Below are positions 1 to 64,000 of a stretch of 64,000 bases of DNA, piece by piece. The notes beneath the pieces are model-generated. The model was given only the letters and a program-made list of their open reading frames with translations, made no database searches and had not been told where the DNA came from. The stretch is taken from NCBI RefSeq assembly GCF_000317515.1, contig NC_019738.1, positions 3,002,001-3,066,000 on the forward strand. The letters run 5' to 3'. Position 1 is the stretch's first letter, and each line of letters opens with the position of its first letter. The stretch comes from Allocoleopsis franciscana PCC 7113 (GTDB lineage Bacteria; Cyanobacteriota; Cyanobacteriia; Cyanobacteriales; Coleofasciculaceae). Made by a program: the position numbers and the translations under genes.

Positions 1-39
1 CGAGGTATAATCCACATAGTTGAATTGGGTATAGCAATC

Positions 40-297
40 ATGAGCCAAAGCACCTTAACGATTTCAGGCTTAGAAGACTTTATGCAATTAGTGCTGGAAG
101 ATCAGGTGCTGCAAGATAAACTCCAAGCCTGCCCTGATGAAGAAAGCCTTGTTTCCTGTGTCGTTCAACTAGGTCAAGAGAAGGGATACAGATTCACTGA
201 TGAAGAAGTTCGAGAGAAGCTAGCGCAAATAAGAGAAGAGCACGAATTTACATACCCACTAAGTGATGTACCACCTCAAATTCTTTACTTTTATTAG
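40..297 (+). CDS. Nif11-like short peptide (copy A)
   Basis: This 85-residue protein has the Nif11 N-terminal pattern of hydrophobic and acidic residues (LEDFMQLVLEDQVLQDKL), which in known families is the leader of ribosomally made, post-translationally modified peptides. The ATG at 40 is preferred over the in-frame TTG at 25, because the protein then begins MSQSTLT, as Nif11 leaders usually do. There is no Gly-Gly cleavage site and no Cys/Ser/Thr-rich core; it ends in a short aromatic tail (ILYFY). It may therefore act as a Nif11-domain protein and not as a typical precursor. It sits 137 bp upstream of an unknown ~350-residue protein, and the same pair recurs at 2056-3447. The family call is fairly sure; the function is not. 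Confidence 0.75.
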   Translation: MSQSTLTISGLEDFMQLVLEDQVLQDKLQACPDEESLVSCVVQLGQEKGYRFTDEEVREKLAQIREEHEFTYPLSDVPPQILYFY

Positions 298-434
298 CCT
301 AGCTCACACTCTACAGGCAGACTTTGCAACATTCTGTTTGGGAAATTGCAGTAGTTGTGAAGCAGCTTTAGAGCCATAACAGCAAGTTGTACAAGGTAGG
401 CAAAGTTGAAGTCCACGATAAAAGGGGTAAGTCT

Positions 435-1487
435 ATGGACAGCTCAATGGCAGATTACTTGAAAGTGGTTACTTCCTACCTTCCCTCTGAGTTGCTCTCT
501 CCTAACTCAAGTCTTCACCTCCAAAGCTTGGCTCAAATCTTACCCCCCTTCTCTTCAGCCATGTTGGAGTTTCGCTTAGGCGCTGATCAGTCTCAGACTG
601 ACATGTCAGTTTTTTTTACCCCTCGTATCCTAAATTTATCAGAGACGTTGCTCAATCATGGTGTTTGGCAAGCTTTACAGGATTTTTGCCAGAATTGCGT
701 TGAGCCAACATCTCTAGAGCATCGTTACGTGAAAAAAATAGCACTTGAATTTGATTTGGATGAACAGCAATCACAAGTACCAATCCCTTCTATTTTTCTA
801 TTCTGGAATGAGGGAAATGTTAATGATGCTCAAGCACTGATTGAAATTCTCTTCAGGTTACCTAATTATTTAGTCTCTTCAAAATTACAGTCTAATCTTC
901 AGCTTTGTGTTAATTCGCTTCCTCAGGGTGCTAAAGTCGAGCATATTGGGGCAATGTTGTCTCGTCCGGGTGAGGTGTTGAGACTAATAGTGGGGGGTAT
1001 CCCTCCACAGCAGTTTTCAGATTATCTGATGCAAATAGGCTGGTGTGAATCCACAGAGACTATCTCTACTCTCGTCTCTAATTTATATGGCTTGGTAGAT
1101 GAAATACGTTTTTTGTCCTTCGATATTGGTGATGTTATTTATCCCAGAGTAGGTTTAGAATTTTTTCTAAAAAAGCAGCCTGAGCATGAACCTAGATGGG
1201 AATTATTTTTAGACCGTTTGATTGAAATGGGATTATGTACGCCAGCTAAAAAAAATGCCCTTCTAGCGTGGTCTGGCATTTCTCAAAAAGCCGACAATCC
1301 AGAATTATGGCCTCAGAATCTGAGTAGGGGAGATCGTTTACTAAGTTCCAGGGCATCTAGCGTTTTTTGGAGAACAATCAACCATATAAAAATTGTCTAT
1401 CAAACAGACAGTCCTTTGGAAGCTAAGGGATATTTAACGTTTAGTCATCAGTGGATCGATGCCAGAACCCTAACTACTAGCTGTTAA
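435..1487 (+). CDS. Uncharacterised Nif11-partner protein (copy A)
   Basis: A protein of about 350 residues that I do not recognise. The ATG at 435 is chosen because it gives MDSSMADYLKVVTSYL, which matches the start of the paralogue at 2404 (MNSSMADYLKVVTSHL); an upstream in-frame TTG at 387 would add 16 unmatched residues. No signal peptide or membrane segment is apparent. Conserved blocks shared with the paralogue include DIGDxIYPRxGLEF, AKKNALLAWSG and FxRTINHIKIVYQ. Each copy follows a Nif11-like gene by 100-140 bp on the same strand, suggesting co-transcription and a functional link. It could be a modifying enzyme or binding partner for the small peptide; that is inference from context only. 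Confidence 0.7.
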   Translation: MDSSMADYLKVVTSYLPSELLSPNSSLHLQSLAQILPPFSSAMLEFRLGADQSQTDMSVFFTPRILNLSETLLNHGVWQALQDFCQNCVEPTSLEHRYVKKIALEFDLDEQQSQVPIPSIFLFWNEGNVNDAQALIEILFRLPNYLVSSKLQSNLQLCVNSLPQGAKVEHIGAMLSRPGEVLRLIVGGIPPQQFSDYLMQIGWCESTETISTLVSNLYGLVDEIRFLSFDIGDVIYPRVGLEFFLKKQPEHEPRWELFLDRLIEMGLCTPAKKNALLAWSGISQKADNPELWPQNLSRGDRLLSSRASSVFWRTINHIKIVYQTDSPLEAKGYLTFSHQWIDARTLTTSC

Positions 1488-1612
1488 TCCAAGAATTCAA
1501 TCAACCATAAACAATCGATACTCGCCCTGGATGACAGCTTAAGAAAAATACCCTAAAAAGGTTAGCTTACTGGACATAGACTGGGTGCGATTGCTCCGCA
1601 ACATAGCTGAAT

Positions 1613-1658
1613 TTGAGCCTGCACGCTAGAAATCCCCAGCAATTCAACTTAGGCTCAA
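1613..1658. repeat. Inverted repeat in the gap after partner A
   Basis: TTGAGCCT at 1613-1620 is the reverse complement of AGGCTCAA at 1651-1658, giving an 8-bp stem around a 30-nt loop. It could form a hairpin but has no T-run after it, so it is not a clear terminator. The rest of 1488-1760 holds nothing I recognise. Confidence 0.35.
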
Positions 1659-1760
1659 GCCGGATAAGGCTATTTAGCTGATTCTTGAAGATTTTTTGCT
1701 GCTACAAATGAAAAATCTAAGAACCTGCTATACTTTTGCGATAACTTTTGGGAAAACTAT

Positions 1761-1846
1761 ATGTCTCAAGACAACTTAGAGCGGTTCTGCCAATTAGTTA
1801 AGAGAAAATCAGGCACTTGAAGTAACCTGTTTCACAGTTTTAGATT
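1761..1846 (+). pseudogene. Frameshifted Nif11 leader remnant
   Basis: An ATG at 1761 opens MSQDNLERFCQLV, a textbook Nif11 start, but the frame closes at TGA 1818-1820. Shifting by one base at about 1800 continues the family pattern as RENQALE, matching the ENxxL motif of intact Nif11 proteins such as copy B (MENQELRERL). After that the homology fades, and a MITE-like element follows directly. This is a third, dead Nif11 gene lying between the two intact pairs, consistent with tandem duplication and decay. Confidence 0.7.
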
Positions 1847-1993
1847 GAATGTCACTGACATAAGAGCCTTGAAATAAATTTCAGGCTCAAAGCTTAAGTA
1901 AGCTTTAGCTTACTAAATAAGCATTTCAACCCGTTAAAACGGGTTTCAGCTTTTAGCCCGAACTTTAGTTCAGGGCTTAAGTCAGTGCCATCC
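1847..1993. mobile_element. MITE-like element with TIRs and 10-bp target duplication
   Basis: The 147-bp segment begins GAATGTCACTGAC and ends GTCAGTGCCATCC; the two ends are inverted repeats matching at 11 of 13 positions. It is flanked on both sides by GTTTTAGATT (1837-1846 and 1994-2003), a perfect 10-bp direct repeat as expected for a target-site duplication. The interior is non-coding and packed with palindromes, for example GAGCC..GGCTC near 1865-1890, AACCCGTTAAAACGGGTT near 1930 and AGCCCGAA..TTCAGGGCT near 1957. It lacks a transposase and would need one in trans. It landed at the end of the decayed Nif11 gene. Confidence 0.65.
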
Positions 1994-2055
1994 GTTTTAG
2001 ATTAATTGGAGAACTACCCGGATAAACTTATCTAAAGACTTTTTTGAGGCACATT

Positions 2056-2301
2056 ATGTCGCTACGAAACTTAAAGCAATTTGCCCGAGTCGTTATGGAG
2101 AATCAGGAACTTAGAGAACGGCTATCAGGGGTTTCCGATCAGGGAAGCCTTGTACGTCTTTTGGTGGCAATGGGAGAAGAGAACGGTTATACCTTCAGTG
2201 AGCAAGATGTAGTCAACTATTTAGATCTCGTGAGTGATGAGGTAGAGATCAGTTATCCTCTAGCTAATCTAGATGAGATTCCAAGCGTAGTAGTTTGGTG
2301 A
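2056..2301 (+). CDS. Nif11-like short peptide (copy B)
   Basis: An 81-residue Nif11-domain protein beginning MSLRNLKQFARVVMENQEL. The ATG at 2056 is preferred to the TTG at 2044. As in copy A, there is no double-glycine site or cysteine-rich core, and the end is a short hydrophobic tail (SVVVW). Copies A and B share the same layout, including xxISYPLAN/FTYPLSD before the tail, so they are paralogues. The gene lies 102 bp upstream of the second partner gene. Confidence 0.75.
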   Translation: MSLRNLKQFARVVMENQELRERLSGVSDQGSLVRLLVAMGEENGYTFSEQDVVNYLDLVSDEVEISYPLANLDEIPSVVVW

Positions 2302-2403
2302 GCCTAAGCCTGCTTTTGCTGTGTAAGAGCGGTCTTAGAGGTCGCTCTTACATAATTTGTATTGAAACTACATTGATACCTTTCAACTACGTCAGTTCGA
2401 TCT

Positions 2404-3447
2404 ATGAATAGCTCAATGGCAGATTATCTGAAAGTGGTTACTTCCCACCTTCACTCTGCCCTAGTTTCAGCCGAAGCCATGTCTCGCCTTCAATCATTAA
2501 CTCAAATCTTACCTCCTTGCTCTAGGACGGTATTAGAAGTCCGTTTAGGTGCGAATCAGCCTCAAGTGGACTTTTTTACCTGTTACCCTTGTCACACGCT
2601 CAATCTACCGAAAAATTTGCTGACCCATCCCATTTGGCAAGGCATACAGAACTTTTGCCTAGAATGCGTTGACACAACATCTTTACTACACCAAAATGTG
2701 AAACATATCTGGCTGGAATTCGATCTGGATAAGCCGCCCTCACAATTGCCAATCCCATGTATTTTCTTTAATGCCCTTCAGGAAACTTTTAGTGACGCTC
2801 AAGCACTAATTGAGGCAGCACTCAGGATACCTAATTATCAAGTCTCCCCAAAACAACAATCGAATTTACAGCTTTGCATTGATTCCCTACCCAGCAATGC
2901 CAGAAGCGATCAGGTTGGAGCGATGCTGTCTCGACCAAACCAACCTTTAAGAATAACAGTATGTGGTTTGCTCTTACAGCAGGTGGCAGATTATCTCAGG
3001 CAAATAGGCTGGAAAGATCCGACTAATACACTCTCAACCATTATCCTGACTTTATCTACCTTTTTAGATGAGAGCGATTTTCTTTTGTTGAATCTCGATA
3101 TTGGCGATACTATCTATCCAAGAATTGGCTTAGAATTTTATCCGAAGCAGCAGCCCCGACTTAATCGCCCGGAACTATTATTTCTCAATCGTCTCGTTGA
3201 AATGGATCTATCTACCTTGGCAAAAAAAAATGCCCTTCTTGCTTGGTCAGGGTACTCGCAAAAAGCAGAGCATCCAGAATTATGGCCTGAAAATCTGACC
3301 GGAGGCGATCTATTACTTCGTTCAGAGGCAATAAGTCTTTTTCAGAGAACAATTAATCATATAAAAATCGTTTATCAACCAGGTTGTCTTCTAGAAGCTA
3401 AAGCCTATTTAGGTATTATTCATGATTGGTTTAATGTCAAATCCTAG
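2404..3447 (+). CDS. Uncharacterised Nif11-partner protein (copy B)
   Basis: A 347-residue paralogue of the protein at 435-1487, similar along its whole length, from the shared MxSSMADYLKVVTS start to the TINHIKIVYQ block near the C-terminus. No catalytic motif that I know is obvious, and no export signal is seen. The pairing with an upstream Nif11 gene is repeated exactly, so the duplication unit was the two-gene module. Its function is unknown; a role with the Nif11 peptide is inferred from synteny. Confidence 0.7.
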   Translation: MNSSMADYLKVVTSHLHSALVSAEAMSRLQSLTQILPPCSRTVLEVRLGANQPQVDFFTCYPCHTLNLPKNLLTHPIWQGIQNFCLECVDTTSLLHQNVKHIWLEFDLDKPPSQLPIPCIFFNALQETFSDAQALIEAALRIPNYQVSPKQQSNLQLCIDSLPSNARSDQVGAMLSRPNQPLRITVCGLLLQQVADYLRQIGWKDPTNTLSTIILTLSTFLDESDFLLLNLDIGDTIYPRIGLEFYPKQQPRLNRPELLFLNRLVEMDLSTLAKKNALLAWSGYSQKAEHPELWPENLTGGDLLLRSEAISLFQRTINHIKIVYQPGCLLEAKAYLGIIHDWFNVKS

Positions 3448-3530
3448 ACTGCCTATTTTTAGTTAAAGCTCTTATCACTTCAAGTCAGCCATCTCTAAAG
3501 CTGTTGTAAGGATTAAGGAAATTCAATAAA

Positions 3531-6080
3531 ATGTCTCACTCTCTTAATAAGGATTGTCACTACAGAAATCATCTCTTGACAAGTGCAATTATTTTATCAT
3601 CTTTATGTCTAAACTACCCACTTCAGGCACAGATTGTCCCGGATAACACGTTACTCTTCAATTCTCTCACCACACAGTCTGGCAACACCAGCATTATCAC
3701 TGGCGGTACTCCAGCAGGGAGTAATTTATTTCACAGCTTTAGCCAGTTTTCTGTCCCCACAGGTGGCACAGCTTACTTTAACAATAGTTCAGCTATTCAG
3801 AACATTTTTAGTCGTGTTACAGGTAGCTCCATCTCTAATATTGATGGTTTAATTAGAGCCAACGATGCTAATCTGTTTTTACTCAATCCGAATGGAATTA
3901 TTTTCGGGCCTAATGCCTCACTTGATATTGGTGGCTCATTTTTAGGTACTACCGCCAATCGCATCATCTTTGCTGATAACACCCAGTTCAGCACTACCAA
4001 CCCCCAGACCCCTTCACTTTTAATGGTGAACGTTCCAGTTGGCTTGGGATTTGGAAGTAATCAGGCAGCAATTCGTGTGCAAGGTACAGGTCAAAGACTC
4101 ATTGAAGATCCATTGTTCCCACTTCTTGATAGAAGTAGTATCGTAACGGGTCTACGGGTTAGCCCAGGAAAAACTTTGGCCTTAGTTGGAGGTGATGTCA
4201 CCTTAGACGGCGCTCTTCTGACGGCAGAAGGAGGACGAATTGAGTTAGGCAGTGTTGGTTCTGGTATTGTCAGCCTTAGCCCCACTACCCAAGGCTGGGC
4301 TTTAGGTTATCAGAATGTGCAGAGTTTTCAGAATATTCAGCTCTTATCGCAGGCATTAGTAGATGCCAGTGAAGCTACTACAGGCAATGGGGGTGGCTCA
4401 ATTCATTTACAGGGTGCTAATGTGGCTCTGACTGATGGTTCATTCATTTTGATTCAAAGCCAAGGCGATCAACCTGGAGGGAGCATCAACGTCAACGCCT
4501 CTGAGTCTCTGGAAATCAGTGGAAGTTCCCCAGATGGACTGCTTCCTAGCCGCTTAGTCAATCAAACTGTGGGAGCTGGACAGGGAGGAGACATTGAGCT
4601 TTCAACTCAACGATTGATTATTCGGGATGGCGGATATGTCGATAATAGAACCCTTGGTTCAGGTAACGGTGGCGAGGTGAGGGTGAATGCAACTGAATCC
4701 GTGCAAGTCAGTGGAGCTTCTGCATTTAATCCCTCTTTACTCAGCTTTCTCAATTCTGAAACTTACGGTTCTGGACGTGCAGGAGATCTGAGTGTGTCAA
4801 CAGGACAGTTGAGGGTTCTGGATGGAGGAGCCATTGTATCTGCAACCTTTAGCACGGGTTCTACCGGAACTGTAAGGTTAAATGCCACTCAATCCATCGA
4901 AGTCGCTGGGGCACAAACAAGCAGATTAGTTGCAAGTACTGTGGGTTCTGCTAGTGGCAATGAGGGAAACGCTGAAAGCGTAATTATCAATACTCGAAAG
5001 TTAGTCGTTCGAGATGGGGGTAGAGTAGATTCTTCCACCCTAGCTTATGGTAATGCCGGAAGTATTATCGTCAACGCCTCAGAGTCTGTAGAGGTAAGTG
5101 GCAAGGCTCCAGGGTTTGTAAATCCCAGCCTGATCATCTCTTCTGCTAATATTGTTGACCCGCTCACACAAGCATTCTTCGGATTGCCACCTGTGCCGAC
5201 TGGAGACTCCGGCAACGTGACGATTAACACGCCTCATTTAAGCGTTACCGATGGAGCTCAAGTCACAGTAAGGAATGATGGCACAGGCAAAGCAGGAACA
5301 CTCATCATCAATGCTGACTCCATCCTTCTGGACAATCAAGGAGGCATCACAGCATCAACCAACGCTGGTGAATCCGCTCAAGAGGGCAGTATTACCCTCA
5401 ATGTCCGGGATTCCTTACAGATGCGTCACAACAGTATAATTTCCGCCGAAGCTCGCGGCGATCAGAGGGGCGGTAACATCATTATTAATGCAGGTGCGAT
5501 CGCAGCTGTCCCCGAAGAAAATAGCGATATCACCGCCAGTGCGCCCCAAGGAACCGGAGGCAGAATCACCATTAACACTCAAGGCATCTTCGGCACACAA
5601 GTTCGCGATCAGCAAACTCCCGAAAGTGACATCATCGCTGTCGGGAAAACCCCTGAATTCAACGGCATCGTGCAAGTTAATACCCCAGAGATCAACGTGC
5701 AGGACGCCCTCAACCAGCTCAACACCAATTTCTTCAGCACCGAACAAGCGATCGCCTCCAGTTGTTTCGCCCGTCGCAACGTCGAACAAGGCAGCTTTAC
5801 CTCCACAGGAACCGGAGGTTTACCCACCACACCCTATGATGCTCAGGGAGGTCGCTATCCCGTCACCCAAGTTCAAGCCCTTCCCCATCCAGCAACGCCA
5901 CAAACCTCTTCTCCCGCCCCCAAAACCCCATCTACCTGGAAACTCGGCGATCCCATCCAAGAAGCACAAGGCATCAGCGTTACCCCCGATGGACGAATCC
6001 TGGTCGGAACCCATCCCCAATTAGCCGCGCTCAAAGACCCACAACGTTTAATTTGTCATCCCACCCAGGTTGAAGAATAA
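3531..6080 (+). CDS. Secreted filamentous haemagglutinin N-terminal (TpsA-like) protein
   Basis: An 849-residue exoprotein. Residues 1-34 form a signal peptide (hydrophobic stretch SAIILSSLCLNY, then LQAQ). Residues of about 35-150 are the haemagglutination-activity/two-partner-secretion domain, including the NPNGI motif at 119-123. The middle is a long run of beta-helix-like repeats rich in G, N, S, T and V, with recurring forms such as VNASESxEVSG. The C-terminal part is Pro/Thr-rich with a CFARRN segment, as is common in cyanobacterial members. By family, a TpsB outer-membrane porin would export it; none is seen in this window. A purine-rich AAGGA lies upstream of the ATG. The following CHASE2 and DUF928 genes are frequent neighbours of this family in cyanobacteria. 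Confidence 0.85.
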   Translation: MSHSLNKDCHYRNHLLTSAIILSSLCLNYPLQAQIVPDNTLLFNSLTTQSGNTSIITGGTPAGSNLFHSFSQFSVPTGGTAYFNNSSAIQNIFSRVTGSSISNIDGLIRANDANLFLLNPNGIIFGPNASLDIGGSFLGTTANRIIFADNTQFSTTNPQTPSLLMVNVPVGLGFGSNQAAIRVQGTGQRLIEDPLFPLLDRSSIVTGLRVSPGKTLALVGGDVTLDGALLTAEGGRIELGSVGSGIVSLSPTTQGWALGYQNVQSFQNIQLLSQALVDASEATTGNGGGSIHLQGANVALTDGSFILIQSQGDQPGGSINVNASESLEISGSSPDGLLPSRLVNQTVGAGQGGDIELSTQRLIIRDGGYVDNRTLGSGNGGEVRVNATESVQVSGASAFNPSLLSFLNSETYGSGRAGDLSVSTGQLRVLDGGAIVSATFSTGSTGTVRLNATQSIEVAGAQTSRLVASTVGSASGNEGNAESVIINTRKLVVRDGGRVDSSTLAYGNAGSIIVNASESVEVSGKAPGFVNPSLIISSANIVDPLTQAFFGLPPVPTGDSGNVTINTPHLSVTDGAQVTVRNDGTGKAGTLIINADSILLDNQGGITASTNAGESAQEGSITLNVRDSLQMRHNSIISAEARGDQRGGNIIINAGAIAAVPEENSDITASAPQGTGGRITINTQGIFGTQVRDQQTPESDIIAVGKTPEFNGIVQVNTPEINVQDALNQLNTNFFSTEQAIASSCFARRNVEQGSFTSTGTGGLPTTPYDAQGGRYPVTQVQALPHPATPQTSSPAPKTPSTWKLGDPIQEAQGISVTPDGRILVGTHPQLAALKDPQRLICHPTQVEE

Positions 6081-6213
6081 GATAAGGTAAGTGACTCCCT
6101 GAGAGTGACGATTATCCAAGATAGACCTATCATTGTGGGCACAACCTCCTAACGAGCGGCAGTGGCTCCCGCTCAAAACTGCATCGGCTACAACCACGAT
6201 AAGTACACGCCTT

Positions 6214-8655
6214 ATGGATTTCCATCGCATCCGGTCTGCTTTATCGGTTGTATTCTCACGACTGCCGCTTTCTCAATCGAGAGCGCAGAGAGCAGGCGAT
6301 GGCAAACCGGAAGCCGAACCGATTGTACCTTCGCCGATGCATCCAGTGCACCCCCCTTCCGCTTCCAGAACCCTGCGCCGCAAAAATCTGTTCTGGGAAT
6401 GGCGTGGTGTTTGGATTGTTACCCCCACAGTCACCGGTATAGTCATCACCCTACGATTGCTCGGTTGGTTGCAACCCTGGGAATGGATGGCCTTTGACCA
6501 CTATATTCGCACTCGTCCCCTAGAACCCAAAGACCCTCGTATCGTCATTGTTGGGATTAATGAAGCCGATTTAAGAAAAGTTCGACAATGGCCGATTCCA
6601 GATACCCTATTGGCTCAATTAATCGAGAAAATCAAAGCCCAAAACCCTAGAGCGATCGGTCTTGACCTTTACCGAGATTTACCCGTCAAACCCGGTCATT
6701 CCGCCTTAGTGGAGGTCTTTAAAACCACCCCCAACCTGATTGGCATCGAGAAAGTGAATGAACAAGACTCCGATGCAGCGGTTGCACCTCCCCCTATCCT
6801 CGCCAAAAAGCAGCAAGTGGGTGTGAATAACGTGATTGTAGACGCTGATGGTAAGCTGCGCCGAGCCTTGCTGTTTGCCACAAAAGACGGGCAAAACACG
6901 GATTCCTTTGGCTTGGTTCTGGCTTGGATGTATCTTAATGCTCAAGGAATTAGCCCCCAACCAACCCCCCATAATCCCCAATTTATTCAGTGGGGTAAGA
7001 CCATCTTTCGCCCTTTTAAACCCAACGACGGCGGCTATGTTGGTGCCGATGATGGCGGTTACCAGTTTGTATTAAACTATCGAGGCCCTGCCAACCGCTT
7101 TACCACCGTATCCTTATCCCAAGTTTTGCAGGGGGAAATCCCAGCAGACTTAATGCGCGATCGCATTGTTTTAATTGGTTCAACCGCCACCAGCCTAAAT
7201 GATTTTTTTTACACCCCCTACAGTGGCGAACACATTAGCACCTCACAGCGTACCGCTGGGGTTGAAATTCACGCCAACATCATCAGCCACATCCTCAGCG
7301 CCGTTTTGGCAGGACGTTCTGCTATCCAAACTTGGCCAGAACCCGTGGAAGGATTATGGATTTTGCTCTGGTCTACTATCGGTGCTACCCTAACGTGGCG
7401 GTGGCGATATGTCGGTGGAGTGCGATCGCTCTCCTTCCACAATGCCGCCAGTCCATTCCTCGCTGCCGGGATGTTGGTGGGTGTCACATATATCGCCTTT
7501 TTACGAGGCTGGTGGATACCCGTAGTACCCCCCTTGCTGGCACTCTCCCTGGGATCAATTATCATCACCACTTACATGGCTCACACTGCCCGACAAATTC
7601 GCCACATCCTGGGACGTTACCTGAATGATTCGGTTGTTGCCGAAGTACTGGAAAACCCCAACGGCTTAAAAATCGGTGGCGAATGCCGGAAAATTACCAT
7701 CCTCACCTCCGACTTACGAGGATTTACCGCCCTATCCGAACAGTTAAAACCGCAAGAAGTGGTTAAAGTCCTGAATATCTATCTGGAATGCATGGCGGAT
7801 GTCATCACCTACTACCAAGGCAGTATTGATGAGTTTATCGGGGATGGAATTTTAGTTTTGTTTGGCACTCCCACTACCAGAGAGGATGACGCCGAGAGGG
7901 CAGTGGCTTGTGCGATTGCCATGCAGTTAGCCATGATTTCGGTTAACCAAAAGATGAAACAGTTAGGCTTCCCCAAACTGGAAATGGGCATCGGCATCAA
8001 TACAGGTGAAGTCGTGGAGGGGAACATTGGCTCCGAGAAACGCACCAAGTACAGTGTGATTGGGGGACCGGTCAATCTAGCTTTCCGCATCGAATCCTAC
8101 ACCGTAGGCGGTCAAATTCTAGTTTCTGAATCCACCTTAAAGGAGGTCAAGCCACTCTTAAGAATCAATGGGCATAAGCAAGTCAAACCCAAAGGCGTCA
8201 AACGACCGATTACCATTTACGATGTTGGCGGCTTGGGAGGAAAACATAATCTCTTTTTACCTCAAGAAGAAGAGACGTTTTTTCCCCTGCCCGAAGAAAT
8301 TTGGCTGGAATTTCATTACGCCCTTTTGGATGGCAAGCATATTGGTGATTCCCTGTTTAAAGGCAGGTTAATCAAGCTTTCAGCTAAAGGTGCTCTAGTC
8401 CGCGCTGAACGGGAAGACGGACATGCTGTGCCGCAGCCCCTGAGTAATATCAAACTCACTTTATTAAGACCAAGGAACTCCGTGGAAGACAACCGGGATA
8501 TCTATGCCAAGGTTTTGGACAAATCGGCGGAACCGGGCAGTTTTTACATCCATTTCACCGCCAAACCTACTGATATAGAAGTTTTACTAGAAGCTCTCTA
8601 CCACAGAGCGAAGACGCCTCTAGATGGGGAAAATGGCCTGGTCTCTAGCTTCTAA
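6214..8655 (+). CDS. CHASE2-domain adenylate/guanylate cyclase
   Basis: A membrane-bound class III nucleotide cyclase of about 813 residues. The order is: a charged Pro-rich N-terminus, a membrane helix near 67-86, an extracytoplasmic CHASE2 sensor (about 90-370), further membrane helices (including one at about 420-460), then a cyclase domain from about 490 to 650. The two metal-binding aspartates are visible in TSDLRGFT and DEFIGDGILVLFG. The nucleotide-binding region reads KYSVIGGPVNLAFRIE, where GD is more usual than GG. The C-terminal 110 residues look PilZ-like (FKGRLIKLSAKGALVRAE). The ATG at 6214 is preferred to the upstream TTG at 6133; a later ATG at 6337 is also possible. Cyclic nucleotide output in response to an external cue is the family role; ligand and base specificity are unknown. 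Confidence 0.88.
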   Translation: MDFHRIRSALSVVFSRLPLSQSRAQRAGDGKPEAEPIVPSPMHPVHPPSASRTLRRKNLFWEWRGVWIVTPTVTGIVITLRLLGWLQPWEWMAFDHYIRTRPLEPKDPRIVIVGINEADLRKVRQWPIPDTLLAQLIEKIKAQNPRAIGLDLYRDLPVKPGHSALVEVFKTTPNLIGIEKVNEQDSDAAVAPPPILAKKQQVGVNNVIVDADGKLRRALLFATKDGQNTDSFGLVLAWMYLNAQGISPQPTPHNPQFIQWGKTIFRPFKPNDGGYVGADDGGYQFVLNYRGPANRFTTVSLSQVLQGEIPADLMRDRIVLIGSTATSLNDFFYTPYSGEHISTSQRTAGVEIHANIISHILSAVLAGRSAIQTWPEPVEGLWILLWSTIGATLTWRWRYVGGVRSLSFHNAASPFLAAGMLVGVTYIAFLRGWWIPVVPPLLALSLGSIIITTYMAHTARQIRHILGRYLNDSVVAEVLENPNGLKIGGECRKITILTSDLRGFTALSEQLKPQEVVKVLNIYLECMADVITYYQGSIDEFIGDGILVLFGTPTTREDDAERAVACAIAMQLAMISVNQKMKQLGFPKLEMGIGINTGEVVEGNIGSEKRTKYSVIGGPVNLAFRIESYTVGGQILVSESTLKEVKPLLRINGHKQVKPKGVKRPITIYDVGGLGGKHNLFLPQEEETFFPLPEEIWLEFHYALLDGKHIGDSLFKGRLIKLSAKGALVRAEREDGHAVPQPLSNIKLTLLRPRNSVEDNRDIYAKVLDKSAEPGSFYIHFTAKPTDIEVLLEALYHRAKTPLDGENGLVSSF

Positions 8656-8894
8656 ATTGGTTAATTTATCGTCATTTTAAATAAAGCAAAACTTCATTAA
8701 GTCCTAACAAATATTATAATCAATTTCTACCAATGACTTGATACAATTAAACCGAAGTAGCTGTGTAAAAACCAGAAATCAGAGCCGCATTCATAAGTAT
8801 AATTGTTAGGAATCTTTACTTTAATTCCGTATTTGAATCATTAAAATTGCCAAGAACATCTTAGAAAAACAACTCATAAATAGGACTTAATCTG

Positions 8895-9746
8895 ATGAAA
8901 ACTCAATCTAGTTTCGCTACTGCTTTCCTAGGCACAACATCTATCGTTTCTTTGCAGTTGCTTGGTGTTCTCTATCCTCTGCCGACTACTGCCCGAAATG
9001 CTGTTGATGTTGCGAACAATAACCAAAGTTTCCTAGTGAGTCAAGCCACGGGTTCACGTATTCGCTTTGTTCCACCCGTGACTAAAAACCCTAGACAAAG
9101 TCAGGGGGCAGGCTCACGAGGCTGTGGGGAGGAAACCCTAGGGCAAAACTTAGTAACGTTGCTAATTCCCTCCCGGGATTATATCGGACAAACCATATCT
9201 AGCCATCCCACTTTTTCTTGGTACTTGTCACAACCTGTCGAAGTGCCCATGCAGTTTACGTTAGTGGAAGATAAAAGGGGTGGTGGAGGCAAGACAATTT
9301 GGGAGAAAAAAATCGATTCACCCCAACAGGGAATGATTCACGTAGAAATTCCCAAAGATCGACCCGAACTCCTTCCCGGAAAAACCTACAGATGGACGAT
9401 TAGCTTAGTTTGTAACTCTGTACAACCCTCTGCAAATCGTTATTTCATCAGCTATATTGAGCGTGTGCCAATCACACCAGCTTTAGAGCAAAAACTGTCA
9501 GCGACGGGTTTCAATCGCAATTCTTTGCCCAAGACTATCCCTTCAGGCAGTAGTTTGGAAATACGCGATTACGCTTCACTGTATGCGGAATCGGGACTTT
9601 GGTATGATGCCGTTGCCGCCCTCACAACAGCGATTAAACAGTATCCCAAAGATGTTTTAGTACAAGACGATTTGTTTTCGCTCTTCAACCAAGTGGGGTT
9701 AGGTGATGTAGCCAAACAAGAGCGTCAACGCCTTTTTCAGAAATAA
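8895..9746 (+). CDS. DUF928 exported protein
   Basis: A 283-residue protein with an N-terminal signal-like segment (TAFLGTTSIVSLQLLGVLYP) and the DUF928 layout: RFVPP...GSRGCG, then LTxLIPxRD-like and HPTFSWYL blocks, and a C-terminal part resembling a tetratricopeptide pair (YASLYAESGLWYDAVAALTT). DUF928 proteins in cyanobacteria typically sit near haemagglutinin-domain exoproteins and CHASE2 cyclases, as here. The role is unknown. The 239-bp gap upstream is AT-rich and holds no recognised site. Confidence 0.8.
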   Translation: MKTQSSFATAFLGTTSIVSLQLLGVLYPLPTTARNAVDVANNNQSFLVSQATGSRIRFVPPVTKNPRQSQGAGSRGCGEETLGQNLVTLLIPSRDYIGQTISSHPTFSWYLSQPVEVPMQFTLVEDKRGGGGKTIWEKKIDSPQQGMIHVEIPKDRPELLPGKTYRWTISLVCNSVQPSANRYFISYIERVPITPALEQKLSATGFNRNSLPKTIPSGSSLEIRDYASLYAESGLWYDAVAALTTAIKQYPKDVLVQDDLFSLFNQVGLGDVAKQERQRLFQK

Positions 9747-9966
9747 AGCGACGAGTTTTTGGTAGAGATTTTCGACAGTAAAGGGGTGTTCCAAAAGAAG
9801 GTGGGGAAGAGCAGCATCAATTGATCGTTTTTGGGACAAACCGATTTCCCCTCTCCAGGCGATCGCGAATCTCACCCTTCATCAACAATTTACCAATAGG
9901 GGGTGACGCCCCTCACCTATAAACGCAATAATAAGGTTATTAGATGCACCCTGATGATCGAGAGAG

Positions 9967-10338
9967 TCACGTTATGCGGCTCTCTTGTTTATTTTTTGGG
10001 CAAAGCTTACAAAGATCCGTAAATATTTTGCAGACTTGACCAACAGATACAGCACGAGTATGGGTTTCCACAACAATGGCTCCTTTATATCGAGGGTCGT
10101 AACATCCAACCCAAGCGGCGGCGTGACATTCATGGACTAAATAGGCGTACAGCCAAATCGGGCCTTTGCCTTCAATGACAATTCCCTGACTGAAATCAAT
10201 GCCAGATGGAAGCTTTAATCCCTTCAGGTCTTCTGGCTCAATGATGCCGTCATCATTAGTAATTTGGACGCGGAGGTGTTGGTAAGGAAGCCCATCTTGA
10301 GTCTGATGGGAACAATGGCTTAAGTGGATGGTATTCAT
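9967..10338 (-). CDS. csx3: Csx3/Crn3 CRISPR ring nuclease
   Basis: A 123-residue protein closely resembling Csx3: the start MNTIHLS, then GIIEPEDLKGLKLP, GIVIEGKGPIWLYAYLVHEC and WVGCYDPRYKGAIVV. Csx3 (Crn3) degrades the cyclic tetra-adenylate second messenger made by Cas10 and so turns off type III signalling. The ATG at 10338 is preferred to the in-frame TTG at 10350 because the family starts there. It follows the TIGR03985 gene on the same strand with a 15-bp gap, and both diverge from the CARF effector and cas10. It appears intact, unlike the enzyme and effector it would counteract. Confidence 0.88.
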   Translation of the reverse strand: MNTIHLSHCSHQTQDGLPYQHLRVQITNDDGIIEPEDLKGLKLPSGIDFSQGIVIEGKGPIWLYAYLVHECHAAAWVGCYDPRYKGAIVVETHTRAVSVGQVCKIFTDLCKLCPKNKQESRIT

Positions 10339-10353
10339 TTGGTTTGGCAAAAG

Positions 10354-11772
10354 CTATTTGTAGTGGTTCCAAGTTTGTTGGATATGCAAAGCTATCTTTT
10401 CCCGTAAGTCCCAAGGCAACAAGACTTCTACTTCTGGCCCCAAAGCTCGCAAGCGCCTGAGTACGTGGTAGTCTGTAACACGGTATTGGGCTTGGTAGTA
10501 GGCATCGGCGGGAGAGCGAGACTGGAGAATTTCTAAAAGAGCTTGTCGATGTTCAGGGTTTTGGGTGTGCTGTTTGATGAGGCTGTCTGCTTGCTGGTAG
10601 TCAATGGGTTCAAAGGTGTGATGCAGGAAAGTCCCTCGAATATAGCGATCGTGAAACTTTTGGTTAAACCGCAGTAGCATCAGGGCTGATGGTTTATAGA
10701 AGTCAAAACCCCAAGCTTGTTTTAGCTGCGTCTGGACTGTCTTTTGGGTTGGCAGTTGCCCGTCTTCGTATTTCTCCCGCAATAACTGAGGTACACGCGG
10801 GTCTTCCCAGTCCAATGACACTAGGCGTTTTGAGCAAATGCGATCGAGGCGATAATTGTGCCAGTTGATTTCACCGTTGGGAGTGCTGCCATAGGCACAT
10901 AGGTATTTTGCCCGTTCCATGTAATAGATGCAGACGGGATAGACAACGCACTCTTTGACCAAACCGAGATGAGCGCTGTGATACGTTAGCAGCAGAGGCT
11001 GAATTTGTCCGGAGTTCCAGATTTCCTGCAATTCCCCTTGGATCTGATCAACATCATCTTGCTTTTGGGTAGACTCTGGCACCAAGTAGTCAATATACAA
11101 AGAGACACGACGAGTATCTTCGTGCGGCTGTTCAAAGATTTGCTCGGCTAATAGAGGTATATTGGGGTCGAGAAACCCAAGCATTTCTAGTGTTTCAGCC
11201 ACGTAAACTTGTTCTTTGGTTGTTAAGCTGCCTTCGGACTCAAGGTTTTCTAGTTTATGGGAAATGGGCAGTACTTCCACTCGACGGTAGTGCTTGCTCC
11301 TGCCAGTCTGACTAGGTACTTGTTGGAGCCAGCCCCAAGTAACGAGTAAGTCGAGGTCACTTTGAAGGGATTTGCGGACTTGGGCAAATAGCCGTTCTTG
11401 CAGGAAGTCCTTTAGGTCAGAGTCGGAGATAGGGATTTGTTTTTGCAAAGACTGTTGCCATTCATCCACAGGTATATCTAGCTCATAAAGCCATTGTCTG
11501 GTTGTTTTAGTACAGGCGCAGTTGGGGTCTTGATGGCTAAAAACGTCTTCCCGCTTTTCATCCTGGTGAGTTTCGCTGAAGAAAGCTTGACGCCAGTCAG
11601 CGTAGGTAAAGCAGTCTGGTAGAACTGTGTATCCTTTATCGCCGTAGAGCCAGCGTAACCAGACCCATAATCTCACAGCACGGGTGAGATGGTGATTTTG
11701 TTCTAAAAGTCCTTTGGCTAACTTTTGCAGGAGGGTGGGCTGTGGAGGATGGCGAAAGAGTACATCGGACAT
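10354..11772 (-). CDS. TIGR03985-family CRISPR-associated WYL-domain protein
   Basis: A 472-residue protein matching the cyanobacterial CRISPR-associated family TIGR03985. The N-terminal half looks like a helical DNA-binding region (DLDLLVTWGWLQQVP). Around residue 280 there is a WYL-like segment (VVYPVCIYYMERAKYLCAYG), a fold that in other regulators senses ligands or nucleic acids and regulates CRISPR or phage-defence genes. It is transcribed divergently from the effector operon starting at 12136, as expected for a local regulator. Regulation is inferred; family membership is well supported by the distinctive sequence and context. Confidence 0.8.
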   Translation of the reverse strand: MSDVLFRHPPQPTLLQKLAKGLLEQNHHLTRAVRLWVWLRWLYGDKGYTVLPDCFTYADWRQAFFSETHQDEKREDVFSHQDPNCACTKTTRQWLYELDIPVDEWQQSLQKQIPISDSDLKDFLQERLFAQVRKSLQSDLDLLVTWGWLQQVPSQTGRSKHYRRVEVLPISHKLENLESEGSLTTKEQVYVAETLEMLGFLDPNIPLLAEQIFEQPHEDTRRVSLYIDYLVPESTQKQDDVDQIQGELQEIWNSGQIQPLLLTYHSAHLGLVKECVVYPVCIYYMERAKYLCAYGSTPNGEINWHNYRLDRICSKRLVSLDWEDPRVPQLLREKYEDGQLPTQKTVQTQLKQAWGFDFYKPSALMLLRFNQKFHDRYIRGTFLHHTFEPIDYQQADSLIKQHTQNPEHRQALLEILQSRSPADAYYQAQYRVTDYHVLRRLRALGPEVEVLLPWDLREKIALHIQQTWNHYK

Positions 11773-12135
11773 TAATTCGTGCAGTGTAGGGTGTGTGCTC
11801 TAGCGTATCAGGCATCGGAAGGGGGTATTTCCGATGGTGTGCCATATTAGGGTGGGATTTGCAGGAGATGGATAAACTCACTGCCTGTACCTGAAGGAGA
11901 GGCGATCGCCTGAGCGATTGACAAAAGTCTTCAATCCCTTTGCTAGTCAGACTTTTGGGAAAAATTCAAATGTTGATTTCGCCCATTGGTACATTCTGCC
12001 CAATTTCGGGAACTTTAAAGATGGGCTGATTGAATTTTGTCGTTTAAGGAGGAGCGATTACCTGCGGTAGCGAAAGGAGCGATCGCTTCTCCTAAAGCAG
12101 CAGGAATCTCATACACACTTTAAACGCAAGCAAAT
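11773..12135. promoter_or_regulatory. Divergent intergenic region of the type III-D locus
   Basis: These 363 bp separate the WYL/ring-nuclease pair (minus strand) from the CARF-cas10 operon (plus strand), so promoters for both must lie here or close by. HIP1 octamers occur near 11902 and 12081; the second sits in a near-palindrome (AGGAGCGATCGCTTCTCCT). I see no convincing -35/-10 pair by eye and no CRISPR repeats. Confidence 0.4.
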
Positions 12136-13540
12136 ATGAATACATCTGAGTTTGATAAGTACAAAGTCGATCACCTCTTTTTGCTCATCGGGGAAAATCC
12201 GTTGCCTAATTATGTAGCCGCGAAAACTTTGCTAGCGAACGGTGGTAAACCCTATTTAGTCTTCACCGAACACACCCAAAAACCTGCTGAACGTCTTAAA
12301 GACATATTAGATTTGAGTGACAAACAGATGTGGTCACTGGATAACAATGAATCTAATGCTGCTGAAATCAAGAAAAAGATTCGAGAGATAGTGAAAATAA
12401 TTCAAGAAGATTCAGATAATACACAGAAGAATAAATTTGGACTGAACTACACAGGCGGAACAAAAGCAATGGCTGTCCATGCTTATCAAGCATTACTTCA
12501 GCCTAGACTTGAAGAGCCTAAATACAAGCTTAATCCTGAACCTATCTTCAGTTACTTAGATTCCCGTAACTTAAAGATACTGATTGACCAGCCAACTAAT
12601 CCCATCCCTTTAGATATACCTAAAGATAAACTTGATTTTTCGTTAGACACGCTCTTTAAATTACATTGCTTTAATCTCAATAAGACTTCTGAAGGCAAAG
12701 TTAAAATCAAAACAGATCAAAACAGAGGTTACATTTCGTGAATTAGTAGAGGCTATAGTTAAGCACAAATCTGAGTGGCAAAATTGGTGTCGCAAGGTAT
12801 TACGCTTAGAAGCCAGACAGAAAAGAGAGTTAGGACAAGTCAAAAATACCCATAACCAAATAGAAAATATTTTTGAATTGGGTGAGTGGAAAAGCGCTGA
12901 TGAACTCAGGAAAGTCTCCTTTTCTATTCAAGAATTGCCTGAAGAAATTAATCAGCTTTTGAAACAAAATGAATTACTAGATGATAGTGGTTGTTTATCT
13001 ATTCAAAAGTTAGAACAATCCAGAATAATACCAGAACCCTCTAAAGATAAAAAAAAGAAATATCCTAAAGAAATTAGCAAATGGCTTGAGGGAGTTTGGC
13101 TAGAAGATTATGTCTTGCAGAAGTTAAAAGATATTCAACAGCAAGAGCAAAAAAAAATTGATGAAAAAGTAAAAAAAGAGGAACAAAGATTGATAGATGA
13201 ACTAGGAATGTCATTTAATTTTCCTGAAAAAGAGGATATTGGCCATTTTGAATTTGATGTTGCATTTTTACGAGGATATCAACTTTTTGCCTTATCCTGT
13301 ACAACTGATACTGAGCCTGGATTATGCAAGTTAAAACTATTTGAAGCTTATCGTCGAGCGCGACAAATGGGAGGAGATGAGGCACGAGTTGCTTTAATAT
13401 GCTGCTATGACAAGCCTGAGAAAATAAAAAAAGGTTTTATGTCGCAAATTCCAGATGACAAGGTAAATGTTTTTGGTTCTGGCGACCTTGCTAACTTATC
13501 GGAAAAACTAAAAATATGGATTTGGGAGGTAGATAAATAA
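12136..13540 (+). pseudogene. Can2/Card1-like CARF nuclease, frameshifted into two halves
   Basis: The first half (12136-12741, 201 residues) is a CARF-like Rossmann domain with NYTGGTKAMAVHAY, the hallmark of Can2/Card1-type cyclic-oligoadenylate sensors. The second half is annotated from ATG 12878 to 13540, but its frame is open back to about 12715 (TEVTFRELVEAIV). A single +1 shift near 12710-12725, in an A-rich tract, would join them into one protein of about 467 residues. The C-terminal part is a PD-(D/E)XK-like nuclease with EFDVAFLRGYQLFALSCTTD. The aspartate is present, but the usual E-x-K is replaced by S-C-T. In Can2/Card1 enzymes, bound cA4 activates cleavage of nucleic acid. The stop overlaps the cas10 start (TAATG), showing an operon. 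It may be dead, made as two chains, or joined by frameshifting. Confidence 0.75.
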
Positions 13541-14113
13541 TGAGTCAATACATTGCTACAGTAATTGATACTACTGGTATTCAGAAATATATCTTCGGTA
13601 GCAACAGATTAAAGGAAAATGTGGCTGGTTCTTACTTGGTGAAGTTAGCTACGGATGATTGGGTGAAAGAATGTTTGACAGATATTGGTAATGTTTACAT
13701 TCCCGCTCGCAATCCCAGTCAGACTGAACCGCGCATTAACGAAAATCCTGAAATTATTGCTGAGTTAATCTACTCTGGTGGAGGAAATACATTTTTATTA
13801 TTCCGAGATACCGAAGATAACTATGCCAGAAAGTTTACTGAAGCTTGGAGCAAAAGGATACTAGTTGAAGCGCCAGGACTCAATGTTGAAATTGCTCATC
13901 AACTCTTTGACTGGAATCAGAGATTATTGCGAGATGTCATTGACAACGACCTAATCAAAGGCAAGCTAGATATTCAAAAAAGAAAACCAAGAGCCTCGGC
14001 TCCTTTATTGGGCTTAGGAGTGACAGCTAGCTGTGTTTCTACTGGATTAGTCGCAGTGAAAACACAAGAAATTGATGGACAAACAAGACCAATATCTAGA
14101 GAGGTTGTTAAAA
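13540..14113 (+). pseudogene. cas10: cas10, 5' part (interrupted by IS at 14114)
   Basis: This encodes residues 1-191 of a Cas10-type large subunit. It begins MSQYIATVIDTTGIQKYIFG, the first palm-like domain seen in HD-less Cas10/Cmr2 proteins, and has no N-terminal HD nuclease domain. The reading frame runs four codons into the insertion element and stops at 14130 (VKTEVPL). Removing 14114-15740 (element plus one 6-bp target copy) joins VVK to KLDKVND in frame and gives a 544-residue protein. As it stands, the synthase should not be made as one chain. Confidence 0.85.
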
Positions 14114-15734
14114 CGGAAGTTCCCCTTTGACAAAAAACTACAACCTATGCTGTGAGAGAGGGAGAGACTCAACTCCTCGGCTGTTACTGGGTACAAATTA
14201 AGGAAACTTCTAACAAATCTAACGCTTTTTGTTGGAGTGGAGTCGGTTGAGTAATTTTCTCAAACATTAGAGAAGTCTCCAGACCACTAGACTGGAATTT
14301 ATTTTTGACAATCGTTGCTAAATCAGTCATTAAAGTCCGAAAACTATGGACAGGAAGCTTTTCAGGTGTCTTTTTAGTCGCTGCCTTAGCGCGGGCTTTC
14401 TTTGAACGCTTAGATGGAGCAACAATTGAACTTTTTCCCTCCGGTTCAACTGTGACTTTTTCATCGTCAAACAGCAGTGGAGCTAAAGCTTTCCTCATGT
14501 GCCACTCCACATAATAAGCCAGCATACACAAGAAGACGTGAGCTTTGACGCGCTGTTCTAAACGGTGATAAATTGGACGTACTTTCAAATCGATAGTTTT
14601 ATAACTGCGGAAAGCTTGTTCGACAGTAGAAAGGCTTTTATAGGTTCTCACCGTTTGAGCCGCATCTAAAGTCTCCGGTTTGACTGAAGTCCGAATAATA
14701 TAGACTCCATCCAAAGCCGAATCATTGGCGATAGCCGCTTCATTCAATGAGTAAGAAAAACTTGTCTCAGTGATGGCAATATTAAAGTATTTCCCCACAC
14801 ATGTAGCATTGAGAACTCGCCCCACTCTCAGTCCAATCTGGTCGGCTCCTTTGAGGGCGCGTTTATCTCGTGAAGTGGCGATAACAATCTTATTGAGTTC
14901 CTGCTGTGTCGCCTGTAATAAAGCAATTCTAGTCAAAGACTTTTCTTGAGCAAGCATCGGGTTGCGACAAGCAATTAGCCGCTCACTGGGGTAATCAGAA
15001 CAAGAAAATTCTACTAAGTCAGTTTCATCAAATAATGAGAGTTGAACAGCTTCTTGTTCAAGAAGTTTCCGAAGCTCCTTCGGATAGATGTCTTAGGGCT
15101 AACTCATTTTCGATTAATTCTTGTTTGGATACCAGCCAATCCATTGCTTCATACAATTCATCTTCATCGGCTTTTTCTAAGCCCAACAGTTCACTTAACG
15201 ATGAATTGCACGTTTCGCTGTGCAATCCTCTCGCTGTGGCTAACTTGGAACGAGGCTCAATGAGACGCGCCACGATCATCGCCAAAACTAGAGCTCGTTT
15301 TCTCGAATTTGAGGGTGAGATTAGATGGTGCAAAGACAGTTTTTTGATTGTTCCTAAAACCGCAGCTACATGACCATGAGGTAGACTTCTTTCTACAGAG
15401 AATGATTCGGAGAGATTTTCAATAGCTGCGCCGCCTTTGAGCACTATTCTCAAGTTATCAATGACAGTATCCGGTAATTTTGACAGGTTAGCTAAAGTTC
15501 TTTTACGGATTTTACCCCCTTCACGATAGGACTCTCGTAGGAGGACAGCGGGGGGTGAATTTCTGTTAGGGACTCGTTCAATATACATGGCTACTATTGT
15601 CCCAGAAATCTCCCCGCCAAAATCTTAAAAAATTCTTAAAAACATGGGTACGGCTTTCTGGGAGTAAATGGCTCTAGTTCCCGTCACTCAAGCTTTTTCT
15701 CCCTTTGTAGTTCATCTGTACGGGGGAACTTCCG
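14114..15734 (-). mobile_element. IS1634-family element, internally deleted (copy 1)
   Basis: A 1621-bp element with 12-bp perfect terminal inverted repeats (CGGAAGTTCCCC at 14114 and GGGGAACTTCCG ending at 15734). A 6-bp target duplication, TTAAAA, flanks it at 14108-14113 and 15735-15740. It splits cas10. The transposase, on the minus strand, lacks its central part, so the element is probably non-autonomous. Copy 2 at 25445-26574 is nearly identical over shared regions but 491 bp shorter. The few base differences between the copies point to recent movement. Confidence 0.9.
14184..15588 (-). pseudogene. IS1634-type transposase, central deletion and frameshift
   Basis: The N-terminal part (15588-15058, MYIERVPNRNSPPAVLLRES) ends at LALRHLSEGASETS. 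The C-terminal part resumes in another frame with PKELRKLLEQEAVQLSLFDE and runs to 14184; the longest ATG-initiated piece begins at 14957 (MLAQEKSL). Known IS1634 transposases have over 100 residues between these two blocks, carrying the first two acidic residues of the DDE triad. They are missing here, while the last catalytic region (TVEQAFRSYKTIDLKVRPI) remains. The protein cannot be active. Confidence 0.8.
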
Positions 15735-16801
15735 TTAAAAAGCTGGATAAAGTTAATGACGCTAATGGGGAATTGAGAAAAATACTATTTGATGATCGCA
15801 AACTGAGAAGGCATAGCGAACAGTATGATATCCCACTGGATGTTGACGATTTAGGGCGGTCAGAAAACGAAAGCAGCTATATTGCTGTGGTTCATATTGA
15901 TGGCAATCGAATGGGTAAACGATTTGAGGACTATGGAAAAAGCCAATCTGATAACAGAGAATTTATCATGGCAATGCGTAAGCTTTCTTGGGGAGTCAGT
16001 GAAGCTAGTAGCCAAGCATTGGAAGCTGTTGGTCATGCAGTTATTAAGTTAGTTGATGAAGAGAAATTTGAGATTAAAAATAACTACTTACCATTTCGCC
16101 CAATTGTCTATGGTGGTGATGATGTTACTTTTGTGTGTGATGGACGACTGGGTTTATCCTTAGCAGTTAAGTTCTTAGAAAAATTTGAGGAATTCACCCA
16201 AGATTTACCTGATGGAGAAGGTAAAGCAACAGCTTGTGCAGGAATTGCGATTGTTAAAACTCACTATCCTTTTTCACGAGCTTATGCGTTGAGTGAAGCA
16301 TTATGCACTCAAGCTAAACAATGGATGAAACAAGAAACACAGAACTATGAAAAACCATTGTTTTCTGCTCTTGATTGGCATATTGCAGCTAGCGGTCTTT
16401 TGGGAAGTATTGGTGAAATCCGTGATCGCGAGTACCGCGTCCAAATTCCCGAACTCGATAAACCTGCTTCTTTGACCATGCGACCAATGCGATCGCACCC
16501 CTACAAAAACGAATGGCGTACTTGGGCTGGCTTTTCTAAGGCAGTTAATGATTTTAAAACACATGAGGACTGGAAGGATCGTCGCAATAAAATCATGGCA
16601 CTACGCGAAGTATTACGACAAGGCAAGAAAGCAACAGCGCAATTTAGACAAGCTTACTGTTTAGAGAGACTACCAGTTTTCCCCGAAGCAAACCCTAATC
16701 TTTCAAAAGAAGGTTGGTGTACGTATGGTGAAAATAAAGAGATTTGTGGTTATTTTGACGCGATTGAAGCGATGAATTTTTACACTCCTCTAGAAGAATA
16801 A
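15735..16801 (+). pseudogene. cas10: cas10, 3' part with GGDD palm
   Basis: This is the remainder of Cas10, resuming at KKLDKVNDANGEL. It holds the second palm domain with HIDGNRMGKRFEDYG and the cyclase signature YGGDDVTFV (GGDD encoded at 16112-16123), so the cyclic-oligoadenylate active site is intact in sequence. An in-frame ATG inside the insertion element (15668, preceded by GGGAG) would allow a 377-residue chimeric fragment starting MALVPVTQAFSP. Whether this is made is unknown. It is followed 4 bp later by the Cas7-like gene. Transcription through the element would be needed for the downstream genes unless an internal promoter exists. Confidence 0.85.
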
Positions 16802-16805
16802 TCAA

Positions 16806-17522
16806 ATGAGTACCTACACCCTCAAAATCAAGCTTCTAAGCGATACTACCTTTGGACGTGGTGATGGAGTAGCGGGTTTGGTTGACCAAGAGGTAGAACA
16901 CGATTGCTATGGATTTCCCTATTTACGGGGACGCACTCTTAAGGGTTTGCTGAGTGAAGAATGCGATAACTTAATAGCTGTGTTATCAGATGATAATCAG
17001 CGTCAGCACTGGCAAGCAATTGCTGATCGTTTATTTGGTGTACCGGGAAGCACCCTTGATACTCAAGCAAAAATCCATGTTGGAGATGCCTGTTTGCCCA
17101 GTGACTTACGAGGGGCGATCGCAGCACAGCTAGATTCAGAGCAGGAAAAAAAGCGAAAGAACCCCAAATACAAACCTGCTCTAAGTTCCACAGATATTCT
17201 GGAATCTCTCACTACAATTCGCCGTCAGACAGCTATCGCTCCAGAAAACGGTGCACCTGCTGAACATAGCTTGCGTTCAGCCCGCGTAATTCTACGAGAA
17301 TTACCTTTTGAGTCAAAACTTTTATTTGAAACTGAACTAAACAAAGATTCTGAAGATGACCAGGATATGCTGGCACTCTTAGCAGTGGGTACATTAGCAC
17401 TGCGACGGATTGGAAGTGGACGCAATCGAGGTCGAGGTCACGTACAGTATAGCCTGTATAACTATAGCAATGAGCTAACAAAAGATATGGATTCTATCCA
17501 GCGCTTTGGGAGAATTAGATGA
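16806..17522 (+). CDS. Type III Cas7-like RAMP (Csm3-like)
   Basis: A 238-residue RAMP protein with the features of a Csm3/Cas7 backbone subunit. It has an N-terminal strand and loop (LLSDTTFGRGDGVAG), a RGRTLKGLLSEECD segment like the family's G-rich SSLKG/RGLLR motif, and a C-terminal glycine-rich loop (RRIGSGRNRGRGHVQ). Cas7 subunits line the crRNA, and those with the right aspartate cut target RNA. The stop overlaps the csx10 start (ATGA), indicating translational coupling. It is intact. Confidence 0.8.
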   Translation: MSTYTLKIKLLSDTTFGRGDGVAGLVDQEVEHDCYGFPYLRGRTLKGLLSEECDNLIAVLSDDNQRQHWQAIADRLFGVPGSTLDTQAKIHVGDACLPSDLRGAIAAQLDSEQEKKRKNPKYKPALSSTDILESLTTIRRQTAIAPENGAPAEHSLRSARVILRELPFESKLLFETELNKDSEDDQDMLALLAVGTLALRRIGSGRNRGRGHVQYSLYNYSNELTKDMDSIQRFGRIR

Positions 17523-19267
17523 AAGCAGTTACTTTTTTATTACATACTCAGCAACCAATTCTTGCTACATCTCTTCAGGGAGATCCAAACAGTGATGTAT
17601 CTTATCCCTATATACCCGGTAGCATGATTCGTGGAGTACTGATTAGTCGCTATCTCAACGCTCTCAAGCGTCATGGACTACAAGAAACTGATGACATTCT
17701 AGATACTCAGCGTTTCCCAGACGTAACTCGATTGTTTTTTGACGATGAGAAAACCCGTTATTTGAATGCTTATCCTACTGGTATCAACCGCAAACGAACT
17801 TTACCTGTACCGCGTTCTTGGTACAAGGATAAAGGGGTGGAATTTTCTGAAACAGAAGATAAAAAGGTAAAGGTATATGATTTCAGCAAGATTCCCGTTG
17901 ATGAGCGAGAGGAAGACTTATCTCCAAAGTTGTTAGATGAAAAATTATGTACAGTAGACGATGAAGATGTACTTTTGTACAAAGTTAAACGACGGATCAA
18001 TATTCACAATCAAAGAGATCGCAAAAAAGGCAGAGGCACAGAGGGGAACGGCGCTGTATTTTCCTACGATGCCATAGATGCAAAACAGACATTTCATGCA
18101 GTTGTATTATGTGACTCTGAAAACGATAAAAGCATTATTGAATCTTTACTGCAACCACAAGATATTTGGTTAGGTGGTTCCCAAAGTGCAGGTTATGGTC
18201 ACACCATAATAGAGCTAGTTCAAAATAATGGTGATTGGCACGAAACAGGGGTTCCTATTGAAGAGCGAATAAAACGAAATGAAGATTTAACGATTACACT
18301 CCTCAGTGATACGATTGTACGCAATGACTGCGGACAAGTAGTGGCCGATCCAGAAGTATTATGTCAGTTACTTTCAAAAGTTCTAGCTGTCGATATTCAG
18401 TTCAAAAAAATTAAATATAGAAATGAATCTGGAGAAGAAAAAGAAATAGAAGATGGCATTTATACTAGTAGTACGATTGTTGGAGGATTCAATCGTAAAT
18501 GGGGACTACCTTTACCTCAAATTCCAGCTTTGGCAGCAGGAAGTGTATTTGTTGTTAACAAAGTTGAGCTAGATTTACAAAAAATTAAAACACTTGAAGA
18601 ACACGGGATTGGAGAGCGTAAAGTAGATGGTTTTGGACGATTTGTTGTAAATTGGTTAGATGATGAACAGACCGAATATAATGCCAAACTGCCACAGTCA
18701 GAAGCTAGAGCGGTTAGCACCACTGAACCATTAGCACCAGCATCATTAAAAATTGCTACAAATATAGCTACTAGAATAGTACGGAAAAAACTTGACGAAC
18801 TGCTGTCAAAGCAAATTAGTAGTATCGAATTGCTCAAGAAAGATAAAATTTCCAATAGTCAACTTGCTCGGTTAATGATTGTAACGAGAAAAGCATTATC
18901 TGAGCTTGATATCGAGAATGAGAAGCCGGAAGCTGAACGTAAGACTATTCTAGAACTAGCCAAGCCTGTGCGCGATTTACTAAGCAATTTGCCGTCTAAT
19001 GCTCGCAATCAATTTGAGAGTATCAGACTAAGTACAGGTGAAAGACTGGATGAGAAAATCCAGAATTGGCTAGATTCTCCAGATAGCTGGCTTAATAACT
19101 CTTGGCGTAGCGATTCACAAACTAAAAGTTTTATGACTTCTGGTAAACCAACTGTGAGCATTGCTGGTGTACCGCAAGGTTTTGATAATTATGTAGCACT
19201 AGAATACTCACTCCGCTTGATTATGGCAGTTGCGAAAAAGACGATAAAGGAGAAAAGTAATGACTGA
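17519..19267 (+). CDS. csx10: Type III-D RAMP protein Csx10
   Basis: A 582-residue Cas5-like RAMP of the Csx10 family, the marker of subtype III-D. The start reads MKAVTFLLHTQQPIL, then YPYIPGSMIRGVLISRYL (RAMP entry motif). Glycine-rich loops are seen in WLGGSQSAGYGHT and GIGERKVDGFGRF. The C-terminal 180 residues are charged and helical, an extension beyond the RAMP core. By family, it binds the crRNA 5' handle at the foot of the complex. The gene overlaps both neighbours by a few bases and is undamaged. Confidence 0.85.
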   Translation: MKAVTFLLHTQQPILATSLQGDPNSDVSYPYIPGSMIRGVLISRYLNALKRHGLQETDDILDTQRFPDVTRLFFDDEKTRYLNAYPTGINRKRTLPVPRSWYKDKGVEFSETEDKKVKVYDFSKIPVDEREEDLSPKLLDEKLCTVDDEDVLLYKVKRRINIHNQRDRKKGRGTEGNGAVFSYDAIDAKQTFHAVVLCDSENDKSIIESLLQPQDIWLGGSQSAGYGHTIIELVQNNGDWHETGVPIEERIKRNEDLTITLLSDTIVRNDCGQVVADPEVLCQLLSKVLAVDIQFKKIKYRNESGEEKEIEDGIYTSSTIVGGFNRKWGLPLPQIPALAAGSVFVVNKVELDLQKIKTLEEHGIGERKVDGFGRFVVNWLDDEQTEYNAKLPQSEARAVSTTEPLAPASLKIATNIATRIVRKKLDELLSKQISSIELLKKDKISNSQLARLMIVTRKALSELDIENEKPEAERKTILELAKPVRDLLSNLPSNARNQFESIRLSTGERLDEKIQNWLDSPDSWLNNSWRSDSQTKSFMTSGKPTVSIAGVPQGFDNYVALEYSLRLIMAVAKKTIKEKSND

Positions 19268-20798
19268 AAGGCGTCATAAGTCAAATCGTCATATTATCAA
19301 GCGAATTATTGTACGCGGCACTCTGGTATTAGATACTCCTACCTGCTTGGGAAACGGTGACGCAGATAGTCCAACGGATTTGCCATTGTTACGGGATAGC
19401 ATCAGTAACCATGCCTTACTGACAGGTTCATCTATTGCTGGAGCTTTACGCAATTATCTGCGAGAGTGCAATAAAGGATATAACGTGAGCGATCGCCGTC
19501 ATGACCTCACTACAAAACTGTTCGGCGATTTGTTTGCTTACGAGAATGAAAAGACTCTGACAGAAGCAGAAAAGATAGAGCTAAGGAGCAATGACACCCA
19601 AAGCTCTTTAATCATCAACGATGCTCTCAGCGTTGCTCCCATTAAGGCTGAATTGAGGGATGGTGTCAAAATTAATAGCGTAACCCGTACAGCACAAGAT
19701 AAAGCGAAGTATGACTTGGAATTGTTAGAAGCAGGAACCCAGTTTCCTCTCTGCTTAGAATTGCTGATTGATAAGGAGACTGATGAAGCTGAACTGGTCA
19801 AAGCGATCGCGTTAGCACTACATGGCTTGGAATCTAGTAACCGTTCAAAAAGCGGCGAAATTTGCATCGGGATGAAAAAGCGGCGTGGCTTTGGTCGCTG
19901 CTATGTCGAAAACTGGCAAGTTTGGCAATTCAACCTGCAAGATCCTAAAGAACGAATAAACTGGTTGAATTTTGAGCATTGGTCTACAGGTTTATTATCT
20001 GATTACCCGACACATCAATCTATTGCTACTGCTCTTGGGGTGTCTTTAGATGAAGAGGAAGATAGGCGCGATCGCTTCCTCATCCATGCCACTTTCAAAT
20101 TAGTGGGTTCTCTCCTAATCCGTTCCGGTCAAGATACACCTGGACTAGCACCTGATGTGGTTCATTTAAAGTCTCATCGACCTGGTGAAACAGATCCAGT
20201 CCCCGTATTATCTGGTACCAGTTTAGCAGGAGTGCTGCGTCATAGAGCCGAGCGAATTATCAATACTCTAAACAAACCAACAACCATTATTGATGAAATA
20301 TTTGGTTTTGACTTTAGCAAGGATAAGAGTAAGGAAGCAAAAGCTAGTCGCTTAGTTGTAGGAGAGAGCATTGTTAAAGATACAGCTGACCTAGTACAAA
20401 CCCGTATTGCCATTGATCGGTTTACAGGTGGAACATATCAGGGAGCTTTGTTTCAAGAACAGCCTATTTTTGGTCAAGGTGATGACAATTTAAAAATAGA
20501 ACTAGAATTGCGCGACCCAAAAAACTATGAAATTGGTTTACTTTTGCTGTTGCTGAAAGATTTGTGGACGCAGGATTTACCTGTAGGAGGTGCAAGTAGC
20601 GTTGGGCGGGGAAGGTTACAAGGAAAAACAGCAACATTAACTCGGTATGAATTTGATAAAAATAAAAATAAGATGCAGCCCCAAACTTGGCACATTTCTC
20701 AACCAGATTTAAATGAACAAAAGCTTGACGTGAGCAAGGACGACCAAAAGGAAATGGAAAACTATGTTCAATCCTTAGCAGACTATTGTATTCAGTGA
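19260..20798 (+). CDS. Tandem Cas7-Cas7 fusion RAMP
   Basis: A 512-residue protein with two RAMP repeats. The first (about 10-220) has LLTGSSIAGALRNYLR and KRRGFGRC. The second (about 270-480) has VLSGTSLAGVLRHRAER and GGASSVGRGRLQG. Each repeat has the entry motif and the glycine-rich loop of a Cas7 subunit, so one chain probably fills two backbone positions. Multi-Cas7 fusions are a known trait of III-D and III-E relatives. It overlaps the csx10 stop by 8 bp and is intact. Confidence 0.82.
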   Translation: MTERRHKSNRHIIKRIIVRGTLVLDTPTCLGNGDADSPTDLPLLRDSISNHALLTGSSIAGALRNYLRECNKGYNVSDRRHDLTTKLFGDLFAYENEKTLTEAEKIELRSNDTQSSLIINDALSVAPIKAELRDGVKINSVTRTAQDKAKYDLELLEAGTQFPLCLELLIDKETDEAELVKAIALALHGLESSNRSKSGEICIGMKKRRGFGRCYVENWQVWQFNLQDPKERINWLNFEHWSTGLLSDYPTHQSIATALGVSLDEEEDRRDRFLIHATFKLVGSLLIRSGQDTPGLAPDVVHLKSHRPGETDPVPVLSGTSLAGVLRHRAERIINTLNKPTTIIDEIFGFDFSKDKSKEAKASRLVVGESIVKDTADLVQTRIAIDRFTGGTYQGALFQEQPIFGQGDDNLKIELELRDPKNYEIGLLLLLLKDLWTQDLPVGGASSVGRGRLQGKTATLTRYEFDKNKNKMQPQTWHISQPDLNEQKLDVSKDDQKEMENYVQSLADYCIQ

Positions 20799-20843
20799 CA
20801 ATCAGCAGTCAAAAAAAGAATAGATTAAATCAAGGAGCGAATT

Positions 20844-21419
20844 ATGATTGCTAATCCTCAAAACCATCAAAAAATTACGGTAGAAGAATACCTAAAATGG
20901 GAACAACACCAAGAATTTCGTCATGAATATATTGACGGCGAAATTATGGCTATGACAGGGGGAACTATTCCTCATAATGACATTGCCCTTAACTTCTACA
21001 GGGCTTTGTACTCTCATTTACATCACAGGGGCTGCCGAGTTAATGTATCGGATGTGAAAGTTCAGGCTAATAAAAGCAGTCGTTACTTCTATCCTGATTT
21101 AGTTGTTACTTGCGATCCTGATGACTTAAAATCCCGCGACTTTATTCAACGCCCTAAAATCATTGTTGAGGTTCTTTCTTCTAGTACAGCAAATTATGAT
21201 CGCACAAAGAAACTAAAATATTATCGCCAAATTCCAAGCTTGCAAGAATATGTCTTAGTTAATTCAGAAGAAATGGCTGTTGAGGTTTATCATCGAGGCG
21301 AAGGAAAAATGTGGCTTTACTATGAGTATGAATCTGGAGAGTTAATCGCTTTAGAAAGTATTGATTTTGAGTGTGCGATTGAAGTTTTGTATGAAGGGGT
21401 TAGCTTTGATAAAGAGTGA
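20844..21419 (+). CDS. Uma2-family (DUF820) putative endonuclease
   Basis: A 191-residue Uma2 protein: the start has KITVEEYLKWE..EFRHEYIDGEI, then the nuclease-like core YPDLVVTCDPDD and IIVEVLSSSTANYDRTKKLKYYR. The D..EV pattern and lysines match the PD-(D/E)XK fold assigned to this very expanded cyanobacterial family. It sits inside the CRISPR operon, between the fused Cas7 and Csx19, in the same direction. It may be a passenger, since Uma2 genes are scattered across cyanobacterial genomes. Its role is unknown. Confidence 0.85.
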   Translation: MIANPQNHQKITVEEYLKWEQHQEFRHEYIDGEIMAMTGGTIPHNDIALNFYRALYSHLHHRGCRVNVSDVKVQANKSSRYFYPDLVVTCDPDDLKSRDFIQRPKIIVEVLSSSTANYDRTKKLKYYRQIPSLQEYVLVNSEEMAVEVYHRGEGKMWLYYEYESGELIALESIDFECAIEVLYEGVSFDKE

Positions 21420-21435
21420 AGTTAAAACAGCTATC

Positions 21436-22014
21436 ATGAAAATGAATAAACCACGGTGTCAGCATTTACACTTTGATAAAGCTACAGATGACTTAAAAAG
21501 CTGGCTAGAAATACAAGCTAGAGAATATCAGCTAAAAAATTTATTAGCTCATGCAGAAGATGGCGTTATTTGGGGAGAGTTTAGAGGTCAAAACTACGAG
21601 CTAGCGACTTCTGGAGAAGCCTTTCCACAGCTAACTCAGTTGCGCTTCAGCACTCTACAACAGTGCCGCACTTTTGGCAAAAATGCTGAAGTGATGCTCT
21701 GGAAAGTTGGTCAAGACGATTGGAAAGCTCGTTCTATTCAGGATTCCCATCTATCAGAAAAAGACTATATCCCTGAAGATCAAATTCTTTGGGGAACTAA
21801 AGCCGAGAAGGAATCCAATGGATTTACTTTAGTTTCCGATGGCTCTCAAGGACTCAGACATGGTGTACCTCTATCTAATATTAGAGATAAATTTAAAAAT
21901 GGTAAACGCCTTTTGCGTTTAACGGTTCGTCACTATATTGAATATAGCTGTGATGGGGTTGCTCGGATTTATCTGAGTCGGGTTGTGAATTTATTTGCTG
22001 ATAAGGGGAGCTAG
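21436..22014 (+). CDS. csx19: Type III-D CRISPR protein Csx19 (TIGR03984)
   Basis: A protein of about 192 residues with the Csx19 features LLAHAEDGVIWGEF, TLQQCRTFGKNAEVMLWKVG and EDQILWGTKAE. Csx19 is a small subunit found only with type III-D effector complexes, so it confirms the subtype. The ATG at 21436 follows the Uma2 stop by 16 bp; a second ATG at 21442 is possible. It is intact. Confidence 0.82.
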   Translation: MKMNKPRCQHLHFDKATDDLKSWLEIQAREYQLKNLLAHAEDGVIWGEFRGQNYELATSGEAFPQLTQLRFSTLQQCRTFGKNAEVMLWKVGQDDWKARSIQDSHLSEKDYIPEDQILWGTKAEKESNGFTLVSDGSQGLRHGVPLSNIRDKFKNGKRLLRLTVRHYIEYSCDGVARIYLSRVVNLFADKGS

Positions 22015-22018
22015 TAAA

Positions 22019-22615
22019 ATGTCTTATAGTCAGTTTACCCTAGAAACTGTAGAACAAGCCTTTGGGCTGAGTATAATTGAAAAGCTTGGTATTTTCGCCA
22101 CTGTGCCAGAAGTGTCTATTAGTGATTTCTTGAAGCAGTGTTTGGAATACAATACTCCTTTGGCATTAGAGATTGCTACTGAAAAAGCGAGGTCAGAAAT
22201 GATAATCACGCCAATTCTGATTGAACTTAAACAGCAATTTCAGTCTAAAATAAGTCTATTCTCTGGTAGAGAATTTAATGTTGATAGTCAACAAGGTTTG
22301 ATGGGTTATTGTGATTTCATAATTAGTAAATCTCCATCTCAATTGTTGATTAAATCACCTGTAGCGGTAATTGTGGAAGCTAAGAATGACAATATTCAAT
22401 CTGGCTTAGGTCAGTGTATTGCAGAGATGGTAGCAGCACAGATACTTAATCGGCGGCAGGATAATAACAATGAAACAGTTTATGGTTGTGTGACGACTGG
22501 AACTAACTGGAAATTTATGAGATTGATTGATACAGTAGTTGAAATTGAGCCTAATGAGTATTTCTTGAATAATGTGGGCAAAATAATGGGAATTTTAAGA
22601 AGTTTTGTTGAGTAA
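22019..22615 (+). CDS. PD-(D/E)XK-like nuclease-fold protein (paralogue 1)
   Basis: A 198-residue protein with a central AVIVEAKNDN strand (E-x-K type) followed by GLGQCIAEMVAAQ, the layout of the PD-(D/E)XK nuclease superfamily, with an upstream acidic GYCDFIIS. It begins 4 bp after csx19, in the same operon. A second family member, restored to 206 residues, lies at 25016-26772 and is broken by an insertion element. Two such genes flanking the TIGR03986 gene suggest an accessory role in this locus, but that is inference. Confidence 0.65.
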   Translation: MSYSQFTLETVEQAFGLSIIEKLGIFATVPEVSISDFLKQCLEYNTPLALEIATEKARSEMIITPILIELKQQFQSKISLFSGREFNVDSQQGLMGYCDFIISKSPSQLLIKSPVAVIVEAKNDNIQSGLGQCIAEMVAAQILNRRQDNNNETVYGCVTTGTNWKFMRLIDTVVEIEPNEYFLNNVGKIMGILRSFVE

Positions 22616-22639
22616 TTAAATAAGAGTAAGGAGTAATAA

Positions 22640-24715
22640 ATGAATCTTAAGCATATTTCTAAAATTGAAGATCTAAACAGGATAGCTGTTGCACCTTATA
22701 ACTTTGTAGAATTACCAGCAAAGGTTGTTGAAGCAGAGCAACCTTTGCCGAGTGGCAATCGATATCATCCTCATGAAAAGGTTGAATTACCGCGTCACAC
22801 TGGCAGAATCGAATGCACTTTAACAACGAAATCTAAACTCTACACTCGTTGTGGTTGGAGTCCAGAAGATTTTGCCAAGTACGGAGATACATCATTTAAA
22901 GACTTGCCAGATGAGCTACAGCAAAAAAGAGCTAACTTTTTTATTAATCCAGCAACTCAGCAACCAATAATTCCTGGAAGTAGCATACGAGGAATGCTGC
23001 GAACTTTAGTAGAGATTGTTAGTTTTAGTAAGATTGAGCGAGTATCTGACAACCAACGCTTATTTTTCCGCGCAGTTACCTCAAATCCTAAGAAGGAGTC
23101 TTGGGGGGAAGAGTATAAACAGTATGTTTCTCCTAAAAAAGTTGAAGCAGGTTATCTGAAAAAAGATAATCAAGGTTGGTATATCCAACCTGCTAAAATT
23201 ATCGAAAAAGCAACTTTTGCCTGGGTTAGGCAAGCTGATATAAGCTTGCCAGGATTTATAAATTTTGATGATGATGGTTATGAACCCCAGTATATTAATG
23301 TAAGCTATCAAAATGTAGCGGTAGATCAAACAGATAGAGCTAAACGATTATTTGCCCATAATGTCGAGTTGCCAGACACCCATCTTAAAAAAGGCGTGTT
23401 TGTCACAAGTGGAAACATGAAACAAAAAGAAGATGACAATTCACTTCGCTGTAACCACTGTATAGTTTTCCCTGAAAATGAAGAAGTAGATCCATTACCA
23501 ATAGATAATATAGCAATTGAGCATTATCGCAATGCCTTGACTGATTTTCAGAAAAAATTACCTTTTGATAAAGATTGGGGAGTATTAGAAAAAGGTCGTC
23601 CAGTGTTTTACTATCATGACGGCAAGAGCGAAACAGTCGGATTTTTTGGTCAAAGTCCTAACTTTCGTATCCCTTATTCTCCTGAAGGTAATGGTCATGC
23701 AACAACTGTGGCAGATTTTATTCCACCAAATTTGAAAAAGATTGTGCTAATCGATTTAGCCGATGCAATCTTTGGTTGGGTAAAGCAAGACTCAGAAAAC
23801 GAAAAGCTACCAAAAGACAAAAAGCAAAGATCGGGTCGAGTCTTTATCACTGATGCAATCCTTGAGAAAAGCCAAATAGAAAAAGTAAAGCAAAGTCAAC
23901 AACGACAAGCTCAAGAAATTCTTCTATCCAGTCCAAAACTTACAACATTTCAGCATTATCTAGTTCAACCAGACGCAGACAAAAGCAACCTCAAGCACTA
24001 TGCTAGTAAACCACCAACAGAAACCGAAGCAGGAGAAACTGTTATTCGCGGACATAAGCTGTACTGGCATAAACCCTGTAAAATTGAAGTTCCCAAAAAT
24101 TCAGATACTCAAACTAGCCTAATTAAACCTATTGATTCGGAACTCCAGTTTACCTTTGATATTTACTTCGAGAATTTAAGCAAAGTTGAACTAGGTACAT
24201 TTTTGTGGGTGCTAAGTCTCAGTAGTGAAAAATCACAAACATTAGGAACTTGTAAATCTGACGAAAAATACTGTTTTTCCCTGGGTATGGGTAAACCCCT
24301 AGGAATGGGAGCAGTAAAGATTGACTATAACTTGCATTTAAGCAAGCGTAACGAACGCTATAGCAGACTATTCAATGACGCTCAATGGAAAACTGGGGAA
24401 GAAGACCAATCTCAAACAGCTAAAGAAGAGGAAGAATCTGTAAAAACATTTGAGGAGTACGTGCTTGATAGGATTTGTTGTCAAGACTATCCAATAAATA
24501 AAAGTAGAGAACAATTGCAACATTTAAAAGAGTTGCCACGTATTGAAATGCTTTTGGCAATGCTACAGTGCAATAAAATTCCAGATGTAGATAAAACTCG
24601 ATATATGAGAATTGAGCCTAAGCCAAGTGAGTACGCAGAACGTCGGGTTCTACCTACTCCATTGGATATTAGGGGAATACCAGATAATCGCAGATTTCCT
24701 GATATTAATCATTAG
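22640..24715 (+). CDS. TIGR03986-family type III RAMP protein
   Basis: A 691-residue RAMP protein of the TIGR03986 family. Its features are YNFVELPAKVV near the N-terminus, PRHTGRIECTLTTKSKLYTR, the entry motif IIPGSSIRGMLRTLVEI and the C-terminal loop SLGMGKPLGMGAVKI. It is a large Cas7-like subunit with insertions, found in III-D loci. The frame ends in TAG (24713-24715) after FPDINH, but the same frame then stays open for another 81 codons with a Lys/Pro-rich tail (see the next feature). It starts 24 bp after the nuclease-fold gene. Confidence 0.82.
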   Translation: MNLKHISKIEDLNRIAVAPYNFVELPAKVVEAEQPLPSGNRYHPHEKVELPRHTGRIECTLTTKSKLYTRCGWSPEDFAKYGDTSFKDLPDELQQKRANFFINPATQQPIIPGSSIRGMLRTLVEIVSFSKIERVSDNQRLFFRAVTSNPKKESWGEEYKQYVSPKKVEAGYLKKDNQGWYIQPAKIIEKATFAWVRQADISLPGFINFDDDGYEPQYINVSYQNVAVDQTDRAKRLFAHNVELPDTHLKKGVFVTSGNMKQKEDDNSLRCNHCIVFPENEEVDPLPIDNIAIEHYRNALTDFQKKLPFDKDWGVLEKGRPVFYYHDGKSETVGFFGQSPNFRIPYSPEGNGHATTVADFIPPNLKKIVLIDLADAIFGWVKQDSENEKLPKDKKQRSGRVFITDAILEKSQIEKVKQSQQRQAQEILLSSPKLTTFQHYLVQPDADKSNLKHYASKPPTETEAGETVIRGHKLYWHKPCKIEVPKNSDTQTSLIKPIDSELQFTFDIYFENLSKVELGTFLWVLSLSSEKSQTLGTCKSDEKYCFSLGMGKPLGMGAVKIDYNLHLSKRNERYSRLFNDAQWKTGEEDQSQTAKEEEESVKTFEEYVLDRICCQDYPINKSREQLQHLKELPRIEMLLAMLQCNKIPDVDKTRYMRIEPKPSEYAERRVLPTPLDIRGIPDNRRFPDINH

Positions 24716-24961
24716 ACATCTCCGAAAAAAAATCTGAAAACCTTATCCTGTCTTGGTGAAAACCTAATTTCTGGAGATGTCTATTCTTCAGGAGGTACAG
24801 GAGAGAATAAGTCTATCGATAATCCAAAGAAGAAAGTTATTTCCTCTAAGCCAAAGCCTAAACCTAAACCTAAACCTAAAAAAAAATCTAATCCAGATCG
24901 AGCAAAAGGAGGAGATAATACTAACCGCGCAACTCAAAGACCACCAAGACCGAAAAATTAA
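24716..24961 (+). other. In-frame open extension after the TIGR03986 stop
   Basis: Directly after the TAG stop, in the same frame, 81 sense codons run to TAA at 24959-24961. They encode a hydrophilic basic segment with repeated KP pairs (SKPKPKPKPKPKKK) and an end of RPPRPKN. There is no ATG, GTG or TTG start in this frame. This looks like a former or conditional C-terminal tail of the RAMP protein cut off by one nonsense codon. The overlapping ATG-initiated frame at 24777-24992 is low-complexity and less convincing. Confidence 0.45.
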
Positions 24962-25015
24962 AGTGCGATCGCCTCTCATCTTCAACCACTGACATATTCT
25001 CATAGTGAGGTCAAT

Positions 25016-25444
25016 ATGGCTTTCAGTAGTTATAAGAGTATTGGTGCAGTTGTCAAAGAATTTCAGACTAAATACACCGAAGCAGATTTCATCAGTGAAC
25101 TAGAGTTTAACATCCCCGACTACTTCCGAGAAGACTTACAAACCGTCATGCGGGAAGGAGTCGTTGATAACTCAGAATTTGCCATTTGTGAAAACTTAAT
25201 TTATCCCGTCTTGAAAGAAGTCTGGAAGTGCTATCGCAGCAAGTTCCTGTTGTGGAGTCACGAATCACTTACCTATGATGAAAATCTTTCAGGATTTCCC
25301 GAATATATCTTGGCGAAACGCTCTCCATTGGGAAAGGTTGTCTTTGATAAGCCGTATTTACTTTTAGTCGAAGCCAAGCAAGATAAATTTGAAGAGGGGT
25401 GGGGTCAGTGTCTCGCGGAAATGATTGCCGCACAACGGCTGAAT
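25016..25444 (+). pseudogene. PD-(D/E)XK-like gene, 5' part (interrupted by IS)
   Basis: This encodes residues 1-143 of a paralogue of the protein at 22019: LLLVEAKQDKFEEGWGQCLAEMIAAQRLN aligns with AVIVEAKNDN...GLGQCIAEMVAAQILN. The element begins at 25445, and the frame dies inside it at 25486. The rest of the gene resumes at 26581. Excision of the element and one target copy rejoins RLN to EDPQLTVFG in frame and gives 206 residues, close to the 198 of the paralogue. Confidence 0.8.
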
Positions 25445-26574
25445 CGGAAGTTCCCCTTTGACAAAAAACTACAACCTATGCTGTGAGAGAGGGAGAGACT
25501 CAACTCCTCGGCTGTTACTGGGTACAAATTCCGAATAATATAGACTCCATCCAAAGCCGAATCATTGGCGATAGCCGCTTCATTCAATGAGTAAGAAAAA
25601 CTTGTCTCAGTGATGGCAATATTAAAGTATTTCCCCACACATGTAGCATTGAGAACTCGCCCCACTCTCAGTCCAATCTGGTCGGCTCCTTTGAGGGCGC
25701 GTTTATCTCGTGAAGTGGCGATAACAATCTTATTGAGTTCCTGCTGTGTCGCCTGTAATAAAGCAATTCTAGTCAAAGACTTTTCTTGAGCAAGCATCGG
25801 GTTGCGACAAGCAATTAGCCGCTCACTGGGGTAATCAGAACAAGAAAATTCTACTAAGTCAGTTTCATCAAATAATGAGAGTTGAACAGCTTCTTGTTCA
25901 AGAAGTTTCCGAAGCTCCTTCGGATAGATGTCTTAGGGCTAACTCATTTTCGATTAATTCTTGTTTGGATACCAGCCAATCCATTGCTTCATACAATTCA
26001 TCCTCATCGGCTTTTTCTAAGCCCAACAGTTCACTTAACGATGAATTGCACGTTTCGCTGTGCAATCCTCTCGCTGTGGCTAACTTGGAACGAGGGTCAA
26101 GGAGACGCGCCACGATCATCGCCAAAACTAGAGCTCGTTTTCTCGAATTTGAGGGTGAGATTAGATGGTGCAAAGACAGTTTTTTGATTGTTCCTAAAAC
26201 CGCAGCTACATGACCATGAGGTAGACTTCTTTCTACAGAGAATGATTCGGAGAGATTTTCAATAGCTGCGCCGCCTTTGAGCACTATTCTCAAGTTATCA
26301 ATGACAGTATCCGGTAATTTTGACAGGTTAGCTAAAGTTCTTTTACGGATTTTACCCCCTTCACGATAGGACTCTCGTAGGAGGACAGCGGGGGGTGAAT
26401 TTCTGTTAGGGACTCGTTCAATATACATGGCTACTATTGTCCCAGAAATCTCCCCGCCAAAATCTTAAAAAATTCTTAAAAACATGGGTACGGCTTTCTG
26501 GGAGTAAATGGCTCTAGTTCCCGTCACTCAAGCTTTTTCTCCCTTTGTAGTTCATCTGTACGGGGGAACTTCCG
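25445..26574 (-). mobile_element. IS1634-family element, doubly deleted (copy 2)
   Basis: A 1130-bp relative of the element in cas10, with the same 12-bp terminal inverted repeats and its own 6-bp target duplication, CTGAAT (25439-25444 and 26575-26580). Compared with copy 1 it lacks exactly the stretch matching 14200-14690 (491 bp), which encodes the transposase C-terminus including the last catalytic region. It shares the central transposase deletion of copy 1. The different target duplication shows it arrived by its own transposition event, so it moved in trans. Confidence 0.9.
25531..26428 (-). pseudogene. IS1634-type transposase remnant (copy 2)
   Basis: The N-terminal piece (26428-25898) is the same as in copy 1 apart from a few substitutions such as ARLLDPRSK for ARLIEPRSK. 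The next block (MLAQEKSL at 25797 onward) is cut after DGVYIIR by the 491-bp deletion and then reads into non-coding end sequence, so the annotated frame stops at 25405. No catalytic acidic residue of the DDE set is left in a recognisable context. Confidence 0.8.
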
Positions 26575-26580
26575 CTGAAT

Positions 26581-26772
26581 GAAGACCCACAACTGACAGT
26601 TTTCGGTATTGTTTCTAACGGCGATCGCTGGCAATTTGGCAAACTAGAAACCGATACGTTTACCCGAAACATTACCCTTTACAGCATTCAGGAGCTAGAT
26701 AAACTCTTTGCCGCTGTTAACTATATTTTCCGACAGTGCGAATTGCAACTCGACGAGAAAGTAGCTGCTTAA
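26581..26772 (+). pseudogene. PD-(D/E)XK-like gene, 3' part
   Basis: This is the continuation of the gene begun at 25016: EDPQLTVFGIVSNGDRWQFG to QLDEKVAA, ending in TAA at 26770-26772. It corresponds to the paralogue's YGCVTTGTNWKFMRL end. It has no start codon of its own and is presumably not translated while the element is in place. Confidence 0.75.
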
Positions 26773-26812
26773 TTTTAAATCTTGAGGACAGGGAATCGCT
26801 GGAAACTGAAAC

Positions 26813-26846
26813 TCCCCGGACTCCGCTTTCGCTCTCATTCCGGGGA
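26813..26846. terminator. Hairpin between convergent genes
   Basis: TCCCCGGA (26813-26820) pairs with TCCGGGGA (26839-26846) across an 18-nt loop, in the gap between the broken nuclease gene and prmA, which converge. There is no clear T-run, so it may be a bidirectional terminator or a dispersed palindrome. Confidence 0.4.
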
Positions 26847-26863
26847 TTCTCGTCCTTCATACT

Positions 26864-27757
26864 TCAAGAGCGTCGGATGTTAAAACAACACCAATCTTGA
26901 CGTTTCCAAAGCGCCGCAACCACCCAATTGTATTGTTCCAACGTATCCGCAATGGGTTTGGCCTGCTCTAACAAAATACCGCTCAAGATTCCCCAACTAC
27001 TGAGCGAGGTGATTGCCGTCATGGCTGGAATTAAGTCGATAATCACCTCTGCCAAAATATTACAGAGAATCCCATCAACAGGTTTACCACCGGTGAGCTT
27101 GGAAAGTTGGTCTACACTCCCCTTGGCTACAATCATGCGCTGAGCGCTAATCTGATTCAGCTCACGGTTGCTTCGCGCCGCACCCACCGCTAAGGGGTCC
27201 AGATCCACTCCATAGACTTTTTTCGCCCCTAACAAGACGGCTCCAATAGAGAGGATACCTGAACCACAACCAATATCACCAATCACCAACTCACCACTGC
27301 CATCCCCTAACCGCATTTCCAATGCTTCGAGGCACAACTGAGTGGTGGGGTGGGTACCCGTGCCAAAAGCCGCTCCTGGATCAAGACGTAACAGAAGGCG
27401 TTCTGAGGGTTTGGGGATAGGTAACCAAGCGGGGTAAATCAAAATGCGATCGCCAATTTCTTGAGGTTCCCAGTGCTGCTTCCAACTGCTCGACCAGTCT
27501 TCCTCATCAATCAGCTTCCAGTGCGCCACCGGCATCGGCAGTTCCATCGTTAGGGCATCTTGCCGCAGCCAAAGCGCCAGCGCCGCCACATCCAACAATT
27601 GTGCTTGTACTTGAGGTAAGTGAGCCGTCACCAACAGAGAGTGCCCCTTGAGTGCAGACGCCATTCCACGACAGCCAAACTTTTCCAATCGCCAGAAGAT
27701 TGAATCTTCTAGAGCGGGGTCGCAGAGAATTTGAATTTCCCACCAGCTATTTGCCAT
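26864..27757 (-). CDS. prmA: Ribosomal protein L11 methyltransferase
   Basis: A 297-residue S-adenosylmethionine-dependent methyltransferase that methylates lysines and the N-terminus of ribosomal protein L11. The start [10 protein letters not shown] is typical. Family motifs are [19 protein letters not shown], the SAM-binding loop [14 protein letters not shown] and the CNILAEVI motif. Length and order match intact cyanobacterial PrmA. It is downstream of serA on the same strand, 114 bp apart, with short AT-rich repeats (TTTTAGATTT-like) between. Confidence 0.93.
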
Positions 27758-27871
27758 ACAATTTTAGATTTCAGATTTTAGATTTTAGATGGGGGTTAGC
27801 TAATTTAGGAACCAAAAATTGCTAAATAAGATCAGTTTTGCCAACATCTAAAATCCCAAACCTAAAATCCA

Positions 27872-29455
27872 TCAAAGAGCTACCGTGTAAGCATCGCGAA
27901 TACCAGGCACCTTGGTAATCTCATCCAGCACTCCTTCCGGTAGGGGGTCATCAATGCTCAAAACCATGACCGCATCCCCGCGCACAATTTTGCGACCTAC
28001 CTGCATACTGGCAATGTTGACGTTAAAACTACCCAGCAGAGAACCGATTTTCCCAATAATTCCGGGCATATCTCGGTGCAACGTGAACACCATGTAGCGA
28101 TTGGGAGGAACATTGATCGGGAATCCATCAATACTGGTAATGTGAATTTCCCCATCACCCAACAACGCCCCAGTGACAGAATGTTCGCCCAACGTGCCAA
28201 TAGCCGATAGCTGGAGCGAACCCCCTGAATAGTCCCGAATCGAGGCATCCCGCGTTTCAATCACGCGAATTCCCCGTTCCTTGGCCTCAATGGTGGCATT
28301 CACATAGTTTACCCGCTCCCGCAGAGCTTGGGACAGCAAACCTTTGAGAGCCGCGACAACTAAAGGTTGACTATTATTGGTCGCTAATTCGCCTTGCAAT
28401 CGCACGTTTAGCATCTCAATTCGTCCCCCTGCCAGTTGACCGACCAAGTTACCGAGGGTTTCCGCCAACTGCATGTAGGGTCTGAGTTCTTCCAAAACGT
28501 TGGGGGACAACCCTGGAATGTTCACCGCTGAGCGTGCGGGTAAGCCCAACAGAACATCACGAATTTGTTCCGCCACATCAATGGCGACATTCACTTGCGC
28601 TTCGGCGGTGGAGGCTCCCAAATGGGGGGTGAGAATCATCTCTTTTCCCAGCGACAAGAGAGGCGATTCTCCGATGGGTTCCGACTCAAACACATCCAAG
28701 GCGGCTCCTGCAATTTGACCCGCTTTCAAGGCTTCATAAAGAGCCTGTTCGTCAACAATGCCACCTCTAGCACAGTTGATCACCCTAGCTGTAGGCTTCA
28801 TCTTTGCCAGCGCTTCAGCATTGATTAAATGGGTCGTTTCCGCTGTCTTCGGCATGTGCAGGGTAATGTAATCGGCTTCCCGCAGCAAGACATCCAACTC
28901 TACAATCCGACAACCGAGTTGCTCGGCTCGTTCGATAGAAATGAAGGGATCATAAGCGAGTAACTTCATGCCCATGGCTCTAGCTACCGTCGCCACATGA
29001 GAGCCAATTTTCCCTAAGCCAACTACGCCCAAGGTTTTCTTATAAACTTCGGCTCCAATGAAGCTCTTACGATCCCACTGATGGTTTTTAACCGACTGAT
29101 TGGCATCCGGGATGTGGCGCGAAAGAGACAGCATCATCGCCAGGGCATGTTCAGCCGCCGCGATCGTGTTTCCTTCTGGAGAGTTAACGACAACGATACC
29201 TTGACGAGTGGCGGCTGGGACATCGACATTATCCACCCCAACGCCAGCACGTCCAATAATCTTGAGTTGTTTGCCCGCCTCAATGATCTCCTGAGTCACA
29301 CGGGTGCCAGAGCGAATCATTAGGGCATCATAGTCTGGAATAATCCCAATCAGTTCCTCAGGCGAGAGATTGGTTTTGACATCAACCTGAGCAACTTGAG
29401 AGAGGATATCAATACCAGCTTGGTCAATTGGGTCAGAGACAAGAACCTTAGACAT
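27872..29455 (-). CDS. serA: D-3-phosphoglycerate dehydrogenase
   Basis: A 527-residue protein, the long cyanobacterial form. It oxidises 3-phosphoglycerate with NAD as the first step of serine synthesis. The order is: N-terminal substrate domain (KVLVSDPIDQAGI), NAD-binding fold with GLGKIGSHVA, catalytic regions NCARGGIVDE and TPHLGASTAEAQ, an intervening domain, and a C-terminal ACT domain (FTLHRDMPGIIGKIGSLLG) that usually gives serine feedback. It is complete and has no odd features. Confidence 0.95.
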   Translation of the reverse strand: MSKVLVSDPIDQAGIDILSQVAQVDVKTNLSPEELIGIIPDYDALMIRSGTRVTQEIIEAGKQLKIIGRAGVGVDNVDVPAATRQGIVVVNSPEGNTIAAAEHALAMMLSLSRHIPDANQSVKNHQWDRKSFIGAEVYKKTLGVVGLGKIGSHVATVARAMGMKLLAYDPFISIERAEQLGCRIVELDVLLREADYITLHMPKTAETTHLINAEALAKMKPTARVINCARGGIVDEQALYEALKAGQIAGAALDVFESEPIGESPLLSLGKEMILTPHLGASTAEAQVNVAIDVAEQIRDVLLGLPARSAVNIPGLSPNVLEELRPYMQLAETLGNLVGQLAGGRIEMLNVRLQGELATNNSQPLVVAALKGLLSQALRERVNYVNATIEAKERGIRVIETRDASIRDYSGGSLQLSAIGTLGEHSVTGALLGDGEIHITSIDGFPINVPPNRYMVFTLHRDMPGIIGKIGSLLGSFNVNIASMQVGRKIVRGDAVMVLSIDDPLPEGVLDEITKVPGIRDAYTVAL

Positions 29456-29610
29456 TACCAGCAGATGGAGGAAAGTGGGCTACACAAGAACAAGGACACA
29501 CCGCTATTCTCATAAGCGAACCCCATCCAAAACAATGAGCGCTACAGACAACAGACCTGGAATAGCGGTTAACGGTTAAATTGAAGGGCAGTCTGTTGAT
29601 ACAACCCTGC

Positions 29611-29635
29611 AATTCTCCCACAAAGGAGGAGAATT
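29611..29635. repeat. Short hairpin upstream of serA
   Basis: AATTCTCC (29611-29618) and GGAGAATT (29628-29635) form an 8-bp stem with a 9-nt loop in the 29456-29853 gap. It lies about 155 bp upstream of serA, so it could be in the leader or promoter region of that gene. No function is claimed. The rest of the gap holds the dispersed repeat described next. Confidence 0.35.
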
Positions 29636-29734
29636 AACTGACGAAGGTCATTGTAACTGTAAAGCTGTCGATGCAAGGCTATTCGTCTTAAAGTTTTTCA
29701 ATTTCCATCAACCAGGGGCTTAACTTATAGCAGA

Positions 29735-29806
29735 AGGCAGTTCGCGCAGCGTTCTAGGCAGGAGTAGGCAAAAGGCAAAAGGCAAAAGGCAAAAGGCAGT
29801 AGTACT
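29735..29806. repeat. Dispersed repeat, left inverted copy, with heptamers
   Basis: The 34 bp at 29735-29768 (AGGCAGTTCGCGCAGCGTTC onward) are the reverse complement of 31879-31912 with one mismatch. They are followed by tandem GGCAAAA heptamers (about 29767-29798). The two inverted copies enclose the two membrane-protein genes at 29854-31747. Such heptamer-linked repeats are common in cyanobacterial genomes. Confidence 0.7.
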
Positions 29807-29853
29807 GTTATCCTACCTATGAGGCAAAATTGTATGGAATTATTCATAAACCC

Positions 29854-30369
29854 ATGAACTATCTAATCGCTGTACTAAAAAATCGCATTGAGGCCGAAGA
29901 AGCTTACTTCGCCTTAGAGCGCGAAGGTTTACCGATGGATAAAGTCTCTATTTTGGGTAAAGGGTACAAAAGTGCTGATGAATTGGGTTTAATTGACCCC
30001 AACTCAGAGGCAAAAAAGCAAGCGCTGAGGCTTGCTATCTGGACGATTCCTTTTGGATTCTTCGCCGGTTTTGCCTTTAATCTGCAAACGGGGATAGAAA
30101 TCGTGGAGTGGGCGGGTAGCCTGGGTAACCATATTATTGGTGGGATATTTGGTGCGATCGCCGGTGCCATGGGTAGCTTTTTTGTCGGTGGCGGTGTTGG
30201 TTTAGTCCTCGGTGGTGGAGATGCCTTGCCTTACCGCAATCGGCTCAATGAAGGCAAATATCTGATTGTTGTCCGAGGTGCTGCCAAGTTGACAGAGCAA
30301 GCAACCCCGATTCTCCGTCAATTTGAACCGGAGACGATTCAAGGCTATGTTGAACCGAGAAGTGCTTAA
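29854..30369 (+). CDS. Glycine-zipper type membrane protein, unknown
   Basis: A 171-residue protein. The start at ATG 29854 (MNYLIAVLKNRIEAEEAYFA) is preferred to the TTG at 29830. The N-terminus resembles the beta-alpha fold of general stress protein 17M relatives (EAEEAYFALEREGLPMDKVSILGKG). Two membrane-compatible stretches follow: LAIWTIPFGFFAGFAFNL and a glycine-rich IIGGIFGAIAGAMGSFFVGG. Both ends would be on the same side of the membrane. It may help in stress or membrane homeostasis; that is inference from family resemblance. Confidence 0.65.
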   Translation: MNYLIAVLKNRIEAEEAYFALEREGLPMDKVSILGKGYKSADELGLIDPNSEAKKQALRLAIWTIPFGFFAGFAFNLQTGIEIVEWAGSLGNHIIGGIFGAIAGAMGSFFVGGGVGLVLGGGDALPYRNRLNEGKYLIVVRGAAKLTEQATPILRQFEPETIQGYVEPRSA

Positions 30370-30427
30370 GCACTGTTAGATCTCATCTATCTACGGGAAT
30401 ACTAGAAATAGTATTGTGGTAAATTTT

Positions 30428-31747
30428 ATGGCTGGTTTCAATTTGCCTTTCAAATTCCCGTTCCGAAAAGCTCAGAACATCTCTGGAATCGATCCATCGC
30501 TTAAAAGTAAGCAGCCAGTAATACTCAAGCCATCGATACCATCTCCGCCAGCCTCAAAATCATTTGCCGAGCTGGAGAGAGAAGTAGAGGCACAGTACCA
30601 CGCCACCTATCCTCATAAGCAACCCGTACCTCAAAAAGCCAAGCGGGGTGTACTGAGCAAAATCATCTGGATGGGGATACTTCTGGGGATTCCTGTTGGT
30701 GTGGTTTGGGTGGCCAACTTGCCTTATCCAGTGATTCGTCGCCCCGTGGCACAAAAAGCTCCCATACTCTTGTTACCCAGCTACATGAATATGGAAGCGA
30801 ACTATCGGCAAGCCATTACCTCAGTGGAACAAGCCGAACAATTGATTGAAAACCCTACCAGTCCAGCCGACTTGCATCGAGGGGAACAAAAAGTCAAAGA
30901 GGCACAAAAAAATCTCGATGCTTTGCCAGTTTGGTTTTTAAACGATTGGCCAGAGTACAGAGCTTGGTGGTACGATTGGCGGTTTAGCATCTACGGATTT
31001 AATGCCGCTCGCACAAAAGTTGGGCAATTAGATGCTAAAGTCTTTCAAGAAAAGAATGCTCAAACTTCGCTCACCCAAAGCGAACAGGACATCCTGAAAG
31101 CCAAACAGCAATATCAACAAGCCTCAACCCCAATCGATAAACAAGCTGCAATTTCTTCCTGGCGTTCAGCCATCAACCAGCTAGAGCAAGTCCCCTCCAT
31201 CACCCTAGCGGGAAAAACAGCTAAAGCCAAACTAGAGGATTACCAGCGTGATGTCCAAGAAATTGTAGGTCTTGCGGCGGGTAATGAGCGTGTTAGCACC
31301 TTAATCACAGCAGCGCGGCAGTTTTCTTGGGAAGCGGCTAAAGCGGGTCAAAATCCACCACACACGGTTGCTGAGTGGGAGCAGGTAGAAAATTTGTGGG
31401 AACAAGCGATCGCACAGCTTCAACAGATTCGCTCAGACGACTTAACAGGCTATGCAGAAGCGCAAAAGTTACTCGCCCAGTACAACAGGAATTTGGGACA
31501 AGTTAAGATCCGACAGCAAGCTGAGCAAGCTTCGGTGGAAGCCTTACAACAATCGCAAAGCAAAATTGAAAGATTACTTGCCTCCATCCCCGCTGATGCC
31601 CAATCAGTGAATCGTAACTACACCATTAGCGAACTTCAAGGCATTATTTATGAACTCGAAAAAGTTCAAAACGGCACAACGGCTTATTTGAAAGCACAAT
31701 CCCTGCTGCTATCGGCACAAAATAAACTCAAACAGCTTCAGCCCTAA
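30428..31747 (+). CDS. Membrane-anchored coiled-coil protein, unknown
   Basis: A 439-residue protein with a disordered N-terminus, one membrane helix (IIWMGILLGIPVGVVWVANL, residues of about 78-97) and a long, mostly helical, Gln/Ala/Glu-rich region with heptad-like spacing, probably periplasmic. The ATG at 30428 is preferred to the GTG at 30416. I do not recognise a family. It follows the previous gene by 58 bp and may share its transcript. Confidence 0.55.
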   Translation: MAGFNLPFKFPFRKAQNISGIDPSLKSKQPVILKPSIPSPPASKSFAELEREVEAQYHATYPHKQPVPQKAKRGVLSKIIWMGILLGIPVGVVWVANLPYPVIRRPVAQKAPILLLPSYMNMEANYRQAITSVEQAEQLIENPTSPADLHRGEQKVKEAQKNLDALPVWFLNDWPEYRAWWYDWRFSIYGFNAARTKVGQLDAKVFQEKNAQTSLTQSEQDILKAKQQYQQASTPIDKQAAISSWRSAINQLEQVPSITLAGKTAKAKLEDYQRDVQEIVGLAAGNERVSTLITAARQFSWEAAKAGQNPPHTVAEWEQVENLWEQAIAQLQQIRSDDLTGYAEAQKLLAQYNRNLGQVKIRQQAEQASVEALQQSQSKIERLLASIPADAQSVNRNYTISELQGIIYELEKVQNGTTAYLKAQSLLLSAQNKLKQLQP

Positions 31748-31788
31748 TCAAAAAGGCTAATTCAAGGCGACGCCAACCAACTGGCTAT

Positions 31789-31923
31789 AGCTGTCGCCAT
31801 AAAGGCTAGGACTTTCTTTAACCGCTCTTGCGATCGCTTATCAGTAATAATCTTCTGCCTTCTACCTTCTGCCTTCTACCTACTCCTGCCCAGAACGCTG
31901 CGCGAACTGCCTTTTGCGATAAC
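31789..31923. repeat. Dispersed repeat copy A
   Basis: It begins AGCTGTCGCCATAAAG, passes through short CTTCTGC/CTTCTAC heptamers, carries the right arm of the 34-bp inverted repeat (31879-31912) and ends GCCTTTTGCGATAAC. Copy B at 33409-33632 shares both ends and has an expanded heptamer core. It sits just upstream of the S4-domain gene. Confidence 0.65.
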
Positions 31924-31966
31924 CCACCGCTAGAATCAAGGAGGTGTTGTCTAAAAGCGATCGCGA

Positions 31967-32746
31967 ATGTTGCCTAGAGAAGAGCTACTCAAAGGAGTCG
32001 AAAATCGAGAAAGTATTGCCCGTGTGATTGACCTCGCTGAACAGGCGATTAAGACCTGGGAAGTGGTCTTTACCGATTTTCTCTCGCCGCCGGAAGTGGC
32101 ACAAATTCAGCAGCAGTTTCAACGGTTGACGGAAGTGCAATTGCTGGCTTGGGGCGGTTATCCTCAGGCTGAACGACAACGGATTGCGATCGCACGATCC
32201 GAACTCCCCCTCGATCGCGCCCAAGTTGCAGTAGCCGCATTAGATATTGCCGGTAACTTTTTGTTTGACCCTGCAACCCACCGAGACTTTTTGGGTGCCA
32301 TTCTGGGCACCGGTTTGGTGCGAGATAAGATTGGCGACATCATCGTTTTGGGAGAACGAGGAGGTCAGGTGATTGTGGTACCTGAAATCATGGGATTTCT
32401 GGAAACCCAGTTAACTCAAGTGCGTTCTGTACCCGTGAAAACCCGACCCATTGACCTCTCGGAACTGAAGATTCGAGAACCGAAGAAAAAAGAGATGACC
32501 ACGGTAGAGGCGTCGATGCGTCTCGATGCGATCGCCTCGGCAGGTTTTGGCATGTCCCGCAACAAAATGGCTGACTTGATTACCGGTGGCGATGTCCGGG
32601 TCAATTGGAAAGATATTAGCCAAGCCAGTCATATTGTCAAATCGGGAGACTTAATCGCCATTCGTGGTAAAGGACGCTTGGAAATTGGGGAAGTTGCCGT
32701 CACTAAAAAAGACCGATACCGCGTACAACTCACACGATTTATGTAG
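31967..32746 (+). CDS. Photosystem II S4-domain protein
   Basis: A 259-residue protein of the cyanobacterial/plastid PSII S4 family (TIGR03069). The N-terminal half is a YlmH-like domain (AWGGYPQAERQRIAIARSE). The S4 RNA-binding motif lies at about residues 184-250 (RLDAIASAGFGMSRNKMADLITGGDVRVN). By family it is thought to bind RNA and aid photosystem II or chloroplast-type translation; the exact role is unsettled. The start codon at 31967 is a TTG preceded by AAGGAGG around 31940 and by a HIP1 site. Confidence 0.88.
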   Translation: MLPREELLKGVENRESIARVIDLAEQAIKTWEVVFTDFLSPPEVAQIQQQFQRLTEVQLLAWGGYPQAERQRIAIARSELPLDRAQVAVAALDIAGNFLFDPATHRDFLGAILGTGLVRDKIGDIIVLGERGGQVIVVPEIMGFLETQLTQVRSVPVKTRPIDLSELKIREPKKKEMTTVEASMRLDAIASAGFGMSRNKMADLITGGDVRVNWKDISQASHIVKSGDLIAIRGKGRLEIGEVAVTKKDRYRVQLTRFM

Positions 32747-32836
32747 AACGATAGCCCGTCTAAATCCGTTGTGAAAACGACAAAAGACGGTAATGGGTAA
32801 TGGGTAATTGGAAGGTCTTTTCCATTCCTGCTAAAT

Positions 32837-33283
32837 CTAAATGCTAGTGGGTATCGATAATTGGGGAAGCTTCGCCGTGTCTGGAACCGTTTCTGTGTCC
32901 TCAACCGTGAGATTCTCCGAAATTCCTTTTGGCCAAATATGGAAACCCCCTCGGTAATGGGGAGGGATTTCCCAACTGCCCCATATCCCATTTTGGTCAA
33001 CATAACCGTCGTAAGAGACAGTATGGCTAGGATACCGCTTTTGCATCCAGCAGCGTAGTTTCTCTGTATCGTAATGTCCGCGCCAAATGAAGCGACTGAC
33101 ATTATCAATGCCACTGCCACTAACGCTGTTGTTTTTAAAGGTTAGAGCAAACGACATAATATGGCGCTGGGAATCAGGTCCAAAGCTATAAGTGTAAAAG
33201 CCTTCCCACTCTCCACTCGGAAATAGGGGATGTTTTTCCTGTTCTTCCCAGGCTTTGAGCGGCTCATTACCCTTATCATTCAT
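32837..33283 (-). CDS. Conserved hypothetical cyanobacterial protein
   Basis: A 148-residue, Trp- and Tyr-rich soluble protein (HPLFPSGEWEGFYTYSFG, WRGHYD, GIWGSWEIPPHYRGGFHIWP). No catalytic motif, signal peptide or membrane helix is seen. The density of aromatic and glycine residues suggests a small beta-barrel that could bind a ligand. The overlapping longer frame at 32629-33120 on the same strand lacks this protein-like pattern. Confidence 0.65.
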   Translation of the reverse strand: MNDKGNEPLKAWEEQEKHPLFPSGEWEGFYTYSFGPDSQRHIMSFALTFKNNSVSGSGIDNVSRFIWRGHYDTEKLRCWMQKRYPSHTVSYDGYVDQNGIWGSWEIPPHYRGGFHIWPKGISENLTVEDTETVPDTAKLPQLSIPTSI

Positions 33284-33408
33284 CGCTCACCCTCCGGAAT
33301 TCAGTTTTTTCCACGGTAAGCGTTCTCACCTCTAAGCGGCAAGAGTATGAAGAGAGAGAATTTCCTTGTACATTGCTCAACCTCTCCACTCCTTCGTTCC
33401 TGTTTTGT

Positions 33409-33632
33409 AGCTGTCGCCATAAAGCTTAGGACAGATTGAACGGCTGTAAACGACCACGTACCAGTAAAAAACCTTCTACCTCCTGCCTTCTACCTTCTAC
33501 CTTCTACCTTCTACCTTCTACCTTCTACCTTCTACCTTCTACCTTCTACCTTCTACCTTCTACCTTCTACCTTCTACCTTCTACCTTCTACCTTCTACCT
33601 TCTACCTCCTGCCTTTTGCCTTTTGCTATAAC
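33409..33632. repeat. Dispersed repeat copy B with 17-copy heptamer array
   Basis: It starts AGCTGTCGCCATAAAG and ends GCCTTTTGCTATAAC, like copy A at 31789-31923. The core, 33487-33605, is 17 perfect tandem copies of the heptamer CTTCTAC (119 bp). There are no spacers, so this is a short tandem repeat and not CRISPR. The 33284-33799 gap holds nothing else recognised. The array is a candidate for length variation between strains. Confidence 0.9.
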
Positions 33633-33799
33633 ACGGTAGCTTGACAGTAAAAGAGCGCAACTGCTGTAGAGAAAAGGGAAGTGATCAAGGAGAGGGATCT
33701 CGATTCCCCCACACCCATCAAACATTTTTCCCCAGAGTTTTCTAAATTTTTAATGAAGAGGCGGTTTTAAGTGGCGGTTTCATCGAGGTTGCTCAGACA

Positions 33800-35878
33800 A
33801 TGGAGCCATCGGTGACATCCCAAAAAACCGTGGAAAATAACAGCATGGTAGATATGATCGGTCAGCTCCTAGCCAGACGATACCAAATCCTGAGAGTTTT
33901 GGGGGCTGGTGCATTCGGTCAAACCTATGTAGCCCAAGACACACACATCCCCGGCAACCCGACTTGTGTAGTCAAACACCTCAAACCGGCGACAAACTCC
34001 CCCAAACTACTAGAAACCGCTCGAGAACTCTTCCAGAGAGAAGCCGAAACCCTCGTCAAACTGGGCAAACATGAGCAGATTCCTCAGTTGCTGGCTTACT
34101 TTGAAGAAGACCAAGAGTTTTACTTGGTGCAAGAGTTTATTGAAGGGCATACTTTATCCCATGAATTGCAACCCGGTCAACGTTGGTCAGAAACTCAGGT
34201 TATTCCACTGCTTTCAGAAGTCTTGGAGATTCTGGAATTTGTGCATAGTTACGGCGTCATCCATCGAGACATCAAGCCGGACAATATTATGCGTCGCGCC
34301 TGTGATCAGAAATTAGTCCTGATTGACTTTGGTGCGATTAAGCAAGTGCAGATTCAACCCCTCAATCAGCCGGGACAAGAACCGTCAGTAGCGACTAGCA
34401 TTCGCATTGGTACTCCAGGTTATACGCCAACCGAGCAGGATTGGGGCAAGCCACGTCACAATAGTGACCTATATGCCTTGGGCATTGTTGCGATTCAAGC
34501 GCTAACTGGCTTGTATCCCCACCAATTTCCAGAAGACGATGAGACAGGAGAACTGTTCTGGCAACACCAAACCGAGGTGAGTTCAGGCGTTGCCACGATT
34601 TTAACCAAAATGGTGCGCTATCACTTCAAAGACCGCTACCAAAGCGCCACCGAAGCCCTGCAAGCCTTACAGCAATTGTCCCATCCCTCCCTGACGGTTC
34701 ATGATAACGTGATGGATCAGGTGAGCCATGATGTACCTGAACCGCTTTTAAGTCGCATTGCGCCTACCGTACAACCGTCAGCCGTCCCAACCACAAGGCT
34801 AAACACGACCTCAAGTTTTTCGGGAAACCCAACACGACTACAAGTCCGAGGACAAACTCACTCTTCTTGTACCTCTCGTCACAGACTATCTCTACTGATG
34901 AAAATAGGGGTAGTTATGCTGGTGAGTGTTGGGGGAGGTTACGCTTACCGACAAGGATACTTAAGTAACTTAGGCTTAACGAGTACATCCACTGCTAATT
35001 CGATCCCAATAGGCACCCCAACCCCTCAATCAGATTCAACGGTTCACTCAAAACCAACGGCTCTATCCACTGCTAACTCGAATGCAACCCCTAACTTAGT
35101 TAGAACGGATACATTAATCACTAACTCGAATACAACCGATAACTTAGTTAGAACAGATACATTAATTCCTAGCTCGGATGCAACCCCTAACTTAGTGAGA
35201 ACAGTCTCACTAATCACTAACTCGGATACAACACCTAACTTGGTGAAAAAAGGCACCTTAATCACTAACTCGGATACAACACCTAACTTAGTTAAAATAT
35301 CTCAATCAAGCAATCAGCCTGATGCCAGCGAATCATTTTCTGATAATGGTTCGAGCCAGCTTAAAAACGCCAAAAAAGCAGCTCGTGAGGGGAATTTTAA
35401 AAGAGCGATCGCCCTAGCGGAACAAATATCCTCCAAAAGTTCTGTATACCAGCAATCGTTAAATGAGATTGCCCAGTGGCAAGGAGAACAGCGGCAGCAG
35501 CGAATCAAACAGCAGGCTGAAATTCGGGCACGAACACTGCTGGCTAAAGCCAGAGATGTGGCAAACCAAGGAGAGGAAACAGACATGAAAACAGCGATTA
35601 GAATCGCGGAAGAAGCGATCGCACAAGTTTCCCCCGATCATAAGATCTCTAGAGAGGCTCAAAACGCGATCGCTCAGTGGCAACAACAAGCTACAGCCAA
35701 GCCAGAACAAGAAGCGGTGGCATCATCTTACAAATGTTCTTGTCAGCCAAACGATCTAGATACCCAGCAGGCTGTTACCTTGACGGAGTCCCAGAGTGAT
35801 TTGACGGGGTCGAGTTGCTCTATTAACGAAGTTCCTGAAACTCCTGTATTGAGAGCTTGGGTATGCAGCAAACAGTAA
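33800..35878 (+). CDS. Serine/threonine protein kinase
   Basis: A 692-residue membrane-anchored Hanks-type kinase. Residues of about 28-300 form the kinase domain: glycine loop GAGAFGQTYV (35-44), VVKHLKP lysine, catalytic HRDIKPDN (155-162), DFG (about 175) and a TPGY-type activation segment (IGTPGYTPTEQD). A membrane helix lies near 364-383. It is followed by five 16-residue repeats (NSDTTPNLVxxxTLIT) and a charged helical region with two repeated KAxREGNFKRAIALAEQ-like units. ATG 33845 is an alternative start. Upstream is the heptamer array. Confidence 0.9.
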   Translation: MEPSVTSQKTVENNSMVDMIGQLLARRYQILRVLGAGAFGQTYVAQDTHIPGNPTCVVKHLKPATNSPKLLETARELFQREAETLVKLGKHEQIPQLLAYFEEDQEFYLVQEFIEGHTLSHELQPGQRWSETQVIPLLSEVLEILEFVHSYGVIHRDIKPDNIMRRACDQKLVLIDFGAIKQVQIQPLNQPGQEPSVATSIRIGTPGYTPTEQDWGKPRHNSDLYALGIVAIQALTGLYPHQFPEDDETGELFWQHQTEVSSGVATILTKMVRYHFKDRYQSATEALQALQQLSHPSLTVHDNVMDQVSHDVPEPLLSRIAPTVQPSAVPTTRLNTTSSFSGNPTRLQVRGQTHSSCTSRHRLSLLMKIGVVMLVSVGGGYAYRQGYLSNLGLTSTSTANSIPIGTPTPQSDSTVHSKPTALSTANSNATPNLVRTDTLITNSNTTDNLVRTDTLIPSSDATPNLVRTVSLITNSDTTPNLVKKGTLITNSDTTPNLVKISQSSNQPDASESFSDNGSSQLKNAKKAAREGNFKRAIALAEQISSKSSVYQQSLNEIAQWQGEQRQQRIKQQAEIRARTLLAKARDVANQGEETDMKTAIRIAEEAIAQVSPDHKISREAQNAIAQWQQQATAKPEQEAVASSYKCSCQPNDLDTQQAVTLTESQSDLTGSSCSINEVPETPVLRAWVCSKQ
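35075..35314 (+). repeat. Five 48-bp coding repeats in the kinase gene
   Basis: The unit AACTCGAATGCAACCCCTAA... recurs every 48 bp, giving 16-residue units of the type NSNATPNLVRTDTLIT; the last unit is diverged after NLVK. The repeats lie just outside the membrane helix and would form a flexible linker. Their high similarity suggests recent expansion. Confidence 0.75.
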
Positions 35879-35965
35879 TTTTTATCCGCTTTCAAGGCGA
35901 TTGAGTAAGTAAAGATGAGCTTACAGTTCAATTTAGAGATTGCAGATTTCCTGGAGTAATTAGCT

Positions 35966-36418
35966 TTAATACTCTTCAAAATGGATGGAATGTAAAAGAC
36001 TCAGACTAATGGGTTTAAAACTCATTTCATCGCCAGGAAAGTTAATCAGAGGAACGCCATCATTATCGGCAGCTAAGATTTGGGCATCAAACGTCTTAGT
36101 TTTTCTCTTTTTGGGCGAACCAGACTTATTATTTCTGCCGCCATGCCTAATAGACAATTGGCTAGCTTTATCCTTAGCAATCCAACCATCGTTAGCCCTT
36201 TTTACCGAGTGAAGGGCGCTCTCATTTGCCGAAAACAAGCCATGCGGCTCAGAGGCAAACGCAAAAACGCTGGTCAGATAACAATGACCCGGATTGCCAT
36301 ATCTAGCACAGCCCTGGGAGGCAGTACAATCATTTTGAAAATAAGGGCATTTAATTTTTGCACACACGTTAATCGTTGCACATAGATTAGGACGGGGAGC
36401 ATCTAAAAGACTTTGCAT
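35966..36418 (-). CDS. Hypothetical cysteine-containing protein
   Basis: A 150-residue protein with a Cys-rich N-terminal third (CATINVCAKIKCPYFQNDC...CARYGNPGHC). The spacing could bind a metal or form a small knot. A basic middle (SPKKRKTKTF) and an acidic end (FPGDEMSF) follow. I recognise no family. It lies between the kinase and beta-lactamase-like genes on the opposite strand and has no visible operon partner. Confidence 0.45.
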   Translation of the reverse strand: MQSLLDAPRPNLCATINVCAKIKCPYFQNDCTASQGCARYGNPGHCYLTSVFAFASEPHGLFSANESALHSVKRANDGWIAKDKASQLSIRHGGRNNKSGSPKKRKTKTFDAQILAADNDGVPLINFPGDEMSFKPISLSLLHSIHFEEY

Positions 36419-36698
36419 AACTGATTGAGCCAGATGGCTTAAGAATTCTTTAAAAAATCTCCTTAGAGACTACGACCTAGACTTCGCTTGTACAACTCAG
36501 AGGCTCTATCCTTTCGTCGTACTTCGATAATATTTGCTGACGATAAAAAAAGAATCCGCAAATATCCGGGAATTGCAACTCTCACCAATTGTGACTGGCG
36601 AGATGCGAGTCCGAGAAATTACGGAGAGAAGTGCACTGACGTTGACTTCTGAATTAATTGATCAAAAATAGAATTTATGTTAAACAAAAACAGTATCA

Positions 36699-37808
36699 AT
36701 GAACAAACAAATTCTATTAACGCTTCTTCTAGTGAGTGGTAGTGTACTGCCGGGGTGGGTACACTCGCCCGCTCCGTCCCGCGAATCTGTAGCTATCGCC
36801 GCGTCTACCCCTACAATGGATTCCGGGAAATTGGTGGCAGATGGAAGGCTGAGAAAGGCACAGGTTGTCACCACACAATCCAACACGACACAGCTACAAG
36901 AGCAACTCAACAATCTCGATCTCTCCAGCGCTCAAGGTGATGTTGGCATTGGGGTTTTAGACCTTGATACAGGTGAACGTTGGTTTCGCAATGGCAAGCA
37001 ACGGTTTCCGATGCAAAGCGTATTCAAGCTTCCCCTTGGCATCGTTGTATTAAAGCTTGTAGACGAAGGTAAACTTTCGCTCAACCAAACGGTTACCATT
37101 ACTCGCGAACAGTTCGTGCCAGCCTGGAGTCCGATTCTCAAAGAAATCAAAGGCGATCGCGGTCAGTTTACAGTCCAGTATCTTTTGCAGCGAGCCGTTG
37201 GCGATAGTGATAACACGGCGGCAGATGCGTTAGTTCGGTTGGTGGGTGGGCCTGAGCAAGTCACAGCTAACTTGGAAAGACTCAACCTGCGTGATATTCG
37301 TGTCGATCGCTTGGAACAACAACTACAGCCTGATACTGTGGGACTCACTAACTTTCGTCCTGAATTAGTGGACAAGCAGAAATATGAAGAGGCGGTGCAG
37401 CAGATTCCCGATGCTGTTAAGAAGGCTGCCATGGAACGATATTTGGTCGATCCGCGAGATACCGCAACACCCGAAGGGATGATTGATTTGCTTGCTCTAC
37501 TGCAATCGCGTCAACTATTATCCGAGGATTCAACCGCTCTATTACTCAAGATTATGACCGACTCTCCAACCGGACAAAAACGGCTTAAAGCTGGTTTACC
37601 GCAGGGTTGGTCGATCGCTCATAAGACTGGCACCGGAGAGGATGTGGTAGGAATCGGCATCGCTACCAATGATGTTGGCCTGATTAGTTCCCCAAGCGGA
37701 AGGAATATTGCGATCGCAGTCTTCATTGCCGGTTCAAAAGCGCCTTTAGAGCAACGCGAAAGCGTGATGTCTGCTGTCGCTGCGGCAGTAGTCCAGGCGA
37801 TGCAATGA
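36699..37808 (+). CDS. Class A beta-lactamase-like serine hydrolase
   Basis: A 369-residue exported protein. A signal peptide (ILLTLLLVSGSVLPGW) and a 60-residue linker precede the class A fold. The nucleophile motif is SVFK (S107-K110), then SDN (170-172) and KTG (309-311). The omega-loop glutamate that deacylates the enzyme is not obvious; PEL at 221-223 is the nearest candidate. It resembles PER-like enzymes (TDSPTGQKRLKAGLPQGW). It may hydrolyse beta-lactams or act on peptidoglycan; activity is not certain. Confidence 0.82.
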   Translation: MNKQILLTLLLVSGSVLPGWVHSPAPSRESVAIAASTPTMDSGKLVADGRLRKAQVVTTQSNTTQLQEQLNNLDLSSAQGDVGIGVLDLDTGERWFRNGKQRFPMQSVFKLPLGIVVLKLVDEGKLSLNQTVTITREQFVPAWSPILKEIKGDRGQFTVQYLLQRAVGDSDNTAADALVRLVGGPEQVTANLERLNLRDIRVDRLEQQLQPDTVGLTNFRPELVDKQKYEEAVQQIPDAVKKAAMERYLVDPRDTATPEGMIDLLALLQSRQLLSEDSTALLLKIMTDSPTGQKRLKAGLPQGWSIAHKTGTGEDVVGIGIATNDVGLISSPSGRNIAIAVFIAGSKAPLEQRESVMSAVAAAVVQAMQ

Positions 37809-38115
37809 CATCTGAAAAAGCATCTAGATAATTAGCCTTGCCCCTTTTCCTCTTACTGAAAATCGACGACATGTACTTTTATGCCATGCGATCGCAATTC
37901 CTCAGTCCTCTTTTCAGCACTTGATTGGTCAGAAAACGAACCCGCGTCAATGTTCATCAGCTATCTTGAAAATAAGCAGGTAGGTGTAAATAAACCTATC
38001 TTTGAGTGCAACTTCGTATCAGCAGCCAGAAGCAATCCGTCGTAAGGCGGCAGCGATTCATTGCCTCAACAACTACCCTGGAGATCAGTCGCAATTTTGT
38101 ATCTATCCATAAATT
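37809..38115. other. Intergenic region without recognised genes
   Basis: These 307 bp hold a HIP1-type site near 37887 and no open frame of note. Nothing else is recognised. Confidence 0.4.
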
Positions 38116-39462
38116 ATGCAATCCTTGCGTTTTCTGATACCCCTGCTGTTCCTGGCTACAGCCACTGCCTGTAGTGCACCGAGAACCTCCAATCCAGAAA
38201 CTGCAGCGCCTGAGGTGGAGCAATCAACCCAAACAGCGCAACAGCAATCGGCTACCGTAGCCACAAAAAACCTTGTGCCTACCGAGACGCTAACCTCTCA
38301 ACCCATTAAAATCACACTCGATAGTTTACCCAAACCCTTCGCCACCAATAGCGCTTCCCAGTCACCCAACGTCATTCCAGTCCCGCAAAACCCAACACTA
38401 AATCTGCCTGCTGGCTTCCAGGTAAACGTCTACGCCGATAATTTGGACGCGCCGCGCTGGCTTAGCTTAACTCCAAGTGGTGATGTTTTAGTGACAGAAA
38501 CCAGGGAAAATCGCATTCGCCTGCTGCGCGACACCAACGGCGATGGGGTTGCCGATGTCAACAAAACTTTTGCCACAGCGGAGAATGGGGTCAATATCCC
38601 CTTTGGCATGACGTTTGCCGGAGATTCCTTTTTCCTGGCTAACACCGGTGCTGTTTTGCGATTTCCTTACACCCAAGGACAACAACAGCTAACTGGCAAA
38701 GGGCAAAAAATTACTGAACTCACCCCCGGTGGCTACAATCAGCACTGGACACGCAACGTCCTCGCTTCACCTGATGGCACAAAACTTTACGTTACGATTG
38801 GCTCCAAATCCAACGTGGATGAAGAACCTCTACCCCGCGCCTCTGTGCAAGTGATGAACCTCGACGGTTCCAATCAACAAACCTTCGCCTACGGTTTGCG
38901 AAATCCCGTCGGTATCGACTTTCACCCTACCACTGGGGAACTCTATACTACTGTCAACGAACGGGACGGGATTGGAGATGATCTTGTACCCGATTACTTT
39001 ACCCGTATCCGCCAAGGGGAATTTTACGGTTGGCCTTATGCTTACCTGGCACCAAATCTGATCGAACCTCGTCAAACAGTCAACGGACAAAGCAAACGTC
39101 CTGATTTAGTGGCTAAAACTCAAACGCCTGATGTGCTGTTTCAAGCTCACTCAGCGGCCTTGGGATTGCAATTTTATGATGGAAACACCTTTCCGGAAAA
39201 GTATCGTAATGGTGCCTTTGTGGCTTTTCGGGGTTCTTGGAACCGCAACCAGGGAACGGGTTACAAAGTGGTTTTTGTCCCCTTTGATGCTCAAGGGCGG
39301 CCTCAAGGCTATTACGAAGACTTTCTGACCGGTTTTCTCGTGAATCCCTCGGGGCCTACCACTTGGGGGCGTCCGGTTGGGTTACTGGTCTTACCGGATG
39401 GTAGTTTGTTAGTGACTGAAGAAGCGAATAATCGGATTTATCGCATTCAATATCAAGGATGA
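38116..39462 (+). CDS. PQQ-dependent sugar (sorbosone-type) dehydrogenase lipoprotein
   Basis: A 448-residue predicted lipoprotein: the signal FLIPLLFLATATAC has a lipobox cysteine at 19. A Thr/Pro/Gln-rich linker leads to a beta-propeller domain from about residue 95 (LPAGFQVNVYADNLDAPRWL). Motifs of the soluble glucose/sorbosone dehydrogenase family are present: LLRDTNGDGVAD, FAYGLRNPVGIDFHP, QAHSAALGLQFYDG and FRGSWNRNQGTGYKVV. It probably oxidises a sugar or sugar lactone at the cell surface; the true substrate and PQQ use are unproven. Confidence 0.85.
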   Translation: MQSLRFLIPLLFLATATACSAPRTSNPETAAPEVEQSTQTAQQQSATVATKNLVPTETLTSQPIKITLDSLPKPFATNSASQSPNVIPVPQNPTLNLPAGFQVNVYADNLDAPRWLSLTPSGDVLVTETRENRIRLLRDTNGDGVADVNKTFATAENGVNIPFGMTFAGDSFFLANTGAVLRFPYTQGQQQLTGKGQKITELTPGGYNQHWTRNVLASPDGTKLYVTIGSKSNVDEEPLPRASVQVMNLDGSNQQTFAYGLRNPVGIDFHPTTGELYTTVNERDGIGDDLVPDYFTRIRQGEFYGWPYAYLAPNLIEPRQTVNGQSKRPDLVAKTQTPDVLFQAHSAALGLQFYDGNTFPEKYRNGAFVAFRGSWNRNQGTGYKVVFVPFDAQGRPQGYYEDFLTGFLVNPSGPTTWGRPVGLLVLPDGSLLVTEEANNRIYRIQYQG

Positions 39463-39508
39463 TGAAAAATTGCATTCGGGAGTTTGGGAATATTATTTTT
39501 TAACGCAG

Positions 39509-39545
39509 AGGAGCGCAGAGTTTTTCGCAAAGGAGCGCAGAGTTT
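39509..39545. repeat. Direct repeat before the pentapeptide gene
   Basis: AGGAGCGCAGAGTTT occurs at 39509-39523 and 39531-39545 (22-bp period), next to a further ACGCAGAGG unit. This is a dispersed low-complexity repeat often seen in cyanobacterial spacers; no function is claimed. Confidence 0.55.
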
Positions 39546-39600
39546 ATGGAGATAATATTCTGTTCATTTCTGTTATGTAGGAAACAATATTATTAGAAGA

Positions 39601-40974
39601 ATGCGGACTGTAAATAATCTAAGATGGATTTGTTTTTTAATTTCTGTCTTAATTAAGGTGATAGGGGCTGGGAAAGATAAGGGAGAGTGGCAGACATTTC
39701 CTATGATGAGCAACATGATGGGTTTATTGGTGTTCATTGGCTTAATGACTCAAGGATTAGTCGCCCCTGCTAATGCCGCTAATTCTAGACATTTGGAACA
39801 ACTACGAACTACGAATTCTTGTTCTAAGTGTGACTTGAGAGATGCTCAGCTAACCAGGGTGAATCTGCAAAAGGCCGACCTGAGTGATGCTAATCTGGAG
39901 GGTGCTAATCTGGAGGGTGCCAACCTGAGTAATGCTAAGTTGAACCGTACTCAGTTGCAGGGGGCTAAACTTTCGGGCGCAATTCTAGCGGGAGCTAATT
40001 TGAGACAGGCAAAACTGGGAGCAAGGCAACAGGAAAAAGAAAAAGAAACAGTTCCTACTAATTTACAAAATGCTGACCTTCAGGGCGCGGATCTGGGGTC
40101 TGCTGACTTGACAAAAGCTAAGTTGATGGGTGCCAATTTAAGAGAAGCAAAGCTCAATTATGCACAGCTTTCGAGTGCCAACTTGGAAAAAGCTGACCTT
40201 ACCCGCAGTCAATTAGGGGCGGCAAATTTAAGCGGAGCCAATTTAAAAGAAGCGCAACTTAATATTGCTACCCTCAATGGTGCGAATCTCACCAGTGCTC
40301 AATTGATTGGGGCTAGTTTGCAGACCATTAGCGCTGATAGTGTTAATTTGAGCGGCGCAGATTTGCGTCAGGCGAATTTAAGTGAAGCTAATTTAGACCA
40401 TGCTAATCTCAAAGGAGCCTCCCTTCAAGATGGGGTGTTGATTGCGGCTACCCTGCGAAATTCTGAGATGAGTGGTAGTAAGCTTCAGGGGGCGACATTG
40501 AAGGGTGCTGATTTGAGTCGGGCGAATCTAAGTGGGGCGAATCTGGAGAATGCTGACTTAACGAATGCCAAACTTGCCAGTACGAACCTGACGGAGGCTC
40601 AACTGACGGGGGCTAAACTCCCTTCCTCCTACCTGTTTAGTGCTAACCTGACCAAAGCCAACTTGAACGGCGTTGATCTGCGTCAAGCTTTACTCCGTTC
40701 CGCTGATTTAACGAATGCCACCTTGGTGGGTGCTACTCTGGAAAATGCCAATCTGATCAGTACCCAGTTAACTCAAGCCAATTTAACGTATAGCAACTTG
40801 ACTCAGTGCGATTTGAGAGGGGCGAATTTAACCAACGCTAACCTAAGCAATGCCAACCTAACTCAAGCAGATTTAGAGCTTGCCACCCTAGCGAACGCCA
40901 ATCTGACGGGTGCAAATTTGAGTAACGCCAAGATTGAAGATGCGATCGGACTCCCTCCCTCTGCGTTGCCTTGA
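39601..40974 (+). CDS. Exported pentapeptide-repeat protein
   Basis: The full frame has 457 residues, but ATG 39703 gives a better signal peptide (MGLLVFIGLMTQGLVAPANA) and about 423 residues, so it may be the true start. After SCSKCDLRDAQL the rest is pentapeptide repeats of the A(D/N)LXX type, about 70 units, which form a right-handed quadrilateral beta-helix. One short break (ARQQEKEKETVPTN) occurs near residue 140. Such proteins are abundant in cyanobacteria, and most have no known role. A periplasmic or thylakoid-lumen location is likely. Confidence 0.88.
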   Translation: MRTVNNLRWICFLISVLIKVIGAGKDKGEWQTFPMMSNMMGLLVFIGLMTQGLVAPANAANSRHLEQLRTTNSCSKCDLRDAQLTRVNLQKADLSDANLEGANLEGANLSNAKLNRTQLQGAKLSGAILAGANLRQAKLGARQQEKEKETVPTNLQNADLQGADLGSADLTKAKLMGANLREAKLNYAQLSSANLEKADLTRSQLGAANLSGANLKEAQLNIATLNGANLTSAQLIGASLQTISADSVNLSGADLRQANLSEANLDHANLKGASLQDGVLIAATLRNSEMSGSKLQGATLKGADLSRANLSGANLENADLTNAKLASTNLTEAQLTGAKLPSSYLFSANLTKANLNGVDLRQALLRSADLTNATLVGATLENANLISTQLTQANLTYSNLTQCDLRGANLTNANLSNANLTQADLELATLANANLTGANLSNAKIEDAIGLPPSALP

Positions 40975-41325
40975 TGGGCGATCGCATAGTCCGGTGGTTA
41001 GACCAATCGCCATCAGAATGGTACATTGACTATGCTGTCGTTAAACATCCCTGACGAGTCCTTGGGCACCACATCTACTGTATGTTCACGTCTTGATCTT
41101 CACACAACTCTTACAATCCCCACGCAGGGAAAGTGCCGGATGACACCATCCACAACGAGAAGAAGGGAGTAGACTTTGGCCGTTAATAGCGACAGGGGAA
41201 AATCTGTGAGACTATAGCCAAGCGTCTTCCTCTATGATCTTGACGCTAGCTGACCCCTCGCACGAGCTGTCCCATTGTGCGTGTCCCGGTCATAAACCCA
41301 TGCTCACCCATCGCATCTCCATTCT
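40975..41325. other. Intergenic region upstream of pyk
   Basis: These 351 bp carry the presumed pyk promoter and leader. HIP1-like GCGATCGCA occurs near 40978. I see no open frame and no clear hairpin. Confidence 0.4.
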
Positions 41326-43107
41326 ATGCAATTGCGAAATTCCTTGCGTCGGACAAAGATTGTTGCCACGATTGGCCCCGCCTCCAGCCAACCTGATGTG
41401 CTGAAAGCCCTGATTAAAGCCGGTGCCACCACACTACGGCTCAACTTTTCTCATGGCACTCATGAAGATCACCAGCGTAGTATCCGTCTGATTCGCCAAA
41501 CCGCCTTTGAACTCAATCAACCCGTCGGCATTTTACAAGACTTGCAAGGGCCGAAAATTCGCCTGGGGCGGTTTGAGAACGGTTCGATTGTCCTCAACAA
41601 AGGCGATTGCTTTACCTTAACCAGCCTTCCTGTCCCAGGTAACCAGGAAATCAGTTCGGTCACCTACGAACCCCTCGCCGACGAAGTTCCCTGCGGGGCC
41701 AACATTCTCTTAGACGATGGCAGAGTCGAGATGCGAGTCGAAGAAGTAGACCGCAAAAACCGTGCCTTGCACTGTCGCGTTGTTGTGGGTGGACCCCTTT
41801 CCAATAACAAAGGCGTCAACTTTCCCGGCGTCTACCTCTCGATTAAAGCGATGACGGATAAAGACCGACAGGATTTAATGTTTGGTCTGGATCAAGGGGT
41901 AGATTGGGTTGCTCTCAGCTTTGTCCGCAACCCCCAAGACGTGCTGGAAATTAAAGAACTGATTGCCAGTGCGGGCAAGCAAACCCCCGTCATTGTCAAG
42001 ATTGAAAAGCACGAAGCCATTGAGCAAATGGAGGCGATTCTCTCGCTTTCAGATGGCGTTATGGTTGCTAGAGGTGACTTAGGCGTTGAACTGCCTGCGG
42101 AAGATGTCCCGATTTTGCAAAAGCGGCTGATTGCCACGGCTAACCGACTGGGAATTCCGGTGATCACCGCCACCCAGATGCTAGACAGCATGGTGAACTC
42201 GCCTCGACCCACCCGTGCTGAGATTTCTGATGTCGCCAATGCGATTCTCGATGGTACTGATGCTGTGATGCTCTCCAATGAAGCGGCTGTCGGAAAATAC
42301 CCCGTTGAAGCGGTGGAGACAATGGCGCGGATTGCCGTGCGGATTGAGCAAGAACAAATTTCTAGCAATATCAAGGATACCAAGCGTTCCATTCCTAACG
42401 CCATTTCTCAGGCAGTGGGTCAAATTGCCGAACAGTTGCAGGCGGCAGCGATTATGACCTTGACCAAGACTGGGTCAACGGCACGCAACGTCTCGAAGTT
42501 CCGACCCACTACACCGATTCTCGCCATCACCCCTCATGTGGATGTAGCGCGACAGCTCCAACTGGTATGGGGTGTCAAACCCTTGTTGGTGCTGGATTTA
42601 CCCTCAACGGGTCAGACCTTCCAAGCGGCGATTAATGTCGCTCAAGAAAAGCTGCTGCTGGCAGAAGGTGATTTAGTGGTGATGACGGCGGGAACACTCC
42701 AAGGCGTTCCGGGGTCAACAGATTTGATCAAAGTCGAGGTCGTGACTGCCGTTCTCGGTCAAGGCATTGGCATCGGTCAAGGTTCTGTCAGCGGACTCGC
42801 CCGCGTCGCCCACAGCGCTATGGATATTGGGAACTTCAACCCTGGAGAAATTCTGGTGGCATCATCAACGAATGCTGATTTTGTCGAAGCCATCCGCAAG
42901 GCAGCAGGAATTATTACAGAAGAAGGAAGTTTAACCAGCCATGCGGCAGTCATCGGTATGCGTTTGGGTGTGCCGGTAATTGTGGGGGTTAAAAATGCCA
43001 CGCAAATGATTCGGGATGGGGCAATTTTAACGATGGATACCCCGCGAGGATTAGTTTATTCCGGTGCGATGGGTGCAAGCCCTGCTAGTGGAATGCTGAT
43101 GGTTTAG
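41326..43107 (+). CDS. pyk: Pyruvate kinase
   Basis: A 593-residue enzyme converting phosphoenolpyruvate and ADP to pyruvate and ATP. The N-terminal barrel has KIVATIGPASSQPDVL and LRLNFSHG, and the signature MVARGDLGVELP with VIVKIEKHEAIEQM upstream. The C-terminal regulatory domain is followed by an extra phosphohistidine-like (PEP-utiliser) domain from about residue 490 (GEILVASSTNADFVEAIRKA...TSHAAVIGMRLGVPVIVGV), typical of the long cyanobacterial and Bacillus form. It is complete and followed by a strong terminator. Confidence 0.95.
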   Translation: MQLRNSLRRTKIVATIGPASSQPDVLKALIKAGATTLRLNFSHGTHEDHQRSIRLIRQTAFELNQPVGILQDLQGPKIRLGRFENGSIVLNKGDCFTLTSLPVPGNQEISSVTYEPLADEVPCGANILLDDGRVEMRVEEVDRKNRALHCRVVVGGPLSNNKGVNFPGVYLSIKAMTDKDRQDLMFGLDQGVDWVALSFVRNPQDVLEIKELIASAGKQTPVIVKIEKHEAIEQMEAILSLSDGVMVARGDLGVELPAEDVPILQKRLIATANRLGIPVITATQMLDSMVNSPRPTRAEISDVANAILDGTDAVMLSNEAAVGKYPVEAVETMARIAVRIEQEQISSNIKDTKRSIPNAISQAVGQIAEQLQAAAIMTLTKTGSTARNVSKFRPTTPILAITPHVDVARQLQLVWGVKPLLVLDLPSTGQTFQAAINVAQEKLLLAEGDLVVMTAGTLQGVPGSTDLIKVEVVTAVLGQGIGIGQGSVSGLARVAHSAMDIGNFNPGEILVASSTNADFVEAIRKAAGIITEEGSLTSHAAVIGMRLGVPVIVGVKNATQMIRDGAILTMDTPRGLVYSGAMGASPASGMLMV

Positions 43108-43176
43108 CCCTTGAATTGAATATAATTCCCTCAGTTCGAGCCAATCCTGCTCACTATCTAATTGAATCGAATATAA

Positions 43177-43213
43177 GCTGAAAAAGGTACGACAGTGTCG
43201 TGCCTTTTTCAGC
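43177..43213 (+). terminator. Terminator after pyk
   Basis: GCTGAAAAAGGTACGAC and GTCGTGCCTTTTTCAGC form a 17-bp stem with one G-T/mismatch position and a 3-nt loop. The built-in A and T runs make it work on both strands. It lies 70 bp after the pyk stop. Confidence 0.8.
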
Positions 43214-43474
43214 TAAAAATGCTTTACGCTCTGTATATTAAAACTTATTTTTATTATCTACCTTGGGGATAGTTTATAAGAATGAGACTTCTCTCTCTGG
43301 GAGGAATCTTGGATTAGGTTTCATAGGATACTCTGAAAATATGAACCAATGAAAGTAGCAGGGTTGACTCTACTAAAACAGAGCTAACTTAATCAGGGAT
43401 TAACCTGATGAAAGAAAGAAACTAGCCTGATTGCCGAACCAGGAGATTCCCTCCAGTGCGGTTTTTGACACAGT

Positions 43475-43502
43475 CTAGTTTAGACAAACTAGTTTAGACA
43501 AA
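43475..43502. repeat. Tandem 14-bp direct repeat upstream of glycosyltransferase
   Basis: CTAGTTTAGACAAA occurs twice back to back, 160-190 bp before the glycosyltransferase start. A TTTTTGACA stretch lies just before it. It could be an operator or the footprint of a slippage event. The rest of 43214-43660 holds no recognised gene. Confidence 0.5.
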
Positions 43503-43660
43503 GAGTGGGTGTGACAGTTGTTAGGGTGAAATGGGGAAACTCAAACGAGGTTCATTAACCGCTAGAGTTTGCCATAGTAATAAACGGTGCGCTACTGAAC
43601 TAGAAGTCAAGTTTTAGTTCTATTAAGAACTAAAAATCTAGCAATATAACGACTAAACCA

Positions 43661-44896
43661 ATGACTAAAAGACTTCGCATTCTATACGCTGCCGGACCGG
43701 GAGATGTAGTTGGAACATATCATTATTGGGTTACAGGACAAGATGATCCATCCCAAGTTTCAATTACCTATTCCAGTCAGTTTTATGAAGTGTGCCGCGA
43801 AATGGATGCAGAATCCTATGTGATTTCCTCTTCAAGCCAGAGGAAATTTTATGATGATGGTCAATTCAAGATTCAGCACCGTCCGATTCCGTTTCTATCG
43901 TCATCGGCACTTTTCTATCACTTAGGTCAAGTGTGGAATGGGTTGCGATTAATTGCTTCTGCCATTCGCTTTCGAGCCAATGTTGCTGTAGTGGCTGATG
44001 GCACAGCACACTGGTTTGTTTTATCGCTACTTTCTTGGTTGGGAGTGCAAGTGATTCCATCCATACACTGCGGATTATGGCGGAAATATGTTGCCCCTAG
44101 CAAAGTACAACGCTTGTTTTTAAATCTCAGCCGTCCTTTCTTAAGTCGTGATTGTGCCGCTATCTTGACCGTTTCGGACGAAATTGCCGCTCAAGTAACA
44201 CAGCTCACAGAAAGTAAGAATAAACTGGTGCGGAGATTTACTCCCATCTATCGTCGAGAGGAGTTTGCAGAAATTACTCCGCCCTCTGAGAGACATTTAC
44301 CCTTTAGGGTACTGTACGTGGGTCGCATTGAAGAAAATAAGGGCGTTCTCGATTTGCTAGAAATGGCAAAGCATTTGGCGGCGCAGGGCAGAAAGGATAT
44401 TACCTTTGATCTTTGCGGCAATGGGTCGATGTTGGAATCATTACGTCACGCTGCAAAGCTTGCAGGAGTGGAAGCTCGTTTTGTCTGCCACGGTCACTGC
44501 AATAAACAAAAAATGCGTCGGATGTTTAACCGCTCTCATGCTGTCATCGTGCCGACCAAAACCGGGTTCGCTGAAGGATTTAACAAAGTTGTCGCAGAAG
44601 GCATCTTATCCGCTCGTCCTGTCATTACCTCGGCTGTTTGCCCAGCACTATCTTATGTCAGAGATGCTGTGGTGGAAGTTCCCCCCGATGACATAATGGG
44701 GTATTCCAATGCTCTGCTCAAGTTATGTGATGATCGCCAATTCTACGAACAAAAGCATCAAAGCTGCCTGGGTTTGCAAGAACAATTTTATGACCAGTCC
44801 AAGAGTTGGGGTGGGGCGCTCAAATCTATTCTTGAGTCCATCCAAGAAAGACGAGAGTTGAAGAAAGACTTGAAGGTAGAGCGATCGCTGGGCTGA
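43661..44896 (+). CDS. Glycosyltransferase family 4
   Basis: A 411-residue GT-B glycosyltransferase. The C-terminal Rossmann domain has RVLYVGRIEENKGVLDLLEMAKHL, DLCGNGSMLESLR and the sugar-nucleotide-binding segment TGFAEGFNKVVAEGILSARPVIT (E-x7-E type). The N-terminal acceptor domain begins RLRILYAAGPGDVVGTYHYW. It would transfer a sugar from a nucleotide donor to a cell-surface polysaccharide or lipid; the substrate is unknown. It stands alone between a repeat and a convergent gene. Confidence 0.87.
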   Translation: MTKRLRILYAAGPGDVVGTYHYWVTGQDDPSQVSITYSSQFYEVCREMDAESYVISSSSQRKFYDDGQFKIQHRPIPFLSSSALFYHLGQVWNGLRLIASAIRFRANVAVVADGTAHWFVLSLLSWLGVQVIPSIHCGLWRKYVAPSKVQRLFLNLSRPFLSRDCAAILTVSDEIAAQVTQLTESKNKLVRRFTPIYRREEFAEITPPSERHLPFRVLYVGRIEENKGVLDLLEMAKHLAAQGRKDITFDLCGNGSMLESLRHAAKLAGVEARFVCHGHCNKQKMRRMFNRSHAVIVPTKTGFAEGFNKVVAEGILSARPVITSAVCPALSYVRDAVVEVPPDDIMGYSNALLKLCDDRQFYEQKHQSCLGLQEQFYDQSKSWGGALKSILESIQERRELKKDLKVERSLG

Positions 44897-44942
44897 AAAC
44901 GCCTTAGATTAATTCATTGCCCCTTTTCTCAGAGGGGGGATG

Positions 44943-46037
44943 CTAGTATTTTTTGTCCCATTTGGGTATATTCATTGTATTTTCCCACAGCCAGAAGTTA
45001 GCAGCATCCCTCAGAGCATCGCTTTGCAGTCGCCTTGGATCTCTGAAGAAAGCCGAACCAAGTTTCCGATCTAGGATGTGGGTTGCCAGTAATCTGAGTG
45101 CTTTAGGTTCGTCGTCCAAAATCGACTCGGCATAGACGATTCGATCTTCTCGTTCCGCTGCATCGCCCTGAAATTCGTTGAATACACGCTCGAAATATTG
45201 AGTGACAACCTCACCATGTCGTGCTTGATGAACACTACAAATTACTACATAGGGAGATTGCCATTTTTCCTTAGCAAGTAATTTTTTCATTTTCTCATTT
45301 ATCAATTCCAATTCTTCGGCTGCTGCCGAATTTACCCCTTTTACAATATTAGGAATCACCCGTTGAACATAGTTGTTTAGCTTATCACTATTTATGTGTT
45401 TTTCGGCTAAGACTTGATTGATGTATTCTATCGAGTCTGTGAGAAGTGCTTTCTGATTATTAACGATATTTTGAGGCCAACTTTCTTCATTCAGACTCCT
45501 TAATGCTTTTTGTAATAAGTTGGAGCGCTCTCCCAAAAAATCTCTAAGAGAATTTGTGAGTTTCTGACCTTCATAGGCTTGTAAAGTAGCATAAAGGGTT
45601 AGAGGGTGATGCTCAATAGCTTTGAGCTGGTGATAAAGAGAAGGGATAAATTGTTGTTCTTCCCTCTTCCCGTCGTGGTATAGGATTAGTTTGTTCATTG
45701 TAAAGACAAGTACCGTTGGACCTCCTGATTTTCCGAATGTAGAGGTTATTTGAGCAATTAGTCTGTCATAATCTTCGTGGAATTTTTGGTTAACCTCTGC
45801 CAATATGCCGCTTTTTGGCTCAAAGGTAAATTGTGTTTCTTCAACGGCTTGGCTACGGTCTTCGGAGAAATTTGGCTGAATCTTTCCCGCCATGCCACTT
45901 GCCTGAGAAAGTTCCTGAGCCATTGCCCAACTTGTACTCCCCGCAAAAATGCCGATAACAGCCAATAATACTAAGCAAGAGGTTGCCAAAAATTTGTAAA
46001 ACTTGGAATAATAATATTGATTGGTTAACATCAGCAA
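44943..46037 (-). CDS. Exported protein of unknown family (paralogue 1)
   Basis: A 364-residue protein with a clear signal peptide (FLATSCLVLLAVIGIFAGST...WAMAQ). The mature part is helical and charged, with ILAEVNQKFHEDYDRLIAQITSTFGK, VVICSVHQARHGEVVTQYFERVFNEF and a Trp-rich end (FWLWENTMNIPKWDKKY). I do not recognise the family; the HQARHGE segment could be a metal or phosphate site, but this is a guess. A paralogue without signal peptide lies at 46755-47672. It is the intact member of a duplicated unit. Confidence 0.65.
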   Translation of the reverse strand: MLMLTNQYYYSKFYKFLATSCLVLLAVIGIFAGSTSWAMAQELSQASGMAGKIQPNFSEDRSQAVEETQFTFEPKSGILAEVNQKFHEDYDRLIAQITSTFGKSGGPTVLVFTMNKLILYHDGKREEQQFIPSLYHQLKAIEHHPLTLYATLQAYEGQKLTNSLRDFLGERSNLLQKALRSLNEESWPQNIVNNQKALLTDSIEYINQVLAEKHINSDKLNNYVQRVIPNIVKGVNSAAAEELELINEKMKKLLAKEKWQSPYVVICSVHQARHGEVVTQYFERVFNEFQGDAAEREDRIVYAESILDDEPKALRLLATHILDRKLGSAFFRDPRRLQSDALRDAANFWLWENTMNIPKWDKKY

Positions 46038-46092
46038 TTTTCCCTAGGCTGATTCAAAAAAATTACAGTTATTACTATCATCAACGCCATCT

Positions 46093-46632
46093 ATGATACC
46101 AGAGACAGTCCTACCGGAAGTTATAGAAAACGTGTTTGTAGCCAACAGTAAACCACAGGATGTGTTTGCTGCATTACTACCAGCAGTGTGCGACGTGTTG
46201 CACACCAATCGCTGTTTTCTTCACCTGCGAAATCCACGCACTAGGATGTATCAAAATCTTTGTTGGCGGCGTAGCCCTGAAATTCCTGATACGAGTACGA
46301 ATGGCTGGGAGGCAGAAATCGAGTGGGAACGAGAAGATCCAATGTTTGCAGCAGCCCTCCGTGCAGCTCCCTCTATCTTTGTAGAAGACGTTGAGCTAGC
46401 CGGCGCAGATGTATTAAACATTGATTTTGAGCGGAAATACTTTGGACATCGAGCATTAATTCATGCTCACCTCTGTCAAGACGGGTTACTCTGGGCAATT
46501 CTACAGCCTTGTATTTTCGGACATCCCAGAGTGTGGGACGAATTTGACCGATCTTTCATTCATCAGGTTTTAGAAAAGCTCAAGCCCTTTGTGCTTTCTT
46601 ATGTGCGAGATGCTGAGGTTCATAAACTATAG
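46093..46632 (+). CDS. GAF-like domain protein
   Basis: A 179-residue single-domain protein resembling cyanobacterial GAF domains: FAALLPAVCDVLHTNRCFLHLRNP, then a closing helix (FDRSFIHQVLEKLKPFVL). The cysteines CDVLHTNRC are near the N-terminus; no bilin-binding CxxxxH-type motif is evident by eye. It lies in reverse orientation inside a broken tandem duplication, and its last codons overlap the folA remnant on the other strand. A sensor or regulatory role is inferred from the fold only. Confidence 0.65.
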   Translation: MIPETVLPEVIENVFVANSKPQDVFAALLPAVCDVLHTNRCFLHLRNPRTRMYQNLCWRRSPEIPDTSTNGWEAEIEWEREDPMFAAALRAAPSIFVEDVELAGADVLNIDFERKYFGHRALIHAHLCQDGLLWAILQPCIFGHPRVWDEFDRSFIHQVLEKLKPFVLSYVRDAEVHKL

Positions 46633-46757
46633 AAGAATAATCATAGGGATTGAGGCATCTTTTGTATCAGTGATGCGGCTAACTTCTTGCCACTGAGAGC
46701 TATCGATTTCTCGAAAAAAGTATCTCCTGTAAATTCACTTTGAATTTGTGTAATTTA
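46605..46757 (-). pseudogene. folA 3' remnant (duplicated, frameshifted)
   Basis: Read on the minus strand, three frames in turn match the C-terminus of the intact dihydrofolate reductase at 47834: ITQIQSEFTGDTFF (against ITEIHENFAGDTFF), EIDSSQWQEVSRITDTKDA (against EIHQSQWQEVSRIDCQKDA) and NPYDYSSIVYEP (against NPYNYSFVVYEP). Two single-base deletions, one in a T-run, separate the frames. The remnant starts at the stop codon of the paralogue-2 gene and runs into the 3' end of the GAF gene. Confidence 0.8.
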
Positions 46758-47672
46758 GGGCCATTTGGGGATATCCATTGTATGTTCCCACAACCAGAAG
46801 TTGGCAGCATCCTTGAGCACATCGCTTTGCAGCCGCCTTGGCTCTCTGAAAAAAGCTGAAGAAATTTTCTGATCTAGAATATGGGTGGCCAATAATCTCA
46901 GTGCTGCTGGTTCATCGTCAACAGCAGATTCTCTAAAGACGATGCGATCTTCTCGCGCCCCTGCGTCGCCCTGAAATTCATTAAAGACACGCTCGAAATA
47001 TTGAGTGACAACCTCACCGTGTCGCGCTTGATGAACCTGACAAATCACTACATAGAGAGATCGGCATTTCTCCTTTGCTAGCAGATTTTTCATCTTTTCA
47101 TTAATAAATTCTAATTGGGCAGCGGCCGCCTCATTCACACCTTGGATAATTTTGGGAGTAACTTTTTGGACGTAGTTGCTTAGTTGCTCACTCTTGATGC
47201 ACCCCTCACTTAATACTTGATTGATATATTCTATCGAGTACGCGATTAGTGATTTCTGGTTATCGATGACATTTGCCGCCCAATTTTGTTCATTCAGACT
47301 GCTTAAGGCTTGTTGTAATAAGTTGGAGCGCTCTCTCAAAAAATCCCTCAGAGAATCTGTGAGTCTGTAACCTTCAAACGTCTGTAAAGTCGCATAAAGG
47401 GTAGCCGGGTGATGCTCAATAGCTTTGAGTTGGTGATAAAGAGCCGGAATAAATTCTTCTTCTTCCCTAATCCCGTTATGGTATATGATTAGGTTTTTCA
47501 TTGTAAAAAGAAGTACCGTTGGTCCTTCAGGCTTTCCGAATGTAGAGGTGATTTGAGCAATTAGTTTGTCATAGTCTTCGTGGAATGTTTGGTTGACCTC
47601 TGCTAAAATCCCACGTTTTGGCTCAAAGGGAAATTGTTTTTCTTCAACTACTTTGCTATGATCTGCGTTCAT
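46755..47672 (-). CDS. Paralogue 2 of the exported unknown protein, signal peptide lost
   Basis: A 305-residue protein about 70 percent identical by eye to paralogue 1 (FEPKRGILAEVNQTFHEDYDKLIAQITSTFGK). It starts at MNADHSK, without a signal peptide, and ends at MDIPKWP, four residues shorter than paralogue 1. Upstream, in the same frame, the former signal-peptide region is still readable but has three stops. It may be a cytosolic product or a decaying gene. It follows folA on the same strand. Confidence 0.6.
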   Translation of the reverse strand: MNADHSKVVEEKQFPFEPKRGILAEVNQTFHEDYDKLIAQITSTFGKPEGPTVLLFTMKNLIIYHNGIREEEEFIPALYHQLKAIEHHPATLYATLQTFEGYRLTDSLRDFLRERSNLLQQALSSLNEQNWAANVIDNQKSLIAYSIEYINQVLSEGCIKSEQLSNYVQKVTPKIIQGVNEAAAAQLEFINEKMKNLLAKEKCRSLYVVICQVHQARHGEVVTQYFERVFNEFQGDAGAREDRIVFRESAVDDEPAALRLLATHILDQKISSAFFREPRRLQSDVLKDAANFWLWEHTMDIPKWP

Positions 47673-47834
47673 TTTTGCTTAAGCTTTCCTTTTCTACTGC
47701 TGGCTGAGCATAGCTCTTGGGCTATGTGTTGAATTGAAATTATTGACCCCGATGGGAATTAAAGCAAATAATACCAAGCCTAACATAGCAAAGATCTTGA
47801 AAATTTTGGAATGCTAAGACTGATCGAATAACAT
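47673..47834 (-). pseudogene. Decayed signal-peptide region of paralogue 2
   Basis: In frame with MNADHSK, the sequence from ATG 47834 reads MLFDQS-stop-HSKIFKIFAMLGLVLFAL, further residues to MLSQQ-stop, KRKA-stop, then AK before MNADHSK. It corresponds to MLTNQYYYSKFYKFLATSCLVLLAVIG of paralogue 1. Three stop codons (two TAG, one TAA) block export of the protein. Confidence 0.65.
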
Positions 47835-48337
47835 CAACTTGCAGGTTCGTAGACTACAAAGGAATAGTTATAAGGATTGACAGCATCTTTTTGACAATCA
47901 ATGCGGCTCACTTCTTGCCATTGAGATTGATGGATTTCCGGAAAAAAAGTATCTCCGGCAAAATTTTCGTGAATTTCTGTAATAATTAAGCGATCAACTA
48001 GATTGATTATTTGCTGATATATTTCCCCACCACCAAGAATATATACCTTTGGCACGCCTATTTTTTCCGCCATTTGGAAAGCTTCTTCAATAGAGTGAGC
48101 TACTGGATGGGTAGAGGATTTATAATCTTTTTGTCGGCTGATTACGATACCTTCTACGCCTTTGTGAAAGACTTCTCTACCCTGGACTGATTCAAAAAAC
48201 TTACGACCAGCGATGAGAAATTGTCCTTCGATTGTTCGCAGGAAAAAATCTAGGTCAGCAGGTAAATGCCAAGGCAGAGAATTATCTTTACCAATTACGT
48301 TATTGACGGTTTTGGCAGCAATGATTATTTTTTCCAT
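47834..48337 (-). CDS. folA: Dihydrofolate reductase
   Basis: A 167-residue DHFR that reduces dihydrofolate with NADPH to supply tetrahydrofolate. Motifs are IIIAAKTVNNVIGKDNSLPWHLPADL, FLIAGRKFFES and VYILGGGEIYQQ, then the closing ITEIHENFAGDTFFPEI. Length is normal. A 3' remnant of a second copy lies at 46605-46757, so folA was once duplicated together with its downstream neighbour. Confidence 0.92.
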   Translation of the reverse strand: MEKIIIAAKTVNNVIGKDNSLPWHLPADLDFFLRTIEGQFLIAGRKFFESVQGREVFHKGVEGIVISRQKDYKSSTHPVAHSIEEAFQMAEKIGVPKVYILGGGEIYQQIINLVDRLIITEIHENFAGDTFFPEIHQSQWQEVSRIDCQKDAVNPYNYSFVVYEPAS

Positions 48338-48387
48338 CGGTAGTTACTTCCACAGATAATACAGAGGTAGAAAATAATTTAAAAGGC

Positions 48388-49113
48388 TCAGTTATGTTTT
48401 GTTCTTATCTGCAACTGGCTGTAGCTAGAATTACTAGCTTTATTTCTTAACTGTGAAGGGAGGATATCCCACCGAAATTCAGCCAATAGAATGAGGGCAA
48501 GCACCATGACAGAACCGGTGAATAGAAACTGCCAAGATCTGACGTAAGGCAAAACCCCGATCGAGAGCAGCTGGAAGAAACCAGCAGCAATGATGGCACG
48601 CGAATGCAGGGCTAGCCCAGTACACCAATAGCCAAGAGCGCTTAACCCCAACCACAACGAGCAAAGGTTAGCTATCACTCCGCTCCAAATCAGAATGATC
48701 CCTAAGTCGGTAACGAGAAGTCCAATAAGGATCAGAATGACCCAGCAATAAAGCACCCAACTGACGCGCTCTACTTTCACCCATTCATGCGACATGGCTA
48801 CCATCGCTGCCAGCCCAATCAAGCTCAAACTTGACCATAAACCAGCTTGAACTGTCCAACTTAGGGCGAAAAACTGAGGTGTGACAAATATCGGTATTAG
48901 CACTAAAGCCCACAGCAGGCAAGCTAAGTCAACACGGGTATAAATCCTTAAATAAAACCTATGTTTACCTCTACCCCAAGATAAATAAAGAACTTTTTGC
49001 TGGGGGGATATATCGAGATTAGTTGGCTTGCAACAAAGAGGCGGTACAGAATTATCAAAAAAGCTCATACCCAAACTATGATTATTTTCTCCAACACATC
49101 TAAATCTCGACAA
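48388..49113 (-). CDS. Multi-pass membrane protein, unknown
   Basis: A 241-residue protein with about six hydrophobic segments (LACLLWALVLIPIFV, AGLWSSLSLIGLAAMVAM, VLYCWVILILIGLLV, GIILIWSGVIANLCSLWLGL, AIIAAGFFQLLSIGVLPY, FLFTGSVMVLALILLAEF) after a soluble N-terminal stretch of about 60 residues. An internal Met at residue 16 could be the start. It follows no recognised family. It is upstream of folA on the same strand, 50 bp apart. Confidence 0.6.
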   Translation of the reverse strand: MSRFRCVGENNHSLGMSFFDNSVPPLCCKPTNLDISPQQKVLYLSWGRGKHRFYLRIYTRVDLACLLWALVLIPIFVTPQFFALSWTVQAGLWSSLSLIGLAAMVAMSHEWVKVERVSWVLYCWVILILIGLLVTDLGIILIWSGVIANLCSLWLGLSALGYWCTGLALHSRAIIAAGFFQLLSIGVLPYVRSWQFLFTGSVMVLALILLAEFRWDILPSQLRNKASNSSYSQLQIRTKHN

Positions 49114-49317
49114 AAATGATAAATGGTGATTATCGTCTAATAGTCTAAGTTTTGGAAGTGAAAGCAGCTATCCTTTTAAAGCATTTGTCAATAGCAATTT
49201 TTCTCAAAATTATGGGGGTGTATGGCGCAAACGACTATATATATAGGAAATATATAGGAAAGGCTTCCTAAAACAATCTATCCATAACATCAGTATGTTT
49301 CATATTTTTACAGTAAA

Positions 49318-49503
49318 CGAGCTTTCAGGGCAATTGAAGATCACAAGTTAGGAACACAACTTAAGGACTCACTCGTTGAGACACTTATCAAGTACGCTAT
49401 AGAGAATCAAAGAGCTTTCAGGGGAATTGAAGATCGCAAGTTAGGAACGCAACTTAAGGACTCACTCATTGAGACATTTATCAATGTAGTGCATGGACAA
49501 TTG
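49318..49503 (+). repeat. 93-bp tandem repeat in a start-less open frame
   Basis: Two copies, 49318-49410 and 49411-49503, are nearly identical over their first 73 bp. Both are in one frame, which stays open from 49288 to TGA 49561-49563 and reads RAFRxIEDxKLGTQLKDSL twice with a 31-residue period. The frame has no usable start codon near its 5' end. It may be the remains of a gene or a mobile fragment. The rest of 49114-49678 has a TATATA-rich run near 49240 and no other feature. Confidence 0.5.
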
Positions 49504-49678
49504 CATTTGTCAATTAGTAATTTGTCTGTTTCTCAACTCGCTTCTAAACCCTGTCTACTTTGAGACCCGTAGTTTTTCCTCTAAAGATGATATTTTCAAA
49601 TACAAAAGAAAATTGGTGACAAGTTAAAGCTTGCAAGTTTAGAAAAAGCCATTCAAATCAATAAACAACGACCATTCT

Positions 49679-51313
49679 ATGGCGACTAAAAGCGACGAGC
49701 CATTAGCCTTACACGAAATTATTTCCCGGATTCTGGCACCGGAACCCTCTTACCAGAAGCCAAAAGGACTTCTTGCGGAGCTGGGGACGATGCAAGCCCT
49801 CAATCAGCGCCTCACCAATCAACCTCTGCTCGATTTTATCAACGCCACTTTGCGGGGAATTAGTCAGGTTATTTTCGTTAACAATCCCTTGAGTGGATTG
49901 CTCATCCTCGCTGCCATGTTCATTCAGTCGCCCTGGTTAGGAAGCATGAGCTTAGTCGGGACTGCCAGCGCAACGCTAACGGCGATCGCCCTCAAGTCTA
50001 ATCGAGGCGCGATCCAGAATGGTATCTTTGGGTTCAATGGAATGCTTGTTAGTGCGACAATGGCATTTTTAGGGGCGTTTGGCAATGGAGCCTGGAATCC
50101 TGTCTGGGCGATCGCTGCCATTATCCTCTCTGCTCTCACAGCCGTGGTGATGGAGACGCTAGGGACGTGGTTTGCCATCCGGTTCAGAGTAGCTCCACTG
50201 GCCATCCCATTTAATGGAGTGATACTGACATTTTTACTCCTGCTTGCATTTGTGCCCCAACCCTTCTTCGATCTGGGCCCGCCCCGCCCCCCTTTTCCAT
50301 CGGGATCAATTGACGGATTTCGTTTGGTACAATCACTGCCGATCAGTCTGGGCCAGGTCTTTTTCGTAGATAAGCTTGTTTCCGTTTTGCTAGTCATTTT
50401 AGCCGTTGCCATCAGTACCCCGATTGGTGCAGTGCTAGGATTGCTGGGTTGTGCTATGTACCTGCTAGCTGGTTTGCTGCTGGGAGCCAAGCCTGATGAA
50501 TTGTATACAGGATTGTGGGGCTACAATGCAGCTGTCACAGCGATGGCAATTGGTGGAATGTTTTACACGCCAAATCGTCTGAGCATTTTGCTTGGTGTCA
50601 TCTGTGCTTTCTTAGTATCGATCGCCAGCATTCTCTTAGCTCCCCTGTTCTCGCTGCTCAAGCTACCCGTTCTGTCCGTACCGTTTGTAATTGTGACGAT
50701 TGCGTGTTGTCTGATTTTGCAGCGATCGCTACCGTCCCTTGTCCCCGTAGTGCTGCATACAGTGACGAGTCCAGAGGAACATCGACAGCGGTTCAAGGTA
50801 GCAAAGGAAATTGTTAGCAGCTTCCGGCAAAACCTTAGAGCCACGATTCAAGGGCAGCAACGCAACATCTTGTTTGAGCAGGCAACTTCTGCGATTAAAG
50901 GCGATTTACGCTACATCTTCGATGCAATTGATCGCGATCGCAGCGGGTTCCTCTCAACTCAGGAACTTGCAGATCACCTAAATCAGGCAGGAAAAGTTGT
51001 TTCTGAGGATGAACTGACCTATCTGTTCAAGTGCATGGATAGAGATGGCAATGGCGCGATCGACTTTGAGGAATTTGGCGAATTGATGTTGCGTCATCAA
51101 CGGCTAATGTCGAGATACACAGAATTTGTCACCTATTTCCTATCCATTGATGCCAATGAAGATAATACCATCAGTATGCAGGAGATGAATACGGCACTGG
51201 CCAGTTTCAGAGAGCCACCTCTGTCTGAGGAGGAAATCATATTCCTGCAAAAGCAAACAGGAGGGCAGCCGTTGACTTGGAATCACTTTATTGAGGTATT
51301 GCTGCTAACTTGA
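49679..51313 (+). CDS. Urea transporter with C-terminal EF-hands
   Basis: A 544-residue protein. Residues of about 40-370 are a urea-channel (UT-type) membrane domain with repeated halves (GISQVIFVNNPLSGLLILAAMF; NGIFGFNGMLVSATMAFLG; YTGLWGYNAAVTAMAIGGMF). The C-terminal 150 residues contain calcium-binding EF-hands: DRDRSGFLSTQE and DRDGNGAIDFEE are canonical, and DANEDNTISMQE is a weaker third. Bacterial UT proteins are usually about 300-350 residues without EF-hands, so this suggests calcium-controlled urea or related transport. Calcium control is inference. Confidence 0.82.
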   Translation: MATKSDEPLALHEIISRILAPEPSYQKPKGLLAELGTMQALNQRLTNQPLLDFINATLRGISQVIFVNNPLSGLLILAAMFIQSPWLGSMSLVGTASATLTAIALKSNRGAIQNGIFGFNGMLVSATMAFLGAFGNGAWNPVWAIAAIILSALTAVVMETLGTWFAIRFRVAPLAIPFNGVILTFLLLLAFVPQPFFDLGPPRPPFPSGSIDGFRLVQSLPISLGQVFFVDKLVSVLLVILAVAISTPIGAVLGLLGCAMYLLAGLLLGAKPDELYTGLWGYNAAVTAMAIGGMFYTPNRLSILLGVICAFLVSIASILLAPLFSLLKLPVLSVPFVIVTIACCLILQRSLPSLVPVVLHTVTSPEEHRQRFKVAKEIVSSFRQNLRATIQGQQRNILFEQATSAIKGDLRYIFDAIDRDRSGFLSTQELADHLNQAGKVVSEDELTYLFKCMDRDGNGAIDFEEFGELMLRHQRLMSRYTEFVTYFLSIDANEDNTISMQEMNTALASFREPPLSEEEIIFLQKQTGGQPLTWNHFIEVLLLT

Positions 51314-51370
51314 AGAGCGATCGCGTGTACTGTACAACAAACATCTTGATAGAATTCGGCAAAGTTTCCT

Positions 51371-51598
51371 CTACGAATCCGTATCAATTTCCACCCACTT
51401 CGTTCTTGATGATAAACCCGACTTAATTCGGATTTGTGACTTCGGTACCTCAAACTGATCAGCTAGTAGTTCAATCAACTCCTTATTCGCTTTCCCATCC
51501 ACAGGTGAAGACTTCAAATATACCGTAAGACTCCCATCGGCTAATTCTTCTATAGCCTGTTTTTTAGCGTTAGGCTTAACTTTCACTTGTTTTTGCAT
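51371..51598 (-). CDS. DUF167 (YggU-type) protein
   Basis: A 75-residue protein with the DUF167 core: [36 protein letters not shown] and [14 protein letters not shown]. The family is a small mixed alpha/beta fold with no settled function. The length is normal, and it stands alone. Confidence 0.88.
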
Positions 51599-51797
51599 TA
51601 AGCTACGGTTTCTTTTGTCTTAGTTTAAACTGCCAATAAAAGCGGACTGCAATCCTTCTAGGTTCATCATTAAGTCCTATTACCAGAGGACTTGATTTAT
51701 AAGCTTGGACTTCAAAAATTAGCGGTTGACGGGATAGGCATTAACACACCTTTAAAAGTAAAATGCTTGAAAACATTAAACTCTTTTCCATCCCACT

Positions 51798-52433
51798 TCA
51801 GCCTAAGCAGAGAAACAAGGGAATCGAACTAGAAATATTAGCTTTTTGAGTCGCGAACCTTAAGCGCATTGACTCTAACTGGTAAGCTTCTCGTCCAATA
51901 GAATAATACACGACATCATTGTCGTAGTAATGAGCTTCCTTTTCGTATTTCATCCCTATTTTTTCCATCACTCGACGCGAAGCGATGTTTTCGGGTTTAG
52001 CGATCGCCACAATCTTTTCCAACTGTGCGATCTCAAAACCATACTTGAGGACGGCTGACGCGGCTTCTGTTCCTAACCCTATACTCCAGTAGGACTTGAA
52101 TAGCAAATAGCCGATTTGAATTTCGGTCGTATTGGCGAGAAATTTAAGCCCACAATGACCAATGAGTGTTTGATTGTTCTTGTAAACAATTGCCCACACT
52201 CCGAAGTTGTGATTTTTCCAGTGTTCCGTAAAGGAATCAATCACCGCCCTAGTCTGTTCCCAAAGTAGGGGTTTTTCATTCGACATATATTTTAGGGAAT
52301 CGGGATGGCTGTAGATGCGATGCAGCTCTTTTGCATCATCGGGCTTGAACTGTCTAAGTTGCAATCGGGGGGTTTCTATCTCACGCGCCACAAACTGCCG
52401 AAGTTGCAGTCGTAATGCTTCACTCTCACGCAT
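51798..52433 (-). CDS. GNAT-family (RimJ/RimL-like) N-acetyltransferase
   Basis: A 211-residue acetyltransferase. The core begins ETPRLQLRQFKPDDAKELHRI, with GYLLFKSYWSIGLGTEAASAV (acetyl-CoA loop) and IASRRVMEKIGMKYE near the end. The first 19 residues contain an extra copy of LRLQLRQF, a short internal duplication, so the true start may lie within it. The last 20 residues are unlike the family. The substrate is unknown; it could be a ribosomal protein or a small amine. Confidence 0.85.
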   Translation of the reverse strand: MRESEALRLQLRQFVAREIETPRLQLRQFKPDDAKELHRIYSHPDSLKYMSNEKPLLWEQTRAVIDSFTEHWKNHNFGVWAIVYKNNQTLIGHCGLKFLANTTEIQIGYLLFKSYWSIGLGTEAASAVLKYGFEIAQLEKIVAIAKPENIASRRVMEKIGMKYEKEAHYYDNDVVYYSIGREAYQLESMRLRFATQKANISSSIPLFLCLG

Positions 52434-52530
52434 GATGACGGTGTAATCTCCTAAGCTAGATTATTAAAGCTTGTGCTTTTTTTTGTACTTTTTGGTTCTT
52501 TTGTTACAGAAATTACGACTTAGGTTTTAG

Positions 52531-54363
52531 ATGACTCACTCCTCACGGATCTCGCAGACAAATCAGCGCCCTCGCGAGAACGACTGGCGACTGTTTCTGC
52601 GACTTGTGCCTTATGCCCGTCGCACGGGACACCTGTTATGGATTTCCATGACGTTATTGCTGCCCTTGTCTATAGCAAGTGCCGTTCAACCCTTAATCAT
52701 TGGACAGGCTATCTCCTTGATCCGTTCTGAAGATCAAACCTGGTCTTTTCTGAAAGAGCGATCGCTATCCGATGGACTCAGCCTTCTCATCCTTCTACTG
52801 CTGTTAACCATCGTGATCCGATTGGTGTTTGTGGCGGTGCAGGGCTTCCTCGTGGTGAAGTTAGGGCAACAGATGACCGCTTGGATACGCGAAGACCTAT
52901 TTGACCATGTTACCGCCTTGGCCGTGCGATTTTTTGACCGAACTCCCGTCGGGCGGTTAATTACTCGACTCACCAGCGATGTGGAAGCCTTGGGTGATGT
53001 ATTTTCCACAGGGGCAATTGGCATTATTGGGGATGTCCTCTCCATCCTGGTGATTGCCATCACCATGTTCTTTCTGCAATGGCAACTCGCCTTGATGCTA
53101 GTGTTAATGCTGGTACCCATCACGGGGTTAATTATTTACTTCCAGCAGGAATATCGCAAAGCCAACTACAAAGCCAGGGAAGAACTGTCCGCCCTCAACT
53201 CGATGCTGCAAGAAAACATCAGTGGCATTAATATTGTGCAACTGTTCCGTCGGGAGCAATTCAATGCGGAAGTGTTTCGTGAAGTGAACAATCGCTACAT
53301 CAAAGAAGTAGACAAAACTATCTTTCACGATTCAGCGGTTTCGGCAACACTAGAGTGGATTAGCTTTATGGCGATCGCTGGTGTGTTGGGGTTAGGGGGT
53401 TGGCTGGTTCTGGGAAAAACGCTGAGTTTTGGGGCTTTGTCAGCCTTTGTTCTGTACGCACAGCGTTTATTTGACCCCTTGCGTCGGTTTGCCGAAAAAT
53501 TCACCATGCTTCAAGCCGGATTCACGGCAGTTGAGCGCATCAGCGATATCATGAATGAGCCAATTGAAATCCGTGACCCCGTTCTGACAGGGGAACAGGG
53601 CAAACTTGGCTCTACTTTCTCCCCCGCCTCTGGCACTGGAGAAATCCGCTTTGAGCATGTCTGGTTTGCCTACAAGCCAGATGAATACGTGCTCAAAGAT
53701 TTGCACTTCACCATCCGTCCCGGTGAAAAAGTGGCATTAGTAGGGCCGACGGGGGCTGGCAAGAGTTCGATTATCCGTCTTTTGTGCCGCCTCTATGAAC
53801 CGACACAAGGACGAATTCTGATTGATGGCATCGATATTCGCGACATCTCCCAAGCCGAACTCCGGCGCTATTTGGGTGTCATCTTGCAAGAAGGATTTTT
53901 GTTTGCTGGAGATGTCAAGGGGAACATCACCTTAGGAGAAACTTACCCGATTGAGCAAGTTCAAGCGGCGGCTGAAGTGACGAACGTTGCGGATTTCATC
54001 GAACAGCTACCCCAAGGCTATGATACCCAACTGCGAGAGCGAGGCACGAATCTCTCTGGAGGACAAAAGCAATTGTTGGCGTTTGCGCGTGCGGCGATTC
54101 GTGACCCTAGTATCCTAGTACTGGATGAGGCAACAGCCAGTTTGGATGTGGGTACAGAAGCCCTGATTCAACAAGCCTTGGATCGGGTAATGGAAAAACG
54201 CACGGCGATTATTATTGCTCACCGCCTCTCGACGATTCGGAATGTAGACCGAATTCTGGTATTGAAACGGGGAGAATTGATTGAGTCAGGCAGTCACGAT
54301 GAACTGTTGCAGCAGAATGGACTGTATGCAAGTTTATATCAGTTGCAAATGTTGGGAACCTGA
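52531..54363 (+). CDS. ABC-type exporter, fused permease and ATPase
   Basis: A 610-residue half-transporter of the MsbA/MDR-like type. Six membrane helices fill residues of about 30-330, followed by the ATP-binding domain: Walker A GPTGAGKSS (405-413), ABC signature LSGGQKQ, Walker B ILVLDEATASLD and the H-loop IIAHRLST. It would work as a dimer to export a lipid, peptide or drug. The length is normal. It is upstream of an SDR gene on the same strand, with about 90 bp between. Confidence 0.92.
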   Translation: MTHSSRISQTNQRPRENDWRLFLRLVPYARRTGHLLWISMTLLLPLSIASAVQPLIIGQAISLIRSEDQTWSFLKERSLSDGLSLLILLLLLTIVIRLVFVAVQGFLVVKLGQQMTAWIREDLFDHVTALAVRFFDRTPVGRLITRLTSDVEALGDVFSTGAIGIIGDVLSILVIAITMFFLQWQLALMLVLMLVPITGLIIYFQQEYRKANYKAREELSALNSMLQENISGINIVQLFRREQFNAEVFREVNNRYIKEVDKTIFHDSAVSATLEWISFMAIAGVLGLGGWLVLGKTLSFGALSAFVLYAQRLFDPLRRFAEKFTMLQAGFTAVERISDIMNEPIEIRDPVLTGEQGKLGSTFSPASGTGEIRFEHVWFAYKPDEYVLKDLHFTIRPGEKVALVGPTGAGKSSIIRLLCRLYEPTQGRILIDGIDIRDISQAELRRYLGVILQEGFLFAGDVKGNITLGETYPIEQVQAAAEVTNVADFIEQLPQGYDTQLRERGTNLSGGQKQLLAFARAAIRDPSILVLDEATASLDVGTEALIQQALDRVMEKRTAIIIAHRLSTIRNVDRILVLKRGELIESGSHDELLQQNGLYASLYQLQMLGT

Positions 54364-54454
54364 TTGAGGAAGTACTCCGGGTTGCGCTACGCTACACTCG
54401 GAGCTTCCGAACTCGCATTAACTCTCGACATCGCCCGATTTTGAGACCCAAACC

Positions 54455-55270
54455 ATGAGTTTTGCGAACAAAACCATTATTCTTACAGGTGCGTCCGCCG
54501 GAATTGGACGATCGCTAGCACTCTTCTTGGCTCAGCAGGGTGCAAATTTAGTTTTAGCTGCCCGTAATCAAGCAGCATTAGAAGAAACCGTTGCTGCCTG
54601 CACGAATCAGCCAGGAACTGCGATCGCAATTCCCACTGATGTGACTCAACCTGAAGCCTGTCAGCATTTGATCGAGAAAGCGATCGCAGCATTTGGGCAG
54701 ATTGATAGTTTGATTAATAACGCCGGAATCTCAATGCTGAGCCGCTTTGATGAGATTACAGACCTATCCATTTTCGAGCAGGTTATGCAGGTTAACTATC
54801 TCGGTGCCGTCTACTGCACCCACTACGCCTTACCTTATCTCAAAGCCAGTCGAGGACTTGTGGTGGCTATCTCTTCACTGTGCGGCAAAACGGCCGTACC
54901 CACTCGCACCGGTTACGTTGCCAGTAAGCACGCGATGCAAGGGTTCTTCGATACCCTCCGTATTGAGCTACGGGGAACTGGGGTAGATGTGCTGGTTGTC
55001 TCACCGGGGTTTGTGGCAACTGACATCCGGCAACGTGCTCTAGGAGCGAATGGGCAACCCTTGGGTCGGAGTCCTCGTGATGAGAGCAAAGGCAATATGC
55101 CAGTTGATGAGTGTGTGCGTCAAATTGTCTGGGCGATGGAACACCGCAAACGGGAACACCTAATGACGTTGAAAGGCAAAGTGACACCTTGGGTAAAGTT
55201 GATTGCACCTGGGTGCGTTGATCGCATTGCTGCTTATACTACCCGCAGGACAACTTCCGCCCAGAAGTAA
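54455..55270 (+). CDS. Short-chain dehydrogenase/reductase
   Basis: A 271-residue SDR enzyme: NAD(P)-binding TGASAGIGRSLA, NNAGI, the catalytic serine in AISSLCGKTAVP and YVASK with the catalytic Tyr and Lys. It resembles the DHRS7-like group with a C-terminal extension (LKGKVTPWVKLIAPGCVDRI). The substrate is unknown. Confidence 0.88.
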   Translation: MSFANKTIILTGASAGIGRSLALFLAQQGANLVLAARNQAALEETVAACTNQPGTAIAIPTDVTQPEACQHLIEKAIAAFGQIDSLINNAGISMLSRFDEITDLSIFEQVMQVNYLGAVYCTHYALPYLKASRGLVVAISSLCGKTAVPTRTGYVASKHAMQGFFDTLRIELRGTGVDVLVVSPGFVATDIRQRALGANGQPLGRSPRDESKGNMPVDECVRQIVWAMEHRKREHLMTLKGKVTPWVKLIAPGCVDRIAAYTTRRTTSAQK

Positions 55271-55316
55271 TCTTCCACTATCCGACCCTTAGAATAACAA
55301 TTATTACTTGGAATAG

Positions 55317-55904
<588 letters not shown>

Positions 55905-56024
55905 ATCAGTGAAGCTCATCTAGAAAATGTAGCTAGAATACATATCGGTGTCAGCTAGTCCGAGAGAGACAGTAAACAGTTTATTCAGATACACACAAAG
56001 CGTGATGGAGCTTCCCAAGTGATT

Positions 56025-56768
56025 ATGAATTTACCTCTCACAGATAAGGTGGCGATCGTCACAGGCGGATCGCGAGGAATTGGAGCCGCTATCTGTAAAA
56101 AACTGGCGGCACAAGGTGCGCGAGTGGTTGTTAACTATTCCAGTAGTCCGGATGCAGCGAATCAGGTCGTTGAGCAGATTCAATCCAATGGAGGCACCGC
56201 AATTGCGCTACGGGCTGATGTAACCGATTCAGCGCAAATCCTTGACCTGTTCAACCAAACTGAAGATAGACTGGGCACAGTTGATATTTTGGTTAACAAT
56301 GCCGGAACAGCAGAGTACGGAACTCTCGCTGAGATTACCGATGAGTCGTTCGATAGGCAGATGAATCTCAACGTTCGGTCTGTATTTATTGCCAGTCGTG
56401 AAGCGGCTCGACGCATGAAGGCAGGAGGGCGAATTATCAATATTGGCAGCTCGCTAGGTGAAGCCGTTCCGATGCCTAATATGTCCATTTACTGTGCGAC
56501 CAAGTTCGCCGTAGCAGGGTTAACACGCGGTTGGGCACGGGATTTGGGGCCACAGAACATTACCGTCAACTGCGTTGAACCTGGGCCAATTGATACTGAA
56601 CTCAACCCAGCCGATGGGCCTCAAGCTGATTTTCAGAAACAACGAACCGCACTAGGGCGCTATGGCAAACCTGATGAGGTAGCAGCCCTTGTGGCATTTA
56701 TTGCCTCTCCTGAAGCTAGTAATATTACTGGCGCAACCCTGCGTGTAGATGGGGGTTGGGGCGCTTAG
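56025..56768 (+). CDS. FabG-like SDR oxidoreductase
   Basis: A 247-residue classical SDR. It has TGGSRGIGAAICKKLA, NNAGTAEYG, INIGSSLGEAVPMPN with catalytic serines and YCATKFAVAGLTRGWARDLG. The C-terminal IASPEASNITGATLRVDGGWGA is the FabG-type end. It could reduce 3-oxoacyl-ACP or another ketone. The ATG at 56025 is preferred to the GTG at 56019. Confidence 0.9.
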   Translation: MNLPLTDKVAIVTGGSRGIGAAICKKLAAQGARVVVNYSSSPDAANQVVEQIQSNGGTAIALRADVTDSAQILDLFNQTEDRLGTVDILVNNAGTAEYGTLAEITDESFDRQMNLNVRSVFIASREAARRMKAGGRIINIGSSLGEAVPMPNMSIYCATKFAVAGLTRGWARDLGPQNITVNCVEPGPIDTELNPADGPQADFQKQRTALGRYGKPDEVAALVAFIASPEASNITGATLRVDGGWGA

Positions 56769-56799
56769 AGAGAAAAAGCATACGCTGAAGAATCAGGAA

Positions 56800-57744
56800 T
56801 CAGTGTCTAAGGCATCGCGCAAATGTCAGCACATGCGCTGCAACAGATTGAGGCCGATCAAAGTGAGGCACATGACCTGCTTCTCGAATCCAAATGAGTT
56901 GACTGTCTGAAATTGACTGTTCAAACTTGGTGGCATCGGCGGTTCCTAATACATCATCGGCTTCTCCCCACAAAATCAGGGTGGGATGGTTCACCTGAAC
57001 GATGCGATCGCTCAAATTAGCATAGCCTCCACTTTGGGTGAAGGAAGCGATCGCTGCTTTCCATCCTGGCATCTCCTGATGCAGCAGAGAACAACGCAGC
57101 GCATCAATTAGCGTTAGGTCAATTATTGGGAACGCTAAAGCGGCAGTGAGGGCAGCCTGTTTGCGGAAGTGCAACCAATTGGCCCCCAATTCAATCACAG
57201 GATGCGGCAGAAATTGCCCAACCGGAAAGCTGCCAGAAAAGCCAACAGAGTCAATCAAGACGAGCGATCGCACCCAGTTGGGATAATGTAAGGCAAAGTC
57301 GATTGCTACTGCACCCCCTAACGATGCACCAACCAGCATGACAGGTTGCCCAATCCAGGTTTCTACAACGCTAAGGAGATGCTGCCGGATGGTTTGAGGA
57401 TTGACTGGCAGGGTGGGAACGTACTCTGTAAATCCAGAACCAAACAGATCCACTGCCCAAATTTCGTGCTGGGTTGTTAATAAGGGGAGCAAACGCCGGA
57501 ACTCCAGCAGGGAACTGTCAAATCCATGTAATAACAGAATTGGAGCAGTGTTAGGTTGGGAAGCTGAGCGATCGGGAGAGTGGTGAACGTAGGCAGTTGC
57601 GATTCCTACGGAAAGCTTCGCTAACGCGGTTGTGCCCTGCTCGAAGGGAACATGAACTACTTGACGCTGAAGCTGTTGAAGAAGAGCGATCGCTTCTTTG
57701 TCTTGAATATCAACAACTGAGGGCGGTAAAAAATCAGCTCTCAT
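56800..57744 (-). CDS. Alpha/beta hydrolase
   Basis: A 314-residue alpha/beta-fold hydrolase. It has LLLHGFDSSLLEFRRLLPLL (oxyanion region), the nucleophile elbow GASLGG, the acid region HPTLILWGEADDV and the catalytic His in EAGHVPHFDRP. An esterase or lipase-like role is likely; the substrate is unknown. It follows the TrpB2 fragment on the same strand with a 5-bp gap. A cyanobacterial interspersed repeat may be embedded near 57610 (TACGGAAAGCTTCGCTAACG). Confidence 0.85.
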   Translation of the reverse strand: MRADFLPPSVVDIQDKEAIALLQQLQRQVVHVPFEQGTTALAKLSVGIATAYVHHSPDRSASQPNTAPILLLHGFDSSLLEFRRLLPLLTTQHEIWAVDLFGSGFTEYVPTLPVNPQTIRQHLLSVVETWIGQPVMLVGASLGGAVAIDFALHYPNWVRSLVLIDSVGFSGSFPVGQFLPHPVIELGANWLHFRKQAALTAALAFPIIDLTLIDALRCSLLHQEMPGWKAAIASFTQSGGYANLSDRIVQVNHPTLILWGEADDVLGTADATKFEQSISDSQLIWIREAGHVPHFDRPQSVAAHVLTFARCLRH

Positions 57745-57749
57745 CAGCC

Positions 57750-58193
57750 CTAACCGACAACAGGTAATCCTGCCAGAGCCATCGCTACTTCCTCTGCACT
57801 GTACTCCGTATCTACTAATTTTCCTGCCTGATAATCCATGTACGCCTGCATATCAAAGTGTCCATGACCGCATAGGTTAAACAAAATCACCTTGCTCTCT
57901 CCAGACTCTTTGCATTTTAATGCCTCGTCGATCGCTCCCTTAACAGCATGGTTAGCTTCGGGAGCTGGCATTGCACCTTCGACACGAGCAAAGGTCAATC
58001 CTGCTGCGAAACAACCTAACTGATATTCCCAGCGGGGTTGTGCGAGTCCCAGGTTAACCACATGGCTGACGAGCGCAGCCATCCCGTGATAACGTAAGCC
58101 ACCCGCATGAATGCCTTCCGGTACAAATGTGCTTCCCAAGGTATGCATTTTGACTCTTTCATCCTGGAGTGTAAGTGATAAGTAGTTGGACAA
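57750..58193 (-). pseudogene. C-terminal fragment of a TrpB2-type tryptophan synthase beta
   Basis: From about residue 15 on (KMHTLGSTFVPEGIHAGGLRYHGMA), this 147-residue protein matches the C-terminal third of TrpB2, ending with ILFNLCGHGHFDMQAYMDY. The pyridoxal-phosphate lysine and the N-terminal 300 residues are missing. Upstream DNA shows no trace of them. A 5'-deleted gene remnant is the best reading. Confidence 0.75.
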
Positions 58194-58443
58194 ATTTAAT
58201 TACACAAGATATAGCCTGACATTTTTTCCTTGTGAGGCTCACAGGAATGTATATGTGTAAATATTCCTGTCCAGGTACTTACGCTCATGGCAGTCTCTTG
58301 CATAAATCCTGGAATGTCCCCTAAATCCCCCAAATGGAGCATTGGAGCTGCAAGTTCTGAGCTTTAATTTTGGAGTAAAAGCAGAAGTAATAAAATAGAG
58401 TTAAGCTGCGGCGCATCTAAATTGGATATGAAAATTTTTGAAA

Positions 58444-58471
58444 GGGGTGTGGGGTGTAGGGTGTGGGGTGT
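58444..58471. repeat. GGGGTGT heptamer array
   Basis: Four tandem heptamers (GGGGTGT, one with an A) lie in the 58194-58531 gap before the first xisH. The gap otherwise holds no recognised site. Confidence 0.65.
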
Positions 58472-58531
58472 GAAAGTATACAAATTAAATGCGTAACAGC
58501 TTAACCATAATCAGGATGAAGAGCATCTACG

Positions 58532-58948
58532 ATGGCTAAAGATGTTTTCCATCAACAGGTTAAAAATGCCTTAATCAAAGACGGATGGAATATCACCCAT
58601 GACCCTCTCACAATCCGCATCAGTGAAGCGGTCAAATTACAAATTGACTTGGCGGCTGAAACTACAATCGCAGCAGAACGAGACTCCGAAAAAATTGCTG
58701 TTGAAATTAAAAGCTTTGTTGGGGACTCAGACATTAGTGCATTTCATACTGCCTTGGGGCAATATCTTAACTATTGCCAAGCACTTGAAGAGCAAGAACC
58801 AGATCGATTGGTTTACTTAGCTATTCCCTCAGAAACCTATCAAGATTTTTTTCAGCTTCCCTTCATCCAACGCGCTCTTCAACGTTACCAAGTCAAGTTG
58901 ATAATTTATGACCCTAAATTAGAGGAGATTAAGCAATGGGTAAGCTAG
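58532..58948 (+). CDS. xisH: XisH-type protein (pair 1)
   Basis: A 138-residue XisH protein: MAKDVFHQQVKNALIKDGWNITHDP, then IDLAAETTIAAERDSEKIAVEIKSF, a PD-(D/E)XK-like nuclease core with D..E-x-K. XisH was first named as a factor controlling fdxN-element excision in heterocystous cyanobacteria, but most copies lie in genomes without that element and look like toxin-antitoxin or defence partners. The stop overlaps xisI by 13 bp. Confidence 0.88.
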   Translation: MAKDVFHQQVKNALIKDGWNITHDPLTIRISEAVKLQIDLAAETTIAAERDSEKIAVEIKSFVGDSDISAFHTALGQYLNYCQALEEQEPDRLVYLAIPSETYQDFFQLPFIQRALQRYQVKLIIYDPKLEEIKQWVS

Positions 58949-59271
58949 AACAATATAGACAATTTGTTAAACAAATTTTGACGGAACACGCCCAAATTTC
59001 TACCACTACTGATACGGTAAAAGCACAGCTAATATTTGATAACGAACATGACCATTATCAACTTGCTTATGTGGGTTGGCAAGGAGATAAACGGGTATTT
59101 GGTCCTGTGATGCACTTTGATATTCAAGACGGCAAAATTTGGATTCAATATAATGGTACCGAAGACTCTGTTGCCGAAAGGTTAGTTGAAATGGGTGTAC
59201 CCACTTCAGATATTGTTCTGGGTTTTCATTCCTCTTTTAAACGCCAATTTACTCGTTATGCAGTTGGTTAA
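58936..59271 (+). CDS. xisI: XisI-type protein (pair 1)
   Basis: A 111-residue XisI protein with MGKLEQYRQFVKQILTEHAQ and HYQLAYVGWQGDKRVFGPVMHFDIQDGKIWIQYNGTED, ending FHSSFKRQFTRYAVG. It overlaps xisH, so the two are translated together. It probably binds or controls the XisH nuclease-like partner; that is inferred from the constant pairing. Confidence 0.88.
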   Translation: MGKLEQYRQFVKQILTEHAQISTTTDTVKAQLIFDNEHDHYQLAYVGWQGDKRVFGPVMHFDIQDGKIWIQYNGTEDSVAERLVEMGVPTSDIVLGFHSSFKRQFTRYAVG

Positions 59272-59380
59272 GGTGTGGAAAGATAGATTTGAGCGATCGC
59301 CTTCAATATCTGGTTAAAATTGAAGGTGGTATATACCTCAACAATATAGATGCCTGAATCATGATATTTACCATAATGCT

Positions 59381-59767
59381 GTGAGATTTGCATTGGTCAA
59401 GGATGGCTGGGAGATTTTAACAGAAGATTATACTTTGGAGTATGGGGGCGATCGCTTATATGTGGATATTGCAGCGGAAAAATCGATTGCAGCAGAAAAA
59501 CAGGGTCAAAGAATTCTTGTAGAGGTCAAAAGCTTCTTAGGTCGCTCGTTTATTAATGACTTAGAGCAAGCTGTGGGTCAGTATGTTGTTTGTCGAGATG
59601 TTTTGGTAGAGACGGCATTAGATTTTGAGCTGTATTTGGCGATTACACAAGGAACCTATAAAAATTATTTTCAACGCCAGTTAGCCCAGATGATTATTAA
59701 TCGAAACCAAGTTCAATTGTTAATAGTTGATGCAGAAAATGAGGTAATTGTAGAATGGATAGATTAA
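59381..59767 (+). CDS. xisH: XisH-type protein (pair 2), start disturbed
   Basis: A 128-residue XisH core (VRFALVKDGWEIL, VDIAAEKSIAAEKQGQRILVEVKSF). The frame starts at GTG 59381. In-frame sequence just upstream reads DIYHNA, the expected XisH N-terminus, but without a start codon. ATG 59350 opens MPES and then hits TGA because of one extra base near 59362; deleting it gives MPESDIYHNAVRFALV. The gene is therefore either frameshifted or restarted at GTG. It overlaps xisI 2 by 13 bp. Confidence 0.75.
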   Translation: MRFALVKDGWEILTEDYTLEYGGDRLYVDIAAEKSIAAEKQGQRILVEVKSFLGRSFINDLEQAVGQYVVCRDVLVETALDFELYLAITQGTYKNYFQRQLAQMIINRNQVQLLIVDAENEVIVEWID

Positions 59768-60093
59768 AGCATCATCGTAAAATCATCAAAGAAGTTTTAA
59801 CAGAATATCATCAGCTCAATGAAAAATCTGGTTCTACAACTGAAAGTGCTTTAGCCTTTGGTGAGGTACACGAGCAGTACCTTTTGCTGTTGATGGGTTG
59901 GCACAAAGATGAGCGGATTAAGAGTGTGATAATTCATATCCGTTTGAAAGATGAAAAAATTTGGATTGAGGAAGACTGGACAGAGGATGGGGTGGCGACA
60001 GATTTGTTGCACAAAGGGATTGCACGAGAGGAGATTGTTTTAGCGTTTCATCCACCTCATGTCAGACAATATACTGAATTTGCGTTCGCGTAG
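59755..60093 (+). CDS. xisI: XisI-type protein (pair 2)
   Basis: A 112-residue XisI protein with MDRLKHHRKIIKEVLTEYHQL, YLLLLMGWHKDERIKSVIIHI and FHPPHVRQYTEFAFA. It is the partner of the preceding gene and appears complete. Pairs 1 and 2 are diverged paralogues, so this is an old duplication or two separate gains. Confidence 0.87.
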   Translation: MDRLKHHRKIIKEVLTEYHQLNEKSGSTTESALAFGEVHEQYLLLLMGWHKDERIKSVIIHIRLKDEKIWIEEDWTEDGVATDLLHKGIAREEIVLAFHPPHVRQYTEFAFA

Positions 60094-60125
60094 CGACTCC
60101 TCTGGAGTATCGCGTAAGCGCTGGC
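60088..60125. repeat. REP-like palindromic repeat between xisI and NACHT gene
   Basis: The segment TTCGCGTAGCGACTCCTCTG and the following GGAGTATCGCGTAAGCGC form an imperfect palindrome of a type widespread in cyanobacterial spacers. It separates the xisI stop from the preferred NACHT start at 60164 and is a reason not to use the ATG at 60059. Confidence 0.5.
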
Positions 60126-60163
60126 TTGTCGGAGAGAACGAGGTAACTCATTATTACGCTGAT

Positions 60164-62785
60164 ATGAGCGAATCTTCAAAGAGCAGACCTGACGAATATG
60201 ACCCGATTACCGACTATCATCATCTCAAATTTCAGAATCGGTGTCTTAGGGGATCTGGTGATGACTTTCAACAGCTTTTTGAAGACATCATGGTGCGTGC
60301 TAGACCAGGAGAATTTGAGCGGGTTCGTCCCTATGGAAAGTTTGGCGATCGCAAGTGCGATGGTCTTATCCAAGCTGAAGGTACGATTTTCCAAGTCTAC
60401 TCACCCGATGAACTGAAGCAGTCAGAAGTTCAGAAGAAGATAGATAAGGATCTTGATGGTGCAGTTGCACACTGGGGAGATGCCTTAAAAACGTGGTTTT
60501 TTGTGTATAACGTGAGACGAGGAGTTCCACCTGATATTCTGGGAACTTTGCGAGAGAAACAGAAACACTATCCCAATATCAAGATTGATCATTTGAGCAA
60601 TGATGATCTCTGGGAAATAACTCGTGGTTTAAGCGTTGAGCAAAGAAATGAAATTTTAGGATTACCTCCTTCATCAACAGCCAAGATAAAGCAAATACCT
60701 GCTCTCCTCACTAACAGTCAGGAACATGAAATCAACTGGAAGGATATATGTCGGGGAATGCTGCCAATCGAGTTGGATGCCAATCCGCTCATTTCTGGAG
60801 ATGGGGTAACGCTCGGTATTGAAGACATCGTGCCATTAGACTTGGTGGAACGGAAAGAACGCCCTAAACCAACTCGTGATTCTTCACCTGAAAACTCTCA
60901 ACAAGCTCTAGAAGATCAAGAAATGCCACTGCGCTACAATCAGTTTTTTGATCGCGTTTTGACACAATGTAGAAGCCTGAACCAACAAGGTAAGGGCGTG
61001 GCAATCATAGGAGAACCGGGAGCAGGCAAAACAACTCTGTTGTGTGCGATCGCAGACTGGCTCATGAAACAGGGTGAATTGCCAATTTTTATTTCCCTTC
61101 AAGATTTAGAAGCTGGCTTGGAGCCTTATCTACTGGAAACTTGGTTGAGAAATGCGATTCGTAAACGGAAAGCTCCAGAGCAACTTCAGGATGATTTGAT
61201 AGAACAGTGCAATACTGGTCAAGTATGGCTGCTGCTGGATGGCGTAGATGAGATGGCGCAGTCAAATCAATCCCTATCTACCCTTGCTAAGGAATTTCGA
61301 GGATGGGTTGGCGATACCCGTATTGTCTTGACCTGTCGGGTCAATGTCTGGGAAGCAAACAAAAACGAATTGAGATCAAAGTTTGAAGTCTATCGGAGTC
61401 GAGGATTTAGAGATGAAGAGCAACTCATCTTTATCCAAAACTTTTTTAAGAAAGCAAATCAAGTAGAAACGGGTAGCAAACTAATTGGCAAGTTAAAGAA
61501 TGCTCCTCCAAGACTAAAAGATTTGATAAAAAATCCTTTATGGATTACCCTACTTTGCCGTACCTGGAAACAACAACAAGGGAAGTTACCTGCCACTAAA
61601 GCAGAACTCTATCAAAGATTTACTAAAACATTTTATGACTGGAAGGATAAACTTTACCTTCCTGAAGAAAAACGTCCACTGCTAGAACGGGCATTGGGAG
61701 AATTAGCAAAAAATGCAATTGATCGAGAAGACTTTCGATTTCGTTTACGAGAGACATTTATCCGACAAGAACTTGATAAGTTTGATTCCTCATTATTCGG
61801 TATAGCGTGTGAACTAGGTTGGATTAATAAGCTGGGTAGTGCTGTAGAAAACCCAGATGAACCTGTTTATGCTTTCTTGCATCCCACATTTCAGGAATAT
61901 TTCGCAGCCTTAGCACTCTCTAAATATTCAAATCCACTTGTTCTAACTCATCATATTTTTGAACCTCATTGGAAAGAAGTTATTCTTATAGCGGCAGGAA
62001 TAATAAATAACCCTATTGATTTCTTGCGAGAATTAAAAGGAAGGATTGATAAGTTTCTAGTAGAAAATGACAAATTACAGGATTTTTTAGTATGGGCAGA
62101 TAATAAGTCATTTTCAATCATTAAGCTTTCTCCTGACATTAAATATAAACCTGCTGCGATTAGAGCGTTTTATCTTCAATTTCTGTCACCGAGATTTGTA
62201 AGATTGTTTTTATCCACACAATTAATTAGCAAAATTGACGCTCAATTTGCAGAAGATTGGAATACAAATTCCTCTGACTACAATTCTGATCCCTGTAAGG
62301 AGCTGGTCTTAGATGTTTATCTTATGATAGCTCTTGATTATGCTTATCAAAGACTTGAAGATGTAGGAAGAAATATCGATAATGACTATATAGCCACCTA
62401 TCCTGATTATTATGTCAAGCTTTCTATGAACCTTTCCTCTGATACAAAGTTTAAAGAAAAACTAGAAGTATTATTAGTGGAGTTAGAGAGTAGGCAGGAT
62501 GAAAATAGTATGCTTCGTCTTTATAAATGGTGGCAGATAAATCACAAGGCGTGGATTCAAAATTTTCTTAAATTGATTACAGAGCATCGTGATATTGGTT
62601 GGAATTGGAATTTTAGTCGAAGAGAATTGGAATTATTGATGAATTATATAGACGCTAATGAACTTCTTATAGACTGTGCGAATGAAACCTCAATTGAGCT
62701 TGTTCTTAGAGAAGAAATCAAAGAGGAGCTTTTATTACCAAGTATTACTTATATAGCGAATGTCCTTAGCGAAGAAAAATCATGA
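60164..62785 (+). CDS. Nuclease-NACHT NTPase (STAND-type defence protein)
   Basis: A protein of about 873 residues. The N-terminal 170 residues carry FQQLFEDIMVRARPGEFERV and GDRKCDGLI...FQVYSPDE, a pattern I associate with a PD-(D/E)XK-like effector. From about residue 260, a NACHT NTPase has Walker A GEPGAGKTT, Walker B LLLDGVDEM and LTCRVNVWEA. FLHPTFQEYFAALALS marks the winged-helix end, and a long helical C-terminal sensor follows. Such proteins detect phage and trigger a lethal effector. An upstream ATG at 60059 would add 35 unlikely residues across a repeat. The stop overlaps the antitoxin start (ATGA). Confidence 0.82.
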   Translation: MSESSKSRPDEYDPITDYHHLKFQNRCLRGSGDDFQQLFEDIMVRARPGEFERVRPYGKFGDRKCDGLIQAEGTIFQVYSPDELKQSEVQKKIDKDLDGAVAHWGDALKTWFFVYNVRRGVPPDILGTLREKQKHYPNIKIDHLSNDDLWEITRGLSVEQRNEILGLPPSSTAKIKQIPALLTNSQEHEINWKDICRGMLPIELDANPLISGDGVTLGIEDIVPLDLVERKERPKPTRDSSPENSQQALEDQEMPLRYNQFFDRVLTQCRSLNQQGKGVAIIGEPGAGKTTLLCAIADWLMKQGELPIFISLQDLEAGLEPYLLETWLRNAIRKRKAPEQLQDDLIEQCNTGQVWLLLDGVDEMAQSNQSLSTLAKEFRGWVGDTRIVLTCRVNVWEANKNELRSKFEVYRSRGFRDEEQLIFIQNFFKKANQVETGSKLIGKLKNAPPRLKDLIKNPLWITLLCRTWKQQQGKLPATKAELYQRFTKTFYDWKDKLYLPEEKRPLLERALGELAKNAIDREDFRFRLRETFIRQELDKFDSSLFGIACELGWINKLGSAVENPDEPVYAFLHPTFQEYFAALALSKYSNPLVLTHHIFEPHWKEVILIAAGIINNPIDFLRELKGRIDKFLVENDKLQDFLVWADNKSFSIIKLSPDIKYKPAAIRAFYLQFLSPRFVRLFLSTQLISKIDAQFAEDWNTNSSDYNSDPCKELVLDVYLMIALDYAYQRLEDVGRNIDNDYIATYPDYYVKLSMNLSSDTKFKEKLEVLLVELESRQDENSMLRLYKWWQINHKAWIQNFLKLITEHRDIGWNWNFSRRELELLMNYIDANELLIDCANETSIELVLREEIKEELLLPSITYIANVLSEEKS

Positions 62786-63066
62786 CTAGCGTCAGAGAGA
62801 AACTCATTGAAGAACTTGACCAAACTCCTGATTTCGTTATTCAGGAAGTCTTAGACTTTCTCTTATTCATCAAAGTTCGTCTAAAGCACAGAATCAGAGA
62901 AGACCAAACCGCTGATTTGCAGCAAGCTCCCAGTCTCCCACCCTTTCTACAGTTTGTTGAAGAAATTAGTGCCCAAATTCCCAAAGAAGAATGGGAAAAG
63001 CTACCCAAAGACCTTTCTAAGAACCTAGAGCATTATTTGTATGGCTCACCAAGGGACGAGGAATGA
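62782..63066 (+). CDS. Antitoxin-like (DUF2281-type) protein
   Basis: A 94-residue acidic protein beginning MTSVREKLIEELDQTPDFVIQEVLDFLLFIKVR, the pattern of VapB/DUF2281-type antitoxins, with an unstructured end. It overlaps both the NACHT stop (4 bp) and the PIN toxin start (4 bp), so all three are translationally coupled. The partner context makes the antitoxin call likely. Confidence 0.78.
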   Translation: MTSVREKLIEELDQTPDFVIQEVLDFLLFIKVRLKHRIREDQTADLQQAPSLPPFLQFVEEISAQIPKEEWEKLPKDLSKNLEHYLYGSPRDEE

Positions 63067-63473
63067 AAACAGTTTTTGCCGATGCGGGTTACTGGATTGC
63101 CATTCTCAATCCTGCCGATGACCTTCATGTTAAAGCAGTCAGTGTTTCCAATGCCCTCAATTCTTTTGGGATAGTGACCAGTGAAATGATATTCACTGAA
63201 GTATTGAATTCATTTTCTAAACGAGAGAGCGTTTTCAAACAAGCTTTGGTTCAATTCGTAAAGCAATCAATTGATAATCCTAAAATCGAAGTTGTTCCTC
63301 AGACCAGCGATTTATTTCATCAATCACTGAACCTTTACGAACAAAGAGCCGACAAAGCTTGGAGCCATACTGACTGTGCTTCATTTTGCATCATGCAGCC
63401 ACGAAATATCCTTGAAGCCCTGATCCATGACAGACACTTTGAACAAGCTGGCTTCATTGCTCTACTTCGTTAA
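63063..63473 (+). CDS. PIN-domain toxin (VapC-like)
   Basis: A 136-residue PIN-domain RNase-like protein. The acidic residues are in VFADAGYWIAI (Asp), TSEMIFTEVL (Glu), SHTDCASFC (Asp) and EALIHDRHFEQAGF (Asp). PIN toxins cut RNA and are held in check by the cognate antitoxin encoded just upstream. It is intact. Confidence 0.85.
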   Translation: MKTVFADAGYWIAILNPADDLHVKAVSVSNALNSFGIVTSEMIFTEVLNSFSKRESVFKQALVQFVKQSIDNPKIEVVPQTSDLFHQSLNLYEQRADKAWSHTDCASFCIMQPRNILEALIHDRHFEQAGFIALLR

Positions 63474-63619
63474 AAAAGCGATCGCTCTCTAATACCAGGC
63501 TTCTTACTATAAAAGAAGTTACGTTGCATCAATATGGTGAATCACGTTGATGCCATCAAGACCTTTCAACAGGCGCTCCAGAAATAGCTGACGAGCTAGC
63601 GATCGCAGTTTTCATATTT

Positions 63620-63825
63620 GGTAATGTTAGCGCTTGCACCTGGCGGTTGAAACCGCAGCTATACAAACGTAGACGCGAAGCGGCTTGCCGGAGGCTAACC
63701 TGCCTCCGCAGGTTATAAAACCCTTGATATTCCGTTAGTCCGTCCTCACTAAAGCTCCGGCGGCGGACTTGGTTTGTATAGCCCCAGAATTCCATTCTGA
63801 GGGCTTGGCGCAAGACATCAGTCAA
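63620..63825. repeat. Dispersed cyanobacterial repeat before the right-edge gene
   Basis: This region is built of palindromes: GGCGGTTGAAACCGC, GCTATACAAAC with GGTTTGTATAGC at the other end (63650-63660 and 63771-63782), CCGGAGG/CCTCCG and CAGAATTCCATTCTG. The TATACAAAC ends form an inverted pair about 110 bp apart. It resembles dispersed repeats found near cyanobacterial genes. A reverse frame at 63556-63825 covers it but is not credible as a gene. Nothing else is seen in 63474-63869 apart from a HIP1 site at 63479. Confidence 0.55.
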
Positions 63826-63869
63826 GCTCCTTCTGATTTAATAAATCTGAGAGGCTTTGAGAGCAGTTC

Positions 63870-64000
63870 ATGAAGATTGTTGTAATTGGCAGTGGCTTTG
63901 GTGGGCTATCGGCTGCCATCCGACTACAGGCACAGGGGCATCAAGTGACGATCGCAGAAAAACGGGATAAACCCGGTGGTCGTGCTTATGTCTATCAGCA
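63870..64000 (+). CDS. CrtI/phytoene-desaturase-type FAD oxidoreductase (partial)
   Basis: Only the first 43 residues are present before the window ends: [20 protein letters not shown], then [19 protein letters not shown]. The GxGxxG FAD-binding fold and the E..PGGRA sequence are those of the CrtI/CrtN/CrtH carotenoid desaturase-isomerase family. Which reaction it performs cannot be told from this fragment. Confidence 0.75.

Follow-up and report, generated by a model that had tools for sequence, protein, structure and literature searches.

Two small Nif11-domain peptides encoded at the start of the analysed sequence are very probably RiPP precursors, each with its own ABBA prenyltransferase, that are probably isoprenylated on an aromatic residue near the C-terminus and probably C-methylated by an enzyme encoded immediately upstream. 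The window, the whole 64,000-nucleotide stretch of Allocoleopsis franciscana PCC 7113 DNA that was analysed, spans positions 3002001–3066000 of contig NC_019738.1, and all positions given here are window positions. The genes of the two peptide–partner pairs, and a possible remnant between them, are arranged as follows.

40–297, + strand: predicted Nif11-leader RiPP precursor 1, 85 amino acids; tail TYPLSDVPPQILYFY, without GG or Cys; PF07862 E 7.9e-11, TIGR03798 32.4 bits (cut-off 32.3)
435–1487, + strand: PT1, predicted ABBA prenyltransferase, 350 amino acids; 57% identity to the modelled PT2, family HMM E 1.1e-144
1761–1830, + strand: possible remnant of a further Nif11 precursor gene, seen in the reading frames as an ATG, MSQDNLERFCQLV and then a frameshift into RENQALEV
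2056–2301, + strand: predicted Nif11-leader RiPP precursor 2, 81 amino acids; tail SYPLANLDEIPSVVVW, with a C-terminal Trp and without GG or Cys; PF07862 E 1.6e-7, TIGR03798 28.7 bits (below cut-off)
2404–3447, + strand: PT2, predicted ABBA prenyltransferase, 347 amino acids; AlphaFold2 pLDDT 90.6, pTM 0.90, fold matches with Z up to 17.0

Organization of the gene pairs

Both Nif11 genes (ATG 40 to stop 297, and ATG 2056 to stop 2301) and both partner genes are intact from start to stop. The peptide–partner gaps are 137 bp in pair 1 and 102 bp in pair 2, and PT1 and PT2 are 57% identical, in agreement with the preliminary description of two intact Nif11 genes lying 100–140 bp upstream of paralogous proteins of about 350 residues. 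The start of PT1 is placed at ATG 435, the context of which is as in the PT2 copy; TTG 387 is an alternative start of the open frame. The two precursors share approximately 35% identity over 79 positions. Comparison of PT1 with PT2 gave an NG86 dN/dS of 0.23 at a dS of approximately 1.3, so that both genes look maintained. In a tree of 70 family members the two proteins are sisters with support of 100/98, a placement which indicates that the pair arose through within-lineage duplication, recent relative to the family, and which bears out the earlier proposal that the module had been duplicated. Between the two pairs, the frame opening at ATG 1761 may be a broken extra precursor gene, to judge from its sequence; its tblastn match is short and non-significant on its own (E 2–8).

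The flank fetched to the left of the window contains a gene of 650 amino acids that ends 31 bp before the window edge. Its product matches TIGR03975, the RiPP maturation radical SAM C-methyltransferase family, over its full length (782.7 bits against a cut-off of 281.85, E 2.3e-235); enzymes of this family are B12-dependent. A third Nif11 precursor gene, of 78 amino acids, precedes the methyltransferase gene, likewise outside the window. Flank and window genes together give the order Nif11, radical SAM methyltransferase, Nif11, partner, (remnant), Nif11, partner, and the presence of a TIGR03975 gene and Nif11 genes around the prenyltransferases indicates that the left edge of the window cuts into a RiPP gene cluster. 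The cluster contains no LanM, the sole LanM-type match in the genome lying 480 kb away; no terpene cyclase gene was found beside PT1 or PT2, and no dedicated exporter or leader peptidase gene adjoins the cluster genes. The closest ABC transporter of the peptide type that was found, an NHLM-like one encoded at 52531–54363, 49 kb from these genes, may or may not be related to the cluster.

The same locus is present in another genome of the same taxonomic family (G569), where there is a single peptide–partner pair and the outer neighbours, the names of which were assigned by eye at both loci, are common on both sides. On its left side, a two-partner secretion transporter-like gene and a TPR/CHAT-like gene are followed by the methyltransferase gene, the product of which is 85% identical to the TIGR03975 protein of the window flank, and by one Nif11 gene. 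The partner is fused to a SAM methyltransferase domain, of which a search of the window revealed no trace, and on the right side lie a filamentous-haemagglutinin-like gene and then a CHASE2-cyclase-like gene. In the 20 genomes of the taxonomic family that were searched, a TIGR03975 gene was found in 3, all of which also carry the prenyltransferase.

Fold of the partner protein

Pfam and NCBIfam give no match for the partner, and in searches that included the sequences of the PDB no solved or curated prenyltransferase was matched at the sequence level. An AlphaFold2 model of PT2, built from a 29-sequence alignment, has a mean pLDDT of 90.6 and a pTM of 0.90 and consists of repeated α-β-β-α elements forming a barrel. 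The best 50 Foldseek matches listed for this model are all ABBA prenyltransferases (E 5.6e-6) and include 5- and 6-dimethylallyltryptophan synthases, PriB, IptA, DMATS1, PatF, PagF, Orf2/NphB, CloQ and AmbP1; CymD and FgaPT2 are also among the ABBA prenyltransferases in the best 50 fold matches. The 50 entries listed by VIA-align are again ABBA prenyltransferases only, with Z of 14.6–17.0 over approximately 290 residues. The partner, which could not be assigned in the preliminary description, is on the strength of this model assigned with high confidence to the ABBA-fold prenyltransferases. Residues E105, D107, R177, R183, D232, E244, H319 and K321 (PT2 numbering) are invariant across the family, as read from the sequence alignment rather than from a ligand-bound structure. 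A shared fold is by itself no proof of activity, and the family context therefore matters.

Sequence matches of the partner to YopH_N (E 0.09) and to an HIV envelope chimera (E 0.06) were at noise level and were rejected as relatives, and one viral-contig scan, bearing on a possible phage origin, was empty. A toxin–antitoxin or immunity role was dropped after the fold had been recognized.

Genomic neighbourhoods of the partner family

Searches with a protein or an alignment as query placed the partner family in 29 of 388 sampled genomes at class level and in 52 of 389 at order level. Of the 72 loci fetched, the 68 with a called family gene form the denominator of the neighbourhood counts. A Nif11 or NHLP precursor gene lies within 10 kb of the family gene at 57 of these loci, and at 64 the neighbourhood contains a precursor gene or one for a RiPP maturase, an exporter or a terpene cyclase; the other 4 have neither precursor nor RiPP enzyme. 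Within the tree group that holds PT1 and PT2, a Nif11 gene is among the near neighbours in 25 of 26 members. Given a background of approximately 4 Nif11 matches per genome of approximately 6 Mb (in the 29 genomes first searched), the linkage between partner and Nif11 genes is far above chance, and the pairing previously proposed is upheld by neighbourhood mapping.

The maturases at these loci vary, comprising LanM, YcaO with SagB, SPASM radical SAM proteins, PoyD epimerase and TIGR03975 enzymes, and are accompanied by NHLM-type ABC transporters. Oxygenases of the 2OG-Fe(II) type are often fused to, or encoded beside, the partner homologues. A neighbour family of approximately 600 amino acids, without Pfam matches, occurs at 19 loci; its model has a class II terpene cyclase fold, with squalene-hopene cyclase (SHC) and the meroterpenoid cyclase MstE as the best matches, which provides an independent pointer to prenyl chemistry. 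Prenyltransferase, terpene cyclase and oxygenases within RiPP clusters make up a coherent chemistry.

Features of the Nif11 peptides

Both window peptides exceed the PF07862 gathering score. The TIGR03798 cut-off of 32.3 bits is passed by peptide 1 and by the upstream peptide, but missed by peptide 2 (28.7). Inspection of the two window sequences revealed neither a Gly-Gly cleavage site nor, in the C-terminal tails, any Cys, as had been noted before; Ser and Thr, which the preliminary description also named for the missing core, do occur in the tails. The GG site is frequent among Nif11 leaders, yet is no part of the Nif11 model, and it is also missing from several homologous precursors paired with the same partner family.

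The precursor of pair 1 ends in LYFY and that of pair 2 in VVVW, whereas the upstream precursor, the gene for which is not directly followed by a prenyltransferase gene, ends in NLPVL. A terminal Trp, Tyr or Phe is present in 12 of 26 precursors encoded no more than 700 bp from a family gene, compared with 4 of 39 Nif11 peptides unlinked to the partner family (Fisher p 0.0025). This excess is no more than suggestive, since the rows are related and the unlinked sample leaves out KW tails, which belong to genomes with the partner at another place. Trp or Tyr falls within the last 12 residues in 25 of the 26 linked precursors, and the majority of precursors in the LanM/oxygenase group end in KW. 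The greater frequency of aromatic ends among linked precursors suggests that a C-terminal aromatic residue is the prenyl acceptor.

Comparison with known systems

The prenyltransferase MppC geranylates Trp82 of the Nif11-led lanthipeptide precursor MppE, requires the Nif11 leader and does not accept free Trp (PMC12715784); MppE, from the mpp cluster of Moorena producens, has the core ACWRWSG (PMC11791876, PMC12715784). At one family locus (L128), an 84-residue Nif11 precursor with the core ACWRWSG, W80, W82, L66 and L71 matches MppE, including in length, and the gene 395 bp downstream encodes a family member (family HMM E 1.9e-106) with approximately 32% identity to PT1 and PT2. The published MppC residues W336 and F340 are absent at those positions in the L128 protein, which may therefore be an orthologue, the copy of a sister species, and not MppC itself. 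The mpp and window clusters are alike in combining an ABBA prenyltransferase of the same HMM family with an adjacent Nif11-leader precursor, and a core Trp is a further likeness. The mpp cluster differs in its LanM, halogenase, terpene synthase, GG-ended leader and lanthionine ring, whereas the window cluster has its precursor and prenyltransferase genes in two tandem pairs, together with a gene for a radical SAM C-methyltransferase, and lacks both GG and the lanthionine ring.

NctPC (Hubrich et al., Chem 2024, as cited in PMC13290415 and PMC12715784) is described as an ABBA prenyltransferase-cyclase that modifies a Trp of a ribosomal peptide. Two loci (L129 and L130) encode the family domain fused to a squalene-hopene-cyclase-like domain, beside LanM, and these fusions fit the description of NctPC; PT1 and PT2 differ in having no cyclase domain. 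Sequence similarity at the family level places the partner in a family containing MppC-type and NctPC-type enzymes. The cyanobactin enzymes PatF and PagF share with PT1 and PT2 the ABBA fold and the modification of peptides in cyanobacteria, but have no detectable sequence relation to them; they are leader-independent and act on macrocycles. The direct adjacency of Nif11 leaders and a TIGR03975 enzyme is a likeness to the Nif11/rSAM_ocin_1 RiPP clusters, to which the window cluster adds prenyltransferases. A lanthionine synthetase in the cluster and a Cys in the core, the criteria for a lanthipeptide prenyltransferase, are both absent here.

The earlier view of the locus as an undescribed system holds in part: Nif11-led prenyltransferases were published in 2024–2025 in lanthipeptide clusters, but the non-lanthipeptide radical SAM variant was not found in the literature searched. 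The novelty lies in the setting, where duplicated precursor–prenyltransferase pairs and a radical SAM C-methyltransferase occur in a cluster that is not of the lanthipeptide type, and in the observation that several RiPP chemistries draw on one and the same prenyltransferase family.

Proposed maturation and alternative explanations

In the proposed pathway, the Nif11 part of each peptide would serve as the leader and the last 10–15 residues as the core. The prenyltransferase would dock on the Nif11 leader, as in MppC, with the core entering the open end of the barrel, and would move an isoprenyl group (C5–C20) to the side chain of an aromatic residue close to the C-terminal end of the precursor, for which the Trp of VVVW in pair 2 and the Tyr of LYFY in pair 1 are the candidate acceptors. 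The B12-dependent radical SAM C-methyltransferase would probably add methyl groups to aliphatic carbons in the same cores, which are expected to be linear, given that the cluster lacks LanM and the tails lack Cys. Prenyl transfer itself, its donor, the acceptor residue, leader use and the order of steps are all what we infer. The original suggestion that the partner uses or reads the Nif11 domain probably holds, and a functional pairing is well supported, considering that its homologues lie beside Nif11 or NHLP precursors and, by analogy, that MppC needs its Nif11 leader (PMC12715784).

A partner that had kept the ABBA fold and lost prenyl transfer might instead be a scaffold or chaperone, binding leaders and handing Nif11 precursors over to whichever maturase a cluster encodes. 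The diversity of maturases alongside the family (LanM, YcaO/SagB, SPASM radical SAM, PoyD epimerase, radical SAM methyltransferase) is what a general helper would show, and the absence of a sequence match to known prenyltransferases also speaks for it, but the family-wide invariance of the charged residues listed above, the terpene cyclases fused or adjacent at family loci and the activity of the relative MppC (PMC12715784) make this role unlikely. That the peptides are small Nif11-domain regulators rather than RiPP precursors, and that the partner modifies another target, is very unlikely: a RiPP maturation radical SAM methyltransferase is encoded between the upstream precursor and precursor 1, and homologous clusters with the same partner family show classical GG cores beside LanM, even though the Gly-Gly site is absent here, precursor 2 is under the TIGR03798 cut-off and the cores are short and hydrophobic.

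Least likely of all is an enzyme acting on a small molecule or a free amino acid, like the free-Trp enzymes CymD and PriB, with Nif11 linkage reflecting a shared cluster only. The substrates of the best fold matches are indeed free Trp or small indoles; however, each prenyltransferase gene is paired with a precursor and the pairs were duplicated as pairs, MppC is leader-dependent and refuses free Trp (PMC12715784), and Trp or Tyr lies near the end of nearly all precursors encoded close to a family gene (25/26, as above). Returning to leader-guided prenylation of the precursors, a broader reading is offered tentatively and with slightly less than even confidence: the cluster may represent a class of RiPPs, distinct from lanthipeptides, whose short linear Nif11-led cores receive methyl groups on carbon from a B12 radical SAM enzyme as well as prenyl groups from dedicated ABBA enzymes that read the leader, with acceptors split between Trp and Tyr in tandem duplicate pairs, and with one leader-guided family serving at least five RiPP maturation chemistries.

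Implications

This prenyltransferase family is invisible to Pfam and NCBIfam despite its presence in more than one-eighth of the sampled genomes of the order (52/389). Its recognition as a leader-linked prenyltransferase offers a starting point in the search for prenylated and terpene-cyclised peptides beyond lanthipeptides, and the duplicated pairs constitute a natural experiment in how a prenyltransferase chooses between Trp and Tyr, and among closely related leaders.

Precursors and exporters

Nearly all Nif11 precursors encoded in LanM (lanthionine synthetase)/oxygenase clusters end in Lys-Trp, with very different cores, and they reach six or more copies per cluster. Among the loci fetched from other genomes (L-numbers), these precursors occur as follows:

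L034, L035, L036, L046, L060-L062, L137, L138 and others: Nif11 precursors ending in Lys-Trp

At L195 (G087:C17:41313-43798), four tandem Nif11 precursors end in QW or GW, and no prenyltransferase adjoining the array was found. Exporters of prenyltransferase-family clusters are recurrently adjoined by a three-protein set:

L040:8405-11526, L051:12400-15552, L060:6210-9415, L138 and L150: cyclic-nucleotide-binding protein, DUF7005 protein and ParA-like ATPase

An ABC transporter encoded in the window (52531-54363) combines a membrane and an ATPase part and resembles NHLM peptide exporters; it lies 49 kb from the Nif11/prenyltransferase cluster, and no C39 peptidase was found.

Fusions and neighbours of the prenyltransferase

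At L131:9781-11682, L132:4743-6656, L133:7412-9316 and L135:1-1835, the prenyltransferase and a class I SAM methyltransferase form one fusion protein; at L044 the prenyltransferase gene is followed by a separate methyltransferase gene. A 2OG-Fe(II) oxygenase domain is fused to the C terminus of the prenyltransferase at L017, L018, L023, L025-L027 and L029. Single clusters at L053:6364-13913 and L144:6393-17306 each contain two diverged family members, together with a WelO5-type oxygenase/halogenase and a squalene-hopene-cyclase-like protein; that of L053 also contains LanM.

Proteins of a further family, approximately 600 residues long, adjoin the prenyltransferase at L034:13813-15609, L036:8293-10116 and 17 further loci. 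The family has no match in Pfam or NCBIfam, and its fold resembles class II terpene cyclases (the meroterpenoid cyclase MstE and squalene-hopene cyclase, SHC). It looks like an unannotated, peptide-linked terpene cyclase.
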